From Acidobacteriota bacterium (lineage in GTDB: Bacteria > Acidobacteriota > Vicinamibacteria > Vicinamibacterales > UBA8438), in contig DQNS01000034.1 in assembly GCA_015659035.1 (NCBI GenBank), forward strand, positions 1 to 64,000: 64,000 nt of DNA, read 5' to 3'. Positions 1-64,000 of this stretch are shown piece by piece. Made by a program: the position numbers and the translations under genes. Under the pieces are notes generated by a model, which was given only the letters and a program-made list of their open reading frames with translations, ran no database searches and was not told the DNA's origin. The stretch's first letter is position 1. Every line of letters starts with the position of its first letter.

Positions 1-159
1 AATAACTGTGCCATTCTGGCCGTCGATGCAACCCGCCCCGCGGCGTTGCTCGTCGATTGCATACTCTCGGTATGCGCACTCCTCGCGCCGTAGGCGTGCC
101 GCGCGCGGCGTCGATCTGGGCCCAGAAGGTGGCACACTTATTCTGGTCAGGGTCCTTAG
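1..159 (+). repeat. MITE-like core repeat, B-type right arm, cut by window edge
   Basis: Copy of the intergenic repeat found throughout this window. The shared core (gcatccc..gcggcgttgctcg.., then a near palindrome around atactgccggtat, then ctcctcgcgcc) is recognisable but diverged. The right end carries the B-type arm, which in reverse complement begins TTAGG and includes an AGAATAA-like stretch. The left arm is incomplete at the window edge. It overlaps the 5' part of the pilus-like reading frame, so it may have supplied or replaced that gene's start. Confidence 0.6.
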
Positions 160-766
160 CGGCGGCGACCGGCGCGGCAGCGCCTTGCTCGTGACCCTGC
201 TGATCGGGGTGCTGTTATCCGGCCTGGCGGGCGCGCTCGTCGTCGTCCTCTCGACCGAGGAGGCGGTCGAGGTGAATCATCGTCGTGGGGTTGTGGCGTT
301 GTATGCGGCGGACGGCCTGCTGGCAGATGTGGTCGCCGAACTGGCGGCTGTACCCGATTGGCGAGCAGTGCTAGGCGGGTCGCGGCGCTCAACGTTCAGC
401 ACCGGCCCGATCCGGGTGCCGCTTGGCGACGGGTCGGTGATCAATCTCCGGCAGGAGACGCTCGACCTGCAGCGGGCGCTCGAGCGGGCCGGGGCCCCCG
501 GGGTGACCCCCCAGTGGCGTCTGTATGCGTGGGGGTGGTTCGCCGACCTGGTACACGAGACCGACCCTGGCCGGCTCGTCTACGTCGCGGCGTGGGTCCG
601 CGACGATCTGGCGGACCCAGACGCCGACCCGGGGCAGGACACGAACGGACGAGTCGTGGTGCGGGCGGCCGCATTCGGCTCGTTTCGCACCCGGCGTGCC
701 GTGGACGCGGCGGTCGGCAGAGAGTCGGGCTCCCTCAGCGTGGTGACGTGGGGCCTGGTGCGGTGA
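8..766 (+). CDS. PilX-like type IV pilus assembly protein, start uncertain
   Basis: The frame has one hydrophobic helix at about residues 58-84 (GSALLVTLLIGVLLSGLAG), then a TEEAVEVNHRRGVVALYAAD stretch typical of PilX-type minor pilins. In these proteins an N-terminal transmembrane helix is followed by a periplasmic domain whose first helix reads N-H-R..AL.AAD. The family assists type IV pilus biogenesis at the inner membrane. The first 50 or so codons are translated repeat DNA, so the real start is unclear. A TTG at 185 lies inside the helix, and no good ATG with a ribosome site is visible. The family call is by pattern only; a general secreted pseudopilin-like protein is the alternative. 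Confidence 0.45.
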   Translation: MPFWPSMQPAPRRCSSIAYSRYAHSSRRRRAARGVDLGPEGGTLILVRVLSGGDRRGSALLVTLLIGVLLSGLAGALVVVLSTEEAVEVNHRRGVVALYAADGLLADVVAELAAVPDWRAVLGGSRRSTFSTGPIRVPLGDGSVINLRQETLDLQRALERAGAPGVTPQWRLYAWGWFADLVHETDPGRLVYVAAWVRDDLADPDADPGQDTNGRVVVRAAAFGSFRTRRAVDAAVGRESGSLSVVTWGLVR

Positions 767-835
767 TCGCACGATAGCGGTAGCAGTCGGGCGCCGCGGC
801 ATCCAGACTGGGGCCGCCAGTCTGCTACACTGACG

Positions 836-1042
836 CGCCGGTGGTCCGTTTCATGAGTACGGCAACGCACCGCCTCTCGACAGGCTCGAGGCGTCCCGAG
901 CGTGTCGAGGGACGAGGGCCGTCGAGATCGACGCCGCGCACGGCCCACCTACGGCGCGAGGATGGAGCATACCGGCAGTATTCGACTGACGAGCAACGCC
1001 GGGGGGGCGGGATGCATCGGCGGCCGAGGAGCGGTTGACGTC
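836..1042 (-). repeat. MITE-like core repeat, C-type arm with nested palindrome
   Basis: The core runs on the minus strand (gcataccggcagtattcg at about 966-983 is the reverse complement of the core). The low-coordinate arm resembles the C-type arm seen perfectly at 58720-58880. A palindromic insert of about 46 bp rich in ctcgacaggctcg/cgagcgtgtcgag sits at about 871-922. The same insert occupies the same place in the copy at 23862-24066, so these two share a subfamily structure. It fills the gap between the pilus-like gene and aroB. Confidence 0.65.
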
Positions 1043-1061
1043 CTATAGCTGGCCGGGAAAC

Positions 1062-1099
1062 GTCGGGGCTGTAAGAAAAGCTTCGCGAGCAGCCCGCTA
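1062..1099 (-). repeat. Fragment of family-E hairpin repeat at aroB 3' end
   Basis: The minus-strand stretch corresponding to 1065-1083 (aagcttttcttacagcccc) is identical to part of the family-E repeat at 49948-50061 and close to the one at 24224-24335. The fragment ends at the aroB stop codon, which probably lies in repeat-derived sequence. Confidence 0.5.
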
Positions 1100-2182
1100 C
1101 GCGCGCACACCGATGGCCCGCAGCGCGCGACGCATGTCTTTCTCGGTGACGTCGTCCACGATGACGGTGTCGCCGATGCCGTTCGGCAACACGACGTGAA
1201 GCCGTCCGGCGACGACTTTCTTGTCCCGCCGCATCGCGGCGAGCACCGCTGACGCCGACAGGTCGGTCACCGCCGGCAGCGGGCCCATCCGGCCGATCAG
1301 ATCGGTCAGGGCCGTGTGGTCGTCCGAGTCGAGCAGACCGCGGGACGCCCCGATGTGCGCCGCCACCAGCATCCCGTACGCGACGGCCTCGCCGTGACGC
1401 AGACGTCGGTAGTGCGTCACCGCCTCGAGCGCGTGCCCGGTTGTGTGCCCGAAGTTCAGCACCCGGCGCCGCCCCGTTTCCCGTTCATCCGCCGCCACCA
1501 CCTCGGCCTTGATCCAGCAAGAGGCGGTGACGATCTCCGTGATCACGTCCGGCTCGCGCGCGAAGATACGCGGGAGATCGATCGCAATCCGTTCGAACAG
1601 GGCGCGGCTGGCGATGACCCCGTACTTCACCACCTCGTAGAGACCGGCGCGGAACTCGCGTTTCGGTAGGGTGTCCAGCAGCCGGGGGTCGGCGATGACC
1701 GCCGCCGGCGGGTGGAACGCGCCGATCAGGTTCTTACCGAGCGCGTGGTTGACACCCACTTTGCCGCCGATGGAGCTGTCGACCTGTGCGAGCAAAGTGG
1801 TCGGAACGTGCACCAGGTCCACGCCGCGCAGATACGTGGCGGCCGCGAACCCAACGGTGTCGCCGATGACCCCGCCGCCCACCGCGATAATCGTCGACTG
1901 TCGGTCGGCGCCGACCCGGATCAGCGATTCGTAGATGCGGGCGACCGTCTGCAGGGTCTTTGACCGTTCCCCGTCGGGCACCAACAGGTGCTCGACTCCG
2001 GGCAACGCCGCCATCAGCGTCTCGCCGTGCCGTTTCCAGACGGTTGGACTAGATAGGAGCAGTCGCCGCGTGCCGACACCGGCGGCCGCCAGCCACCGGG
2101 CAATGTGGTCCACGACCCCATGCGCCACGAAGACCGGGTAGGTGTGCGTGGCGCTGCGGATATTGATCCGTGTCGGCTGCAT
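1097..2182 (-). CDS. aroB: 3-dehydroquinate synthase
   Basis: Second step of the shikimate pathway: converts DAHP to 3-dehydroquinate with NAD and a divalent metal, in the cytosol. The 361-residue product matches the family length. Visible motifs are the NAD-binding GGGVIGD at residues 102-108, SSIGGKVGVN with ALGKNLIGAFH at about 136-157, the metal-ligand region YEVVKYG near 190, NFGHTTGHALE near 245 and HGEAVAYGM near 264. The ATG at 2182 was chosen because it starts the conserved N-terminus; the frame stays open upstream to 2287 with non-conserved sequence. The gene stands alone, divergent from proS. A shikimate gene with no pathway neighbours here is not unusual. Confidence 0.95.
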   Translation of the reverse strand: MQPTRINIRSATHTYPVFVAHGVVDHIARWLAAAGVGTRRLLLSSPTVWKRHGETLMAALPGVEHLLVPDGERSKTLQTVARIYESLIRVGADRQSTIIAVGGGVIGDTVGFAAATYLRGVDLVHVPTTLLAQVDSSIGGKVGVNHALGKNLIGAFHPPAAVIADPRLLDTLPKREFRAGLYEVVKYGVIASRALFERIAIDLPRIFAREPDVITEIVTASCWIKAEVVAADERETGRRRVLNFGHTTGHALEAVTHYRRLRHGEAVAYGMLVAAHIGASRGLLDSDDHTALTDLIGRMGPLPAVTDLSASAVLAAMRRDKKVVAGRLHVVLPNGIGDTVIVDDVTEKDMRRALRAIGVRA

Positions 2183-2318
2183 GGGTGTCCGTTCGATGGG
2201 ACCAGGATGCCGCACGGTAGGATAACAGCACTTTTTCGAGCGGAGGCCGGACAAGGCGGCGCCGAGGTGGCCGGCCGGTGCCTGCACAGGCCTGGGCGCG
2301 CGACGCCAGCCCTTCTTC

Positions 2319-2348
2319 TTGACAGAAGATCCACCCTCGGCCTACGCT
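2319..2348 (+). promoter_or_regulatory. Sigma70-like promoter for proS, leaderless configuration
   Basis: A perfect TTGACA (2319-2324) is followed after 18 bp by TACGCT (2343-2348). Transcription would begin about 7 nt later, at or next to the GTG at 2355, which is the start codon that best fits the ProRS family. No ribosome-binding site precedes that GTG. Position only; not tested. Confidence 0.45.
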
Positions 2349-2354
2349 CCGCCG

Positions 2355-4076
2355 GTGCCGACCCACTTCAAAGAACTGTTCATCCCGACGCTTCGCGAGG
2401 ACCCGGCTGAGGCGGACACCCGCTCTCACAAGCTGCTCCTGAGGGGCGGCTACATCCGCCAGCTGGCCGCGGGCATCTACTCTCTGCTTCCCCTGGGCCA
2501 GCGATCGTTCCTCAAGATCATCGCCATCGTGCGGGAGGAGATGAACGCCATCGGCGGCCAGGAGTTCCTCCTGCCGGCCCTGCATCCTGCCGACCTGTGG
2601 CGGGAAACCGGTCGCTTCGACGACATGGGTGAGATCCTCTTCCGCCTCAAGGACCGCAGCCAGCGCGATCTGGTGCTGGGACCGACCCATGAGGAGGTCT
2701 TCACGGCCATCGCCCGCGACGAACTGCGTTCCTACAAGCAGCTGCCCCAGATCTGGTACCAGATTCAGAACAAGTTCCGGGACGAGGCCCGGGCCAAGTC
2801 GGGCCTTCTGCGAGTGCGGCAGTTCACCATGAAGGACTCGTACTCCTTCGATCTGGACAGTGACGGTCTGGATGCCGCCTACGACAAGCACGACCGCGCC
2901 TACCGTACGATCTTCACCCGCTGCGGCCTCGAGTTCGTGGCGGTCGAGGCCCACTCGGGGGCCATGGGCGGTTCGTCGAGCCAGGAGTTCATGGTCCGCA
3001 GCGACGCCGGCGAAGATGACATCGCCGCCTGTTCCGCCTGCGGCTACTCGGCCAACCTGGCGAAGGCGACCTCGCGGCTGCAGCCGGTGGAGGACAGTGA
3101 CCCCGAAGGGCGCCAGCCGGCGAAGGTCCACACGCCAGGCCAGAAGACCATTGCCGAGATCGAGGCCTTTCTGGGCTGGCCCGCCAGCCGTCAGATCAAG
3201 TCGCTCGTGTACATGGCCGGTGAGACACCGGTGATGGTCCTGGTGCGCGGGGACCATGAGCTGAACGAGACGAAACTGGCCGTGGCCGCCGGCGTGGCCG
3301 AGGTGCGGCCGGCGACGGACGAGGAGATCCAGGATCTGATGGGGGCCGCCGCTGGCAGCCTGGGCCCAGTGAACCTACCTCAAAATCTGACCGTCCTCAC
3401 CGACGACGCCCTGCGGGACCGGCGCAACATGGCCTGCGGCGCCAACCAAGACGACTATCATCTGATCGGCGTCACACCAGGCGAGCACTTCACACCTCAC
3501 TGGGAGGAACTGCGCACCGTGGCTTCTGGTGAAGGGTGCCCCACGTGCGACGGCACGCTGGAAGTGTTCCGCGCCATCGAGGTTGGTCACATCTTCAAGC
3601 TAGGAACAAAATACTCCGAAGCCCTGGGGGCCAACGTCCTGGATTCCGCCGGCAAGGCGGTCCCCGTCGTGATGGGATCGTACGGGATCGGCGTGGAGCG
3701 CATCCTCGCCTCCGCGGTGGAGCTCTACGGCGACGATGCCGGTATCGTCCTGCCTCCGTCCATTGCGCCCTTCGACGTCATCCTGGTGCTGGTCAAGGCC
3801 AGCGACCGGGATCAGCAGCAGGCGGCGGAGCGTTTCACCGGTGAGCTCGAGGCGACCGGCCTTGAGGTCCTGGTGGACGACCGCAACGAGCGGCCCGGCG
3901 TCAAGTTCAAAGACGCTGAGTTGATCGGCATTCCGGTGCGCATCACCCTTGGAAGAGGTCTGGCCACCGGCGTGGTGGAACTGACAGACCGCCGAACGGG
4001 CCAGACCGTCGAGACGTCCGTGGATGAGATCACGGCCGCCGTACGGGCCATCCTGGCCCGAGCCGGCGGAACATGA
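2355..4076 (+). CDS. proS: Prolyl-tRNA synthetase, bacterial type with editing insertion
   Basis: Charges tRNA-Pro with proline in the cytosol. At 573 residues from GTG 2355 it matches the long bacterial (E. coli-like) form. The N-terminus [14 protein letters not shown] and [16 protein letters not shown] are hallmark class II motif 1 sequence. Motif 2 is around [21 protein letters not shown], and motif 3 is [16 protein letters not shown]. The INS editing domain (about 215-395, including HELNETKLA) removes mischarged alanine. A TTG at 2319 is an alternative start, but it lies in the -35 box of the proposed promoter and adds non-conserved residues. Convergent with the OmpA gene downstream. Confidence 0.95.
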
Positions 4077-4186
4077 GCCCGGCCGACGGATCTGACTGGC
4101 CGGACGTGCGCGCTGGCCATCGACAGACGTCGTGCTGTGGGCAGTGGCGACCGGCCGGATGACCCCTCGCCGTCACGCCGCGAGCT

Positions 4187-5632
<1,446 letters not shown>

Positions 5633-5798
5633 CGTGGGTGTACCCCTCCGGAAACGCACACGCAGATAATGCACGTGCGTCCGCGGCATGATACGGCCGC
5701 GGGTGACTGAAGTCAACGGAGACGGGGGTCAGAAGTGCTTGATTTTGAACGGGATGGCTCATTCGCTCACAACGCGAACCCACGAGCCTGGAGCTTCG

Positions 5799-6632
5799 CT
5801 AGCCATCGTCGTCCTTTCGCCGCGGGGCGACCGCCCAGGCGATGCCGATGCTCAGGGCGTAGAGCACCATCATGGGCGCCGCCATCAGCGTCAACGTGAC
5901 CGGATCGCCCGTCGGGGTTAGCACCGCCGCGACGATGAAGATGATCAAGATGGCGTATTTCGTATTGCGCAGCAGGAAGCCGGCGCTCACCACCCCGATA
6001 CGCGCCAGGAAGAACACCAGCGTGGGCATCTGGAACACGACGCCGCAGGCGAGCGCCAGCCGAACGTAGAGCGAGAACGTCGGCTGGATTCTCGGCATGA
6101 ACGTCATGTACTCGTTCGAGAAGCCGGCGAGGAACCGCCAGGCGGTTGGAAACAGCAAGTAGTGGGCGAACAGGCACCCCCCCAAGAAGAACAGGCTGGA
6201 GAGCGTCACGAAGGGGATGGTGGACTTCTTCTCGTGCGCATACAGACCGGGTGCGACGAATCGCCAGAACTGCAGCAGCACCATCGGCATCGCGAAGATC
6301 AGCCCGACCAGCGCCGCGATCTTGATGTAGAGAAAGAATGCCTCGGTCGGTTCGGTGTAGATGAACTCGCCACCCTCGGGAAGTAGCTCGTCGAGCGGCC
6401 GCATCACGAACGCGAAGATCGGGACGATGAACGCGAACGCGATCAAGAACCCGATGAAGATCGCCGCGACCGAGATGACGAGCCGCTTCCGCAACTCGTC
6501 CAGATGGTCCAGGAAGGACATCCGGCCGCCGGCACCGTCGCCGTCGCCGTCGAGCTCGTCCTCGTCCGGCCGCGTGTCGATCGCGTCCTCGTGGTCAGGA
6601 TCGACCGCACCGGGCACGGGGAGGGCGGACAT
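5799..6632 (-). CDS. tatC: Sec-independent protein translocase subunit TatC
   Basis: Membrane core of the twin-arginine translocase, which exports folded proteins across the inner membrane. The 277-residue protein has an acidic N-terminal extension (about 1-36), then MSFLDHLDELRKRL, the conserved TatC N-terminus that binds signal peptides. Six hydrophobic segments follow, with FWRFVAPGLYAHEK and the late segment ending LTPTGDP typical of the family. It lies 8 bp downstream of tatA in one transcript driven by the promoter at 7184-7212. The acidic, aspartate-rich extension before the conserved part is longer than in E. coli. Confidence 0.95.
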   Translation of the reverse strand: MSALPVPGAVDPDHEDAIDTRPDEDELDGDGDGAGGRMSFLDHLDELRKRLVISVAAIFIGFLIAFAFIVPIFAFVMRPLDELLPEGGEFIYTEPTEAFFLYIKIAALVGLIFAMPMVLLQFWRFVAPGLYAHEKKSTIPFVTLSSLFFLGGCLFAHYLLFPTAWRFLAGFSNEYMTFMPRIQPTFSLYVRLALACGVVFQMPTLVFFLARIGVVSAGFLLRNTKYAILIIFIVAAVLTPTGDPVTLTLMAAPMMVLYALSIGIAWAVAPRRKDDDG

Positions 6633-6640
6633 GGACCGCG

Positions 6641-7042
6641 TCAGACGCTGGCGCGACGTGGAGGATCACGAGGATCGGTTGGATGAGCGAGAGGGGGCTT
6701 GGCCTCGTCGTGCTGCTGGTCTTCGGCCGGTGGGGCCGCAGCACGGGTCGACGCGGGCGGCTCGGGGTGGGTCTGCTCTTCGACGCGGATCTCGTCCTCG
6801 TGCTGCGGGTCTTCGGCGGGTGGGGCCGGTGCACGGGCTGGAGCGGGCGGTTCGCGAGGGGTCTGCTCCTCGACGTGGATCTCTTCCTCGAGGGTGTTGC
6901 GGAGATCGTTCGATGCGCGCTTGAACTCACCGAGGCTCTTGCCGAGTGAGCGGCCAAGCTCAGGCAGTTTCCGCGGTCCGAATATGATCAGCGCGATCAC
7001 GAAGATGATGAGCAACTCCGGCATCCCGATCGAACCAAGCAT
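6641..7042 (-). CDS. tatA: Twin-arginine translocase subunit TatA/TatB type
   Basis: The ATG at 7042 is preceded by AGAGGAG. The N-terminus [20 protein letters not shown] is the single membrane helix, followed by [23 protein letters not shown], the amphipathic helix of TatA. Oligomers form the Tat pore with TatC. The 133-residue length is long for TatA because the C-terminal tail (about 55-130) is a proline/glutamate-rich region. That tail contains a tandem duplication of about 30 residues, each copy having VEEQT, PEPPA or REPPA, APPAED and QH. With no separate TatB here, this protein may do both jobs. Confidence 0.92.
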
Positions 7043-7104
7043 GATTGCGGCTCCTCTTGTGCCTGTCGTGTCTCCGCTCGCCAACCGCAACATGGCGACT
7101 GCAA

Positions 7105-7125
7105 GACCCTGCTGGGAGCAGGGTC
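7105..7125 (-). other. Perfect 9-bp stem hairpin in tatA leader
   Basis: GACCCTGCT and its exact complement are separated by 3 nt, lying between the proposed transcription start (about 7177) and the tatA ATG (7042). There is no U-run after it, so a simple terminator is not supported. It may be a leader structure or a processing site. Confidence 0.5.
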
Positions 7126-7183
7126 GAGTATGCCGTCACGGCGTCGAGATAGCGCTGAACGCTGCGCATATCTCACTCATCGC

Positions 7184-7212
7184 ATTATAGGAGTGACGGG
7201 TGAGTGGGTCAA
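7184..7212 (-). promoter_or_regulatory. Sigma70 promoter for tatA-tatC
   Basis: On the minus strand TTGACC (7212-7207) and a perfect TATAAT (7189-7184) are separated by 17 bp. The predicted start near 7177 gives a leader of about 135 nt that contains the 7105-7125 hairpin. The rest of the 7043-7431 gap holds a locally AT-rich stretch (about 7240-7265) but no gene that I can support. Confidence 0.7.
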
Positions 7213-7431
7213 GCAACCAACCCTCGGTGAAGTCACTGAAGTCATTGTGTATAAGTATGTTACGTCGTTCCGCCGCGTTGCATCCGGTGGGTCGGGATAG
7301 GCCGCGTGGAGTGTCGGCCGAGCGAGGCTCATCGCGGCGGGCGGCAGGACGGGCAGGATCGTGGTACCGACGAGTGATCCGGCTGCAGATCTTCAGCCAG
7401 CCGACCCGCTGTTTCTGCTAGCATCATAGGT

Positions 7432-9069
7432 ATGAACGGTATGCGCAACTCGAGAATTCTGACGACGGCGGTGGCGGTCGTGATTGGGTCAGCCCTGTTG
7501 GGCGGGCTGTTCGGCGGGCGGGTGCTGGCCGGTCAGGACGGCCTCAGCCAGCACTACGAGGCGTTCACCACGGCGCTGGCGGCCATTGAGACCACCTACG
7601 TGGGCGAGGTCGATTCGGAGCGGCTCGTGTATCAGGCGATCGGCGGCATGCTGCAGACGCTCGACCCACACTCCAGCTTCATGGATCCGCGGTCATATGC
7701 CCAGCTGCGAGAACGCCAGGAAGGCCGATATTACGGTCTGGGCATCACGATCAGGGTCATCGATCGTGCCATCACGGTGATGAATCTGTTCGAGGGGTCA
7801 CCGGCGTATCGCACGGGCATTCGACGCGGCGACGTCATCGCCCGCATCGCCGGAGAGAACGCCATCGGCATCACCAGCGACGAGGCGGTCAAGCAGCTGC
7901 GCGGACCGAAGGGCAGTACGGTCGTCGTGTCGATCCGGCGACGGGGGTATGACAGGCTCATCGAGCTGGAAGTAGAGCGGGATGAGATCTCCATTCCGAC
8001 GGTCCAGGGCACCTTCATGATCGACGACACGATCGGCTACGTGCGCCTGAGAGACTTCTCGGAAACGAGCTCGCGCGAGCTGCGAGCGGCGTTGCGCGAG
8101 CTGGACGAGCTCGGAATGGAGGAGCTGCTGCTCGACATCCGCGACAATCCAGGTGGCCCGCTCGACCAGGCCATTCGCGTGTCGAACGAGTTCCTGCCCA
8201 GGGGCGATCTGATTGTCTACACCCGTGGCCGGATACAGAATTCGGACCAGGACTATCACGCGCGTGAGGACGGCGACCATAACGACATTCCGCTCGTGGT
8301 GCTGGTGAACCGCAACAGCGCGAGTGCGTCCGAGATCGTGTCTGGAGCAATTCAGGATCACGATCGTGGCCTGATCGTCGGCGAGACGACGTTCGGCAAG
8401 GCGCTGGTCCAGTCGGTCTACCGGGTCAGCCAGGAGGCCGGTCTCGCGTTGACGACCGCCCGGTACTACACGCCGAGTGGCCGGATGATCCAGCGTCCGT
8501 GGGACGGGACGTTCGACGAGTATCTGACCTACGCCATGCGCGACCAGAAGCCGGCCGACCACGCCATGAGCGAACGGCGGCTCACCGACGCTGGTCGCGA
8601 GGTGTTCGAGGGCGGCGGGATCGAGCCGGACCATTTTATCTCTGGTCCGATCGAAGGGTTCGACCCCACGGCGTTTGGTCGTCTGCTCGCCGCGCGGCAG
8701 GAGTTCGCCACGTTCGCAGAGCGGTTCTCGGCCGAGGGTGACACGCGGATCAAGGACGAGGGGAGCGGACGTCAGCGGGTCTCCCCGGGGTTTGTGATCG
8801 ACGACGCGATGATGGCCGACTTTCGGTCCCAGCTCGAGTCCCGGAGGCTGACGCTCGATGAGGAAGTCGAGGAGGCGTTCGTGTCCGACGCGGCGTTCAT
8901 CCGGGCGATGATGCACTACGAGATCGACCTTGCCCTGTTCAGCCTCGACGAGGCGCGGCGCAACCTGACCGCGCACGATCCGCAGGTGCAGTACGCCCTC
9001 ACGTTGTTCCCCGAGGCGGCGCGTCTGCTCAACGTGTCTCGGCAGGCCGGCGTCGTGGCGGCGCGCTGA
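7432..9069 (+). CDS. S41 family carboxy-terminal processing protease (CtpA/Prc type)
   Basis: Periplasmic serine protease that cleaves C-terminal tails. An N-terminal hydrophobic anchor or signal lies at about 9-33 (RILTTAVAVVIGSALLGGLF), a PDZ domain at about 95-170, and the protease core at about 190-360. The Ser-Lys dyad is visible: Ser298 in NRNSASASE and Lys323 in GETTFGKALVQS, 25 residues apart as in the family. At 545 residues it carries a C-terminal extension of about 170 residues with no motif I recognise. It stands between the tat promoter region and smc, and has its own poorly defined promoter. Confidence 0.93.
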   Translation: MNGMRNSRILTTAVAVVIGSALLGGLFGGRVLAGQDGLSQHYEAFTTALAAIETTYVGEVDSERLVYQAIGGMLQTLDPHSSFMDPRSYAQLRERQEGRYYGLGITIRVIDRAITVMNLFEGSPAYRTGIRRGDVIARIAGENAIGITSDEAVKQLRGPKGSTVVVSIRRRGYDRLIELEVERDEISIPTVQGTFMIDDTIGYVRLRDFSETSSRELRAALRELDELGMEELLLDIRDNPGGPLDQAIRVSNEFLPRGDLIVYTRGRIQNSDQDYHAREDGDHNDIPLVVLVNRNSASASEIVSGAIQDHDRGLIVGETTFGKALVQSVYRVSQEAGLALTTARYYTPSGRMIQRPWDGTFDEYLTYAMRDQKPADHAMSERRLTDAGREVFEGGGIEPDHFISGPIEGFDPTAFGRLLAARQEFATFAERFSAEGDTRIKDEGSGRQRVSPGFVIDDAMMADFRSQLESRRLTLDEEVEEAFVSDAAFIRAMMHYEIDLALFSLDEARRNLTAHDPQVQYALTLFPEAARLLNVSRQAGVVAAR

Positions 9070-9228
9070 GGACCCAGTCAAGGATAACTTCACATTTGTG
9101 GCCGCCGTCCATCCCGTCTGGCGGCGTTCCTCGCCGGTCGAATACTGCCGGTATGTTCCCTCCTCGCGCCTTGCCACCCGGGCGCCTCGACGCCCACAAA
9201 TGCGAACTGATTCTTGACCGGACCCTAA
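9068..9228 (+). repeat. MITE-like core repeat with B-type arms
   Basis: Complete copy: imperfect inverted arms of about 33 bp at both ends (left GGACCCAGTCAAGGATAAC; the right end in reverse complement is TTAGGGTCCGGTCAAGAATC) around the shared core with gaatactgccggtatg. It begins at the stop codon of the protease gene. Confidence 0.85.
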
Positions 9229-9233
9229 GGTTC

Positions 9234-9262
9234 TTGCTCACGGGCTCGGCCCCTGGTACACT
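9234..9262 (+). promoter_or_regulatory. Candidate promoter for smc
   Basis: TTGCTC (9234-9239), a 17-bp spacer, then TACACT (9257-9262). It starts just past the repeat. The predicted leader to the smc ATG would be about 155 nt. Confidence 0.4.
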
Positions 9263-9423
9263 GCGGCCAGTCGGAGGGGCGCGTCGTCGTTAGCCCGCAA
9301 TCGCACAGGTCTTCCGGAGCGTTTCCAGCCGCTCGAGAGGCGGGGTGGCCCCACCCCTGGTTCGGGCGGCTGTTGTTGTGTACGACCGACAACATGGCCG
9401 CGATCGAGTGAGAAACTACACCC

Positions 9424-12400
9424 ATGCGTCTGCACCATCTCGAGATCTCCGGGTTCAAGAGTTTCCCGGACCACGCCAAGCTCTTCTTCGATGACGGCGT
9501 GACCGCCATCGTCGGTCCGAACGGCTGTGGCAAGAGCAACGTCATCGACGCCATCACCTGGGTCCTCGGCGAGCAGAGCGCGAAGAGCCTGCGTGGCGAC
9601 CGGATGGAGGACGTCATCTTCAGCGGGAGTGACGCGCGCAAGCCGGTCGGCACCGCGGAGGTCAAGCTGCAGCTGGCCGCGGTCACGGCCGCCACCGGCG
9701 CTGTTGGCGCCCCCGAGCCGGCGACGAGCGGCGAACGCGAGGGGTCGACACACATTGGGCGGGAGGCCGATGGCGACCTGGCCGTGCCGGACGTCCAGGG
9801 CGACGACGCGGACATCGACGAGCTGCTGCCACTCATTGCGCGGGACGTGGAGGTCGGGCGCCGGTTGTACCGGTCAGGCGAAAGCGAGTACCTGCTCGAC
9901 GGCCGGGTCTGCCGTCTTCGCGATATCCAGGACCTGCTCATGGACTCCGGGGTTGGGGTCAAGGCCTATGCGGTGATCGAGCAGGGCAAGATCGGCCAGA
10001 TTCTCGGCGCGCGGCCGACCGAGCGCCGCCAGCTGCTTGAGGAAGCGGCTGGAGTGACCAAGTACAAGAGCCGCCGCCGGGCGGCCGAGCTGAAGCTGGA
10101 GGCGGCGCGGCAGAACCTGACGCGAGTGGACGACATCATCCACGAGGTCGAGAGACAGCGACGCGCCTTGAAGCGGCAGGCGGCGAAGGCGCGCCGGTAT
10201 CGCCGGTTGCGCGACGAGCTCCGACGCTGGGAGACCATCGGGTTCGCCCAGCGGTACCGGGTGTTGGGTGAGGTGATCGAGTCGGCCCGTCGCCGGCTCG
10301 ATGCGGCGCGTGCCCGGGAGCAGGCGGCGGCGGCACAGCTGGCCCTGGTCGAAAACGAACGGGAGCGGTGTCAGATCGAGCTCGCCGAGGCCGAGAGCGG
10401 CGCCACACGTACCCGGGACGCGGCGCACGCGCGCGAGCTGGCGGTCGAACGCCGGCAGCAGCAGATCACGTTCGACACGCAGCAGGCCGAGACGCTGGGC
10501 GACACGGTGGCCGAGCTGAAGCACGAGCTCGAGGACCTGCAGGCCAGACGGGATCCAGCCCAGCGCGAGCTCGATGCCCATGTGGTCGATGCCAGACGAT
10601 GCGGCGCGGAGCGTGACGAGGTCGGCGGCACCCTGCGGGCCAAGGAAGCGGCGCTCGCTGAAGCCCAGCACGCGATCGACGGGCTCGAGGGCGACGTCGA
10701 GGCGGCGCGTAGCGAGGTGTTCGCGGCGATCAACGCGGCGACCGCGCTGCGTCATGCGGTCGAGCACGCCACCGCCGGTCAGACCCGCCTCGCCGACACG
10801 CTGGCCAAGCTCGACGCCGAGGCAGGGGACGTGACGGTCGAGATCCAGACGGTGGCCGCGGCGCGCGAGCGGGCGATCGCCGCCGAGCGCGCCACGCGTG
10901 AGGCGCTCGAGCGGGTGCAGGTCGCCTGCGCGGATCGGGACGCCGAGCTCGGGTCGCTGCGTGTCGAGCGGGAGGCGCACGCCCGCGACCTGCGTGAACG
11001 GGAACACGAGCTGGCCGGATACGCCGGGCGGCTCACGTCGCTGCGTGACCTGGAGGCGACCCGTGCGGGCTACTCCGACGCAGCGCGGCTGTTGTTGTCG
11101 GAGTCCGGATCAACGGTCCGCCATCTAGGGTCGGTCGCCGACCACCTCGAGGTGGAGCCGGGTCGCGAACGCGCGGTTGAGGCGTGTCTTGGTGACCTGT
11201 TGCAGTACGTGGTCGTGGGGTCACGAGCCGACGCTGAGGCCGGGCTGGCGCTGGTGCGCCGCCACGGCGCAGGGCGGGCCGGGTTCCTCATCGTCGAGAC
11301 CAGCGAGGGGAGCCGGCAGCCGGCGGCCCCGCCGAACGCCGGGCTCGTGTCGGTCGCCGACGTCGTCCGGGTTGAGGGCGATGGCGCGGCAGCGATCCGG
11401 GCCGCGCTCGAGAACCGCTGGCTGGCGGGCTCGTTCGACGAGGCCGCGCGGGCGGGGCGCCGGACCACCGCGCCGATTGCGACGCCGGACGGCGACGTGT
11501 TCCACGGCGCGGCCTTGGTGGACGGCGGCGCCAAGGGGGAGGCCCTCGGAATCCTGGCGATCAAACGCGAGATCAAGGCGCTCGATGAAAAGATCGAGGC
11601 CGAGCACGAGGCTGTGCGCCGTCTCGCGGCAGAGCACGTCGAGATGGTTGCCGCCAGCGGCCGCGCCGAGACCGCCCTCACCCAGGTCCAGCAGGAGCGG
11701 CACCAGCAGGAAAAGGTGATGCTCGGTCACGAGCTGCAGCTGGCGTCGCTCGGGGAGGAGGCGGAGCGGCTTGCCAGGAAACTGGACGTTATCGAGACGG
11801 AGCGGCGAACCGCGGGTGAGGAGCGTGATGGGCTCGAGGCCCGTCGCACCGAGGCGCAAGCGTCGATCGAGCGGCTGGAGGCCGAGCAGCGTGTCGCCGA
11901 CGAGCGGTTCATGTCTTCACAGCGCTGCGTGCTCGATGCGCGTGAGTCGATTGATGGGTTGGGCAACGAGCTGGCGGAGACGAAAGCGGCGCACGCCGCG
12001 CTGGTCGAGCGAGCGTCTGCGCTGGAGGCGAGCGCGTTGCGGCTCGAGCTCGCCGGCCAGGAGCTCGCCAGCCGGCTTGAACGTCGCACGACCGATCACA
12101 CGCGGACCCGGACGGCGCGGGCGGCGCTCATCGCCTCGGTGGCAGCGTCGACACAGCAGCTCGACGCGGACGTGACGGGGTTGGCCACCTTGCGACAAGA
12201 TGTCCGAGAGACCGACGAGCAGATGCTCCGGTTGCGTGCACAGCTCGAGACGCAGGATGGTGAGGTGCGCGTTACGCGGGCCGGGCTGGAGGAGATTCGT
12301 GCGGAGGTGTCGGAGCTGGATATCGCGCGGGTGACCGCCGAGCGCGACCTCGCGCATCTGGAAGAGACCTGTCGCGACACGCTGCAGCTGACCCTCGACG

Positions 12401-13284
12401 ACGTCGTGGCGGCGGTGGCGGCGCTCGAGCGCGAGGGCGCCATCATGCCCGACGCCGAGCTGATGGCCGCGGAGCCCGTGGAGGGGCCCAGCGACCAGGA
12501 CGCCGCCGTTGCTGACCAGGCCGTCCGCGAGCTAGACGCGGCTACGGATACGGGTGCCTGGGCCCGCGAGACCGCGCCCTCCGGCATGCCGGCGGCGACG
12601 ACCGGGCCCGTCACCGCGGAAGACATGGTCGTAGCGCTCAAGGGGAAGATCGAGCGGCTCGGGCCGGTGAACATGATGGCGATCGAGGAGTTCGACGACC
12701 TCGATGAGCGCTACGAGTTCCTCACGACCCAGCGTGATGACCTCGTGGAGTCGATTCGCGCGACGGGTGATGCGATCGCGCGGATTAATCGCACGACCGG
12801 GGAGCGGTTCCGCGCGGCGTTCACCGCGATCAATACGCATTTCCAGGAGACCTTCTCCACGTTGTTCGGCGGCGGACGTGCCGGGTTGGTGCTGCTCGAC
12901 GAGAGCGATCTGCTCGACAGCGGCATCGACATCATCGCCCAGCCGCCGGGCAAGCGCCTGCAGAGCATCCAACTGCTGTCGGGCGGCGAGAAGGCGCTGT
13001 CGGCGATGGCGCTGATGTTCGCGATCTTCAAGTACAGGCCCAGTCCGTTCTGTCTGCTCGACGAGATCGATGCACCACTCGACGAGGCGAACATCGGTCG
13101 GTTTGTCGAGATGCTGCGCGGGATGCAGTCCGACACGCAGTTCATCCTGGTCACCCACAACCGCAAGACGATGGAGATCGCCGACCGGCTGTATGGGGTG
13201 ACCATGGAGGAGCCGGGTGTGTCGAAGTTGATCTCAGTCCAGCTGGGTCAGGGCGAGTCATCGCATCGCGCGACCCGCGTGTGA
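9424..13284 (+). CDS. smc: Chromosome segregation ATPase SMC
   Basis: Condensin subunit that organises and segregates the chromosome. The 1286-residue protein has the N-terminal head with Walker A GPNGCGKSN (31-39). Long coiled coils (about 160-500 and 690-1010) flank a hinge domain (about 530-680, GYSDAARLLL through the glycine-rich core). The C-terminal head has the signature LLSGGEKALSAMA near 1184 and Walker B FCLLDEIDAPLDEAN near 1210. Two low-complexity insertions are unusual: about 35-45 acidic residues at about 84-130 in the N-head and an alanine/glutamate-rich stretch at about 1015-1060 before the C-head. Partners scpA/scpB are not in the window. Confidence 0.97.
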   Translation: MRLHHLEISGFKSFPDHAKLFFDDGVTAIVGPNGCGKSNVIDAITWVLGEQSAKSLRGDRMEDVIFSGSDARKPVGTAEVKLQLAAVTAATGAVGAPEPATSGEREGSTHIGREADGDLAVPDVQGDDADIDELLPLIARDVEVGRRLYRSGESEYLLDGRVCRLRDIQDLLMDSGVGVKAYAVIEQGKIGQILGARPTERRQLLEEAAGVTKYKSRRRAAELKLEAARQNLTRVDDIIHEVERQRRALKRQAAKARRYRRLRDELRRWETIGFAQRYRVLGEVIESARRRLDAARAREQAAAAQLALVENERERCQIELAEAESGATRTRDAAHARELAVERRQQQITFDTQQAETLGDTVAELKHELEDLQARRDPAQRELDAHVVDARRCGAERDEVGGTLRAKEAALAEAQHAIDGLEGDVEAARSEVFAAINAATALRHAVEHATAGQTRLADTLAKLDAEAGDVTVEIQTVAAARERAIAAERATREALERVQVACADRDAELGSLRVEREAHARDLREREHELAGYAGRLTSLRDLEATRAGYSDAARLLLSESGSTVRHLGSVADHLEVEPGRERAVEACLGDLLQYVVVGSRADAEAGLALVRRHGAGRAGFLIVETSEGSRQPAAPPNAGLVSVADVVRVEGDGAAAIRAALENRWLAGSFDEAARAGRRTTAPIATPDGDVFHGAALVDGGAKGEALGILAIKREIKALDEKIEAEHEAVRRLAAEHVEMVAASGRAETALTQVQQERHQQEKVMLGHELQLASLGEEAERLARKLDVIETERRTAGEERDGLEARRTEAQASIERLEAEQRVADERFMSSQRCVLDARESIDGLGNELAETKAAHAALVERASALEASALRLELAGQELASRLERRTTDHTRTRTARAALIASVAASTQQLDADVTGLATLRQDVRETDEQMLRLRAQLETQDGEVRVTRAGLEEIRAEVSELDIARVTAERDLAHLEETCRDTLQLTLDDVVAAVAALEREGAIMPDAELMAAEPVEGPSDQDAAVADQAVRELDAATDTGAWARETAPSGMPAATTGPVTAEDMVVALKGKIERLGPVNMMAIEEFDDLDERYEFLTTQRDDLVESIRATGDAIARINRTTGERFRAAFTAINTHFQETFSTLFGGGRAGLVLLDESDLLDSGIDIIAQPPGKRLQSIQLLSGGEKALSAMALMFAIFKYRPSPFCLLDEIDAPLDEANIGRFVEMLRGMQSDTQFILVTHNRKTMEIADRLYGVTMEEPGVSKLISVQLGQGESSHRATRV

Positions 13285-13423
13285 ACGAAGGACACGGCCA
13301 CAATCATTCCGCTGTCGTATTCCGTTCGGCCCCTGACCCGCGTTCGGGTGATCGAGCGGCTGTGTCACACGCGCCCGCCACTTCATCGCCGGCTGGCGGC
13401 CGCGCGTCTCGTCTCGAGGCCGG

Positions 13424-15538
<2,115 letters not shown>

Positions 15539-15615
15539 GATTTCACTCCAGAACGATCCTCACGGCGCGGAGACGAGAGAGTAGGAGGACGGGAGCGTGG
15601 CTGGGTGCGGTCCGT

Positions 15616-15885
15616 CTACTTGCGGAGACCCAACCGGCCAATCAGATCGGTGTAACGCCCCGAGTCCTTGGTCTTGAGATAGTCAAGGAGCCGTCGTCGT
15701 TGCCCGACGAGCTTCAGCAACCCGCGGCGCGAGTGGTGATCTTTCGCGTGGATCTTAAAGTGCTCCGTCAGATAGCTGATCCGCTCGCTCAGCAACGCCA
15801 CCTGCACTTCGGGCGAGCCAGTGTCCGACTTGTGCACCTGATACGAGCCGATGAGCTCGGCCTTTTGGTCCCTATGCAACACCAC
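15616..15885 (-). CDS. rpsO: 30S ribosomal protein S15
   Basis: Small-subunit protein binding the central domain of 16S rRNA. The 89-residue sequence has the family core [31 protein letters not shown] and [10 protein letters not shown]. The start is GTG at 15885, preceded by GGAGG nine bases upstream; a second GTG follows directly. The 121-bp gap to truB contains TTGTTC-17-GATAAC on the minus strand, a weak promoter candidate. S15 often represses its own mRNA through a leader structure; I cannot see one clearly here. Confidence 0.97.
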
Positions 15886-16006
15886 TGCTGATCACCTCCA
15901 CGAACGGCCCAGACACGACCGATGCGAGATGGTCGAGCAGCCTGTGCTCCAAACCGCCGTAGTATCGAACGACGTCATCCCTCTCATATTGGTTATCCTA
16001 TCGATC

Positions 16007-16951
16007 CTACACTAGAACAATCTTGGGATGCAAAGTGCCGTCACCACGCCGGTCGGCAACGGCGAGTAGCCGCCCGCGTTCGTCCAAGACCCGCACCCGC
16101 CCTGCGTTTGGTAGCGGGAGACCGGCCGCTGGCACCATGTCGGCGACCCGCAGCGGGTTCCCGTGCGCCACTCGGCGGGCACCCTGGTCGCTCACGACGA
16201 CCGCCGGTATGCTGGGCAGCAAGGAGCCCATCGGCACGAACTGCGTGGCCACCCACGCGCTCTTCTCCACGATCTGCGCCAGGGGCACGGCAGCCTGGAG
16301 GTTGAAGGGGCCGTGTCGCTCTCGCCGCAGCGTCTCGAGACACCCGCCGCACCCCAGGGCATCACCGAGATCATGCGCCAAGGAGCGGATGTAGAAACCG
16401 CTCGAACACGCGATCCGGCACCGCACGCGCGGTCCGTCAATCGACAGCACCGTGAGCGCCTCGACGGTGACCTGCGCCGGCGTGACCTCGACGGGCTGCC
16501 GCCGCCGCGCCAGATCGTATGCGCGGACGCCATCGATCTTCTTCGCCGAGAAGGGTGGCGGGCGTTGCGGGTAGGAGCCGACGAAGCCGGCTGCTGCGTG
16601 TGCGATCGTCTCGGGCGACGGCTGCAGTCCGTCGATCTCGGCGGACGTGGCGTCGGGTCGCGGTGCGTCGGCCCCCCCGACCACCGTGCCGGTGATGTCG
16701 TAGGTGTCGGTGATCAGCCCCAGCCGGATCACGGCGTCATACTGTTTGGAGGCGCCGGCGAGCAGCGAGGCAAGCCTGGTGGCCCGCCCGACGACGAGAG
16801 GGAGCACGCCCGTGGCCAGCGGATCGAGGGTGCCCAGATGGCCGACCTTTTTCAGACTCAGGGTCCGCCGCACACAGGCGACGATGTCGTGCGAGGTCGG
16901 TCCCGCCGGTTTGTCGATGACCAGAACCCCGTCGAACGCGACAGGGTCCAT
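16007..16951 (-). CDS. truB: tRNA pseudouridine(55) synthase
   Basis: Makes pseudouridine 55 in the T-arm of tRNAs. The family N-terminus GVLVIDKPAGPTSHD is present, and catalytic Asp43 lies in HLGTLDPLATGVLP. The 314 residues include the C-terminal PUA-like part (about 235-314). The ATG at 16951 shares one base with the stop of the DHH phosphoesterase gene (TGATG), implying translational coupling; a GTG at 16954 is an alternative. Confidence 0.95.
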   Translation of the reverse strand: MDPVAFDGVLVIDKPAGPTSHDIVACVRRTLSLKKVGHLGTLDPLATGVLPLVVGRATRLASLLAGASKQYDAVIRLGLITDTYDITGTVVGGADAPRPDATSAEIDGLQPSPETIAHAAAGFVGSYPQRPPPFSAKKIDGVRAYDLARRRQPVEVTPAQVTVEALTVLSIDGPRVRCRIACSSGFYIRSLAHDLGDALGCGGCLETLRRERHGPFNLQAAVPLAQIVEKSAWVATQFVPMGSLLPSIPAVVVSDQGARRVAHGNPLRVADMVPAAGLPLPNAGRVRVLDERGRLLAVADRRGDGTLHPKIVLV

Positions 16952-17925
16952 CACGTGTCGCTATCGGTGATCGCCGTCGCGACGTGCGCGATCATCTGGC
17001 CGCGCGTCTCCGGCGTCGGGTGCTCGACTGTGAACCCGGCGGCGTTCAGGTGGCCGCCCCCTCCAAACGAGACCGCCACCTGCCGGACGTCGACCGCGTC
17101 CTTCGACCGGAGGCTGACCCGAAGACCGTCGTCGGTCTCCTTGAGGAAGATCACGGCGCGCACGTCCCGTGCCGCCAGCGGTAGGTTGACGATGCCCTCC
17201 AGGTCGTCCGAGTCGCAGCCGGCCTCGGCCAGCATCGCGTCGTTCAGTGTGAGCACCGCGATTCGCTGGTCATGCTCCAGCTGCATTTGGTCGAGCAACA
17301 TGCCGGTCAGCCGCAATCGTCCGAGGCTGCTGTTGTTGTAGACTTGGGCCGCCACCCCTGCGGCGTCGACCCCGGTCTCGGCGACCCGACGACAGATCTC
17401 GAACGTGCGTGCGGTGATATGTGCGTGCCGGAATGACCCGGTGTCGGTCAGGATCGCAACGTAGAGGTGCGTCGCGAGCGCCGGGGTGAGGTGCGCGCCG
17501 AGTGCCTCGATGAGTTCGAAGACCATCTCCGCACAGGCGCATGCCGACACGTCGTGCCAGTTGATGTCGCCGTACATCACGTTATCGGCGTGGTGATCGA
17601 TGTTGATGAGCAGCCGCCCCTTGAGCCCGGCGACGCCCGGTCGGCTCAGGGTGCTGCACTCGAGTACCACGACGGCGTCGAACGGGTCCTCCACCGCCGC
17701 GGCGATCTCGATCGTCGACATGTCAGGTAGAAATGCGTAGAGCGCCGGCGCCGGGTCGCTATTGATGATCCGCACCTGTTTACCCAGCTGCTGAAGCGCG
17801 CCGGCCAGCGCCAGCTGTGAGCCGAGCGAGTCGCCATCCGGGCGCGCGTGTGAGGTCAGCAGGAAGCTGTGACCCTGCAGCAGCGTGTCTCGAACGCGGG
17901 ACAGGTCAGCGTGTAGTGGGGTCAT
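16951..17925 (-). CDS. nrnA: DHH/DHHA1 oligoribonuclease / pAp phosphatase (NrnA type)
   Basis: Degrades short RNA oligonucleotides and, in characterised homologues, 3'-phosphoadenosine 5'-phosphate. Motifs: SHARPDGDSLGSQ at 25-37 (His and two Asp metal ligands), NIDHHADN near 110, a conserved TDTGSF near 160, and the DHHA1 substrate motif GGGGH near 290. The 324 residues match the family. The 20-bp overlap with the end of rbfA and the 1-base overlap with truB fit the common rbfA-nrnA-truB order. Confidence 0.92.
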   Translation of the reverse strand: MTPLHADLSRVRDTLLQGHSFLLTSHARPDGDSLGSQLALAGALQQLGKQVRIINSDPAPALYAFLPDMSTIEIAAAVEDPFDAVVVLECSTLSRPGVAGLKGRLLINIDHHADNVMYGDINWHDVSACACAEMVFELIEALGAHLTPALATHLYVAILTDTGSFRHAHITARTFEICRRVAETGVDAAGVAAQVYNNSSLGRLRLTGMLLDQMQLEHDQRIAVLTLNDAMLAEAGCDSDDLEGIVNLPLAARDVRAVIFLKETDDGLRVSLRSKDAVDVRQVAVSFGGGGHLNAAGFTVEHPTPETRGQMIAHVATAITDSDT

Positions 17926-18292
17926 CGGAGATATCAGGTGGTGACGCCGGCCCGTCGACGCGCAGTTCTTCGAGGACCTGCGCGATCCGGGACTCGCGTT
18001 CGATCGACTCGTCGTAGACGAAGGTCAGCTCCGGCACCCGCCTGACCCGGAGCCGGCGCCCCAACTGGCCGCGCAGGAACCGGGCCGCGCGTCGTAGGCG
18101 CCGGGCGGTCTCCCGCCGGGTCGCCGTGTCGTCGAGTGTCGTGTAGTAGACACGGGCATACTGCAGGTCCCGGCTCATGCGCACATGGGTCACGGTGACG
18201 AGCCGGACCGCCGGGTCGCGTATTGACCGTTGTAGCAGCGCGCACAACTCCGCGCGCACCTGGTCGCCAAGTCGCTCGGGACGTGAATGCAT
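17906..18292 (-). CDS. rbfA: Ribosome-binding factor A
   Basis: Late 30S maturation factor with a KH-like fold. From ATG 18292 the product has 128 residues: MHSRPERLGDQVRAELCALL then VTVTHVRMSRDLQYARVYYT and LRVRRVPELTFVYDES, the standard RbfA landmarks. The frame is open further upstream, but that part is translated repeat DNA (18313-18484), so the ATG at 18292 is preferred although its ribosome site is weak. Confidence 0.93.
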   Translation of the reverse strand: MHSRPERLGDQVRAELCALLQRSIRDPAVRLVTVTHVRMSRDLQYARVYYTTLDDTATRRETARRLRRAARFLRGQLGRRLRVRRVPELTFVYDESIERESRIAQVLEELRVDGPASPPDISDDPTTR

Positions 18293-18312
18293 GACGCTAG
18301 AGAGAATGCGCC

Positions 18313-18484
<172 letters not shown>

Positions 18485-18591
18485 CACGGAGTCAGAAGTC
18501 AGAAGACAGCAGTCAGGAGAAGCTGGAGGGCTTCGCCAAGCTTCAGGGAACGTCACTCCGCCCCGGAACCCGAACCCCGAATCCCGACCGT

Positions 18592-18873
18592 CTACCTCAG
18601 CCACTCGACCTCGCTCCGCAAGAGCAGACCCGGCTCCACACGCTCGATTTCGGACACGACGGCCTCGAGCGTACGTTCCGCGATCTCCTGGTCGACGCCG
18701 ATCGTCACAACACCGAGACCAGCACGTTGCCGCAGGTCGTGGTGCGCGACCTCGGCGACCGAGACGTTGAACCGACCCACTCGATCCTTCAGCCGCCGGA
18801 GCACCGCGCGCTTATCCTTCAGGGAGCGGGCGCTGGCGAGATGCAGTTCGATGGAGAGGAGCCCGACGATCAT
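18592..18873 (-). CDS. DUF503 (YlxP-like) family protein
   Basis: Ninety-three residues beginning MIVGLLSIELHLASARSLKD, with KDKRAVLRRLKDRV and a C-terminal EIERVEPGLLL. This is the DUF503 pattern, a ferredoxin-like small protein usually encoded between infB and rbfA, as here. A role in ribosome maturation is suggested by context in other bacteria but not settled. It starts 4 bp after the infB stop. Confidence 0.88.
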   Translation of the reverse strand: MIVGLLSIELHLASARSLKDKRAVLRRLKDRVGRFNVSVAEVAHHDLRQRAGLGVVTIGVDQEIAERTLEAVVSEIERVEPGLLLRSEVEWLR

Positions 18874-18877
18874 CGAG

Positions 18878-21523
18878 CTAGACGGTCGCGGCGATTTTCT
18901 CGAGCGTGAACACCTCGATGACGTCGCCCACCTTGATGTCGGCGTACCGCTCGAAGGCGATCCCGCACTCGAGACCGTGCGTTACCTCACTCGCGTCGTC
19001 CTTGAACCGACGGAGCGACCCGATGCGGCCCTCGTGAATCACCACGTTGTCCCGGAGGAGGCGGGCCTGGGTGTCGCCGGCGCGGGTGATCTTGCCTTCC
19101 TTGACGATACAGCCGGCCGCCGCGCCGAATTTCGGCACCTTGAACACCTCCCGCACCTCTGCCGCGCCGATCTGGATCTCCTTGACTGTCGGCTCCAGCA
19201 GACCGGCCATCGCCTTCTTGATCTCATCGGTGATGTCGTAGATCACGCGGTGGAGACGGATGTCAATCTGTTCCCGAAGAGCCATGGCCGCGGCGTTCCG
19301 GTCGGGTCGGACGTTGAACCCGATGATGACGGCGTTGGACGCGGTTGCGAACACGACGTCCCCTTCGGTGATGGCGCCCACACCGCTGCTGATCAGACGC
19401 ACCTTCACCCGATCGTCTCCCAGCTTGCTCAACGCGTCGGCCAGTACCTCGGCCGACCCCTGCACGTCCGCCTTGACGATGATCGGCAGCTCTTTGGTGC
19501 CGTCTTCGGCGATCTGCTGCTGGAGCGATTCGAGCGTCAGGCGACCGCCCTTCTCACCGAGCGTCTTCTGCTTGGCCTGATTCTGACGGAGCATCGCGAT
19601 CTGGCGCGCTTTGGCCGCGTTGACAACGACCTGGAACGTGTGGCCCGGTTGCGGCAGTCCAGCCAGACCCAGTACCTCGATCGGACTCGACGGGCCGACC
19701 TCCTTCTGCGGGTTGCCCCGGTCGTCGATGAGGGCGCGCACCTTGCCGACGATCGGCCCGGCGATGAAGTTGTCGCCGATACGCACCGTGCCGTTCTTGA
19801 TGAGAACCGTCGCCACTGGACCGCGTCCGCGATCGATCTTGGCCTCGAGGATCGTGCCGCTGGCGCTGCGTGTGGGGTCGGCCTTGAGCTCGCCCATCTC
19901 GGTGACGAGCAGGAGCATTTCGAGCAGCGAGTCGAGGTTCTGTTGCTGCTTGGCCGACACCTCGACCGTGACGGTTTGACCACCCCAGTCCTCGGGCGTC
20001 AACCCGAGCTCCGACAGCTCGGTCTTGACGCGTTCGGGATTCGCGTTGGCCTTGTCGATTTTGTTGATCGCGACGACGAGCGGCACGTTCGCCGCCCTAG
20101 CGTGTTCGATGGCCTCCTTGGTCTGGGGCATCACGCCGTCGTCGGCCGCGACGACCAGGATGACGACGTCGGTGACACTCGCGCCCCGCGCGCGCATCAA
20201 GGTGAACGCCTCGTGACCCGGGGTGTCCAGAAACACGATGCGGCGGTCGTTGATCTCGACGGTGTACGCCCCGATGTGCTGGGTGATGCCACCAGCCTCT
20301 CGCTCGGCGACACGCGTGTCGCGGATGGCGTCGAGCAAGGTCGTCTTGCCGTGGTCGACATGACCCATCACGGTGACAATCGGTGCCCGCGGGACCAGAT
20401 CCCCGTCCTGGACGTCTACCGACTCGACCGCCACCATTTCCTCTTCGAACGAGCGCATCTCGACGTCGGCGCCGAACTCCCGAGCCACCATGGTCGCCGT
20501 CTCGTTGTCCAGCGTCGTGTTGATGGTGAGCATCAACCGGCGCTCGATCAGCTTCTTCAAGACGTCCTTGGCGCGGAGGTCGAGCTTCTCGGCCAGGTCC
20601 TTGACGGTCATTCCCTCGGCAAGCGAGATCGTCCGGGTAATCGGCGGCGGCGGCGCCGGAACATACGGCGCTGACGGACGTGGTGGACGGCGTTTTCGCG
20701 CGCCCGGCCGACGCGGCGGCGGCCGGAATGACGGTCGGTAGCCGACGGCGGGCCGCCCCAACGGAGGTCTGAAGGGTTGTGCCGGCAGCGGGTGCGGTCC
20801 CCCGGGCGGTGGGCTCGGTCGCGTCGGCGCCGGACCGATCGGCCTGGAGCCGGGCCGCGGCCGTGTCGGGGCCGCCGGCCGGGCGGCCGGGGACGGTGCC
20901 GGCAGTTTCGCCGACGCAGCCGGCGCGGGTGGCAACAGCGACGGAGCCTTGTCCTCGATACGCAGCTTCAGCATCGACGGGACGAGCCGGCCGGTCGGCG
21001 TGACCGGCTTCGTGACGACCGGTGCCGATGGCGGTGCCGGCAGTTTCGCCGACGCAGCCGGCGCGGGTGGCAACAGCGACGGAGCCTTGTCCTCGATACG
21101 CAGCTTCAGCATCGACGCGGCTTCGACGGACTCGGCCGGCGCCGGTGCAGTCGGTGTCGCCTCGGCCGCGGGTGGCGCCTCGGTCTCGTCGGGTGGTTCC
21201 TCGAGGACGGCCGGCGGGGCGACCTTCGGCGCCTTGACGAGACGGGGCGGACCCAGGCGCGGTCGGGCCGCCGGCTCCGGCGTCTTCGCACCCTTGCGAC
21301 CTCGGTTCGCGGACCTCGACTTTGCCGAGAACAGTGGTCCGGCTGGCAGGTTCAGGTTGCGCTCGCGCGCGGTGCGCTCGGCGAACTGCCTGGCGACGAT
21401 CTCTTCGATCGTGCTGGAGGCGCTCTTGGCCTCGATGCCATGCTCGCGCTTGAGCAGGTCGATGACCTCCTGGCTCGGGATCCCGAGCACTTCAGCGACC
21501 TTGTAGATTCGGATCGTGGCCAC
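18878..21523 (-). CDS. infB: Translation initiation factor IF-2
   Basis: GTPase that brings initiator tRNA to the 30S subunit. The GTG at 21523 begins the conserved IF2_N domain ([21 protein letters not shown]) and has AGAGGA upstream; the ORF remains open to 21670 with non-conserved sequence. A long alanine/proline linker (about 75-300) contains an exact internal duplication. A second IF2_N follows ([20 protein letters not shown], about 300-350). The G domain has GHVDHGKT near 388, DTPGHE and NKID. The C-terminal domains complete 881 residues. Nothing essential is missing. The region between infB and nusA lacks the ylxR/L7Ae genes often found there. Confidence 0.97.
20894..21117 (-). repeat. 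86-bp exact direct duplication inside infB linker
   Basis: Bases 20894-20979 and 21032-21117 are identical, offset by 138 bp (46 codons), so the reading frame is kept. Each copy encodes a block with [15 protein letters not shown]. Identity at the nucleotide level points to recent duplication. Confidence 0.9.
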
Positions 21524-21699
21524 GCGTGTCCTCTGATTCTTCTCGGTACGTCCCTGTTGGTTCGCGCGCCGCTGGGCTTCTCGCTCAGCGGGGTCGCTTA
21601 CTGCCTGCCTGCACCCTCGTTGCGCTCGTGGGGGCGTGCAAGGTGTCGACCTTACCGGCCCTCGGTGCACACTCGCGACAGTGCGAGCGCACCCCTGGT

Positions 21700-23262
21700 T
21701 TACTCGTCGCCTGGCGGGCGCTTGTCGTCCAGCGCCTCCTCTGGCGTGTTCCCGCTCTCGTCGGTCGGCTCCGCCGCCACGTCGCTGGCACCCTCCGTGT
21801 CCGCCGTCTGGTCCGGCGCGTCCGGGTCCTCGCCGGCCGCCGCCTGGGCCGCCCGGTCCTCGCCCGGGGGCGTCGCGGCCGGTTCAGCGTCGGCCGCCTG
21901 GGGTTCGGGGGGCGGTGCGACGGGCGTGGGGGCGGACGCCGACAATGGCTCGATCCCCTCCTGCTGCGCCGCCTCGGTCGTGCCGCTCCCCACGGCTCCT
22001 CCGGCGGCCATCGTCGCCGCTTCTGCGTCCTGCCGGAGCGCCTCCGCCGCGCCCTCTGAAATGCCCAGCACCTCGCCGAGCTCGGTCGCGGTCGCCGAGA
22101 CCATCCGCTCCACCGTCTCGATACCGGCGGCGTTCAGCTTCTCGACCATCGCCTCGTCGAGCCCCGGCACCGACAACGGCGCGGGTTCGGCCCCGAGCTC
22201 GTCGAACACGGCCTCGACCTCCCGTCGTTTCTCCTCTTCGCTCTTGATGTCGATCTTCCAGCCGGTCAGCTTGGCCGCCAGGCGGACATTCTGGCCCTTC
22301 TTGCCGATGGCCAGCGAGAGCTGGCGGTCCTCGACGACCACCTCGACGACCCGTTCAGCCTCGTCCACCACGGACACCCGTTGCACGCGTGCCGGGCTGA
22401 TCGCGTTGGTCACGAAGGTCACGGCATCATCCGACCACGCGACGATGTCGATCTTCTCGCCGCGCAGCTCGCGAATAATCGCCTGCACGCGAGTGCCCTT
22501 CATGCCGACACAAGCGCCGACCGGGTCCACGTCGCGCTCCCGCGACGCCACCGCGACCTTGGCCCGGTCACCGGCCTCGCGAACCGCGCCCCTAATAACG
22601 ACGGTGCCGTCATAGATCTCCGGCACCTCCTGCTCGAACAGCTTGATCAGCAGCACCGGGTCCGTACGCGACAGGATGATCTGCGGGCCCTTGTTGTTCT
22701 TGTTGACGTCCTTGATCACGGCCCGTATGCGGTCGCTGGTGGTGTAGTTCTCGGCACGTGACTGCTCGCGCCGAGGCAATTGCGCCTCGACGCGGCCGAC
22801 CTCGACGATGATGTCGCCGCTCTCGAAGCGTTTGACCAACCCGTTGATGACCTCACCGACCCGCTGGCTGTACTCGGCGAAAATGTTCTCGCGCTCGGCC
22901 TCGCGTACCTTCTGGAAGATGACCTGCTTGGCCGTCTGGGCGGCGATGCGCCCCAGCACGTCGGTCGGCTTGGGGAACTCGATCTCCATTCCCGGCTCGG
23001 CCTCGTCGCCATAGAGTTCCTGCGCCTCGGCCAGCGCAATCTCCGTCGCCGGGTCGGTAACGGCCTCGACGATCTGCCGCACGGCGAAGAGCTCGACCTG
23101 TCCCGTTTCGGCATTGAACTTGGTCCGCAGGTTCTCGTCCGACTTGTAGTACTTCCGCGACGCTGTCAACACGGCATCCTCGATGGCCGTGATGATGACG
23201 TCGGCCTCGATGCCCTTTTCCCTGGCCAGCGCTTCGATCGTTTGCTGCAACGCGTTGTTCAT
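21700..23262 (-). CDS. nusA: Transcription termination/antitermination factor NusA
   Basis: RNA polymerase accessory protein. The ATG at 23262 has GAGGA at good spacing. The N-terminal RNAP-binding domain (1-125, [20 protein letters not shown]) is followed by S1 (about 130-200). KH1 follows with [15 protein letters not shown], then KH2 with [20 protein letters not shown] helix-hairpin-helix region at about 365-415 ([20 protein letters not shown]) precedes a 90-residue acidic alanine/proline tail that looks disordered. It lies between rimP and infB as usual. Confidence 0.97.
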
Positions 23263-23306
23263 AACAGTTCCTCGCGACGGCGCGAGCAGCGAGTGCACCC
23301 GCAGCC

Positions 23307-23346
23307 CGTCTCACGACGGGTCTCGGTGCGACGCTGAACTTTCACC
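23307..23346 (+). repeat. Remnant of A-type repeat right end
   Basis: The stretch cacgacgggtctcggtgcga followed by a ctttcacca-like arm matches the right end of A-type copies such as 43242-43410. The core is absent. It lies between nusA and rimP. Confidence 0.6.
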
Positions 23347-23354
23347 ATGCGCGG

Positions 23355-23858
23355 TTACAACTCGACCTCGAGCCGTGCGCGCGCGACCGCCGTCTCCGAA
23401 ACCCGGCGTGTCGTTTTGCCGTCCGCAATCACGATCGTCCGGCCGTCCACCGCGGTGATGCGACCAGACACGAATCGCTGTCCGTCGACCGGCTCGGACG
23501 TGACGATCTTGACCCGTCGTCCAACGAACCGCGCGAAGTCAGCCAGGTGACGCAATGGCCGGTCTAATCCGGGCGACGACACCTCCAACGTGTAGGCGTG
23601 GTCGAAGCTGATCTCCGCGTCGAGAATCGCACTCACGTCCACGCTGACCTTCGCGCAGTCGGCCACCGTCACGTCCTCGCCCTGCCCGCCGGTCTCCGGT
23701 GGCACCGTCGGCGCCGGGCGGTCGATGAAGATTCGCAAGACCCAGCCGATGGACTCGCGGCGGAACTGCAGATCGAACAACTCGAGCCCATGGCTGCGCG
23801 TTACCCGCTCGGCGATCGACCGCACTGTGCCGAGAAGTGCCGTTTGCGACCCGGTCAT
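23355..23858 (-). CDS. rimP: Ribosome maturation factor RimP
   Basis: Needed for 30S maturation. From ATG 23858 the protein has 167 residues with GLELFDLQFRRES, the central SVDVSAILDAE, the hallmark YTLEVSSPGLDRPLR and a C-terminal SH3-like part. The frame continues upstream to 24107 through repeat DNA; that extension carries no family features and was rejected. First gene of the nusA-infB cluster. Confidence 0.93.
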   Translation of the reverse strand: MTGSQTALLGTVRSIAERVTRSHGLELFDLQFRRESIGWVLRIFIDRPAPTVPPETGGQGEDVTVADCAKVSVDVSAILDAEISFDHAYTLEVSSPGLDRPLRHLADFARFVGRRVKIVTSEPVDGQRFVSGRITAVDGRTIVIADGKTTRRVSETAVARARLEVEL

Positions 23859-23861
23859 TCG

Positions 23862-24066
23862 GTGGCCCCGTCCGCAACTACACTGGCATTCGGCCGGCGA
23901 TGCATCCCGCCTGGCGGCGTTGCGCGTTCCGCAAATATTGCCCGATGTTCTCGGTCGTCGCGCCTTGCCACCCGAGCGCATGACCGCCCTCGTCCCTCGA
24001 CAGGCTCGGGACGCCTCGAGCGTGTCGAGAGGCGGTGCTTCAGCGTAGCTGCGGACGGGACCACTC
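23862..24066 (+). repeat. MITE-like core repeat with nested palindrome (C-like)
   Basis: The core (cgatgcatcccgcctggcgg, then a diverged gttccgcaaatattgccc) is followed by the same 46-bp palindromic insert as in the copy at 836-1042 (cgacaggctcgggacgcctc). It occupies the presumed promoter region of rimP. Confidence 0.7.
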
Positions 24067-24077
24067 AGGTTCCGCCT

Positions 24078-24109
24078 CAAAAACAAAGAGCGGGCCAAAA
24101 CGCCCACTC
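24078..24109 (-). terminator. Intrinsic terminator-like hairpin upstream of rimP
   Basis: Minus-strand stem GAGTGGGC/GCCCGCTC (24109-24102 with 24095-24088, one G-U pair), a 6-nt loop, then a U-rich run TTTGTTTTTG at 24087-24078. It could end the asnS transcript, about 310 bp downstream of its stop, or act as an attenuator before the rimP-nusA-infB operon. Confidence 0.7.
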
Positions 24110-24223
24110 ATTGGTTTATCACCGCAAAGCTAACTGTACAACTATAGCACGACAGTCTCGTCGCCCGATACGGGCTGCTAGCGAAGCTGTGCCTCAAACC
24201 GACAAGTGAAAGCGGTGCGCTGC

Positions 24224-24335
24224 CTCGCTAGCAGAAGCTTTTCTCAGAGCCCCGCTACGCGGGGGCCTAGACATCTCCGCGCGACATGAAAACTTGCTTC
24301 AAACGTCACGATGTTACCCATAGGAGATGTCTAGG
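24224..24335 (+). repeat. Family-E hairpin repeat, complete copy
   Basis: Begins ctcgctagcagaagctttt, has a gccccgc..gcgggggc hairpin, and ends in a perfect 13-bp inverted repeat (24266-24278 with 24323-24335) around a 44-bp spacer. A second copy is at 49948-50061 and a fragment at 1062-1099. No coding frame of note. It lies between asnS and the terminator; the rest of 24110-24223 shows no gene. Confidence 0.8.
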
Positions 24336-24417
24336 CAGTCAGAAGGGGTGCCCCGAGGCCGGCCGCCGCGCCGCGCGAGGACGGGCGCGGAACATGACGG
24401 GCGTCCGGCGGCAACGG

Positions 24418-25722
24418 TCAAGGGGTCAATCGGTAGAGCATTCGGGGGTATGGAATGGTCTCCCGAACGTGCTCCACGCCACAGATCCAGGCCACCACCC
24501 GTTCGATGCCCATCCCAAAGCCGGCGTGTGGCACACTGCCGTAGCGGCGCAGGTCGAGATACCACTCGAACGCGTCCTGGGGCAGACCGTGCTCGGTGAT
24601 CCGGCGGAGGAGCAGGTCCAGGTCGTCGAGTCGCTGTCCTCCGCCGACGATTTCGCCATAGCCCTCCGGCGCCAGGATGTCCACCGACAGCGAGAGCTCC
24701 GGGCGCTCCGGGTCCGGCTTCATGTAGAACGGCTTGGCCGCTGAAGGGTACCGGTGCACGGCGACCGGCCGGTCGAACTGTTCTGCAAGCAGCGTCTCGT
24801 CGGGGCCGCCGAAGTCGTCCCCGTACTCGACGGCGCGGCCGTGGTCCTGGAGCACGTGGACCGCGTCGCCGTAGGTGATACGTGGAAACGGTGCGCGAAC
24901 GGCCTCGAGCGGTCCCCGGTCGCGTTCGAGCGTCTCGAGTTCACGTTCGCGGGTCTCGAGCGCCCGCGACACGACCGCCACGATCATCGCCTCGGCCAGA
25001 TCGATCGCGTCGTCGAGGGTTGCGTAGGCCATCTCAGGCTCGACCATCCAGAACTCAGTCAGGTGACGGCGGGTCTTGGATTTCTCGGCCCGGAACGTCG
25101 GACCGAAAGAGTACACGCGCCCGAGTGCCATCGCGTTGGCTTCGTTGTACAGCTGACCGCTCTGTGTCAGGAACGCGGTGGCGTGGTCGTAGTAGGGGAC
25201 CGGAAACAGTGTCGAGGTGCCCTCGCACGCGGCCGGTGTGAAAATCGGCGTGTCCGCCAGGATGAACCCCTGGGTGTTGAGAAAGTCCCGGACGGCGTTG
25301 ATCACCGTGTGACGGATCCGCAGGATCGCGTGCTGCCGCTCCGACCGGATCCACAGGTGCCGCCGGTCCAGCAGAAAGTCGACGCCATGTTCCTTCGGCG
25401 TGATCGGATAGTCGCGGGTCGGTCCGATCACCCGCATCCCGATCACATCGAGCTCGTAGCCGCCGGGCGCCCGCGCGTCGGCCCGCACCTCGCCCTCGAC
25501 CACGACGGCGGTCTCCTGACCCAGGTGTCCCGCCTGCAGGAACACCTCCTCCCCGACCGCCGCCTTCGACATCACCGCCTGAATGAACCCGGTGCCGTCC
25601 CGCACTGTGAGGAAGTGAATCTTCCCGCTCGACCGCCGGTTGTGCAGCCAGCCCCGCAGCGTCACCGAGCGGCCTTCGTGCTGCGCGATCTCTTCGATGT
25701 GGGCGATGACTATCTCTCGCAC
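24418..25722 (-). CDS. asnS: Asparaginyl-tRNA synthetase
   Basis: Class II synthetase charging tRNA-Asn. The N-terminal OB-fold ([29 protein letters not shown]) is followed by motif 2 [21 protein letters not shown]-like sequence and motif 3 [15 protein letters not shown]. Several features favour AsnRS over AspRS: the residues around motif 3, the absence of an AspRS-type GAD insert, and the 434-residue length from GTG 25722. The longer frame to 25782 is translated from a decayed repeat. With gatC and gatA also in the window, the amidotransferase is more likely needed for tRNA-Gln than for tRNA-Asn. Confidence 0.92.
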
Positions 25723-25724
25723 GG

Positions 25725-25790
25725 CTTCTCGGTCACATACTACCGGTCTTCTCCGTCGTCGCGTCTTGCAATCATTTGCCACGTGCGACG
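25725..25790 (+). repeat. Decayed core repeat abutting asnS start
   Basis: tcggtcacatactaccggtc with the following tcgtcgcgtcttgcaa matches the middle of the copy at 43242-43410 (tcacatactgccggtattct). Only the middle is left. It abuts the asnS start codon. Confidence 0.6.
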
Positions 25791-25867
25791 AGGGAGCTCA
25801 TGGGCGATGTGTGACCCCGCTGTACTGAAGCCACGCGCCGCGTGTTGCGGGATGCCGAACCACGCGG

Positions 25868-26045
25868 CTAGCAGCCCGTGGTGAAAGTCCAGCTGCATTC
25901 GACTGGCGCTGCATCCGTCCTGACTGCGTTGTGCCTCTGTCGAATACTGCCGGTATGCTCCCTCGTCACGCCTTGCACGGGCCCGGCGCGGTGTCGATCT
26001 CGACGATCCTCGGTGCCACGCTGGGCTTCCACCACGGACCGCTAG
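25868..26045 (+). repeat. MITE-like core repeat with A-type arms
   Basis: Complete copy, 178 bp. The left arm CTAGCAGCCCGTGGTGAAAG and the right arm (ending accacggaccgctag) are inverted repeats around the core gtcgaatactgccggtatgc. The final CTAG supplies the stop codon of the kinase gene on the minus strand. Confidence 0.88.
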
Positions 26046-27079
26046 GACACGAGCGTAGGGAGATAGGGCGCGAGCAACTCGAGGAGCCGTCCGAACCGGG
26101 GGTAGGCGTGCAGCGTCCGGCGCAGATACGCGATCGTGCGCGGGACGTAGGCGGCGAAGCCGGGCCGACCGATGATGGCAATCTGATGCCCGAACGTCCC
26201 GAGCGCTTTCAGATGACGTTGCACCGACATCAGGTCGAACCGGCGCCCGAAATCAGCGGTGCGCTCGGTCGGCACCGCGTCCAGAAAGCGCTCCGTCGTC
26301 GCCGCCACCAGGTCAGGTGACAGGTCGACGTAGCAGTCGCGGAGCAGCGAGACGAGGTCATAGGTGGCTGGTCCCATGCGCGCGTCCTGGAAATCGATCA
26401 CGACCAGCCGGTTCCGGTGCACCATCAGGTTGCGGCTGTGGTAGTCCCGGTGGCACAGCACGCGTGGCTCGGCCGCCAGTTCTTCGGCGATCGTCGAGAA
26501 CTCTTCCCGAAGGGCCTCGGCGGCCGCTGGGGCGAGCGCGACGTGTCGATACGCGAGCAGAAACTCCGACTGGAAGAATGCCAGCTCCCAGGTCAGCTTG
26601 GAGGTGTCAAACGCCAGGGTAAACGGAAGTGCCGCTTCGGCGCGCAGTCCGGCGCCGTCCTGTTGCAGCTTGGCGATCAGGCCGACCGCCTCGCGATACA
26701 GGCGGGTGGGGTCACCTCCGGGGACGGTGAGCCAGTTCTGCAGCGTCTGGTCACCGAGGTCCTCGAGCGCCAGGATGCCCAGATCCCCCGCCTGTCCGAC
26801 GACCGCCGGCACCGGTATCGCCAGCCGCTCGAACAGCGCGCCGACTGTGATCTCGGGAAGTGCGTCGGTGGCAAACGGTTCGGGATGGACGGCGAGGACC
26901 ATGGATGGGCCGTCGCGTGGGGTGAGCCGCACGTAGCAGCGATTCGACGCATCCCCGTGGAGTCGCGCCACGCGCGTGGCGAGGCGGTCCATACCCTGTC
27001 GATGCAGATACTCAGCCACGCGACTATCGATGGTCTGGTCTGCGACGGGTCGACTGCCCCAGGGGCTCGCGTCAGTCAT
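26042..27079 (-). CDS. AmgK-like sugar kinase (aminoglycoside phosphotransferase fold)
   Basis: The 345-residue protein has the APH/choline-kinase fold. HGDASNRCYVR gives a nucleotide-binding loop, and the catalytic loop is CHRDYHSRNLMVH, followed by the metal-binding IDFQDARMGPATYDLVSLL. Close relatives (COG3178) include AmgK, which phosphorylates the anomeric carbon of MurNAc/GlcNAc in peptidoglycan recycling. The next gene encodes a sugar-1-phosphate nucleotidyltransferase, the natural partner (AmgK-MurU pair), which supports that role by context. The start at ATG 27079 avoids an upstream stretch made of a common palindromic repeat. The stop lies in the repeat arm. Confidence 0.75.
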   Translation of the reverse strand: MTDASPWGSRPVADQTIDSRVAEYLHRQGMDRLATRVARLHGDASNRCYVRLTPRDGPSMVLAVHPEPFATDALPEITVGALFERLAIPVPAVVGQAGDLGILALEDLGDQTLQNWLTVPGGDPTRLYREAVGLIAKLQQDGAGLRAEAALPFTLAFDTSKLTWELAFFQSEFLLAYRHVALAPAAAEALREEFSTIAEELAAEPRVLCHRDYHSRNLMVHRNRLVVIDFQDARMGPATYDLVSLLRDCYVDLSPDLVAATTERFLDAVPTERTADFGRRFDLMSVQRHLKALGTFGHQIAIIGRPGFAAYVPRTIAYLRRTLHAYPRFGRLLELLAPYLPTLVS

Positions 27080-27134
27080 GCCGTGGTCTTGCCTCTTCGG
27101 GGGTACTGGCTCCAACCCCAAGCCCTCACCCCGG

Positions 27135-27155
27135 CCCTCTCCCAGGGGGAGAGGG
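27135..27155. repeat. REP-like palindrome (ccctctccc..gggagaggg)
   Basis: Perfect 9-bp stem with a 3-nt loop inside a ccctcaccccggccctct context. Palindromes of this kind are dispersed in many unrelated bacterial genomes. It lies between the nucleotidyltransferase and the kinase. Confidence 0.75.
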
Positions 27156-27187
27156 AGAAGCCGAAGCGCATGATTCACTAACCTCTC

Positions 27188-28156
27188 TTAGATCGGTACG
27201 ACCAGCAGATCCCCGGCTCGAGTTGCCCCGGGCAGCGCCGTCGCCTCCTCCGGTGGCAGCGGCATTCGGACGACCGCCTGGCGGTTGAGCGTGGTCCCTT
27301 CGACCAGGCGGACGCCGTCGGCGAGGATGCAGTCCCTCACCACGCACCCGGCCCCGACGGTCACATCGTCCCAGAGCACCGATCGCTCGAGACGCGCCGA
27401 CGGGTGCACGACGTTGCGGAGACCGCGCGGCACGGCCGGCTGTGTCTCGTCGGCGGCCACGGCACGCGCGGTCTCCAGGTAGTCGGCCGTGGTGCCGATG
27501 TCGTGAACGCGTCCCACGATGTGATGCGCCGCGACCTGTCCCGGGTGGGCCAGCAGCGTGTCATAGAGCCCCCCGATCGACGCGGCCGGGTCGCCGTCCC
27601 TCAGCGTCTCGAACACCGAGGCGTCGGCGATCTGGACTCCGACGAAGTGCGCCGGGTCTCGCGGGTCGCCGGCTCGGGCGAACCCCCGGACCCATCCATC
27701 CGCGTTCGCGAGGACGCCACCGTAGCGCCGCGGCGCCGGGTTCGGTGTGACGGCGAGTGTGACCCTGGCGTTGCGGGCGAGATGGGCGTCCAGGAGGTCT
27801 CGGAGGTCGACGTCGCACAGCGTGTCGCCATTGATGAGAAAGAAGCGGTCGTCCAGCAGCGGCAAGGCCCGGCGGGGGCCGCCGGCCGACCCGAGGAGCA
27901 CGCGCTCCCAGGAGTAGCGGACGCGACAGCCCAAGGCGGCGCCGTCGCCGACCACCCCCGTGATCGTATCCGGCCGGTGATGCAGATTCACCACGACGTC
28001 GCGCACGCCCCGGGCGGCCAACCGGGTCAGGTGCCGGCAGACCAGCGGGACGCCGGCGACCGGCACCGCCGCTTTCGCCCGGCAGAACGTCAGCGGGCGC
28101 AGCCGGGTGCCCAGACCGGCGGCGAGCACGAGCGCGGGCGGCAACGTGGCGGTCAC
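27188..28156 (-). CDS. Sugar-1-phosphate nucleotidyltransferase (MurU-like) with beta-helix tail
   Basis: The N-terminal Rossmann-type domain has the signature LVLAAGLGTRLRPLT at about 8-22, with the catalytic Lys in RAKAAVPVAG and metal-binding INGDTLCDVD near 107. Hexapeptide-like beta-helix turns follow (HPSARLERSVLWDDVTVGAG, about 250-300). The family makes NDP-sugars from sugar-1-phosphate. Next to the AmgK-like kinase, a UDP-MurNAc/GlcNAc salvage role is likely, although Pseudomonas MurU is shorter and lacks the tail; mannose-1-phosphate guanylyltransferase is the alternative. The GTG start at 28156 overlaps the CYTH stop by 4 bp (GTGA), implying coupling. Confidence 0.8.
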   Translation of the reverse strand: MTATLPPALVLAAGLGTRLRPLTFCRAKAAVPVAGVPLVCRHLTRLAARGVRDVVVNLHHRPDTITGVVGDGAALGCRVRYSWERVLLGSAGGPRRALPLLDDRFFLINGDTLCDVDLRDLLDAHLARNARVTLAVTPNPAPRRYGGVLANADGWVRGFARAGDPRDPAHFVGVQIADASVFETLRDGDPAASIGGLYDTLLAHPGQVAAHHIVGRVHDIGTTADYLETARAVAADETQPAVPRGLRNVVHPSARLERSVLWDDVTVGAGCVVRDCILADGVRLVEGTTLNRQAVVRMPLPPEEATALPGATRAGDLLVVPI

Positions 28157-28710
28157 GGTTCGTCGAACAGCATATGGGTCGCTGTCGATCCCTGGGCCGC
28201 ACAATGTTTGCGGAAGAGGGCCAGATAGGAGTCGAGCACGAAGTCCGACGCGGGGCGTTCGAGCGTTCTCGCCATGGCGAGGATGTCCTCCTCGGTGCCC
28301 TCGAGTTCGACGAACGTGCCGATGGGGGATTCGTCGACGGCGATCACCAGATCGCCGCGGCGGAACTCCTCGCGGTATTTCTGGTACCGAAACCAGACAT
28401 GAAAACCCAGTCGCTCGAACAATCGCAGTAGCAACGCGCCATCACCCACAGTGGTCTCGAGCTCTTCCCGGACCTTCGTTCTGGCCAGCGCGGGCGCGCC
28501 TTTGAAGGTGACGTACGCGCGGTCGCCGTCGACCCGGACGCGCAAGGTGCTGTGGCGGGCGCCCAGCGGTTGCGTCTCGCGGTCCAGCAGACAGTCGTTC
28601 TGCAGTCGTCGACCGCGCAGCGGTGTCGCGCCCGCCTCGACAACTGCCCGGCGCGCCGCGGCCGGGCTGTCGTAAGGCAGCTTGATCTCACGCTCGACCT
28701 CGTTTTCCAT
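28153..28710 (-). CDS. CYTH-domain protein (class IV adenylate cyclase/thiamine triphosphatase fold)
   Basis: 185 residues starting MENEVEREIKLPYD, with the ExExK signature (EREIK) that defines CYTH tunnel enzymes. Further alternating charged strands follow: LRVRVDGDRAYVTFKG, KVREELET, RYQKYREEF, VAVDESPIGTFVELEG. Members hydrolyse triphosphates or make cAMP using two metals in the barrel. The CyaB-like order fits a general phosphatase/cyclase call, but the substrate cannot be read from sequence. It is coupled by overlap to the nucleotidyltransferase, an unexplained association. Confidence 0.82.
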   Translation of the reverse strand: MENEVEREIKLPYDSPAAARRAVVEAGATPLRGRRLQNDCLLDRETQPLGARHSTLRVRVDGDRAYVTFKGAPALARTKVREELETTVGDGALLLRLFERLGFHVWFRYQKYREEFRRGDLVIAVDESPIGTFVELEGTEEDILAMARTLERPASDFVLDSYLALFRKHCAAQGSTATHMLFDEP

Positions 28711-28717
28711 CTGTCCG

Positions 28718-29875
28718 TCACGTCACCCGTGTGCGGAACGAGCACCCCCGCAAGGGGGGGACACCGACCTGCTTGCCCAGGAGCAACACCTTGTGGGTGC
28801 TGCCGAGCCCGCCTGGGACCAGCAACGTCTTGAGCGCCAGTCGCTGCTTGAGCGCGTCGGCGTTGGCGGCGCCGATGCCAGGGTCGTCCAGCGCTCCGAG
28901 GCCCAGCAAGAAATAGCTCTGGTCGAGCAGTCCGAGCACCTCGAGACCCTCCGCCTCCGCGGCCGCCCGGACCGACGTCAGGTCCACGTGGGCCGTGATG
29001 TCCCGCTCGCCAGGATGGCTCAGCCACGCGGGGCCGTCCGGCTGATGCGGGTCGTCACCCACCGTCCCGATGAGATGGCGGTGGAAGGAGGTCAGCGTAC
29101 CTGTGCCGTGACCCTGAGAGTAGAGCTCCTCCGCCGTGTGACCGTAGTCGATCAGGATGATAAAGCCGCGCTCGAGCCGCCGTGCGGCCGTGCGCACCCA
29201 CTCGACCGCCGCCAGGTTTATCTCACCGCGCCAGCCGGCGGCGAGGTCCACGTCGAGTCGCGCGAGATAGTCGGCGAGCGCCGGGCTCGAGGGTGGTCCG
29301 GTGCGTTCGACCAGGCGGTCCCCGGCAAGGTCGATGTAGATCTCCCGCAGGCCGTCGGAGGTCATCGAGACAGCGTGCGTGGGTAGCGCATCGAGTAACT
29401 CGTTCGCCAGGATCGCGCCCGAGACCCGGTCCGGCATTGTGGTCGCCGAGGAGGCGAGCCGGGCCCAGTGGCGCCCCAGGGTGTTCGGCTGGACGGCGCG
29501 CGCGGCCGCGCTCGTCTCGACCAGCGTGAGTCGGGTGACCGCGTACAGCTCGGGGTAGGTCGCTTCGGCGGTGTCGAGCAGGTCCCGTGCCAGTTGCCCA
29601 TTGCCCGCGCCGACTTCCACCAGGTCGAACACCAGGGAGCCGGCCGACGCGAGCAGCCGGTGCATCTCGTCGATCTGGATGGCGAGTAGCGCGCCGAACT
29701 GCGGTCCGACGTCGACGCTGGTGTAGAAGTCACCCGCGCGCCCGGTCCGCTGGGGCGCGCGGGTGTAGTAGCCGAGGGTCGGGTGGTAGAGCGCGAGGTC
29801 CATGAACTCCGCCGTCGTCAGCGGTCCGCGGTCTCGGATCCGCTCGACGATCAGCGCGCGGAGCGACATGGACAT
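28718..29875 (-). CDS. SAM-dependent methyltransferase, MidA/NDUFAF7 family
   Basis: A 385-residue protein with the family N-terminus FMDLALYHPTLGYYTRAP and DFYTSVDVGPQFGALLA, a SAM-binding EVGAGNGQLARDLL near 85, ANELLDALPTH and a IDYGHTAEELY segment. In mitochondria NDUFAF7 methylates a complex I subunit; bacterial function is open. It lies 7 bp upstream of the CYTH gene on the same strand. The last 17 residues (after LLLGKQVG) are translated from a cccccgcaaggggggg palindrome and look acquired. Confidence 0.85.
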   Translation of the reverse strand: MSMSLRALIVERIRDRGPLTTAEFMDLALYHPTLGYYTRAPQRTGRAGDFYTSVDVGPQFGALLAIQIDEMHRLLASAGSLVFDLVEVGAGNGQLARDLLDTAEATYPELYAVTRLTLVETSAAARAVQPNTLGRHWARLASSATTMPDRVSGAILANELLDALPTHAVSMTSDGLREIYIDLAGDRLVERTGPPSSPALADYLARLDVDLAAGWRGEINLAAVEWVRTAARRLERGFIILIDYGHTAEELYSQGHGTGTLTSFHRHLIGTVGDDPHQPDGPAWLSHPGERDITAHVDLTSVRAAAEAEGLEVLGLLDQSYFLLGLGALDDPGIGAANADALKQRLALKTLLVPGGLGSTHKVLLLGKQVGVPPLRGCSFRTRVT

Positions 29876-29918
29876 CGGGCTAGTGGTGAGCGTCCCGCTG
29901 CCCTTTCACCGCGGGCGG

Positions 29919-31457
29919 CTACTCTTTGCGGACCCGGAGGAGGGCCTGCGAGTTGCCTCTGAGGATCAACAGAAACGCCAGGCGTCCGGACTCGACCCTG
30001 TTCAGCTCTCGGATCGCCTCGGCCGCGGTGCTCACCGGTTGCCGGTTGACCGTGGTGATCAGGTCGTCCGGCCGCACGCCCCCGGCCAGCGCTGACCCGT
30101 TGGGGTCCACGTCGGTCACGACCGCGCCCGCCGTGCCCGGCGCGATGTCGAGCCGACGCGCTGACTCCGCCGTCAGGTCCTGCAAACGCATGCCGAAGCC
30201 GGTGTTCAGATCCTCGACGACCACCCGCGTCGGCTGTCCCTCGGTCCCCAGATCCAGCTCGCCGATCGTGATCGGCACCGTCGTCGGTGCGCCACCCCGA
30301 TACACCCCCAACTCGACCACCGTGCCCGGCCGCGTGTCGACCACCTTCTGCTGCAGGTCCTCGACACTCTCGACCCGCTCGCCGTCGAAGCTGACGATCA
30401 CGTCCTCCAGCTCGAGGTCGGAGTCGTTCGCCGGCCCGTCCGAAAAGATTTGAGACACGATCGCGCCCATCGGTTCATCCAGCCCGAGGTACTCGTAGTC
30501 GTCGTCGGTGACCGGCCAGATCGACACGCCGATCACCCCGCGTGTCACCTTGCCCGTGCGCAGCTGCGGCAGGATCTCCCGCACCGTGTTGATCGGCACG
30601 GCGAAGCCGATGCCCAGGTTGCTTGGGCGATCGCTCACGATGGCGGTGTTGATCCCGATCACCTCGCCCCGTAGGTTCAGGAGCGGACCACCCGAGTTGC
30701 CGGGGTTGATCGCCGCGTCGGTCTGAATGACCGACTGTGACCGGCCCGGGATTTGGGTGAAAGGCCGGCCGACTGCGCTGATGACCCCGACCGTTACGGT
30801 GTGACCGAGCCCGAACGGGTTGCCGATCGCCATCACCCAGTCGCCGGCGCGCATCTGGTCCGAGTCGCCGAACTGCGCCTCGGGGAGCGGATAGTCCGGC
30901 GGGTCGATCAGTTCGAGTAACGCGCTGTCGGTCAGCCGGTCGCGCCCGATCACCCGGGCCTCGTAGAGCTCGTCGTCGTCACCGAAGAACGTGACCTCGA
31001 TCTTGAGTGCGTCCTCTACGACGTGGTTGTTGGTGAGGATGAACCCCGCTTGGTCGATGACGAAGCCGGTGCCGGCCGCGACCGTCGGCCGCCCCGAGGG
31101 TCCGCCGTTCTCCTCGCGCGGTTGCCGGCGCTGCTCGGGCGGGTCGTCGAAGAACCGCCGGAGAAACTCGTCGCCGAAGAACTGGCTCAGCTCCTGGGTC
31201 TGGCCTTGAGATTCGGTGCGGATGTTGACGACCATCGGAGTCTGCGCGTCCGCGATGTCCCGGAACGTGTTCGCGCCCAGCTGCCCCGTGATCGCCGCGC
31301 TGTTCATGGCCGGCATGGCCGGTCCGGCCGACGTGTTGATGGTTTGCGCTGTCGGGCTGGACACGAGGTCGAGCCGCGCGGCGATCACGAGACCGATCGC
31401 CACCGAGGCTACGGCGATCAGAACCCCAGAAAACAGCGTGTTCCTGCGTGTTGACAT
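29919..31457 (-). CDS. Periplasmic serine protease/chaperone HtrA (DegP type)
   Basis: Quality-control protease of the periplasm. The ATG at 31457 has GGAGG five bases upstream. A membrane anchor or uncleaved signal lies at about 9-29. The protease domain shows His in TNNHVVED (about 144), Asp in RLTDSALLEL (about 176) and Ser in NPGNSGGPLLN (about 256). Two PDZ domains follow (about 300-385 and 395-505). A glutamine-rich loop precedes the active site, as in DegP LA loops. At 512 residues it is family-sized. It sits 22 bp downstream of the M24 peptidase gene, suggesting cotranscription. Confidence 0.93.
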   Translation of the reverse strand: MSTRRNTLFSGVLIAVASVAIGLVIAARLDLVSSPTAQTINTSAGPAMPAMNSAAITGQLGANTFRDIADAQTPMVVNIRTESQGQTQELSQFFGDEFLRRFFDDPPEQRRQPREENGGPSGRPTVAAGTGFVIDQAGFILTNNHVVEDALKIEVTFFGDDDELYEARVIGRDRLTDSALLELIDPPDYPLPEAQFGDSDQMRAGDWVMAIGNPFGLGHTVTVGVISAVGRPFTQIPGRSQSVIQTDAAINPGNSGGPLLNLRGEVIGINTAIVSDRPSNLGIGFAVPINTVREILPQLRTGKVTRGVIGVSIWPVTDDDYEYLGLDEPMGAIVSQIFSDGPANDSDLELEDVIVSFDGERVESVEDLQQKVVDTRPGTVVELGVYRGGAPTTVPITIGELDLGTEGQPTRVVVEDLNTGFGMRLQDLTAESARRLDIAPGTAGAVVTDVDPNGSALAGGVRPDDLITTVNRQPVSTAAEAIRELNRVESGRLAFLLILRGNSQALLRVRKE

Positions 31458-31479
31458 CCTGCCCTCCACTCCGTCTACA

Positions 31480-32709
31480 TTACCGCAACGTCCGGATCTC
31501 CGTCTGCAGCGGGCCGGTGACGGTTGCCGACCGGTGCCCGACGTGCAGGTTGATCTCGGTCCGGAGACCGAAGTCCTCGAAATATATACCGGGCTCGATG
31601 GTCATACCGGTGCCCGGGAGAAGACGGCGCTCGTCGTGTGTCTCGAAATCGTCGAGATGCACGCCGTTGCCATGGACCTCCTCCCCCAGACTGTGTCCGG
31701 TCCGGTGGACGAACCGGTCGCCGAACCCGGCCGCGGCGATCAGACCGCGCGCCGCGCGGTCGACCTCCCAGCCGCGTAACTCGCCGCCCGCGCGTGTCGC
31801 CCGCTGCACCAGCGCGACCGCCGCGTCACGCCCCTCGCAGATCACCGTGAACGCATCAGCATACCGTGCCGGCACGGTGGTTCCGGTGTAGCCCACCCAG
31901 GTGATGTCGGCGTAGACCGCCCTCGGTGTCGGCAGTTTGCCCCACAGGTCGAGCAACAACACCTCGTCCGACCCGATGACCCGGTGCCGATCGCGTGTCG
32001 GTAGGTAATGCGGGTCGCCCGCGTTCTCCTGTGCCGCCACCACCGGGCGAGAGTCGCTGACGAGCCCCGCGTCCTCGAACCAGCCGGCCATCGCGTCCTG
32101 GACCTCGAACTCGGTGACCGGGTCGCCGCTGCGCATCCGCTGCGTCACCAGGTCGAACGCCTGGTCCTTGATGGCGTAGAGGGCGCTGGAGGCTGCCTCA
32201 TGGGACCCGAGGGCGTCCGCGTCCCAGACCGCCTCGAACCGCTGGACCAGGTCTCCGGACGAGCGCACCTCGACCCCGTGGGCGCGGACCGCGTCGACGG
32301 TGCCGGCGTCGACCCGCGAGACGTAGGGGATGGCGCACCCGGGCGAGAACTCCATGGCCACCGTCCGACAGCCCCTCAGCAGCGCCCGTAGCCCGGCGTC
32401 GAGCTCGCCGTGCCGCGCGTAGCGCGTCTTGTTGCCGGGGAGATGGTCGAGACGGTCGCGCTCGATCGCGTGCACGAGCGCGCGCGGCGGACCGTCCACC
32501 GGGATCAGGTAGTACCAGCGCCGTGTCGTCAGCTTGGCCGCATCGTTTAGCCCGGTCACCCGCCGGGCAATCGGGTTGGAGCCGTGAAAGTCGTACAGCA
32601 GCCACCCGTCGAGGCCGTCATCACGCAAGGCGCGCTGGACGGCAGCGATGTCTAGCAGTCCGTGCTGAAGGTCGCCGCTGCATTCGACCGATGCTGCATC
32701 CTGCCTCAC
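31480..32709 (-). CDS. M24-family metallopeptidase (Xaa-Pro aminopeptidase-like), N-terminus altered by repeat
   Basis: Pita-bread peptidase fold at about 170-400. Metal ligands are visible as LLDLWGKL (Asp), DITWVGY (Asp), HRTGHSLGEEVHG (His), IEPGIYFED (Glu) and LRTEINLHV (Glu). An N-terminal creatinase-like domain (GLDGWLLYDFHGSNPIARRV) precedes it. The conserved sequence begins at about residue 19, exactly where the A-type repeat 32652-32829 ends. No usual start codon follows the junction until a TTG at codon 29. Translation therefore probably starts in the repeat (ATG at 32709) or at that late TTG. Confidence 0.85.
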   Translation of the reverse strand: MRQDAASVECSGDLQHGLLDIAAVQRALRDDGLDGWLLYDFHGSNPIARRVTGLNDAAKLTTRRWYYLIPVDGPPRALVHAIERDRLDHLPGNKTRYARHGELDAGLRALLRGCRTVAMEFSPGCAIPYVSRVDAGTVDAVRAHGVEVRSSGDLVQRFEAVWDADALGSHEAASSALYAIKDQAFDLVTQRMRSGDPVTEFEVQDAMAGWFEDAGLVSDSRPVVAAQENAGDPHYLPTRDRHRVIGSDEVLLLDLWGKLPTPRAVYADITWVGYTGTTVPARYADAFTVICEGRDAAVALVQRATRAGGELRGWEVDRAARGLIAAAGFGDRFVHRTGHSLGEEVHGNGVHLDDFETHDERRLLPGTGMTIEPGIYFEDFGLRTEINLHVGHRSATVTGPLQTEIRTLR

Positions 32710-32829
32710 TGCGTTGTTCCTCCGTCAAACACTGCCGGTATTCTCACGGTCACGCCTTGTAACAGCCTGGCGCGGCATTGCTGACGACGGGTCTCGGTGC
32801 GACGCGGGACCTTCAGCACGGACTGCTAG
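32652..32829. repeat. MITE-like core repeat with perfect 22-bp A-type inverted arms
   Basis: The clearest copy: the first and last 22 bp (32652-32673 and 32808-32829) are exact reverse complements, beginning CTAGCAGTCCGTGCTGAAGG. The core gtcaaacactgccggtattc lies between. There is no open frame that could be a transposase, so it must be mobilised in trans if mobile. It lies between the M24 peptidase and the archease gene. Confidence 0.92.
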
Positions 32830-32929
32830 GCTCATGAGGTGGAGTATAGCAGCGGCCGCGCCGTCAGCCGGTGACACTTGCGTCGTCATCTACTGGTTTG
32901 GACGCCGGACTTTATGTGAAGGTTGGGAC

Positions 32930-33352
32930 GTGCCGTTCCGCTTTTTCGACCACACCGCCGACGTCGGTCTCGAGCTGAGCGCGCCTACCCTGCCGGCGCT
33001 CTTCGAGGAGGCGGCCCTGGCGCTGAGTGCGGTGCTCTCCCGGTCAGGGCGGGTCGAGCCGCGGCGCCACGTGTCTGTCTCGCTGACGGCGCCCTCTCTC
33101 GAGCAGCTGCTCGTCGACTGGCTCGCCGAGCTCCTCGGCCGGTTCGACGTCGAGCTGTGGGTGACCGGCGGGGTCGAGGTGACGGTTGACCGCGGTGACG
33201 GACGCTGCAGCTTGCAGGCGCTGGTCGCCGGCGAGCCGCTCGACCTCCGCCGCCACCCGGGCGCGCTACCGGTGAAGGGCATCACGTATCATCGGCTCAG
33301 CGTCCTGCAGACCGCTGACGGCTGGTGCGCCACCATCGTGCTCGATGTGTAG
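32930..33352 (+). CDS. Archease (RtcB activator)
   Basis: The 140-residue product from GTG 32930 (AAGG eight bases upstream) begins PFRFFDHTADVGLELSA, the archease hallmark. LLVDWLAELLGRFDVE and the C-terminal VKGITYHRLSVLQ are also typical. Archease converts RtcB from single-turnover to multiple-turnover by promoting its guanylylation, and alters its metal/cofactor range. The rtcB gene follows 169 bp later on the same strand. The frame is open upstream into the repeat, but that part is not conserved. Confidence 0.93.
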   Translation: MPFRFFDHTADVGLELSAPTLPALFEEAALALSAVLSRSGRVEPRRHVSVSLTAPSLEQLLVDWLAELLGRFDVELWVTGGVEVTVDRGDGRCSLQALVAGEPLDLRRHPGALPVKGITYHRLSVLQTADGWCATIVLDV

Positions 33353-33365
33353 GAGAGAGCTCTAC

Positions 33366-33494
33366 AGAAGTCAGGAGTCAGTCCTTCGACAACAACACCC
33401 CTGTGCTCTGCTCAGGATGAGCGGACGGAAGTCAGGAGAAGCCGGCCTGTCCGCCGTCGCCTTGGCGAAGGCGGGAGGGCTTTGCCGCGTTGCT
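33366..33494 (+). repeat. Family-D intergenic repeat (copy 1)
   Basis: Contains agaagtcaggagtcag, then a block of about 45 bp beginning ccttcgacaacaacacccct and ending aggatgagcgga, then a cctgtccgcc..ggcgaaggcgg palindrome. The block is identical in copies at 41846-41970 and 53834-53970. It separates archease from rtcB. Confidence 0.85.
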
Positions 33495-33521
33495 TGAGAC
33501 ACTCACTGGAAAGGCCGGACC

Positions 33522-34973
33522 ATGCCGACACGAGGCGTGCACCTAGAACAGATCGATCCGTATCGCTGGCGGGTGCCGAGACAGGGCGGGATGCTGGTGG
33601 ACGGTATCGTCTACGCTGACGCCGCGGTGGCCGGTGATCTGCGTCACGACCCGAGCCTCGAACAGGTCTGCAACGTCGCGCATCTGCCTGGTATCGTCGG
33701 TGCATCGCTCGCGATGCCGGACGTGCACTGGGGCTACGGGTTTCCGATCGGCGGGGTGGCGGCCACCAGCCTCGACGGCGGGGTCATCTCGCCGGGCGGG
33801 GTCGGCTACGACATCAATTGAGGCGTCCGTCTGCTGCGCTCAGGTCTGAGCCGCACCGACGTCGCCGACCATCTACCCCGGATTGCCGATCGGATGTATC
33901 ACAACGTCCCCACAGGAGTGGGGGCGCGCCGGCGGGATCTGCAGCTCTCGTCCCGCGATCTGCGGGCCGTGCTCGAGCGCGGGGCCGCGTGGGCGGTGGC
34001 GCGTGGATACGGTACCGAGGCGGATCTCGAGCGGGTGGAGGAGCGCGGCTGTCTCCCAGGTGCCGACCCCGACCTGCTGTCCGCACGGGCACTCGAGCGG
34101 GGGCGGCCGCAACTCGGGACGCTCGGGTCTGGGAACCACTTCGCCGAGCTGCAGTATGTCTCCGAAATCTACGACGCGCCGGTGGCGGCCGCGTTCGGGC
34201 TCCGATTGGATCAGGTCACAATCATGCTCCACAGCGGGTCCCGCGGGCTGGGACACCAGGTCTGCCAGGACCACCTCCGGGTCATGGTCGACGCCAGTCG
34301 CCGCTACGGAATCGCGCTACCGGACCGCCAGCTGTGCTGCGCGCCGCTCGAGTCCCCGGAGGGTCGCCGGTATCTGGCCGCGATGTCGGCTGCGGCCAAC
34401 TTTGCGTTCGCCAACCGACAGGTGATGGCGCACTGGGTCCGCGAGAGCGTGGCGGAGGCGCTGGAGATCGCCCCCGAGGCCACGCAGCTGGACACCCTGT
34501 ATGACGTGTGCCACAACATCGCGAAGCTGGAGACGTTCCAGATCGATGGGCGGCCTCAACGACTCTGCGTCCATCGGAAGGGAGCAACCCGGGCCTATCC
34601 GCCCGGGCACCCGGACACCCCGGCGCCCTATCGCCATGTCGGTCAGCCGGTGCTCGTGCCGGGCGACATGGGTCGGTACTCGTATGTGTTGGTCGGCACC
34701 GTCCAGGCGATGCGAGAGACGTTCGGTTCCACCTGCCACGGGGCGGGACGGCGGATGAGCCGGAGACAGGCCACGCGCGTCGGCGACGCACGTGGCCTGC
34801 TCGACGAGCTCCGCGCTCGCGGTATCCATGTGCGGGCCGCTGGTCTGGCCACGGTGGCCGAAGAGCGACCGGAGGCCTACAAGGATGTCGCCGACATCGT
34901 GCGGATCGTCCACGCGGCGGGTGTGAGCACGCGGGTTGCACAACTGCGCCCGCTGGCGGTCATCAAAGGATGA
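33522..34973 (+). CDS. rtcB: RNA-splicing ligase RtcB, in-frame UGA read as candidate selenocysteine 100
   Basis: RtcB joins 2',3'-cyclic phosphate and 5'-OH RNA ends using GTP and Mn. The frame of 484 codons is continuous except for one TGA at 33819-33821 (codon 100). That codon lies in [16 protein letters not shown], where the family has DIN-Cys, the cysteine bridging both metals (Cys98 of the Pyrococcus enzyme). All other ligands remain: Asp97, His206 (GSGNH), His237 (LHSGSRG), His331 (CHNIAK) and the guanylylated His406 (TCHGAGR). With readthrough the protein is 483 residues, the normal length. Start ATG 33522 has AAAGG seven bases upstream. Archease is upstream. Cysteine lost to mutation or a base-call error is the alternative. 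Confidence 0.85.
33822..33866 (+). promoter_or_regulatory. Candidate bacterial SECIS hairpin in rtcB
   Basis: Directly after the TGA, the upper stem UGCG-CUCA pairs with UGAG-CGCA (33835-33842 with 33847-33855, one bulged C at 33851) around the tetraloop GGUC (33843-33846). The loop begins 22 nt from the last base of the TGA, leaving 21 nt between. A lower stem GGCG/CGCC (33822-33825 with 33863-33866) can close the structure. E. coli fdhF presents the same GGUC loop to SelB, and known bacterial elements have a G early in the apical loop at comparable spacing. The structure was folded by eye. Confidence 0.65.
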
Positions 34974-35057
34974 GGCGCGCGGCGCGAGAAAAGCAAGGCG
35001 CCACGCGAACACCAGGGTCCGCGGGCACCCGTCGGGAGGTTTTCTGCTAGCGGGCTG

Positions 35058-35627
35058 CTAGCGGGCCGGGGTCTCTGCTTCGTCAGACTCGTCGGTCTCC
35101 TCGGTGTCCTCCTCCACCGGCGTCGGCTCCTCCATCTCTTCGAACACGTTGGCCTCGACCACGCCGTTCTGGTGGGTGAACTCGTAGTTGCTACGATCCA
35201 TCCGCGAGTCGCGCGGCACCCGCAGCGTTATCTCGACGACCTCGTCAACCAGGAACGGACGCCGCATCCGGTGGGAGTCGCCGGTCACGGTTTCGCCGTC
35301 GCTGTCATACCAGAACTCGTCCACCTTGAACCCCGCGAGCGCGCCGGTCGAGATGTTCTTGATCCGGAAAACGGTGACGATCGCGTTGCCCTCACGCCTC
35401 GTCACGGGTGGCAGGTAGCCGATTTGCCCGGGCCCCCGCATCGTGGCGACCAGCCGCGAGTCGCCCTCGCTCTCGAGCAACTCGCGCATCGTCGGCCCTT
35501 GGACCGCCGTTGCCGCAACGCTCCCCGCATCGCTCCCCACGTCGCCGGCGTCTGGGCTCCCACAGCCGACCGCGACGAGACCGACCACCACCGCACCGAG
35601 TAGCGCCACTAGATTCAGGCGTCTCAT
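35058..35627 (-). CDS. Predicted lipoprotein of unknown function
   Basis: The ATG at 35627 has GGAGG seven bases upstream. A lipoprotein signal peptide ends in LVAVGCGS (lipobox cysteine near residue 22), so the product should be membrane-anchored outside the cytosol. The middle (about 75-165) looks like a beta-sandwich (AIVTVFRIKNISTGALAGFK, then EITLRVPRDSR), similar in style to FxLYD-type extracellular domains. The tail is acidic (EEDTEETDESDEAE). No family recognised with confidence. The stop codon lies in a gctgctagcggg motif resembling the CTAG repeat arms. Confidence 0.7.
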   Translation of the reverse strand: MRRLNLVALLGAVVVGLVAVGCGSPDAGDVGSDAGSVAATAVQGPTMRELLESEGDSRLVATMRGPGQIGYLPPVTRREGNAIVTVFRIKNISTGALAGFKVDEFWYDSDGETVTGDSHRMRRPFLVDEVVEITLRVPRDSRMDRSNYEFTHQNGVVEANVFEEMEEPTPVEEDTEETDESDEAETPAR

Positions 35628-35707
35628 TGACTGACCTCCGGATTGCGTACAGTGAACATTGGGCGGATTATATGGTGCGTCGCCCAAAAACTTCAACAGC
35701 CGCCGCG

Positions 35708-36169
35708 TCACATTTCTCCGTTCCAGTCCTCAGGCTCAGCGTCTCTGGAGTGGATCACCTCCAGGTGCCACTTGCCGCCACCCCACGGCTCGATGACCTC
35801 GGCCGCGACCACGTCTACAAGCAGCTCCGCGAACGACCGGCCATCAGGGTCGCCCTCCAGATGATACGCTTCCCCGTCCCAGGCGAAGCTGGGATAGAGC
35901 ACCAGCGTCAGGAACAGGTCATACCCGTCGTCGACAACGACGAGCTGGCCACATGGCCGCTTCAGCGTCGAGTGATACACGAGGTATTTCTCGGCGCTGT
36001 GGGCGCGGATATACCGCTTGAGGGCGAACTCCCTCGCGACAATGTCCTCGACCGCGATTTTCTTGTCCCAACAGTCGCGACAATACTTCGCCTCGTCGCG
36101 AGGCTCGGACACATCCTTTGTTCCGCACAACGCACATCGTGACTGGGCCGCCGACCGGGGAGCCATCAT
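35708..36169 (-). CDS. Conserved-looking protein with N-terminal zinc finger, unknown
   Basis: About 153 residues. CALCG near 12-16 and CRDCW near 30-34 form a four-cysteine zinc-binding knuckle, followed by a basic helix (ALKRYIRAHSAEKYL). The remainder is a mixed alpha/beta domain ending GKWHLEVIHSRD. No known family assigned. The C-terminal stop lies 81 bp past the lipoprotein start on the same strand, so the two may be cotranscribed. Start at ATG 36169 or 36166. Confidence 0.6.
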   Translation of the reverse strand: MMAPRSAAQSRCALCGTKDVSEPRDEAKYCRDCWDKKIAVEDIVAREFALKRYIRAHSAEKYLVYHSTLKRPCGQLVVVDDGYDLFLTLVLYPSFAWDGEAYHLEGDPDGRSFAELLVDVVAAEVIEPWGGGKWHLEVIHSRDAEPEDWNGEM

Positions 36170-36175
36170 GAAATT

Positions 36176-36307
36176 CTAGTTCAGAGACCCGCCTGGGTGC
36201 GAGCCAAGAGCCCCATCCATCGGCCCGCCCGAGAATGACTTAACGAACCAGCCAGGCGGGATGCAGCGCCGGTCGAATGCAGCGGGACGTTCACCACGGG
36301 CTGCTAG
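36176..36307. repeat. A-type repeat, core-deleted derivative
   Basis: The left end ctag at 36176 and the right arm gggacgttcaccacgggctg then ctag (to 36307) match A-type arms. The interior contains ccaggcgggatgcagcgccg but lacks the atactgccggtat core. A deletion derivative is the simplest reading. Confidence 0.55.
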
Positions 36308-36316
36308 ACTGACGGG

Positions 36317-36712
36317 ATGAGGGAACGACCGGCTCATCTGGGGTTGCGGCACCTGGCGCTCGTCGCGCAGGCGTTCGACGAGATGAAACGCTTCTACATC
36401 GACCGGCTGGGCTTTGCGGTCGAGTGGGAACCGGACTCGGACAACGTGTACCTCACCTCGGGCGCCGACAACCTGGCGCTGCACCGGTCCGGTCCCGATC
36501 GTGCGATCGCGGAGGGTCGGCTCGACCACCTCGGCCTGCTCGTCCGGCAGGCGGACGACGTCGATCGGTGGGCCGCCTATCTCGACGCGCACGGCGTTTC
36601 CCTCAAGGCGCGACCACGCACCCATCGGGACGGGGCCCGGTCCCTCTACCTACTCGATCCGGACGGCAACACCATCCAGATCATCTATCACCCGCCGATC
36701 AGCGGGCGATGA
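36317..36712 (+). CDS. VOC-superfamily (glyoxalase/bleomycin-resistance fold) protein
   Basis: 131 residues with two beta-alpha-beta-beta-beta halves: GLRHLALVAQAFDEMKRFYI, then RLDHLGLLVRQADDVDRWAA and the closing LYLLDPDGNTIQIIYHPP. Metal ligands in the family are His/Glu at strand ends. His in GLRHLA and in RLDHLG are present; the final Glu is Gln. A metal-dependent dioxygenase, isomerase or resistance activity is possible; substrate unknown. Monocistronic, convergent with glgP. Confidence 0.8.
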   Translation: MRERPAHLGLRHLALVAQAFDEMKRFYIDRLGFAVEWEPDSDNVYLTSGADNLALHRSGPDRAIAEGRLDHLGLLVRQADDVDRWAAYLDAHGVSLKARPRTHRDGARSLYLLDPDGNTIQIIYHPPISGR

Positions 36713-36764
36713 GACGCAGCCGGCGAAGCCCTCAGGTGTTTTCTGCCTTCCGCCGTCGCCAAGG

Positions 36765-38945
36765 CTACGGCGAGACAGGCCTGTCTCCTGTCTCCTCCGT
36801 GTACTTGTACCCGCTCGCCCGGATGGCCGGCGCGTACATCTGCTCGACGTATTCCTTCACCATCCGTCGGGTCGTAAAACGCGGCGCCACCGTGCGGATC
36901 GCCTGCCGCACAATCGGGAGCCACCGCCGGGGCAGATCGTCGCGGTCGCGGTCGTAAAAGGCCGGGACCACGTCCCGCTCGAGAAGCGTGTAGAGCGCGT
37001 CGGCGTCGGCGGCGTCCGTGGCGGCGCGGTCCGGGTGCTCGCCGCCGTCGATCAGCCACCCGTTATCGCCCGAGTACCCTTCCGCCCACCAGCCGTCGCC
37101 GATGCTCAGATGCGGCACCCCGTTGAGGGCCGCCTTCATGCCGCTCGTCCCGCTGGCCTCGAGCGGCTTCCGCGGATTGTTGAGCCAGACGTCGCAGCCC
37201 TGGACCAGGAAGTGCGCGACGTGCAGGTCGTAGTCGTCGACGAAGGCCACCCGTCCGGCGAAGGCGGCGTCGAGTGCTCGCTGGTAGACATGCTGGAGAT
37301 GATGCTTGCCCCCGTCGTCGGCCGGGTGCGCCTTGCCGGCGAAGACCAGCTGGACCGGTCGCTTGGGTGCGTTCAGAATGCGTCCCAGCCGCGCAGGGTC
37401 GGTGAAGATGAGTTCGGGGCGCTTGTACTCGGTGAACCGCCGCGCGAACCCGATGGTCAACGCGTTGGGGTCGAGCAGGGTCCCGGCGGCCAGGACCCGG
37501 CCGGCGCCGACTCGCTCGTCCGCCCACCGCTGACGTGCGCGTTCGCGAATGAAGTCGAGCAGATAGCGCCGGAGCTCTTGTCGAACCCCCCAGAGCTCCG
37601 CGTCCGGTATGTCGAGCACGCGGTCCCAGAGGGCGTCGTCCCGTTGGTCTCGCCAGTCCCCGCCCAGATACCGGTCGAATACCAGCCCCAGCCGGTGCGC
37701 CACCCATGTTCCGACGTGGATGCCGTTGGTCACGGCGTGCACCGGGCGCTGGTCAGGTGCCGCCTCCGGCCAGATCGGGGCCCACATGTCACGCGTCACG
37801 CCGGCGTGGAGCCGGCTGACGGCGTTGACCCGTCCGGCCGTACGCAACGCCAGCGCGGTCATATTGAAGCGTGGGCCGCTGCCGTTGTCGTAATGCCCCA
37901 GTGACAGGAACGCCTCCCGATGGCTCCCGAGCGTGCCCCAGCACCCGGCCAGGTGGCTGTCTACGAGCTGAAACGGGAAAGTGTCGTGCCCGGCCGGAAC
38001 CGGCGTGTGGGTGGTGAATACCGTCGTCCGCCGCACCTCGGCCAGCGCCGCCTCGAAGCTCCGTCCCTGCTCGATCATCTCACGCATCCGCTGGAGCACC
38101 ACGAACGCGGCGTGGCCCTCGTTGAGATGCCAAACGACCGGGTTGGCGCCCATGGCTCGGAGTGCCCGTACGCCGCCGATGCCGAGGATGATCTCCTGCT
38201 GGACGCGGGTCTCGGTGTCGCCGCCGTACAGTCGGGCGGTCAGCTCGCGGTCCCAGGGCGCGTTCTCCTCGAGACCAGTGTCGAGCAGATACAGTTTGGT
38301 GCGCCCGAGACGCACACGCCAGACCGCAACCTTCACTGTGCGGCTGCCCAGTGGCACCGTGACGACACACGGCCGCCCACCCGGCGTCACCGCAGGGGTG
38401 ACCGGTGCGTCGGCCCAGTTCAGCCGCTCGTAGCTTTCCTGCTGCCAGCCGTCCGCCGACACCTGCTGGTGGAAGTAGCCCTGCGGATACATGAACCCGA
38501 CACCGAGGAGCGGGAGCCCGAGGTCGCTGGCCTCTTTGCAGATGTCGCCCGCCAGGACACCCAGCCCACCGGCGTAGATCGGTAGAGACTGATGGATCGC
38601 GAACTCGGCCGAGAAGTAGGCGATTGACCGCCCGGGCATCGCGGGCACCCGCTCGCTCCACCAGCTCTTGGTCGAGGTGCGTGTCGGGTCCAGGTCCCTC
38701 AGTGCCCGATCGTAGAGGTCCAGGAAGGCCGGATCGCGCGCGACCGCCTCGAGTTCCGCCGGCGGTAGCAGACGAAGCATCCGCACCGGGTTGTGGGCCG
38801 TGGCACGCCAGAGGGTGTAGTCGAGCCGTCGGAAGACGTTCCGGGCGTGCGGATTCCAACTCCACCACAGATCGAGGGCGAGCTCGTCGAGTCGATCGAT
38901 ACGCCGGGGGAGCGCGTCGAGCCCGGAGAGGCCGATGGTCGTCAT
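36765..38945 (-). CDS. glgP: Alpha-glucan phosphorylase
   Basis: Releases glucose-1-phosphate from glycogen or maltodextrin with PLP. 726 residues, the shorter bacterial/archaeal type. Visible: FSAEFAIHQSLPIYAGGLGVLAGD, VVWHLNEGHAAFVVL, TTHTPVPAGHDTF, VTNGIHVGTWV, FARRFTEYKRPELI and the PLP-lysine segment SGTSGMKAALNGV (Lys near 607). The C-terminal end runs into a cctgtct/ccgccgtcgcc repeat. No glycogen genes neighbour it. Confidence 0.93.
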   Translation of the reverse strand: MTTIGLSGLDALPRRIDRLDELALDLWWSWNPHARNVFRRLDYTLWRATAHNPVRMLRLLPPAELEAVARDPAFLDLYDRALRDLDPTRTSTKSWWSERVPAMPGRSIAYFSAEFAIHQSLPIYAGGLGVLAGDICKEASDLGLPLLGVGFMYPQGYFHQQVSADGWQQESYERLNWADAPVTPAVTPGGRPCVVTVPLGSRTVKVAVWRVRLGRTKLYLLDTGLEENAPWDRELTARLYGGDTETRVQQEIILGIGGVRALRAMGANPVVWHLNEGHAAFVVLQRMREMIEQGRSFEAALAEVRRTTVFTTHTPVPAGHDTFPFQLVDSHLAGCWGTLGSHREAFLSLGHYDNGSGPRFNMTALALRTAGRVNAVSRLHAGVTRDMWAPIWPEAAPDQRPVHAVTNGIHVGTWVAHRLGLVFDRYLGGDWRDQRDDALWDRVLDIPDAELWGVRQELRRYLLDFIRERARQRWADERVGAGRVLAAGTLLDPNALTIGFARRFTEYKRPELIFTDPARLGRILNAPKRPVQLVFAGKAHPADDGGKHHLQHVYQRALDAAFAGRVAFVDDYDLHVAHFLVQGCDVWLNNPRKPLEASGTSGMKAALNGVPHLSIGDGWWAEGYSGDNGWLIDGGEHPDRAATDAADADALYTLLERDVVPAFYDRDRDDLPRRWLPIVRQAIRTVAPRFTTRRMVKEYVEQMYAPAIRASGYKYTEETGDRPVSP

Positions 38946-38980
38946 GGGTAAGAAAAGCTCCTCCTCGTGCAGTGTCCGGG

Positions 38981-39976
38981 TCAGTCGTCGATGTGAGGTG
39001 CGGTCTCGGTGATGATGCGGGCGAAGGTGGCCCGGTCGATGTTGCCGCCGGAGACGACCGCGACGATTGTGCCGGACCCGGCTCGTCCGCTCAGGGCGGC
39101 CGCGACGGCGCAGGCGCCCGCCCCTTCCGCTATGACCCGCGCCCCCGTGGCGACCCTCCGCATTGCCTGCTTGATCTCGTCGAGCGACACGACGATCGAG
39201 GCGTCGACCGCGTCACGCAGCAGTGGCCACATCGTCTGGATGACCGACTTGCCGCCGCACCCGTCCACGAAGGACGCCTGCCAGCCCGGAAAGCAGCTGG
39301 CCCGCCCGTTGGCGAGCGACGTGGCGAGGGGCGCCGCGGTCTCCGGTTCGGCGGCATAGATCCGGATGCCGGGTCGTAACGCCCGCGCTGCCGCGGCGAT
39401 ACCTGAAAGCAGGCCGCCGCCGCCAACCGACGCGACGATCGCGTCTACATCCGGGAGCTGCTCGATTATTTCGAGACCGATGGTCCCGTTGCCGCTGATG
39501 AAGAGATCGTCATCGAACGGATGGACGAAGTGGCCGGGGAGCCGGTCGCACTGGTGTTGCTCCACCGTCCTCCAGCACTCGTCGTAGCTCGCCGTGACGA
39601 TCCGCGCGCCCAGCCGCTCGATCGCGCTGAGCTTCGTATCCGGTGCCGTGTCGATCACCATGACGGTGCAGGGCGCGCTTGCGTCGCGTGCCGCCAGCGC
39701 CACGCCCTGTGCGGCGTTGCCGGCGCTGACCGTCCAGACCCCTGCGGAGAGCTGTTCCGGGCTCAGCGCACGAACGGCGTTGGCGGCGCCGCGGATCTTG
39801 AAAGAGCCGATCGTCTGAAGCGTCTCGAGTTTCAGGTGGATGCGGGTCGCCGGGTCGGCGTCGCCGCGTCCGTTCGGGGTCAGCGGGTCCAACTTCACCA
39901 GCGGTGTCCGTCTGGCCACCGTGTAGACGGCCGCTCCGGCGTTCCGGATCGTCTCGAGCGTGATCGCGCGCGTCAT
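38981..39976 (-). CDS. Threonine/serine dehydratase (PLP fold type II)
   Basis: Deaminates threonine or serine to a 2-oxo acid. PLP lysine in IGSFKIRGAANAV (about 57-69), SAGNAAQGVALAAR, the glycine-rich phosphate loop SVGGGGLLSGIA near 185 and a closing VVSGGNID. At 331 residues it lacks the C-terminal regulatory domain of biosynthetic IlvA, so a catabolic dehydratase or serine racemase-like enzyme is possible. It starts directly after the NAD kinase stop (TAGATG), showing tight coupling. Confidence 0.88.
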   Translation of the reverse strand: MTRAITLETIRNAGAAVYTVARRTPLVKLDPLTPNGRGDADPATRIHLKLETLQTIGSFKIRGAANAVRALSPEQLSAGVWTVSAGNAAQGVALAARDASAPCTVMVIDTAPDTKLSAIERLGARIVTASYDECWRTVEQHQCDRLPGHFVHPFDDDLFISGNGTIGLEIIEQLPDVDAIVASVGGGGLLSGIAAAARALRPGIRIYAAEPETAAPLATSLANGRASCFPGWQASFVDGCGGKSVIQTMWPLLRDAVDASIVVSLDEIKQAMRRVATGARVIAEGAGACAVAAALSGRAGSGTIVAVVSGGNIDRATFARIITETAPHIDD

Positions 39977-40873
39977 CTAGCGTTCTGTCCACCGGAGCTT
40001 TTCCCGCAGCACCGCGAAGTAGGGGCGCGACGCGGCGCGAATCATGCGCAGCGGTCGACTGGCGCTGTCCACGATCACGGCGTCGCCGCGCTCGAGTTTG
40101 ATCCCGCTCTGGCCGTCGAAGCTGGCGAACGCTTCGGCGTGGCGGTCGCCGAGCTCCGGTTGTATGCGGATTGCCGACGTCTCGGGCAGGACGACCGGAC
40201 GGTTCGTCAGCGTGTGCGGCGCGATCGGCGTCAGGACGATCGCGTTAACCTGCGGGTGGACGATCGGGCCACCGGCGGACAGATTGTAGGCGGTCGATCC
40301 GGTTGGTGTCGCGATGATCAGCCCGTCGGCCCGGAATCGGGCGACGAACTGGTCCCCGACCGACACCGACAAATCGAGGATGCCGGACAACGCGCTCTTC
40401 GTGATGACCACGTCGTTCAGCGCGATCCGTTCCGCCAGCAGGGTGTCACCCCGGGTGGTCCGCGAGCGCAGCATTCTCCGCTCGTCGATGCGCGCGCTGC
40501 CGTCCACGACCGACGCGAGCGCCTCGAACAGCTCCGGGAGGGTGATCTCGGTGAGGAATCCGAGGCTCCCGAAGTTGACGGCGAGAATCGGCGGGTCTGT
40601 CCTGGCGACCGCAATCTGCCGGGCCATCCCCAGCAGGGTCCCGTCGCCGCCGAGGACCAGGATCAGGTCGGCCGCGTCCGGGAGCGCGGCGGGGGCGGTG
40701 GTCTGGACCGACGTCAGCCCGGCCAGCTCCGCCGTGTCCTCGGCGACCACCGGGCGGAGGTTCCGCTCATCCAGCCAGGCCACCACGTCGCGCACGACCG
40801 GCGCTGCTTCCCGCAGGTGCGTCTTCGCGACGATACCGACCGTAGCGATCGGGCCGAGCGTGGATCTGGGCAT
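39977..40873 (-). CDS. nadK: NAD kinase
   Basis: Makes NADP from NAD. LVLGGDGTLLGMAR carries the invariant GGDGT, with NFGSLGFLTE, DGLIIATPTGSTAYNLSAGG and a final beta-rich domain. From ATG 40873 the product has 298 residues, close to the family norm. ATG 40891 adds six residues and is possible; no strong ribosome site marks either. The open frame reaches 41038 only through repeat DNA. Cluster order tlyA-nadK is common in bacteria (recN often follows; here a dehydratase gene does). Confidence 0.93.
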   Translation of the reverse strand: MPRSTLGPIATVGIVAKTHLREAAPVVRDVVAWLDERNLRPVVAEDTAELAGLTSVQTTAPAALPDAADLILVLGGDGTLLGMARQIAVARTDPPILAVNFGSLGFLTEITLPELFEALASVVDGSARIDERRMLRSRTTRGDTLLAERIALNDVVITKSALSGILDLSVSVGDQFVARFRADGLIIATPTGSTAYNLSAGGPIVHPQVNAIVLTPIAPHTLTNRPVVLPETSAIRIQPELGDRHAEAFASFDGQSGIKLERGDAVIVDSASRPLRMIRAASRPYFAVLREKLRWTER

Positions 40874-40897
40874 GGGCGCGTCGGCACACATCACGTG

Positions 40898-41088
40898 CTG
40901 GCAGCCCGTGGTGAGAGTCGCTGCTGCATTCGAGCGGCGCTGCATCCCGGGAAGGCCAGCGCTGGGTTTCTGACCCAGCGGGGTCACAGACTGCCGGTAT
41001 TCTCCCTCGTCACGCCTTGTACCGACCGAGCGCGGCATCGATCATGACAGCTCTCGATGCGACGCACGACTTTCGCCACGGGCTGCAG
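40898..41088. repeat. MITE-like core repeat with A-type arms
   Basis: Left arm ctggcagcccgtggtgagag, right arm tttcgccacgggctgcag, with the core cagactgccggtattctccc between. A local cagcgctgggtttctgac-type hairpin is inserted before the core, also visible in decayed form near 21570. It provides the upstream region of nadK and the last residues of tlyA. Confidence 0.85.
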
Positions 41089-41830
41089 CGGCGTGTCGCA
41101 GGTGGAGAAAGAATTCCCGGTTCCCTTCGACGCCGGTGATCGGCGAGGGCGTCATCGCGACGCGTGCCAATCCTACCTCAGCGGCCGCCGCCGCCACATC
41201 TGCGACGACGCGGGTGTGGACCGCCGGGTCCTTCACCAGTCCACCGCGTCCGACCTCGGCGCGTCCGGCCTCGAATTGCGGCTTCACGAGAGCGATGAGG
41301 TCCCCGTCGGGGTGGAGCAGCGTCGGGAGCCGCGCGATGAAATACCGGATCGAGATGAACGACACATCCACCGTGATGATGTCGAACAGACGTAGACCCG
41401 GTGGCAACGTGTCGGGGGTCACGGTGGCGATGTGCACGCGTTCGCGCACTACCACCCGTGGGTTGCGGCGTAGGCTCCAGTCGAGCTGGCCGTGTCCGAC
41501 ATCGAGCGCCACGACCATCCGCGCGCCGTGTCGCAGCAGGACATCGGTGAACCCGCCGGTTGACGCGCCGATGTCGAGCGCGATCGCGCCGGTCGGGTCG
41601 ATGCCGAGCTCGTCGAGCGCGTAGGCCAACTTGACGCCGCCGCGGCCCACATACGGGTGGTCCGGGCGGTCCAGAGTGACGTTGGCGTCGGTGGGAACAC
41701 GCGTTCCGGCCTTCGTCGCGGTCTGGCCATCTACACGCACCAGCCCGGCCAGGATCAACGCCTGTCCGCGTGAGCGCGAGTCAACGAGACCACGATCGTG
41801 GAGCAGCGTGTCGAGTCGGACCCGGGACAT
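41042..41830 (-). CDS. tlyA: TlyA family rRNA 2'-O-methyltransferase
   Basis: S4 RNA-binding domain (about 1-60, RLDTLLHDRGLVDSRSRGQA) and an FtsJ-like methyltransferase (ALDIGASTGGFTDVLLRHGA near 83, DIITVDVSFISI, ALVKPQFEAGR). Homologues methylate 16S and 23S rRNA and set capreomycin sensitivity; some also show haemolysin-like reports. 262 residues; the last 18 or so (after HLRHAA) are encoded by the repeat arm at 41042-41088 and are not part of the family. Confidence 0.92.
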   Translation of the reverse strand: MSRVRLDTLLHDRGLVDSRSRGQALILAGLVRVDGQTATKAGTRVPTDANVTLDRPDHPYVGRGGVKLAYALDELGIDPTGAIALDIGASTGGFTDVLLRHGARMVVALDVGHGQLDWSLRRNPRVVVRERVHIATVTPDTLPPGLRLFDIITVDVSFISIRYFIARLPTLLHPDGDLIALVKPQFEAGRAEVGRGGLVKDPAVHTRVVADVAAAAAEVGLARVAMTPSPITGVEGNREFFLHLRHAAAARGESRASHRELS

Positions 41831-41845
41831 GGGAGTGTCCTTACG

Positions 41846-41970
41846 GAATCAGCAATCAGTCCTTCGACAACAACACCCCTGTGCTCTGCTCAGGATGAGC
41901 GGACAGGAGATAACCGGCCTGTCCGCCGAAGCCTGGGCGAAAGCGGAAGGGCTTCGCCGGTTGCCGCTTG
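41846..41970 (+). repeat. Family-D intergenic repeat (copy 2)
   Basis: Same ccttcgacaacaacacccct block as at 33366-33494 and 53834-53970, followed by the cctgtccgccgaagcctggg palindrome part. It lies between the polyprenyl synthase gene and tlyA. Confidence 0.85.
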
Positions 41971-42021
41971 ATCCTGGAGACCGGGGACGGTTGGGGTTGT
42001 AAACTCGGCGCTGTCATTGTG

Positions 42022-42990
42022 TCAGCGACTACGCGACACGACCCAGTCGGCGATCTCGGCCAGTCGACCGGCGAGACCCGCGGTCGCCAGCGCCTCCCGC
42101 GCCGCGGCGGCCGCTTCGGCCGCCAGTACCCGCGACCGGTCGAGGCCGTGGACGGAAGGATAGGTCCGCTTGCGGGCGTCGGCGTCCTTGCCTGCACTCT
42201 TGCCCAAGTCCGCGGCGTCTCCCTCGACGTCGAGGATGTCGTCGACGATCTGGAACGCGAGACCGAGGTGCGTCGCATACCGGTCAACGGCCGCGACGGC
42301 GGTCTCGTCGCCGCCGGCCAGGATCGTCCCGGTGACCGCCGCCGCGGCGATCAGCGCGCCGGTCTTGCGCTCGTGCATCTCACGAAGCGCGGCCTCATCA
42401 GACCCGTCACGTCGGTCCGGGTCCTCGCCCCTAGGTAGGGTGCCGGTCGCTGCCAGGTCGAGCACCTGTCCTCCGACCATGCCGGCGGCGCCGGCCGCTT
42501 CTGCGACACGAGCGATCGCGCGAAGACGGCGCTGGTCGAATCCGGGCGGTGTGTCCGATCGACGCCGGGCCAGGACGACGAACGCGTGGGTCAGCAACGC
42601 GTCCCCGGCCAGGATCGCCACGCCCTCGCCATAGACGACGTGCGCGGTCGCCCGCCCTCGTCGCACGCCGTCATCATCCATGGCCGGCAGGTCGTCGTGC
42701 ACGAGGGAGTAGGTGTGGATTAGCTCCACCGCACAAGCGGCCGGTAGCGCAAGCGCCATGCCGGCGTCGCGGGAACGCCCGTCGGTGTGTCTGCTATCCA
42801 CCACCGCCTCGGCCGCGGCCAGGGTCAGGATCGGGCGCAGACGCTTCCCACCTGCGAACAGGCTGTATCGCATCGCCTCGGCGATGAGTGGGGGGCAGTC
42901 AGGTGGAATAGGGAGCGCCGCCTCGAGCGCAGCGTCGATCTCGGCGCGCCGGGTCTGGAGATAGCGATCGAAACCGAGGGAACTGGTCAC
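42022..42990 (-). CDS. Polyprenyl synthetase (farnesyl/geranylgeranyl diphosphate synthase)
   Basis: Condenses isopentenyl diphosphate with allylic diphosphates. First Asp-rich motif DDLPAMDDD near 97, second FQIVDDILDVEGD near 240, GGKRLRP near 47 for IPP binding. 322 residues. The two residues inside the first Asp motif (DDxxxxD with an insertion) fit IspA-type bacterial FPP synthase. GTG start at 42990 overlaps the xseB stop by 4 bp. Usually followed by dxs; here tlyA follows. Confidence 0.92.
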   Translation of the reverse strand: MTSSLGFDRYLQTRRAEIDAALEAALPIPPDCPPLIAEAMRYSLFAGGKRLRPILTLAAAEAVVDSRHTDGRSRDAGMALALPAACAVELIHTYSLVHDDLPAMDDDGVRRGRATAHVVYGEGVAILAGDALLTHAFVVLARRRSDTPPGFDQRRLRAIARVAEAAGAAGMVGGQVLDLAATGTLPRGEDPDRRDGSDEAALREMHERKTGALIAAAAVTGTILAGGDETAVAAVDRYATHLGLAFQIVDDILDVEGDAADLGKSAGKDADARKRTYPSVHGLDRSRVLAAEAAAAAREALATAGLAGRLAEIADWVVSRSR

Positions 42991-43238
42991 GCCTCGCTGC
43001 CGTCCTCCAGCGAGGGGGTCAGCGTGTCGGGCGCTGCTTCCCGTTCATCGTTCTGGCTGAGGATCTCGATCCGTCGCTCCGCGTCCTCGAGCCGGGTGTG
43101 GCAGAACCGCGAGAGCTGGACACCGCGCTCGAACAGCTGGAGCGACTGCTCGAGCGCAAGGTCGCCCGCCTCGAGGGTCTTCACGATGGTCTCCAGCTCA
43201 CCGATGGCCGACTCGAAATCCTTGATGTGGTTCTCCAT
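42987..43238 (-). CDS. xseB: Exodeoxyribonuclease VII small subunit
   Basis: 83 residues: the helical hairpin ESAIGELETIVKTLEAGDLALEQSLQLFERGVQL is the XseB signature. It binds along the large subunit to form ExoVII, which degrades single-stranded DNA. It is overlapped at its end by the polyprenyl synthase start. A repeat copy sits between it and xseA, unlike the usual direct junction. Confidence 0.95.
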   Translation of the reverse strand: MENHIKDFESAIGELETIVKTLEAGDLALEQSLQLFERGVQLSRFCHTRLEDAERRIEILSQNDEREAAPDTLTPSLEDGSEA

Positions 43239-43241
43239 GGT

Positions 43242-43410
43242 CTAGTGTCCTGCATAAGGTGAATCTGTACCGCTCGCCGGGCGGGGCATCCCGCCGGCTT
43301 TCGTTCGCCTCGGTCACATACTGCCGGTATTCTCCCTCGTCGCGCCTTGTCATGGCCGAGCGCCGCATCGATCACGACGGGTCTCGGTGCGATGCGGGAC
43401 GCTGCGCTAG
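43242..43410. repeat. MITE-like core repeat with A-type ends, between xseA and xseB
   Basis: The core tcacatactgccggtattct is followed by tcgatcacgacgggtctcgg; ends ctagtgtcc and gctgcgctag. The last CTAG contains the xseA stop codon (43407-43409) and the first CTAG lies 4 bp from the xseB ATG, so the element fills the intergenic space exactly. Confidence 0.85.
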
Positions 43411-44786
43411 TCCTTGCCGGTCACCGTGCACGTGAGCTGCCCCTGACGGAGGGTGATCGCGACATCGTCTCCCACCGATACCGCGGACGCGTCCCGAACG
43501 ATCGCGGTGCGGTTCGCGTTCCAGCAGACGGCGTAGCCGCGCGCGAGGACCCCCAGCGGGCTCAGCGCCTCGAGACGGCCGGTCAGGTCACCCAGACGGC
43601 CTTCCAGCCGTTGGCGCCGATGGACGATCGCGGCGCCCAGTCGTTCGCCGGCGACCACCAGACGGGTCCGGCTGGCCTCGAGTCTGCGCCCCGGCTCGTG
43701 GGCTTCCAGCTTGAGCTGCGCGCTGCGCAGGCGGCGCTCTCGCGTGACAAGCGTCGACCTGGTGGCCTGGGTCAAGGTGTGTGTCAACTCGGCGGCGTGC
43801 CGGCCGCGTATCGCGAGCCGGGCCGGCCAGCCGGCCACACCCGGGCGGCGATCGAGCTCGAGGACGCTGGTGAGGAGACGCCGGACCGTGTCCCGCAGGG
43901 TTGCGCGCAGCCGGTCACTGAGCTGGTCTACCCGGCCGAGAAGCTCGTCCCGGCCCGCGACCACGATCTCGGCCGCGGCCGAGGGGGTCGCGGCGCGGAT
44001 GTCGGCCACCAGGTCGCTGATCGTCACGTCGATCTCGTGACCAACCGCGGAGATCACCGGGACCGTGGCCGTCGCGATCGCCCGGGCGACCGGTTCCTCG
44101 TTGAAGGCCCACAGGTCCTCGAGTGACCCGCCGCCCCGCCCGACGATGATGACATCGACCCCTTCTTGTCGCGAGAGCTGGTCGATGCCGCGCGCGATCT
44201 GTCCGGCAGCGCCCTCTCCCTGCACGCGCACTGGACGGATGACGACGTGGGCTGTGGGATGCCGCCGGGCCAGCACCTTGAGAATGTCCTGTAGCGCTGC
44301 GCCGTGCAGCGAGGTGACAACCCCGATCTGGCGGGGGAGCAGCGGCAGTGGGCGTTTCCGGGTCGCTTCGAACAGGCCGTCGGCTTCGAGTGTGCGTTTC
44401 AGCTGGTCGAACGCTACCTGCAGCGCGCCCACCCCTTGTGGCTGCAGCTGCTCGCACACGATCTGATACTCGCCCTTCGGCTCGTAGACGGTCACACGGC
44501 CCCGGGCGATGACCCGTAGTCCGTCTTCCGGGGTGAACCGTAGATACCGGACCGCCGAGCGGAACATCACTGCCTTGAGCTGGGCGTGCTCGTCCCGCAG
44601 CGTGAAGTAGAGGTGCCCGGTCTTCCAGAGCCGGCTGTTCGCGATCTCGCCTTCGACCAAGACTTCCCCCTGGGTCGATTCCAGCACCCCGCGAATGCGG
44701 GTGGTTAGCTCGCTGACGGTCACGACCTCGCGGGTGGGTGCGTGGCCTGCGGGGGTGCCGAACGGCAAGGACGGAGGGCCGCTCAC
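43407..44786 (-). CDS. xseA: Exodeoxyribonuclease VII large subunit
   Basis: 459 residues with the N-terminal OB-fold (TVSELTTRIRGVLESTQGEV, ANSRLWKTGHLYFTLRD) and the catalytic core (IGVVTSLHGAALQDIL, VDVIIVGRGGGSLEDLWAFN, AVGHEIDVTISDLVAD). A coiled-coil stretch (about 300-390) ends near LSPLGVLARGYAV. GTG 44786 overlaps the ymdB stop by 4 bp (GTGA). Works with XseB in DNA repair. Confidence 0.95.
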   Translation of the reverse strand: MSGPPSLPFGTPAGHAPTREVVTVSELTTRIRGVLESTQGEVLVEGEIANSRLWKTGHLYFTLRDEHAQLKAVMFRSAVRYLRFTPEDGLRVIARGRVTVYEPKGEYQIVCEQLQPQGVGALQVAFDQLKRTLEADGLFEATRKRPLPLLPRQIGVVTSLHGAALQDILKVLARRHPTAHVVIRPVRVQGEGAAGQIARGIDQLSRQEGVDVIIVGRGGGSLEDLWAFNEEPVARAIATATVPVISAVGHEIDVTISDLVADIRAATPSAAAEIVVAGRDELLGRVDQLSDRLRATLRDTVRRLLTSVLELDRRPGVAGWPARLAIRGRHAAELTHTLTQATRSTLVTRERRLRSAQLKLEAHEPGRRLEASRTRLVVAGERLGAAIVHRRQRLEGRLGDLTGRLEALSPLGVLARGYAVCWNANRTAIVRDASAVSVGDDVAITLRQGQLTCTVTGKD

Positions 44787-45604
44787 GGGGTGGTCACCGT
44801 CGGGGGTGCGGATGCCTCGATGTCGGCCGCGGTCAGGCTCAGACGCTCGATCGCTGTTGCCCGACCGGTGGCGGTGTCGGCCGTCACAATGACAGCGTGC
44901 AGGCGCGGGTCGCCGCGGGCGGTGTCGAACCTGCCGGGCATCCCGGTGAGGAACCGGTTCAGGACCACGCGTTTATCGACGCCGATGACCGAATCGTGCG
45001 GCCCGGTCATGCCCACATCAGTCATGTATGCGGTGCCACCCGGCAGGATTCGCGCGTCGGCTGACTGCACGTGCGTATGGGTACCGACGACCGCGGTGAC
45101 CTGGCCGTCGAGGTGCCAGCCCATCGCGATCTTCTCCGAGGTCGCCTCCGCATGGAAGTCGACGAGGATGATGCGTGCTTCGTCCCGCACCGCAGCGATC
45201 TCCTCCTGGACCACCCTGAACGGGTTGTCGAGCGGTGCCATGAAGACCCGGCCCATCACGTTGATGACCGCGACCGGGTCGCCCGACCGGGTGTTGACAA
45301 CGACATGGCCCGAACCGGGCACGCCGGCGGGGAAGTTCGCCGGTCTGATCAGACGCGGCTCGAGCTGGATGTAATCGAGCGCTTCCCGCTTGTCCCAGAT
45401 GTGGTTGCCGGAGGTCATCACGTCGACACCGTGGTCGCGAATGGTGTCACCGATCTCGCGGGTGATGCCGTTGCCACCGGCAGCGTTCTCTACGTTGGCC
45501 ACCACCAGGTCGAGCCCGTGTCGGTCGACCAGAGACGCGACCCCCATGCGCGTCAGACCGCGCCCCGGTTTGCCGACGATGTCACCGATGAACAGAATCT
45601 TCAC
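44783..45604 (-). CDS. ymdB: YmdB-type metallophosphoesterase (TIGR00282)
   Basis: 273 residues beginning MKILFIGDIVGKPGRG. The sequence carries NVENAAGGNGIT, TSGNHIWDKREALDYI, DFHAEATSEKIAMGWHLDG and VVGTHTHVQSAD: the two-metal phosphoesterase site. Bacillus YmdB is a 2',3'-cAMP phosphodiesterase. Upstream neighbour and translational partner of xseA. Confidence 0.92.
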   Translation of the reverse strand: MKILFIGDIVGKPGRGLTRMGVASLVDRHGLDLVVANVENAAGGNGITREIGDTIRDHGVDVMTSGNHIWDKREALDYIQLEPRLIRPANFPAGVPGSGHVVVNTRSGDPVAVINVMGRVFMAPLDNPFRVVQEEIAAVRDEARIILVDFHAEATSEKIAMGWHLDGQVTAVVGTHTHVQSADARILPGGTAYMTDVGMTGPHDSVIGVDKRVVLNRFLTGMPGRFDTARGDPRLHAVIVTADTATGRATAIERLSLTAADIEASAPPTVTTP

Positions 45605-45938
45605 GTGGGTTCCTCAGGGCCGCGGGTGATGGGACCCGTGTCCCGGACCCTCTCATAATCGCACAAGGGGAAGCCATGGACACAGGTTGTCGTCTGACGT
45701 GGAGGTCGCTGCGCTGCAACCGTTGTGGCACGGCCCTACCGGCCAGGTCCGGGATCAGCTCCGCCGCGGCGTGACCGTCCGAGTCACTCCTTCGAAGGGG
45801 TGTCATCGAGCCTGATGCGAAAGCGCCGTTTCGAGTCCGAGAGCCGACGATCGCGCGCCCAAAAACAGCTTGATTGCCTAAGTACCCACTATCAGGTAAT
45901 CGGATATGATATGAGTGTATAATACTAAGATTTACTTA
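45605..45938. other. Intergenic region, no gene seen
   Basis: Between ymdB and the hsp20 promoter. Short frames exist but none has a ribosome site or recognisable sequence. From about 45840 it becomes AT-rich (for example ggatatgatatgagtgtata at 45902-45921), in contrast with the GC-rich surroundings, and grades into the promoter. Confidence 0.6.
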
Positions 45939-45967
45939 TTGACAAGCACTCATTTATTGCGTATGAT
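45911..45967 (+). promoter_or_regulatory. Strong promoter of hsp20 with overlapping inverted repeat
   Basis: A perfect TTGACA (45939-45944), 17 bp, TATGAT (45962-45967). ATGAGTG (45911-45917) and CACTCAT (45947-45953) form a 7-bp inverted repeat whose right half lies in the spacer, a natural repressor site. The predicted leader to the ATG at 46112 is about 138 nt. Confidence 0.7.
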
Positions 45968-46111
45968 GGTGCAGTGTTGGAAACTGGAGGTTGGCTGCAT
46001 GGTCCGGGTGGGTCCAACCGGGGCATGGCGACACCGGCCAGGCCAGAGTCGGCGTCATACGGATGCCGTCATGAACTGAACCAGGCTGTTTCATACTCAG
46101 GAGGTCACCAC

Positions 46112-46555
46112 ATGGCGCTTGTGCACTGGAATTCGTTTCGTGAGCTCTCCGCCTTCGACACCCCGCTCACCCGGGTGTTCCGTCACGTCATCCCCGGGAC
46201 CGACGAGGTCCCACGCGAGTGGAGTTGGGTACCGGCGGTCGATGTCTACGAGACCGACGACCACGCGTTGGTGGTCAGCGCCGAGCTACCCGGCATCGAC
46301 AGCAAGGACGTGAGCGTCGCACTCGACAACGGCGTACTCACCATCGCGGGCGAGCGCAAGGTTGACACCGAGGTCGACCGGGAGCGGTGGTACCGATCCG
46401 AGCGCGCCTACGGGACGTTCCGCCGGTCGTTCACGCTGCCGCGCGCTGTCGATGCCGGAGCGGTCACCGCGGAACACAAGGATGGTACGTTGCGGGTGCG
46501 GCTGCCGTTGAAGGAGGAGGCCAAGCCGCACCGCATCACCGTCAACGCGGCCTAG
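46112..46555 (+). CDS. Small heat-shock protein (Hsp20/alpha-crystallin)
   Basis: 147 residues from ATG 46112, preceded by AGGAGGT. The alpha-crystallin domain at about 45-140 has WVPAVDVYETDDHALVVSAE, LPGIDSKDVSVALDNGVLTI, ERAYGTFRRSFTLP and the closing DGTLRVRLPLKEE. An ATP-independent chaperone that holds unfolding proteins. The final residues ITVNAA replace the usual IXI tail, which is partly kept (RITV). The stop codon lies at the start of a repeat arm remnant (about 46553-46596). Confidence 0.93.
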   Translation: MALVHWNSFRELSAFDTPLTRVFRHVIPGTDEVPREWSWVPAVDVYETDDHALVVSAELPGIDSKDVSVALDNGVLTIAGERKVDTEVDRERWYRSERAYGTFRRSFTLPRAVDAGAVTAEHKDGTLRVRLPLKEEAKPHRITVNAA

Positions 46556-46679
46556 TCCCTGCGTAGCGGGACCTTCACGCGGACTGCAGGTGGTCGCCGG
46601 GGAGCGCGAGATGGCGTGGAGTCGTTCTCGCGCTCCCGGCATCGGCGGAGGACACCGAGACCGGTAGGAGAGGGGACGG

Positions 46680-46907
46680 ATGGAGTCACCCCCAGGCATT
46701 CGTGACCTGAAGCTGATGGGCGCCGTCGACGCCCGGGCCATCGTGCCGGTGCAGGACGCACACGGCGGCGTGACGATCTACTACCAGGGGCGTCCCACCC
46801 ACTATCTGCTGGCCGGTGAGTGGTATGAGGCCCTCCCGGAGCTGACCGGTCCTGGCGGCGCCGCGCTGTTCGATGCACGACCCACCGACCGATCGCCCGC
46901 ACCTTAG
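46680..46907 (+). CDS. Small hypothetical protein
   Basis: 75 residues with GGAGAGGGG just upstream of the ATG. VTIYYQGRPTHYLLAGEWYE suggests a small beta-rich protein; no family recognised. Its TAG stop (46905-46907) lies within the TTAGGG end of the repeat that follows. Follows hsp20 by 124 bp and could be cotranscribed with it. Confidence 0.45.
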   Translation: MESPPGIRDLKLMGAVDARAIVPVQDAHGGVTIYYQGRPTHYLLAGEWYEALPELTGPGGAALFDARPTDRSPAP

Positions 46908-47071
46908 GGTCCGCGCGAGAATAAGTTCGTATTTTGGGGCGTCGTACTCATGCTGCGCTCGGCCATTGCAAGGCGCGACGAAGGAGCATACGGGCAGTCA
47001 CCAACGGGCAACACGGCCAGGCGGGATGGATCGGCGGCCCAAAGGGGAAGTTGTTCTTGCGCGGCCCTTAG
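46904..47071 (-). repeat. MITE-like core repeat with B-type arms
   Basis: TTAGGGTCCGCGCGAGAATA at the left, and the complementary ttcttgcgcggcccttag at the right; the core is on the minus strand (gagcatacgggcagtcacca, diverged). It ends just before the rpoZ promoter. Confidence 0.85.
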
Positions 47072-47091
47072 CGCCAGCTCAAGAGCGCCGG

Positions 47092-47120
47092 TCGACTGCG
47101 CACCGGTTTTTGGCTACAAT
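47092..47120 (+). promoter_or_regulatory. Promoter of rpoZ, near-leaderless
   Basis: TCGACT (47092-47097), 17 bp, TACAAT (47115-47120). The predicted start at about 47127 lies at the ATG (47129), and no ribosome site precedes it. Confidence 0.5.
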
Positions 47121-47128
47121 CAGATGTT

Positions 47129-47449
47129 ATGAACGACAACCACGATGCTGTCCTGGACGGCGACACCGAGCCGATAGCTCCCACGCCCGCGGTCGCGATG
47201 CCGCGGATTCCCGAACAACGGGTGCCGCCCATCACCAGCCGCTTTCTCTTCGTCGACGTGGCGTCCCGGAGGGCTAAGCAGCTCCGCCGGGGCGCCCTGC
47301 CGCGGCTCGAGGCGCTCCGACCGGACCCGGAGACCGGCCAGCGACCCGAGGTCACGTCCCGGCTGGAGCGTGTCGCGATGGAAGAGGTCGAACAGGGGTT
47401 GGTCGTCTACGAGCTGCTCGAGGACAAGAGCTCGGAGAAGACCACGTAG
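47129..47449 (+). CDS. rpoZ: RNA polymerase omega subunit (RpoZ/RpoK-like)
   Basis: 106 residues. The conserved part ITSRFLFVDVASRRAKQLRRG is the omega N-terminal helix that clamps the beta-prime subunit, and RLERVAMEEVEQGLVVYE matches the second conserved segment. An N-terminal proline-rich extension of about 35 residues and a 15-residue insertion between the two segments are longer than in E. coli. Coupled by a 1-base overlap (TAGTG) to the next membrane protein gene. Confidence 0.82.
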   Translation: MNDNHDAVLDGDTEPIAPTPAVAMPRIPEQRVPPITSRFLFVDVASRRAKQLRRGALPRLEALRPDPETGQRPEVTSRLERVAMEEVEQGLVVYELLEDKSSEKTT

Positions 47450-47721
47450 TGACGCTGTCGGAGATCTGGTCGCTGGTTAAAGCCGTGCTCACGGGTCTCG
47501 GGGCGTCCACCGTGTTCGTGATCGTCGTCTTCGCCGCGTTCTGCGTGCTCGTGGGCCTCACCAAGCACCGCAAGATCGGCAAGGCCAGCCTCGTGGTGCG
47601 CAGCCTCGACGATCGTCTCGGGTCCAGCGCGCGCTACCTGTCGCCGGATGTGCCCCGCGGTCCAGCGAACCAGCTCAAGACCCCGGAACTGCTGGAACAG
47701 TCCGGTCGTCACGGCTCTTAG
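47449..47721 (+). CDS. Small single-pass membrane protein, unknown
   Basis: 90 residues with a GTG start overlapping the rpoZ stop. One transmembrane helix (about 17-40, LGASTVFVIVVFAAFCVLVG), then a basic stretch TKHRKIGKA and a polar tail. No family recognised. The overlap suggests coordinated translation with omega. Its TAG stop (47719-47721) is again within the TTAGGG end of a repeat. Confidence 0.55.
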   Translation: MTLSEIWSLVKAVLTGLGASTVFVIVVFAAFCVLVGLTKHRKIGKASLVVRSLDDRLGSSARYLSPDVPRGPANQLKTPELLEQSGRHGS

Positions 47722-47785
47722 GGTTCGTGGAAGAATACGTTCTCATTTTGGGCCGTTGACGCGCCCGGTTGGCAAGGCGCGACCG
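47718..47785 (+). repeat. B-type repeat fragment
   Basis: TTAGGGTTCGTGGAAGAATA plus a short gttggcaaggcgcgac piece; the rest of the core is missing. It fills the gap between this membrane protein gene and gatA, which are convergent. Confidence 0.7.
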
Positions 47786-49267
47786 CTATCCCGTGCTGGC
47801 CGCCGCCGGTGGCGTGTCCCGCCACCATGGAGCGTCCCGCTCGTAGCCCGCACCGAGTCGCAACAGTGTTTCTTCGTCGAACGCCCGTCCTGTCAGCTGG
47901 AGTCCCACCGGCAACCCAGACGCCACGTATCCGCAGGGCAGACTGATCGCGGGCAGCCCGGTCAGATTGGCGCTCACCGTGAAGACGTCCCCCAGGTACA
48001 GCTGTAGCGGGTCGTCGGACCGTTCGCCGAGTCCGAACGCCGGTGTGGGCGTGGTCGGCATCGCAACCGCGTCGACCCGCTCGAACGCGGTGTTGTAGTC
48101 GCGTCGGATCAGGGTTCGGATCTGCTGGGCCTTGAGATAGTAGGCGTCGTAGTAGCCGGCGCTGAGGGCGTAGGTGCCGAGCATGATGCGTCGCTTGACC
48201 TCGGCTCCGAACCCGCTCTCACGCGTGCGGTTATACATCGAGGTCAGATCGGCATCGGCGGCGTCGAGCGGCGCCCGATACGCGAAGCGCACCCCGTCGT
48301 AGCGCGCGAGGTTGGAGCTGGCCTCGGCCGGCGCTACCACGTAGTAGGTTGGGACCGCGTAGGTGGCGTGCGGGAGCGGCACGTCGACGATCTGTGCACC
48401 CTGCTCGCGGAACACGTTGATCGCCGCCGAGAATGCGGTGCGGACGTTCGGGTCGACACCGTCTTCGAGGATTTTCCACGGGACCCCGATGGTCGGGTGC
48501 GGCACCGGTTCCCTCAGCGCCGCGTCGAACGCGGGTACTGCCTCAGCGGCCGAGGTGGCGTCGCAGGGGTCCTGACCGGCGATCGCCTGGAGGAGCGTGG
48601 CCGCGTCGGACACCGTCAGCGCGAGCGGGCTGATCTGGTCGAGCGAAGACGCGAACGCGAGCAGCCCGTAGCGCGAGACCCGTCCATAGGTCGGTTTCAG
48701 ACCGACGATTCCGCAGAAGGCCGCCGGCTGCCGGACCGAACCGCCGGTGTCCGACCCCACCGCGATCGGCGAGAGTCGCGCGGCCACCGCGGCGGCCGAC
48801 CCGCCGCTCGAGCCACCAGGCACGCGTTCGAGATCCCAGGGGTTTCGTGTCGGCCCCGAGACCGAGTGCTCGGTGGTCGAGCCCATCGCGAACTCATCAC
48901 AGTTGGTCTTGCCGATGACGACCGCCCCAGCCCTGGTCAGCCGGTCGATCACCGTGGCGTTGTACGGCGCCACGAACCCCTCGAGGATGCGCGACGATGC
49001 GGTGGTCGGCAGGCCCCGCGTACAGATGTTGTCCTTGACCGCCACCGGCACACCGGCGAGCGGCAGGTCAGGGTCCTGCGAGCCTCGTCGGTCGATCGAC
49101 GCGGCGCGTTCGAGCGCGTGTTCCTTGGCGACGTGAGTGAACGCGTGGAGAGGACCGTCGTGCGCGGCGATTCGCTCCAGATACTGTGCGCAGATCTCGA
49201 CCGCCGTGAGGCCCTCCGTCATTGCGGCGCGGATGTCGGCAATGGTCTGGATGGAGGAGGCCGTCAT
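47786..49267 (-). CDS. gatA: Glutamyl/aspartyl-tRNA amidotransferase subunit A
   Basis: Amidase subunit of GatCAB, which converts misacylated Glu-tRNA-Gln (or Asp-tRNA-Asn) to the amide. The Ser-cisSer-Lys triad is visible: Lys78 in VPVAVKDN, the cis-Ser in VPGGSSGGSAAA (153-154) and the nucleophile Ser177 in GSDTGGSVRQPA. 493 residues from ATG 49267, which shares a base with the gatC stop (TGATG). gatB is not in the window. With AsnRS encoded nearby, tRNA-Gln is the likely substrate. Confidence 0.95.
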   Translation of the reverse strand: MTASSIQTIADIRAAMTEGLTAVEICAQYLERIAAHDGPLHAFTHVAKEHALERAASIDRRGSQDPDLPLAGVPVAVKDNICTRGLPTTASSRILEGFVAPYNATVIDRLTRAGAVVIGKTNCDEFAMGSTTEHSVSGPTRNPWDLERVPGGSSGGSAAAVAARLSPIAVGSDTGGSVRQPAAFCGIVGLKPTYGRVSRYGLLAFASSLDQISPLALTVSDAATLLQAIAGQDPCDATSAAEAVPAFDAALREPVPHPTIGVPWKILEDGVDPNVRTAFSAAINVFREQGAQIVDVPLPHATYAVPTYYVVAPAEASSNLARYDGVRFAYRAPLDAADADLTSMYNRTRESGFGAEVKRRIMLGTYALSAGYYDAYYLKAQQIRTLIRRDYNTAFERVDAVAMPTTPTPAFGLGERSDDPLQLYLGDVFTVSANLTGLPAISLPCGYVASGLPVGLQLTGRAFDEETLLRLGAGYERDAPWWRDTPPAAASTG

Positions 49268-49560
49268 CACCCGATGACCTTCGGGACCCTGAACAACCCG
49301 TCACCGCCTGGGTCCGGTGCGTTGGCCAGCGCCTCGTCACGCGGCATCGAGGGACGCGGCTCGTCGGCCCGCATGACCGGGGCTGAGGCGACGGGGTGCG
49401 TTGTGGCTGGCACACCGGTTGTATCGATCTGCTGGAGCCGGTCGAAATAGGAGAGGATGTCGCCGAGCTGCCGAGTGAACAGCTCCGTCTCGGATTCGGT
49501 CAGATCGAGGTGCGCCAGCGCCGCTATCCGCTCGACGTCTGTTCGTTTCAGGGTTGTCAC
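49267..49560 (-). CDS. gatC: Glutamyl/aspartyl-tRNA amidotransferase subunit C
   Basis: 97 residues from GTG 49560: TDVERIAALAHLDLTESETELFTRQLGDILSYFDRLQQIDTTGV pattern is the GatC helix pair that wraps GatA; ALANAPDPGGDGLFRVPKVI is the typical tail. The longer frame to 49863 is out-of-family sequence antisense to another gene. The GTG lies at the predicted transcription start, with no ribosome site. Confidence 0.93.
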   Translation of the reverse strand: MTTLKRTDVERIAALAHLDLTESETELFTRQLGDILSYFDRLQQIDTTGVPATTHPVASAPVMRADEPRPSMPRDEALANAPDPGGDGLFRVPKVIG

Positions 49561-49565
49561 GCTTG

Positions 49566-49595
49566 ATGGTAGTGTTCCGTCCCAGAGGTTCGCAA
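49566..49595 (-). promoter_or_regulatory. Candidate promoter for gatC-gatA, leaderless
   Basis: On the minus strand TTGCGA (49595-49590), 18 bp, TACCAT (49571-49566). Six bases on, at 49560, lies the GTG start of gatC. Confidence 0.4.
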
Positions 49596-49718
49596 CATGA
49601 TTCCCGGACGAGGCATCCCGTCTGGACCCGGTCCGCCACCCTGACACGTGTCTATCGCGCCCTCCTCGAGACCTGCCGCGCCGGCAGCCTGTTGGACCTC
49701 TACGCTCGCGCTCGGTGA
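49566..49718 (+). CDS. Short ORF coupled to zinc-ribbon gene, doubtful
   Basis: A 50-codon frame from ATG 49566 ends WTRSATLTRVYRALLETCRA.. with an alpha-helical, arginine-rich look, and its TGA overlaps the next GTG by 4 bases (GTGA). The ATG overlaps the gatC promoter candidate and no ribosome site is seen, so a later start or no gene at all is possible. Confidence 0.25.
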   Translation: MVVFRPRGSQHDSRTRHPVWTRSATLTRVYRALLETCRAGSLLDLYARAR

Positions 49719-50158
49719 CAGTGGATCGTCTGTGGGGCTTCGAGCCGAGCCAGGTGGCCGAGGCGGAGTACACCCTGGAGTATGCGGCACTGTGTCCGCA
49801 TTGCCGGGAGGAGATCGAGGTCGTGAACGTGGCGCGGCTGCCCCGCACCCGGGTCAACTTCACGTCGACCCTGCCGCGTCGAGGTCACGTGGTCGCGTGC
49901 CCGAAGTGCAACACAATCATTTCAGCCGACCTCGGGTGGGCCGCACCCTCGCTAGCAGAAGCTTTTCTTACAGCCCCGCTAGGCGGGGGCCAGACATCTC
50001 CGGTGAGCGACGAAAAACGTGCTTCAAACGTGACGATCTCGCCAAGAGGAGAGATGTCTAGTGCGCGCCGGGACCCTTGTAGTTCTTCTCGCCCGCCTCG
50101 ATGCGCACATCCAGGCGGTTGTCGGGCGGTGGCAGGGGACAGGTCGTGTGCGGGTTGA
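49715..50158 (+). CDS. Zinc-ribbon protein with repeat-derived C-terminus
   Basis: The frame from GTG 49715 has FEPSQVAEAEYTLEYAALCP, then CPHC (about 27-30) and CPKC (about 62-65), a two-knuckle zinc ribbon. After LGWA (about residue 76) the coding sequence enters the family-E repeat at 49948 and the rest of the 147 residues is low-quality, repeat-derived sequence. The original gene was probably about 75-90 codons and has lost or extended its end. Function unknown. Confidence 0.5.
   Translation: MTVDRLWGFEPSQVAEAEYTLEYAALCPHCREEIEVVNVARLPRTRVNFTSTLPRRGHVVACPKCNTIISADLGWAAPSLAEAFLTAPLGGGQTSPVSDEKRASNVTISPRGEMSSARRDPCSSSRPPRCAHPGGCRAVAGDRSCAG
49948..50061 (+). repeat. Family-E hairpin repeat, second copy
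   Basis: ctcgctagcagaagcttttc, gccccgctaggcgggggc hairpin, AGACATCTCC (49992-50001) pairing with GGAGAGATGTCT (50048-50059, two extra bases). Highly similar to 24224-24335. Its terminal tctag supplies the stop codon of the DUF1684 gene on the minus strand. Confidence 0.85.
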
Positions 50159-50942
50159 ACGCGCAGGGCGGGTTGTACGCCATGTTGAAGTCCACGGTCG
50201 TCCACCCATCGGCATCCGGCGCGTCGGCATATAGGAACCGCGCCGCCGAGTAGGTTTCGTCGCTGCTGGTCAGATCCCGCATGATGAACCACAGGCGCCG
50301 GCCGGAGTTGACCGGCAGCATCCGCACCTCCGTGCCAGCCACCGTCAACGTCACGTATCCGGTGCTCGTGTAGGTCTCGATGTCGCCCAGGATGTTCATC
50401 GTCTTGACGGTGATCGGCTCCGCGTGCGGCGTGAACTTGCCACGGACGCGATAGCGCTCGTCGACCGGGTACCACTCGAGACCGGTGAAGTTCTTGCGGA
50501 TGTCGGACTCGGTATCACGGACGCGGATCGCCAGCCGCTCGCCGCTGTGGTGCACCCAGAGCGACACAGAACCTATGGTCAGCGTCGCGCGGCGCTCTGC
50601 TGGGTAGAGCTGTGCGCTGGTGACCGCCTCGCCGTTGACGGTGAGGGCGCCGCCAGCCGGCGCGCGGGCCGTCACGGTGCCGTTGCGCAACTCGAACACG
50701 CCCGCCGCGGCCGGGACGCGGGCCGGCAGCGTGAGATCGTTGCGCGGGCTCGACCCGAAGCTGGTCTCGCCCTCGCGCAGAAAGAACAGCGCCGAGACAG
50801 TCAGCCAGCTGTCGTCGGCCTTGAGGCTCGCCTCGCGTTCGACCCGCCAGGCCTCGATTTCTTCCTCGTAGTCGTCGGCGCCGGTGCCGACGGCCGTCAT
50901 CCCGAGCCCGCATAGGAGCGCGACCGACAGGAGCAGTCTCAT
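50058..50942 (-). CDS. DUF1684 family secreted protein
   Basis: 294 residues from ATG 50942 (GAGGA ten bases upstream), with a signal peptide MRLLLSVALLCGLGMTAVGT. The DUF1684 landmarks are EIEAWRVEREASLKADDSWL, LFFLREGETSFGSSPRNDL, then the signature FNMAYNPPCAFNPHTTCPLP followed by PPDNRLDVRIEAGEK. Widespread in Bacteroidetes, Acidobacteria and Actinobacteria; biochemical role unknown. ATG 50960 is an alternative start. Last residues and stop lie in the family-E repeat. Confidence 0.85.
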   Translation of the reverse strand: MRLLLSVALLCGLGMTAVGTGADDYEEEIEAWRVEREASLKADDSWLTVSALFFLREGETSFGSSPRNDLTLPARVPAAAGVFELRNGTVTARAPAGGALTVNGEAVTSAQLYPAERRATLTIGSVSLWVHHSGERLAIRVRDTESDIRKNFTGLEWYPVDERYRVRGKFTPHAEPITVKTMNILGDIETYTSTGYVTLTVAGTEVRMLPVNSGRRLWFIMRDLTSSDETYSAARFLYADAPDADGWTTVDFNMAYNPPCAFNPHTTCPLPPPDNRLDVRIEAGEKNYKGPGAH

Positions 50943-51055
50943 GTGCGTGGGAATCCTCATCGGGCGATCCAACCACAGTCGGTCTTCCGGGTCAACGGAA
51001 GGCCGGCTGGCCGACCCGCCGAGCCAGGCGGTGTGCAACAATTCTCGTCGCAGGT

Positions 51056-51247
51056 ATGTCCGACGAGCGCCCGCTGTTCCAGCATCCGCCGTGGATGGTC
51101 GGCATCATGCTGATCCTCGGCGTGCTGTCGCTCGTCATCGGGCTGACGGTCGATCCGTTCTGGCTCGTAATGGGGAGTCCGGCCATCCTGACGCTCGTTG
51201 TCTATATAGGGGTCCGCATCGCGATCCGGCGGCGCACTGGCGAGTGA
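51056..51247 (+). CDS. Small two-helix membrane protein, unknown
   Basis: 63 residues with two hydrophobic helices (about 14-30, MVGIMLILGVLSLVIGL; 36-54, WLVMGSPAILTLVVYIGVR) and a basic end RIAIRRRTGE. Weak upstream aggt. Convergent spacing and clean codon use make it plausible. No family recognised. Confidence 0.5.
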   Translation: MSDERPLFQHPPWMVGIMLILGVLSLVIGLTVDPFWLVMGSPAILTLVVYIGVRIAIRRRTGE

Positions 51248-51300
51248 CAGACCGGGGACAGGGAGGTGGGGAGCGACGCTCATGATGAAGCGGGTTCGAG

Positions 51301-52221
51301 ATGGGAAGCGCTGAGCGTGGCGAACCGGTGAGGCCGCCGGCGGTGGCCGGCAGCTGGTATCCGGACGCCGAGGCGCCATTACGCGCGGCGGTCACCTCTC
51401 ACCTCGCGGCCGTTAGCGACACTGACACCGACACCCCGTTCCGCGACATCGTGGCGATCATCGCGCCGCACGCCGGGCTCGTCTACTCGGGTCCGGTCGC
51501 CGCCCACGCTTATCAGGCCGTGGCGGGCCGCGCCTATGACGTCGCGGTGCTGGTCGGGCCGTCGCACCACGTGGGGTTTGACGGGGTGGCGATCTACCCG
51601 CGTGGCGCATTCGACACCCCCCTCGGCCCGGTGCCTGTGGCCGCCGGGGTTGCTGACCAGTTGATGCGCGCACCCTGCATCAGAATCCATCCCACCGCGC
51701 ACGTGCGCGAGCACTCGCTTGAGATGCAGTTGCCGTTTCTGCGTCATGTCCTCCCGGACACGCCGATCGTGCCCCTGGTCATCGGCTCTCAGGAGCGCGA
51801 GACGATTCTGGCTTTGGCCGAGGCGCTGGCCGGGACGCTCGCCGGGTTGACACCGCTCATCGTGGCCAGCACCGATCTCTCGCACTACTTCGACGCCGAC
51901 CGTGCCGCCTCGTTCGACGGGGTGGTCATCGACTATGTCGCCCGTTTCGACCCGGATGGGTTGCTGGCGGAGTACGAGCGCTATCCGGCGCACGAGCGAG
52001 GCCGGTGCGTCGCCTGTGGCGGCGGCGCCGCCGTCGCGGTCATGAAGGCGGCCGCCACCCTCGGGGCGCGCGAGGCCCGCGCGCTGTGCTACGCCGACTC
52101 GGGAGATGTCTCGGGCGACAAGACCGCCGTCGTCGGCTATCTCGCCGCCGCCCTGGGTCGCTTTGAGCCGCAAGCTCGAAGAAGTCAGGAGTCAGAAGGC
52201 AGAAGTCAGAAGCCATGCTGA
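51301..52221 (+). CDS. amrB: AmmeMemoRadiSam system protein B (Memo family)
   Basis: 306 residues: VRPPAVAGSWYPDAEAPLRA, IIAPHAGLVYSGPVAAHAY, LVGPSHHVGFDGVAIYP, EHSLEMQLPFLRHVLP and ASTDLSHYFDADRA carry the histidine/aspartate/cysteine cluster of the Memo/LigB-like fold. The family travels with an AMMECR1 protein and a radical SAM enzyme; the shared function is unknown. The last 14 residues (RRSQESEGRSQKPC) are translated from a gtcagaagtcag repeat tract that also leads into amrA, which overlaps by 7 bp. Confidence 0.88.
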   Translation: MGSAERGEPVRPPAVAGSWYPDAEAPLRAAVTSHLAAVSDTDTDTPFRDIVAIIAPHAGLVYSGPVAAHAYQAVAGRAYDVAVLVGPSHHVGFDGVAIYPRGAFDTPLGPVPVAAGVADQLMRAPCIRIHPTAHVREHSLEMQLPFLRHVLPDTPIVPLVIGSQERETILALAEALAGTLAGLTPLIVASTDLSHYFDADRAASFDGVVIDYVARFDPDGLLAEYERYPAHERGRCVACGGGAAVAVMKAAATLGAREARALCYADSGDVSGDKTAVVGYLAAALGRFEPQARRSQESEGRSQKPC

Positions 52222-52748
52222 ACCTGCACGAACGACAGGCGTTGCTGCACCTCGCGCGTCAGGCGATTGCCGCCAGACTCGAGGGGCATCCGGTTGCGCC
52301 GCCTGCGGCGGTTGGCGGGCTGGCCCGACGGACCGGCGCTTTCGTCACCATCCGACACAACAACCGGCTCCGCGGCTGTCTCGGGTCGGTCGACGATGAC
52401 GCTCCCCTGGTCGAGGTGGTGGCCCGATGCGCTGGCGACGCCGCGACACGCGACCCGCGGTTCCCGCCGTTGCCGCTGGAGGACCTGGCCGAGGTCGTTC
52501 TGGAGATCTCCGTGCTCGGCCCGGCCGAGCCGCTCGCGGACCCGGCCGAGGTCGAGGTCGGGCGGCACGGGCTTATCGTCGAGCAGGGGACGCACCGCGG
52601 TTTGCTGCTCCCCCAGGTGCCGACCGAGTGGGGGTGGGACCGCGAGACCTTTGTGTCGCAGACCTGCGTGAAGGCCGGTCTCGCTCCGGACGCGTGGCGG
52701 ACCGGCGCCACGTTGTTCACGTTCGAGGCAGAGGTCTTCGGCGAGTGA
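52215..52748 (+). CDS. amrA: AmmeMemoRadiSam system protein A (AMMECR1 domain)
   Basis: 177 residues with the AMMECR1 core: GAFVTIRHNNRLRGCLGSVD (the LRGCxG hexapeptide), DPRFPPLPLEDLAEVVLEISV and GLLLPQVPTEWGWDRETFVS. Overlaps amrB by 7 bp. The third member, the radical SAM AmrS, is not adjacent; the next gene is endonuclease IV on the opposite strand. Confidence 0.92.
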   Translation: MLNLHERQALLHLARQAIAARLEGHPVAPPAAVGGLARRTGAFVTIRHNNRLRGCLGSVDDDAPLVEVVARCAGDAATRDPRFPPLPLEDLAEVVLEISVLGPAEPLADPAEVEVGRHGLIVEQGTHRGLLLPQVPTEWGWDRETFVSQTCVKAGLAPDAWRTGATLFTFEAEVFGE

Positions 52749-52925
52749 GTGGCGAGCCTGAAGCGCGAAGCCTGGGCGTGTGATGTAAAGCAGTCAGAAG
52801 ACAGGAGGCAGGAGATCACCCGAAGGGAGCGTTTTGTCCCGGCTCGTCCTCCGAAAGAACCGCTCGATCGGCGTGTTCAGGACGAGCATTCTGCTGGCCC
52901 GAAGCCCGAGGCCGAAAGCCGGAGC

Positions 52926-53816
52926 TCATCCCTCCGCTTCCATGAGGTCCCTCAGCGTCCGCAGATTCTCCAGGTCCATCGGGTCGGGCTCGATCTCTGC
53001 GGTTCTGGCCGAGCGCGCCTTCGGGGTCTCGAGCACCATCGGCAGGGCTTCCAGACGCGGGTCTGTGAGCAGACGCCGGAACGCGCTGAGCCCGACGTGA
53101 CCGCTGCCGATGTGGGTATGCCGGTCCACACGGCTGCCGAGCGGTGTCTTCGAATCGTTGAGGTGTAGCGCTCGCAGCCGGTCGAGCCCCACACATGCAT
53201 CGAGCTGGCGCATCGTGTCGGCGTAGCCGGCGTCGGAGCCCAGGTCGTAGCCGGCGGCCAGCAGATGGCACGTGTCGAGACACACGCCGATTCTCGTCGC
53301 CGTCCCGGCCCGCTCGACCTCGGTGATGATGGTTCCGAGTTGCTCGAACGTATGGCCCAGGTTCGTGCCCTGCCCGGCGGTGTGCTCGAGCAGCAGGAGG
53401 GTCTGCTGGTCCGGGCGGGCGGCCAGCACCCCGGCGATGCCGTTGGCGATCCGGGCCAGACCCTCCTCTTCGGTGGTCGTCGTGTAGGAGCCGGGATGGA
53501 GCACGACACCGAGCAACCCGAGCGCCTCGGCACGGTCGAGCTCGTCACCAAGCGCGGCGCCGGACCGGCGGCGCAGGGTGTCGTCCGGTGCCGCCAGGTT
53601 GATCAGATAGCTGGCGTGGGCGATCACCGGGCGGACATCCAGTTCTTCGCTGAGCCGCCGGAACTCGGCGATCTCGCCGTCTGGCAGCGGTCGTGCCCGC
53701 CACTGGCCGGAAGACTTGGTGAAGACCTGCAGGGTGTCGCAGTGGGCTGCCCGTGCACGTTCCACGGCGCGCGGTAACCCGCCGGCGATCGACATATGTG
53801 CTCCGAGTCTGGGCAT
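52926..53816 (-). CDS. nfo: Endonuclease IV (AP endonuclease)
   Basis: 296 residues of the zinc TIM-barrel family. LGAHMSIAGGLPRAV, LQVFTKSSGQW, VLHPGSYTT, LLEHTAGQGTNLG, GVCLDTCHLLAAGYDL, LHLNDSKTPLGSRVDRH and HIGSGHVG carry the His/Glu/Asp zinc ligands. Repairs abasic sites. Ends before a short repeat-rich gap with amrA (convergent). Confidence 0.95.
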   Translation of the reverse strand: MPRLGAHMSIAGGLPRAVERARAAHCDTLQVFTKSSGQWRARPLPDGEIAEFRRLSEELDVRPVIAHASYLINLAAPDDTLRRRSGAALGDELDRAEALGLLGVVLHPGSYTTTTEEEGLARIANGIAGVLAARPDQQTLLLLEHTAGQGTNLGHTFEQLGTIITEVERAGTATRIGVCLDTCHLLAAGYDLGSDAGYADTMRQLDACVGLDRLRALHLNDSKTPLGSRVDRHTHIGSGHVGLSAFRRLLTDPRLEALPMVLETPKARSARTAEIEPDPMDLENLRTLRDLMEAEG

Positions 53817-53833
53817 GGATGCGCGTATTCTCT

Positions 53834-53970
53834 AAGAAGTCAGAAGTCAGAAGTCAGTCCTTCGACAACAACACCCCTGTGCTCTGCTCAGGATGAGCGG
53901 ACGGAAGTCAGGGGCAGCTGGCTTGCCCGGGGGAGCCTCGGCGAAGGCGGGAGGGCCTTGCCAGCTTTCC
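53834..53970 (+). repeat. Family-D intergenic repeat (copy 3)
   Basis: agtcagaagtcagaagtcag followed by the conserved ccttcgacaacaacacccct block and ggcgaaggcgggagggcc. It lies between nfo and acnA (divergent). The remaining 53971-54127 shows no clear promoter boxes; a related but diverged tract is at about 52785-52925. Confidence 0.85.
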
Positions 53971-54127
53971 TGCACTTCTGTTTTCGAGACGATAGCCGAC
54001 CCTGCGTACTGAGCACTTCGACAGCGTACACCGGTCGGCGGGCCGCTTGCGCGCGCGCGGAACGGTGAAGGACAATCAACGTCCTCGGCCCGGTTTCCGG
54101 TTGGTCATGACGCCTCGGGATTTGCAG

Positions 54128-56806
54128 ATGCGCACCCACAACACGTTCGGGACCCGCCTCTCGTTGTCTGTCGCCGACACCGTCGTGTCCTTTCACAGTC
54201 TGCAGGCGCTCGAACGCGCCGGGTTCCCGAATGTGGCGCGGCTGCCGTACTCGTTGAAGATCCTGCTCGAAAACCTGCTGCGACGCGAGGACGGGCAGCG
54301 CGTCACGCCGGACGACATCCAGGCGCTGGCCCGTTGGGACCCGCGGGCGGGTGCGACCAAGGAGATTGCCTTCATGCCGTCGCGGGTCCTGCTGCAGGAC
54401 TTCACCGGCGTTCCGGTCGTGGTCGACCTGGCGGCCATGCGCGACGGCGTCGTCCGGCTCGGGGGAGACCCGGAGCGCATCAACCCGCTGCAGCCGGCCG
54501 AGCTGGTCATCGACCACTCGGTGCAGGTGGACCACTTTCGCCCGGCGAACGCCTTCGATCTGAACGCGCGGCTCGAGTTCTCGCGTAACAAGGAGCGCTA
54601 CGCGTTCCTGAAGTGGGGACAGCAGGCGTTCGGCAACTTTCGCGTCGTGCCGCCCGGCACCGGCATCGTGCACCAGGTGAACCTCGAGTATCTGGCGCGG
54701 GTCGTCTGCACCGACGGCACCAGGGACGGCGCCATGGCGTACCCGGACACGCTCGTCGGCACCGACTCGCACACGACGATGGTCAACGGCCTGGGGGTTG
54801 TGGGCTGGGGCGTTGGCGGCATCGAGGCGGAGGCGGCGATGCTCGGCCAGCCGATCTCGATGCTCATTCCCGAGGTGGTTGGGTTCAAGCTGATCGGCCG
54901 GCTCCCGGAGGGCACGACCGCGACCGACCTGGTGTTGACCATCACGGAGCGGCTTCGCGGGCACGGGGTGGTCGGGACGTTCGTGGAGTTCTTCGGCCCG
55001 GGGCTCGCGTCGCTCACGCTGGCGGACCGTGCCACGCTGGGCAACATGTCGCCCGAGTACGGGTCTACGGTCGCCATCTGTCCGATCGACCAGATGACCC
55101 TCGACTATCTGACCCTGACCGGCCGGGACGCTCGGCAGGTCGCCCTGGTCGACGCGTATACCCGGGCGCAAGGGATGTTCGGCGCCGCTGCCGTCGACCC
55201 GGTCTACACGAGCGTCGTCGAGTTCGACCTGAGTGCGGTCGAGCCGAGCCTTGCCGGTCCGACGCGTCCACAGGATCGGGTGGCGCTCAAGCAGGCCAAG
55301 ACCGCGTTCGCGAGCGCGTTGCCGGACCTGCTGGCGGGTCGCGACGCGCAACCGGTCGCGTCGTCGAACGGCAACGGCGCCGGGCTCGACCACGGCGCGG
55401 TGGTCATCGCCGCCATCACCAGCTGTACCAACACGTCGAATCCGAGCGTGATGATCGCCGCCGGGCTGCTTGCGCAGAAGGCGGTCGCGCGTGGGTTGAA
55501 GCCGCAGCCCTGGGTGAAGACCAGTCTTGCGCCCGGGTCGCTGGTGGTCACGGAGTATCTTGAGACGGCCGGGTTGATGACGCCGCTCGCCGAGCTCGGG
55601 TTCCGGTTGGTCGGCTACGGGTGCACCACCTGCATCGGTAACAGCGGACCGCTGCCTGAGGACGTCTCGGCCGAAGTGAAGGCCCGCGACCTGGTGGTCG
55701 TGTCGGTCCTGAGCGGGAACCGGAATTTCGAGGGTCGCGTGCAGTCGCAGGTGCGTGCCAACTACCTGGCGTCGCCGCCGCTCGTGGTCGCGTATGCGCT
55801 GGCGGGGCGGATGACCGTCGACCTCACGACCGAGTCGCTCGGGCGGGACCCGGAGGGCAGGGATGTGTTCTTGCGCGACATCTGGCCGTCGGCCGACGAG
55901 ATCCAGACGGCGATGGCCGCTGCGGTACGCACCGAACAGTTCACGTCGAAGTATCGCGGGGTGTTCGACGGGGACGAGCGGTGGCGTGGGCTGCCGGCGC
56001 CGACCGGCCAGCGCTTCTCGTGGGACGACGAGTCCACCTACGTGCGCAGCCCGCCGTTCTTCGAGAACCTCGCGCTGGCGCCGGCGGCCCGCGTGGACGT
56101 CGTGGGAGCGCGAGTACTGGTGCTGCTGGGCGACAGCGTGACGACCGACCACATCTCCCCGGCGGGCTCCATCCCCGTCGACGGGCCGGCCGGGAGGTAT
56201 CTAATCTCGCGTGGGGTGGACCCGAAGGACTTCAACTCGTTTGGAAGCCGGCGCGGCAACCACGAGGTGATGATGCGGGGCACCTTCGCGAACATCCGCC
56301 TGCGCAATCGGCTGGCGCCCGGGACCGAGGGCGGCTGGACGTCGTATCAGCCGGACGGCGAGGAGCTGAGTGTCTACGACGCGGCCATACGATACATGGA
56401 GGCCGGGGTGCCGCTGGTCGTTCTGGCCGGCAAGGAATACGGGTCGGGTTCTTCCCGCGACTGGGCCGCCAAGGGCACCCTGTTGCTGGGCGTCCATGCC
56501 GTCATCGCCGAGAGCTTCGAGCGGATTCACCGGAGTAACCTGGTGTTCATGGGGGTCTTGCCGCTGCAGTTCAAGGACGGGGACAGCGTTGCAGCGCTCG
56601 GGCTGACCGGTCGCGAGACGTTCGACATCACCGGCATCACCGACGGGCTCACGCCGCACGGCGAGGTGACGGTGCGCGCCGTCGCCTCGGATGGCGCCGT
56701 GCGGGAGTTCACGCCGAGGGTACGGATCGATACCCCGGACGAGCTGAGGTACTACCGTGACGGCGGTATCCTGCCATATGTGTTGCGCCAGCTCGTGAGG
56801 GACTAG
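54128..56806 (+). CDS. acnA: Aconitate hydratase (AcnA/IRP type)
   Basis: TCA-cycle enzyme interconverting citrate and isocitrate. 892 residues. Iron-sulphur ligands are seen in [10 protein letters not shown] (about 432) and [14 protein letters not shown] (about 498 and 501). Other landmarks: [47 protein letters not shown] and the C-terminal swivel domain [16 protein letters not shown]. The ATG at 54128 gives the usual N-terminus; ATG 54107 or 54047 add non-conserved residues. The M3 peptidase gene follows 12 bp later. Confidence 0.95.
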
Positions 56807-56818
56807 AGCGGACAGGAG

Positions 56819-58714
56819 ATGTCGCGTGATCCCTGGTGTCCATCGGCCGCCGTGGCGGCCGGTGTGACCGTGTTGTTGTTGATGACGACAACCACCGCCA
56901 CCGCCCAGGACGTTGATGATTCCCAGTCGGAGCAGATCGAGTGGGACCTCGGCGAGATCTATCCGAGCTACGAGGCTTGGAACAGCGCCAAGACGCGGCT
57001 CGAAGAGCGAGTCGAGGCGCTCGCCGCCTACCGCGGCCGTCTGGGTGAGAGTGCCGCCACGCTGCGGGAGGCGTTCGATGCGATCACCGGGACGGAGAAG
57101 GAGCTCGCGCGGCTCTATGTGTTCGCGTTTCTGAAAGCGGACGAGGACCGACGAGTGTCCGCGGCGCAGGAACGGCGTGGTCTGGCGGCGGCCCTGCTGT
57201 CCGAGTTCAACGAGACGGTGGCCTTCGTGTCGCCCGAACTGCTGCGGGTCGGTTCCCAGACGGTCCAGAGGTATCTTGCCGAGGAGCCGGGTCTCGACAC
57301 GCACGCCTTCAACATCCGCAACACGCTGCGCCAGGAGCCGCACACGCTGTCGGACGAAACGGAACAGGTGATCGCGGCGATCGGGCTGGTCGTGCAGGGG
57401 CCCGAGCGTATCTACGCGATGCTCACCAGCTCGGACATGCCGTTCCCGACCGTCACGCTGTCGACCGGAGAGGAGGTGCGGTTGGACCAGGCAGCCTACT
57501 CGCTGCACCGGGCGTCGCGGAACCGGGACGACCGCAGGCTGGTGTTCGACCGGTTCTGGGGGGTGTGGAAGGCCTATGAGACCACACTGGGGCAGACGCT
57601 CGACACCCACGTCAAGACGCACGTGTTCCAGGCGAAGACCCGACGATATGACAGCGCGCTGGACGCGGCGCTCTCGGGGCCGAACATCCCGACCGCGGTC
57701 TATCAGAAGCTGATCGAGGCGACGCACCGCCACCTGCCGTCCCTGCACCGCTACTTCCGGCTGCGGCAGCGGATGCTGGGGCTCGACGACCTGCACTACT
57801 ACGACATCTACCCGCCGCTGGTCGCATCGCAGCGCACCTTCGACATCGCCGAGTCGAAGGCGCTGATGCGTGCCTCGGCGGCGCCGCTCGGCGATCACTA
57901 CCTGGAGCTGCTCGAAAAGGGGTTCACCGGGACCTGGATGCACGTGTACCCGCAGCAAGGTAAGGCGCCGGGCGCCTATATGTATGGCGATGTCTACGAC
58001 GTCCACCCGTTCTTGCTGCTGAATCACAACGGTCAGTTCAACGACGTGTCCACGTTCACGCACGAGTGGGGGCACGCGATCCACACGATGCTTGCCCAGG
58101 AGCACCACCCGTACGAGACCGCCGGGTATGCCACGTTTACCGCCGAGATCGCCTCGACGACCAACGAGGTCCTGCTGCAGGAGCACATGCTCGGCCAGGA
58201 CATCTCGGACGAGGAGAGGCTGTTCTATCTGGGGACCGCGCTCGAGGCGGTTCGCGGCACCTTCTTTCGGCAGGTAATGTTCGCCGAGTTCGAGCTGCGG
58301 ATTCACGAGATGGTCGAGACGGGCGAGGCGCTGTCGGGTGAGAAGATGACCGCCGTCTACGAGCAGCTGCTCCGCCAGTATCATGGGGCTGATGCCGGCG
58401 TGATGACGATCGACCCCGCCTATGCGGTCGAGTGGGCCTTCATTCCGCATTTCTACCGGAACTTCTATGTGTTTCAGTATGCGACCTCCATCGCCGGCGG
58501 GACGAGGTTCGCCGAGCGGTTTCTGACCGGCGATGACCAAGCGCGGGACGACTATCTGGCGGTGCTCTCCGCCGGCGGCTCACGCTACGCCTACGAGCTG
58601 TTGCAGGAGTACGGGATCGATCTGGCCACCGACGCGCCCTACGACGCGCTGATCGCCAGGATGGACCGCGTCATGGACGAGATCGAGGCAATCCTGGACC
58701 GAAAGGGGAACTAG
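56819..58714 (+). CDS. Secreted M3-family oligoendopeptidase (PepF type)
   Basis: 631 residues with a hydrophobic signal (about 9-29, AAVAAGVTVLLLMTTTTATA then Q), so exported, unlike cytosolic PepF. Zinc motif HEWGH near 416 (FTHEWGHAIHTML) with the third ligand in EIASTTNEVLLQEHM. N-terminal region WDLGEIYPSYEAWNSAK and the C-terminal GADAGVMTIDPAYAVEW are typical of oligoendopeptidase F. Follows acnA closely. Role in periplasmic peptide turnover is inferred. Confidence 0.9.
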   Translation: MSRDPWCPSAAVAAGVTVLLLMTTTTATAQDVDDSQSEQIEWDLGEIYPSYEAWNSAKTRLEERVEALAAYRGRLGESAATLREAFDAITGTEKELARLYVFAFLKADEDRRVSAAQERRGLAAALLSEFNETVAFVSPELLRVGSQTVQRYLAEEPGLDTHAFNIRNTLRQEPHTLSDETEQVIAAIGLVVQGPERIYAMLTSSDMPFPTVTLSTGEEVRLDQAAYSLHRASRNRDDRRLVFDRFWGVWKAYETTLGQTLDTHVKTHVFQAKTRRYDSALDAALSGPNIPTAVYQKLIEATHRHLPSLHRYFRLRQRMLGLDDLHYYDIYPPLVASQRTFDIAESKALMRASAAPLGDHYLELLEKGFTGTWMHVYPQQGKAPGAYMYGDVYDVHPFLLLNHNGQFNDVSTFTHEWGHAIHTMLAQEHHPYETAGYATFTAEIASTTNEVLLQEHMLGQDISDEERLFYLGTALEAVRGTFFRQVMFAEFELRIHEMVETGEALSGEKMTAVYEQLLRQYHGADAGVMTIDPAYAVEWAFIPHFYRNFYVFQYATSIAGGTRFAERFLTGDDQARDDYLAVLSAGGSRYAYELLQEYGIDLATDAPYDALIARMDRVMDEIEAILDRKGN

Positions 58715-58719
58715 GTGGC

Positions 58720-58880
58720 CCGTGGCATGAGGACGGCAGCATTCGGCCGCGGATGCATCCCGCCAGGGCCGGCGTTCGGCTTCTGGTCACCGGGGTCGAA
58801 TACTGCCGGTATGCTCTCTCCCCGCGCCGTGGGGGACGGGCGCTTCGACGCCCTCGGTGCGTGCCGTCCTCATGCCACGG
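58720..58880. repeat. MITE-like core repeat with perfect 19-bp C-type arms
   Basis: 58720-58738 (ccgtggcatgaggacggca) and 58862-58880 are exact reverse complements; between them lie the shared core gtcgaatactgccggtatgc and gcatcccgcc. The core is the same as in A- and B-type copies but the arms differ completely. Confidence 0.9.
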
Positions 58881-58895
58881 ACCACTGACCACATC

Positions 58896-59495
58896 ATGCC
58901 TGTGAGACATCTGACCACCCTGGAGCTCGAGGCTGGGTTGGCTACGGTGCGCCAATCACCGCGAGACGAAGGGGTGCTGGAGCTGGTCGTGGCACGACCC
59001 CGAGAGGGTGAGCGGCAGGTTCTCGAGGACGGCGAGCTCAGCCTGCGTGACGGGCTTGTCGGGGACAGTTGGCGGTCGCGGAGCAGCGGCCGCACGTCTG
59101 ACGGATTGCCGCATCCGGACATGCAGCTGAACGTCATGAACGCTCGCATGGTTGCCCTCCTGGCAGGGACCAAGAGCCGCTGGCCACTGGCCGGAGATCA
59201 GCTGTTCGTCGATCTGGACCTGAGCGCCGAGAACGTGCCACCCGGGACCCGACTCGCAATCGGTACCGCCGTGATCGAGCTGACCGATCAACCGCATACG
59301 GGGTGTGGCAAGTTCGTCGAGCGCTTCGGCGTGGACGCGATGAAGCTCGTCAACTCCGAGCTGGGCCGACGTCTCCAGCTCCGCGGTGTGCACGCCAAGG
59401 TGGTGCAGCCGGGCCGTATCCGGGTCGGAGACCTGACGACGAAGCTTTACAGTCAGGAGAAGCATGAGGGTCGCCGGGGGCGGGTGGGCACATGA
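58896..59495 (+). CDS. MOSC-domain protein
   Basis: About 199 residues. MQLNVMNARMVALLAGTKSR, GDQLFVDLDLSAENVPPGTR and IELTDQPHTGCGKFVERFG resemble the MOSC sulphur-carrier domain, whose conserved cysteine is in TGCGKF. Such domains in molybdenum cofactor sulphurases deliver sulphur to metal centres. Start ATG 58896 chosen because earlier ATGs lie in the repeat. Its stop overlaps the next ATG (ATGA). Confidence 0.82.
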   Translation: MPVRHLTTLELEAGLATVRQSPRDEGVLELVVARPREGERQVLEDGELSLRDGLVGDSWRSRSSGRTSDGLPHPDMQLNVMNARMVALLAGTKSRWPLAGDQLFVDLDLSAENVPPGTRLAIGTAVIELTDQPHTGCGKFVERFGVDAMKLVNSELGRRLQLRGVHAKVVQPGRIRVGDLTTKLYSQEKHEGRRGRVGT

Positions 59496-59731
59496 ACAGG
59501 GCGTCGATCGCCGACAGCCCGACCGCAAAGGTCACGCGTTTTCTGGATGCCTCGCCGGAGGAGGTCTTCGACGCTTGGACCAATCCGGACCAGGCCCGTC
59601 GCTGGATGTGCCCCTTCGGCGCTTCGGTTCCCGACCTCACGCTGGAGGCGAGGGTCGGCGGTCGGCTGTGCGCACCGAGCTCCCGCCTTCCGGGCGTAGA
59701 ACCGTCGTTGAGGCGGACCTGTCCGCCGTAG
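59492..59731 (+). pseudogene. SRPBCC/AHSA1-type protein, truncated by repeat
   Basis: The first 58 codons (KVTRFLDASPEEVFDAWTNP then RRWMCPFGASVPDLTLEARVGG) are a clear N-terminus of an SRPBCC ligand-binding domain, which normally has about 150 residues. After VGGRL the sequence becomes unrelated and ends in a gcggacctgtccgccgtagc repeat. The rest of the domain is missing, so it is likely non-functional. Coupled to the MOSC gene by a 4-bp overlap. Confidence 0.7.
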
Positions 59732-59762
59732 CTGCGAAGAGCACACACCGAGCGAAGGCGGA

Positions 59763-59791
59763 TTGACAGTGAGTGGACCGGGCCGTAAAGT
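59763..59791 (+). promoter_or_regulatory. Sigma70 promoter for cytochrome c/copper protein gene
   Basis: A perfect TTGACA (59763-59768), 17 bp, TAAAGT (59786-59791). Predicted leader of about 77 nt to the ATG at 59875, which has GAAGGAG upstream. Confidence 0.6.
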
Positions 59792-59874
59792 TGACGCAGT
59801 AGTGAAGGTTTCGGCTGCGCGGTTCGAGGGCAGGGCGTGCGTCATCGAGGACGCCGCGCGGCGAAGGAGCAGCG

Positions 59875-61353
59875 ATGAGGCGCATGACGTTCCTGTTGGC
59901 GGCGTTGGTGGTCGTGCTGTCCTGTGCCACAGCGAGTGCGGGGCAGACGGACGAAATCCCGACCTTCACCAAGGACATCGCACCGATCCTCTATGACAAC
60001 TGCGTGACCTGTCATCGGCCCGACAACATCGCGCCAATGGCGCTGCTCGAATACACGGACGCGCGTCCGTGGGCCCGGTCGATCAAGGACCTGGTCGTGG
60101 CCCGCGAGATGCCACCCTGGCCGGCCGATCCGAAGAACAGCATGAAGTTCCGGAACGAGCGCTATCTCGAGCAGCACGAGATCGACACCATCGCGGCCTG
60201 GGTGGATGCCGGCGCGCCGAAGGGCAACGACGCAGACATGCCGCCGAAACCGGTGTTCCCGGAAGGCTGGACCTATGAAGGCGGCGAGCCCGACTACGTC
60301 TTCGATCTGCCCATCGAGTACACGGTCGCGGCCGAGGGGGAAGAGGACTACATCAATTTCTATTCTGAGATTCCCTGGGAGGCGGACCGGTTCGCCGAGG
60401 TGCTCGAGCTGCGCCCGAGCGACTTCCGGCTGGTGCACCACTCGGGTGCGTATACGGTCGACCTCCCCTGGGGCACGCAGGTGATCGACGGCGTGCTGCA
60501 CGACCTCGAGGGCAACTCGCTGCTGCGGGCGCGGCTACCTCGCCGTCCCGTCGAGCCGGACGAGGAGGTCGAACCGGCGTCGGCCGGCCGCGTGGCCCAG
60601 CGCGTGTTCAACGAGGTCAACCTGCCGGGCTCGAGCAAGCTGCTGTCCTACGTCCCGGGTCGGGGCGTCGAGCGCCATCGTCCCGGCACCGGCAAGCGGC
60701 TGGCCGCCGGGAAGTGGGTCCGCTGGACGATGCACTACAACCCGATCGGGGTCGAGGCGACCGAGCGCAGCAAGCTCGGCATCTGGTTCAACACCCAGCC
60801 GGTCACCCACGAGGTGCTGACCCGGCAGGCCGGGAACGCGTTCCCGACCGACCCGTTCGGCAACGACATCTACATCGTCCAGGGCGAAGAGATCAAACCG
60901 ACGCGCGACCCCGAGACCGGGCGCGTGCGTCGTGCGCAGATCCCGAACATCCCGTCGTATACCGACGACTGGAAGATCACCGGGATCACGCCGATCAACG
61001 AGCCGGTCACGCTCTACGCGCTGTCGCCGCACATGCACCTGCGGGGCAAGAGCCTGCGGTGGATCGTGACCTATCCCGACGGCCGTGAGGAGACGCTGCT
61101 CGACGTCCCGGAGTTCGATTTCAACTGGCAGATTCATTTCGAGCTCGAGGAGCCGCTGTATCTGCCGGCGGGCAGCAAGATTACCGGTATCGGGGTCTAC
61201 GACAACTCGCTCGGCAACCGGTGGAACCCTGGTCCGCAGCTCGAGGTCTACTGGGGACAGCAGAGCTGGGACGAGATGTATCAGGCGTTCACCGAGTACA
61301 CCGTCGAGAGCCAGGACCTGACGAAGCCGCAGCCGAGTACCAACGACGAATAG
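59875..61353 (+). CDS. Secreted cytochrome c with copper monooxygenase-like domain
   Basis: 492 residues with a signal peptide (MRRMTFLLAALVVVLSCATA). The haem-binding CVTCH (43-47), with a possible Met ligand in EMPPWP near 78, forms an N-terminal cytochrome c domain. The C-terminal two-thirds resembles copper type II ascorbate-dependent monooxygenases by its histidine pattern (VHHSGA near 188, MHYNPIG, LSPHMHLRGKSL, and a late INWQ/WQIHF-type strand) but has no confident catalytic assignment. Periplasmic electron-transfer or oxidation role inferred. Followed by two small secreted proteins. Confidence 0.75.
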   Translation: MRRMTFLLAALVVVLSCATASAGQTDEIPTFTKDIAPILYDNCVTCHRPDNIAPMALLEYTDARPWARSIKDLVVAREMPPWPADPKNSMKFRNERYLEQHEIDTIAAWVDAGAPKGNDADMPPKPVFPEGWTYEGGEPDYVFDLPIEYTVAAEGEEDYINFYSEIPWEADRFAEVLELRPSDFRLVHHSGAYTVDLPWGTQVIDGVLHDLEGNSLLRARLPRRPVEPDEEVEPASAGRVAQRVFNEVNLPGSSKLLSYVPGRGVERHRPGTGKRLAAGKWVRWTMHYNPIGVEATERSKLGIWFNTQPVTHEVLTRQAGNAFPTDPFGNDIYIVQGEEIKPTRDPETGRVRRAQIPNIPSYTDDWKITGITPINEPVTLYALSPHMHLRGKSLRWIVTYPDGREETLLDVPEFDFNWQIHFELEEPLYLPAGSKITGIGVYDNSLGNRWNPGPQLEVYWGQQSWDEMYQAFTEYTVESQDLTKPQPSTNDE

Positions 61354-61495
61354 CCCGGGCTTCGTCCGAACGGCGTGCACGTTGCGACCGGAGCCGAGCG
61401 CTGCCGCTTAGCTCCGGTCGTCTCATGTGGGCTGCGTGCATGCCGTCGTCGTGGGGGGCGTGTGGCGGCTCCAGGTGAGGCAAGGGAGTGGTGTC

Positions 61496-62122
61496 ATGCG
61501 GAGACGGTCGGTGCGTCTGGGCTTGCTAATCACGGCGGTTGGAATTCTTGCCCAGGCCGTCGTGCTCGCGCAGCCACAGCGGCCGCAAGGGCAGATACCG
61601 GACCGTGGCCGCCCGACCGAGAGCAGCGACGAGATCCCGATCTTCGACTACAACGCGTATTTCCCAGGCACGTGGGAGTTCGAGTGGCGGGTGCCGGAGA
61701 GCCCGCTCGGATCGGGCGGCTTGATCGAGGGGACCGAGGTCTATTCGGACAGCGCGGACGGTCGCTACTACACCAGCAGGATCGACGCCCGGGGTCCGGA
61801 CGGACCGTTCATAACGGAGTCCCGGATCGTGTATCTGGCCGACCAGAAGGTGTTCGTCCGGTACGACACCGACAGCCGCGGGTTCGACATCTTCAGGATG
61901 GGCCGGGTGGGCGGCGACCTTGGCGGGTTCTACACGATCCACTACGAGACGCCGCCATTCGAGGTGAACAGGCAACAGGTGCAGCTTCGGATGACCACGC
62001 GCATGGTGTCGCCGGTGAACTACAGGGTGGAGGCGCGCATCTCGATCGACGGCGAGCCGTTCACGAATTTCGGCAACGCCTGGTGGACGAAGAACGTGCC
62101 GGACGTGACCACACCGCGATGA
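61496..62122 (+). CDS. Secreted hypothetical protein
   Basis: 208 residues from ATG 61496 (GGGAG upstream) with a signal peptide (RLGLLITAVGILAQAVVLAQ). Mature part is beta-rich: FPGTWEFEWRVPESPLG, YYTSRIDARGPDG, ESRIVYLADQKVFVRYDTD, a lipocalin-like or DUF1579-like pattern. No firm family. Coupled to the next gene by ATGA. Confidence 0.6.
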   Translation: MRRRSVRLGLLITAVGILAQAVVLAQPQRPQGQIPDRGRPTESSDEIPIFDYNAYFPGTWEFEWRVPESPLGSGGLIEGTEVYSDSADGRYYTSRIDARGPDGPFITESRIVYLADQKVFVRYDTDSRGFDIFRMGRVGGDLGGFYTIHYETPPFEVNRQQVQLRMTTRMVSPVNYRVEARISIDGEPFTNFGNAWWTKNVPDVTTPR

Positions 62123-62496
62123 TCCCGGCCACACGCCCCATGACGTTGACGATGTCGGGCGTGTTCCTGCTTCTGGTCGGGCTGACCGCCGTCGCGACGG
62201 CGCAGCCGATGTCGATCATGATGACCGTCGGATGTGTCGAGCGCGACGGTCGTGGCGGGTTCACCCTGACCCGCGCGACCGACCCGGAGGCGCTCGCCGA
62301 TCGGCTCCCCGAACAACCACCGGCCGACGCGCCGCTCGGCATGCTGACCATCAGGATGGTCGGCACACTCGACGAGTTCGGCGTCGCCGCGCACGAAGGG
62401 CACAAGGTTTGGGCGAAAGGGCTGCTCAACCCGGGCGAGCCGAACGACCTCTTGAATCTCACGTCGATTACGCACCTCGCGCCGTCTTGCGAGTAG
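62119..62496 (+). CDS. Secreted hypothetical protein, coupled
   Basis: 125 residues from ATG 62119, overlapping the previous stop by 4 bp. Signal peptide MTLTMSGVFLLLVGLTAVAT. The mature part has TVGCVERDGRGGFTLTRATD and MVGTLDEFGVAAHEGHKVWA, which looks like a small beta-barrel ending THLAPSCE. Two cysteines could form a disulphide. No family recognised. Confidence 0.6.
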   Translation: MIPATRPMTLTMSGVFLLLVGLTAVATAQPMSIMMTVGCVERDGRGGFTLTRATDPEALADRLPEQPPADAPLGMLTIRMVGTLDEFGVAAHEGHKVWAKGLLNPGEPNDLLNLTSITHLAPSCE

Positions 62497-62644
62497 CCCC
62501 TTGGCGGCACCCGTGGGGCAAGGCATCAGCCTTGCCTCGCAGGAGCTCCTTGAAATCCTGGAACAGCCGTTCAGCCTCGGCAAGACGCTCCGCCAAGACT
62601 GCGACCGAGACCTTTTCGGGCTGACGCGCATTCACCCGAGCCAT
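62468..62644 (-). CDS. Small coiled-coil ORF, doubtful
   Basis: 58 residues from ATG 62644: VSVAVLAERLAEAERLFQDF gives a short amphipathic helix. GGGAG lies directly against the ATG. It overlaps the end of the upstream secreted protein on the other strand. Could be a real small regulator or chance. Confidence 0.3.
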   Translation of the reverse strand: MARVNARQPEKVSVAVLAERLAEAERLFQDFKELLRGKADALPHGCRQGATRKTARGA

Positions 62645-62665
62645 CTCCCGATCATAGCGGGGGGG

Positions 62666-62693
62666 GGCGGTCGCCCCGGGGGCCGCAGGCCCC
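62666..62693. other. Two tandem GC hairpins between convergent genes
   Basis: GGGGCGGTCGCCCC (to about 62677) and GGGGCC-GCA-GGCCCC (62679-62693). They sit between the secreted protein and the AtoE gene, which are convergent, so they may act as a bidirectional transcription barrier; no U-run follows. Confidence 0.45.
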
Positions 62694-62739
62694 AAGCGCC
62701 CAAAGCCTAGCCAGCGGCGGCGGTGCGCCTGTGCCGCCG

Positions 62740-64000
62740 CTACAGCATCGCCGGAATAATCAGCATCGCGACGGCGGTGACGAGGAAAAGCACCAACGCG
62801 ATCAGGCCGCTGTAGCCGAGGATGTCACCGAACTTCATTCGCGTGACCGTCAGGATCGGGATCGCCCAGAACGGTTGGATGAGGTTGCTCGTCGAGTCGC
62901 CGTAGCAGTAGGCGAGCAGGGTCGTCGTGGGCGACACCGCCAGTTCCGTGGCGGCCGGTAGCAGGTAGGGTGCCTCGATCAGCCACTTCGACCCGCCGGA
63001 CGGCACGAAGATGTTCACGAAACCCGAGTAGATGTAGACGATCAGGGGATACGTCTCCGTGGTGGCGACCTGCACGAACAGCCCACCCAGCCAGTCACCG
63101 AGCCCCGTGCCGTTGATGACCCCGAAGATCCCGGCGTAGAAGGGGAACTGCAGAATGACCCCGGACGCGGTGGGGGCACCGTTGCCGAAGGCGCGGACCA
63201 GGTTCGCGGGTCGGCCCTGCAGCAGCAGGGCGCCGATCAGAAACACCGCGTTGTAGGCGTTGATTGTCCAGTTGGCGCCGAACCACGTCTCGAGCGATGT
63301 GAAGAACGGCTGCGATCCCGATAGGACCTCGGTCGTGAACGAGCGGCCGAGCGGATAGCCGATCAGGATCACCGCCAGGAAGATCCATCCGCGAAACGCC
63401 TCGATGCGGGCGGCCGGCGTCGTCGGCTCCACCTCCTCCGGCATCACCGGCATGATCTGCTGCAACTGGTCCTCGCTCAGCGTGCGTGGGTTCTGGCGCG
63501 GGTGCAGGAGGGCCACCATCCCGAGCGCGACGAGCGACACGACCAGCAGGTAGGTCAGGTTGAACACGTTGAACAACGTCTCGGTAATCGGTAGCAGGCG
63601 GTCGACGAGCGGCTCGGTCCCGGGCGGCGGCGTCGTGATCGGATTGCCAGCGGTGGCCATGATGAGCGGTGCCGAGCCGGAGATCCCACCATGCCAGACG
63701 GTGCCGAGACCGAGATAGCCGGCGACGACCAGCAGCCGGATGTCCGCCTTCGGGTTCCGCCGTGCGATGAACGGGACGAACAGCGCCGAGGCGACCACGC
63801 TCGCGGCCCAGTTGAAATAGGCGACGATGATCGAGAACGCGCCCAGCAGGACCACCGCCTGGACAGGCCGGTCCGCGTCCGGACGCCCGGCCAGCCAGTC
63901 GAGGAAGCGGAAGGCGGGCCGCGACGACACGCACGCGTGCGCGGCGATCATGGCGATGGTGAACTGCATCGCCAACACGAGCAGCGCCCACATGCCGCCG
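62740..64000 (-). CDS. AtoE-type short-chain fatty acid transporter, 5' end beyond window
   Basis: At least 417 residues, all hydrophobic helices: FNWAASVVASALFVPFIA, GISGSAPLIMATAGNPITTP, NAYNAVFLIGALLLQGRPAN, GVILQFPFYAGIFGVINGTG and FVPSGGSKWLIEAPYLLPAA are AtoE/DcuC-like signatures. Inner-membrane uptake of short-chain fatty acids such as acetoacetate or butyrate. Family members have about 440-470 residues, so the first frame Met (63993) is internal and the true start lies past 64000. No ato metabolic genes are within the window. Confidence 0.88.
   Translation of the reverse strand, partial: GGMWALLVLAMQFTIAMIAAHACVSSRPAFRFLDWLAGRPDADRPVQAVVLLGAFSIIVAYFNWAASVVASALFVPFIARRNPKADIRLLVVAGYLGLGTVWHGGISGSAPLIMATAGNPITTPPPGTEPLVDRLLPITETLFNVFNLTYLLVVSLVALGMVALLHPRQNPRTLSEDQLQQIMPVMPEEVEPTTPAARIEAFRGWIFLAVILIGYPLGRSFTTEVLSGSQPFFTSLETWFGANWTINAYNAVFLIGALLLQGRPANLVRAFGNGAPTASGVILQFPFYAGIFGVINGTGLGDWLGGLFVQVATTETYPLIVYIYSGFVNIFVPSGGSKWLIEAPYLLPAATELAVSPTTTLLAYCYGDSTSNLIQPFWAIPILTVTRMKFGDILGYSGLIALVLFLVTAVAMLIIPAML

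Follow-up and report, generated by a model that had tools for sequence, protein, structure and literature searches.

A MITE-like repeat that interrupts codon 3 in a gene for an M24 peptidase probably supplies its present translation start

The window analyzed here is the whole 64,000-nucleotide stretch G000:C72:1-64000 of an Acidobacteriota genome (3.18 Mb in 150 contigs, 89% complete). Its minus strand carries an M24 peptidase gene (Pfam PF00557, E = 4.2e-29), for which the best solved relative by sequence is 5xev, a Xaa-Pro dipeptidase (E = 3.4e-79, chain residues 4-394), and for which the best-matching named records are metagenome-assembled Acidobacteria/Vicinamibacteria, so that the genome probably belongs to the Vicinamibacterales. 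At the upstream end of this gene sits a short repeat that occurs at the identical place in a second genome, G002; these two genomes are the carriers. The features of the locus are the following.

31480..32652, minus strand: conserved body of the M24 peptidase, 390 codons and a stop, beginning at GAC 32652, with matches to Pfam, 5xev, and the orthologues
32652..32829, minus strand: 178-bp interspersed repeat, MITE-like, of a family in this genome and also in G002
32652..32673, plus strand: terminal inverted repeat, gene-proximal arm, 22 bp, paired with the distal arm in the predicted fold
32808..32829, minus strand: terminal inverted repeat, distal arm, 22 bp, paired with the proximal arm in the predicted fold
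32653..32709, minus strand: 19 repeat-encoded codons (GTG...CTA) in frame with the peptidase, open in both carriers
32707..32709, minus strand: GTG, proposed present start codon, the first in-frame start upstream of the body
32719..32723, minus strand: GGAGG, putative Shine-Dalgarno sequence, 9 nt before the GTG
32725..32727, minus strand: in-frame TGA that ends the upstream ORF opened by the old ATG
32725..32835, minus strand: upstream ORF with the old ATG as its start, 36 codons long in G000 (17 codons in G002)
32833..32835, minus strand: ATG, displaced original start codon (ATG-AGC, 32835-32830); in most orthologues the start lies two codons before the D
32843..32848, minus strand: TATACT, retained -10-like element
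Repeat-encoded N-terminal stretch under the predicted GTG start: MRQDAASVECSGDLQHGLLDIAAVQR

The conserved body opens exactly at the repeat terminus, and between this junction and the conserved body there is no in-frame ATG or GTG, both as the first-pass annotation of this DNA had described. The body begins with the GAC codon 32652-32650, and the gene-proximal junction reads CTA-GAC-ATC. That annotation had also placed a start at 32709; the position does hold the first in-frame start, and it does lie within the repeat, but the codon is GTG and not ATG. Absent from it were the perfect 22-bp inverted termini, the surviving ATG and TATACT, the TGA, and the GGAGG. Across the distal junction the order is TATACT, 7 bases, ATG-AGC, and then the CTAG of the repeat. 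Since the old signals lie beyond the repeat and the junctions read in this way, the repeat sits in codon 3, and the insertion adds a net 174 bp, in frame.

The repeat has several attributes of a MITE: it is short and without a transposase gene, it has terminal inverted repeats, and its copies are dispersed in related genomes. The inverted termini are perfect over 22 bp in the M24 copy and, by eye, imperfect in the other aligned copies. A search of its own genome at E ≤ 10 gives 55 matches, which comprise at least 40 copies, the M24 copy included (E ≤ 3.1e-16, with 40 of 140 first-look candidates scored), and 15 short matches to the inverted ends. With up to 3 mismatches, the terminus is found 115 times in this genome versus 0 times for the same pattern read backwards, and it has matches in 33 of 60 genomes, for which the backwards control yields one match apiece in 5 genomes. 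The aligned copies (n = 30) match over 126-179 nt, and a single RNA strand of the repeat folds better than its shuffles (z = -5.81). As a member of a family, the repeat is not a product of chance. Rfam reports nothing over the repeat at E ≤ 1.

The M24 insertion ends CTAG...CTAG at a CTNG site, which is compatible with a duplication of either TA or CTAG. A copy at 40898-41086 in G000, to which nothing corresponds at the equivalent site of G002 or G003, does not present a clean target-site duplication when compared with those two genomes, and a copy at about 43272-43416 is poorly comparable. The gene adjoining the copy at 40898-41086 is presumably NAD-kinase-like, by the look of its sequence. 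As for an autonomous partner, among the terminus places listed for this genome there is one facing pair at a distance of 0.8-3 kb (contig C41, 1.7 kb apart), and the ORFs enclosed by it are not transposase-like by eye.

The window has other repeats as well. One family of 122 nt is present at 33365-33486, 41843-41964, and 53841-53962, the second being 63% and the third 90% identical to the first; at the first of these places there is also an overlapping RsmY-like Rfam match below threshold (23.4 bits, for a gathering threshold of 57). A 50-nt repeat holding a GC-rich palindrome occurs at 24218-24267 and 49942-49991 (90% identical), and a GGTGGC-type simple repeat at 4516-4650 has nine overlapping register copies.

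How did this gene start before the insertion? We take as orthologues the best 30 matches (L031-L060), with 21 further matches above 300 bits outside this set. Two of the 30 loci, those of G000 and G002, carry the repeat, and 28 (L033-L060) are free of it; no string resembling the terminus occurs within 400 nt upstream of the body in any of these 28. An ATG or GTG lies at most 4 codons upstream of the conserved body in 27 of the repeat-free orthologues, and at 13 codons in the remaining one. In 17 of the 28, a TATA[AC]T box stands 6-9 nt before the in-frame start (versus 2 of 5600 shuffles), and these include the nine closest ones (L033-L041), while 11 do not have it. A Shine-Dalgarno-like string is found in just 1 of the 28. 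The signature of a leaderless gene, a -10 box before the start and no Shine-Dalgarno sequence, would thus be the ancestral state of this gene, with the box in 17 of the 28 orthologues; the repeat-free G003, of the same genus, reads TATACT-N7-ATG-AGG-CTG-GAT. In leaderless bacterial genes, a TANNNT box is described at about 12 bp upstream of the start, and Acidobacteria are among the phyla listed (PMC3160421). The M24 orthologues resemble them in their TATA[AC]T at 6-9 nt; unlike in leaderless genes, the box of the two carriers is now split from the proposed start by the repeat. The ancestral gene probably had a leaderless mRNA, with the -10 box 6-9 nt before its ATG.

The second carrier, G002, has the repeat in collinear DNA, and its M24 protein is 93% identical to that of G000. 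The copy at the M24 site is also the best match in G002 to the repeat of G000 (82%). The M24 protein of G003 is 85% identical and has no insertion, and in G001, the fourth genome of the genus, the match spans residues 157-390 only. Since G002 shares the insertion and G003 lacks it, the insertion most simply predates the split between G000 and G002 and postdates the split from G003, and we infer a single insertion in the common ancestor of the two species. Both carriers keep the TATACT and the ATG-AGC, both keep GGAGG-N9-GTG, and both keep the 19-codon frame open. The distance from the old ATG to the GTG is 126 nt in one and 128 nt in the other. The old ATG of G002 does not share the reading frame of the gene (185 nt) and opens 17 codons. 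With the old ATG out of frame there, and with the GTG region kept in both, the start region that the two carriers have in common is the repeat-borne one.

The two parts of the repeat have diverged to different extents. Between G000 and G002, the stretch that runs from the repeat's distal end up to the TGA has 27 differences in 102 aligned positions, with 2 gap columns. The TGA-GGAGG-GTG segment has 2 differences in 21 positions, and the 18 codons after the GTG have 4 in 54 without gaps, so that the distal and proximal parts stand at 27/102 versus 6/75 (Fisher p = 0.0017). Our control is a segment holding another copy, common to G000 and G002 and missing in G003 (window positions 23862-24066, borders set by hand), whose halves differ at 23/103 and 12/60 positions, with 42 gap columns in the second half. 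Relative to this control, the M24 copy is less diverged in its proximal part (p = 0.0098) and similar in its distal part (p = 0.37). Three of the 4 differences in the 18 repeat-encoded codons alter the residue, and for that reason selection on the repeat-encoded peptide itself is unsupported. In the predicted fold, 4 of the 5 GGAGG bases are paired in G000, and they are mostly free in G002.

We consider it likely that this is an old insertion that was rescued by a repeat-borne GTG start adding 19 residues to the protein, probably with a switch from leaderless to Shine-Dalgarno initiation. The sequence of events would be as follows. Before the insertion, the gene would have been read from a leaderless mRNA. 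A MITE-like repeat would then have entered codon 3 (ATG AGC | CTNG) in the common ancestor of the two species, displacing the start region. The old promoter and ATG would have persisted, with the ATG now opening only a short upstream ORF, and the GGAGG would lead the ribosome to initiate at the GTG, which lies in the part of the repeat next to the gene. The product would be the peptidase preceded by 19 repeat-encoded residues. That the GTG is actually used, and that the mode of initiation changed, we infer from comparing sequences in the two genomes that carry the insertion. The first-pass annotation had proposed a repeat-borne start with about 19 new residues among its options, and it is the option favored here, given that the ribosome-binding sequence, the GTG, and the open frame all persist in a second species, where the distal part of the repeat has drifted and the old ATG does not lead into the gene.

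The same arrangement could be read as a coupled leader peptide, in which a ribosome starts leaderless at the old ATG, translates the 36-codon ORF to its TGA, and, 15 nt later, restarts at the GTG. The position of the GGAGG within those 15 nt in G000 suits such termination-reinitiation, and so does the retention of TATACT and ATG-AGC in both carriers. But the upstream ORF of G002, with its 17 codons, ends far upstream of the GTG, so the close spacing between stop and start is not common to the carriers, and we regard reinitiation as unlikely.

The repeat could also be bypassed altogether, if translation started at a late TTG (codon 9 of the body), which the first-pass annotation had offered as an alternative, or at a CTG just before the junction; the N terminus would then be shortened in the first case or almost native in the second. 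Both codons are in frame in both carriers. Against them, no Shine-Dalgarno-like sequence is seen by eye ahead of either, within the repeat it is the part around the GTG that has been preserved better, and an in-frame ATG or GTG precedes the body in all 28 repeat-free orthologues, so that a late TTG is needed in none of them. The comparison with orthologue starts had been named beforehand as one that could overturn the repeat-borne start, and it gave the late TTG no support. A start at the TTG or the CTG is, in our judgment, quite improbable.

Does this genome have the means to initiate at the GTG that we favor? In 88 ORFs of the genome that have a first ATG, we count 26 Shine-Dalgarno-like pentamers at 9-17 nt before it versus a background of 8.2 expected from further upstream, with a peak at 10-12 nt, and this excess indicates that Shine-Dalgarno initiation is available here. 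The first base of the GGAGG lies 14 nt ahead of the GTG, slightly beyond that peak. A cruder count over 46 ORFs of the window gives no clear Shine-Dalgarno excess (9 versus 6.4 expected) and no TANNNT excess (5 versus 8.3). The 88 ORFs, too, have scarcely more TANNNT than expected (5 versus 3.7), and a genome-wide habit of leaderless initiation is seen neither in those 88 ORFs nor in the 46 of the window. Because of this, the case for leaderless ancestry stands on the conserved TATACT of the gene itself, judged by the criterion of PMC3160421.

There is also the possibility that the gene is silenced or decaying, with the open frame a leftover. Gene decay does occur in this region, as the neighboring archease and rtcB genes are fragmented in G002. 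Against decay of the M24 gene are its full-length frame in two genomes, the 93% identity of the two proteins, and the distribution of differences in the gene body between G000 and G002, with 20, 12, and 55 at codon positions 1, 2, and 3 of 390 codons. By this third-position bias, the gene body is under purifying selection and is maintained in both carriers. The earlier suggestion that the gene is poorly expressed is thereby made unlikely and finds no support here, and we hold silencing or decay to be highly improbable.

The neighboring genes deserve a description of their own. Archease and rtcB (window positions 32930-34973) are split into separate fragments in G002 (L213, G002:C245), where no rtcB match is found at E ≤ 1e-60, and they are on another contig (C42) in G003. 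In the window, rtcB (33522-34973, plus strand) has a single in-frame TGA at 33819-33821, where other RtcB proteins have a Cys (GVGYDIN*GVR), which we take to be the metal-binding Cys. The RtcB motif is found in 9 of 15 loci, 5 with TGA (G000, G001, G003, G029, G048) and 4 with TGC, and is not found in the other 6. A hairpin with the loop GGTCT follows the TGA in 5 out of 5 loci and is missing in 4 out of 4 TGC loci. A tRNA-Sec scores over the cut-off in each of the 3 genomes searched (G000, G002, G003), and also in 5 of 14 control genomes. For selB, 6 of 8 genomes score over the cut-off, including G000, G003, and G029, and the others, G001 and G048, are both 74% complete. This looks like a natural selenocysteine RtcB. 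In the small part of the literature matches on selenocysteine RtcB that was covered, the match to all terms concerns EF-Tu engineering.

Returning to the proposed GTG start, where do its elements come from? Taking the window and the best-match loci of G000-G003, there are 127 matches with 97 distinct copies, 79 of which cover the start column. GTG is present at that column in 11 of the 79, and GGAGG at its own column in 2, both of them the M24 insertion (G000 and G002). For the 52 copies with a recognized terminus, the length from the start column to the end is 57 nt in 36 and 58 nt in 12, and the frame is open through the terminus in 24. GTG together with an open 58-nt frame occurs in 8 of the 52: two are the M24 insertion, three are in G001, and three in G003. 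As other copies also have the GTG and the open frame, these two elements were probably already in the subfamily that inserted, and the GGAGG would have arisen locally.

Other copies could have provided starts in the same manner. Among 96 distinct copies, we observe 42 ORFs that extend at least 90 codons past the terminus and have their first start inside the copy, two of them being the M24 gene of the two carriers. The 42 may for the most part be spurious. Those recognizable by eye (such as L173 and L023) have a plausible start of their own just outside the repeat, and on these grounds we accept no second case. We can offer only tentatively, and with some doubt, the more general idea that the subfamily with the GTG and the open frame, 8 of the 52 copies, is a portable translation start, whose landing in codon 3 turned a leaderless gene into a Shine-Dalgarno-led one with a structured leader, after the change to GGAGG.

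Insertions of comparable repeats in genes have been described. Rickettsia palindromic elements (RPEs) are palindromic repeats of about 150 bp found in frame within coding genes that are kept (PMC10969869), and the M24 repeat is like them in being a palindromic-type insertion within a coding gene, in frame, with the gene retained. On the other hand, an RPE fuses a conserved peptide into the product, whereas the M24 repeat would have taken over the start, lies mostly outside the gene frame, and has an in-frame stop (PMC10969869). Read-through from the host's own start, as in RPEs, is not what we find, with a TGA in frame in G000 and the old ATG out of frame in G002. Bacterial MITEs such as ERIC, QMITE1, and those of Anabaena are short and multicopy, and produce in-frame fusions upon insertion, and also inactivation (PMC10969869); the M24 repeat shares with them its size class, its multiple copies, and the in-frame fusion, and differs in the proposed takeover of the start. 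The terms "start codon" and "ribosom" do not occur in the main text of that MITE review (PMC10969869). In 5xev there is no counterpart of the 19 repeat-encoded residues, as the alignment starts from query residue 20 and chain residue 4. Our literature searches, judged by titles and the openings of abstracts, return no case of a repeat-borne gene start. The case would then be known in kind, as a fusion of a MITE with a gene, and new in that the repeat appears to supply the start of the gene.

The usual account of repeats is that they break genes or add a peptide to them. Here, two species have retained an insertion that would be expected to destroy the start region, and the repeat-free relatives, the carriers, and the related copies can all be compared. 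Automatic start calling can mis-set the starts of such genes. The locus offers a concrete case for how a leaderless gene may become a Shine-Dalgarno-led one. And if the repeat subfamily is indeed a portable translation start, the locus would represent a change of initiation mode that was caused by a mobile repeat and maintained in nature, with the states before and after both at hand.
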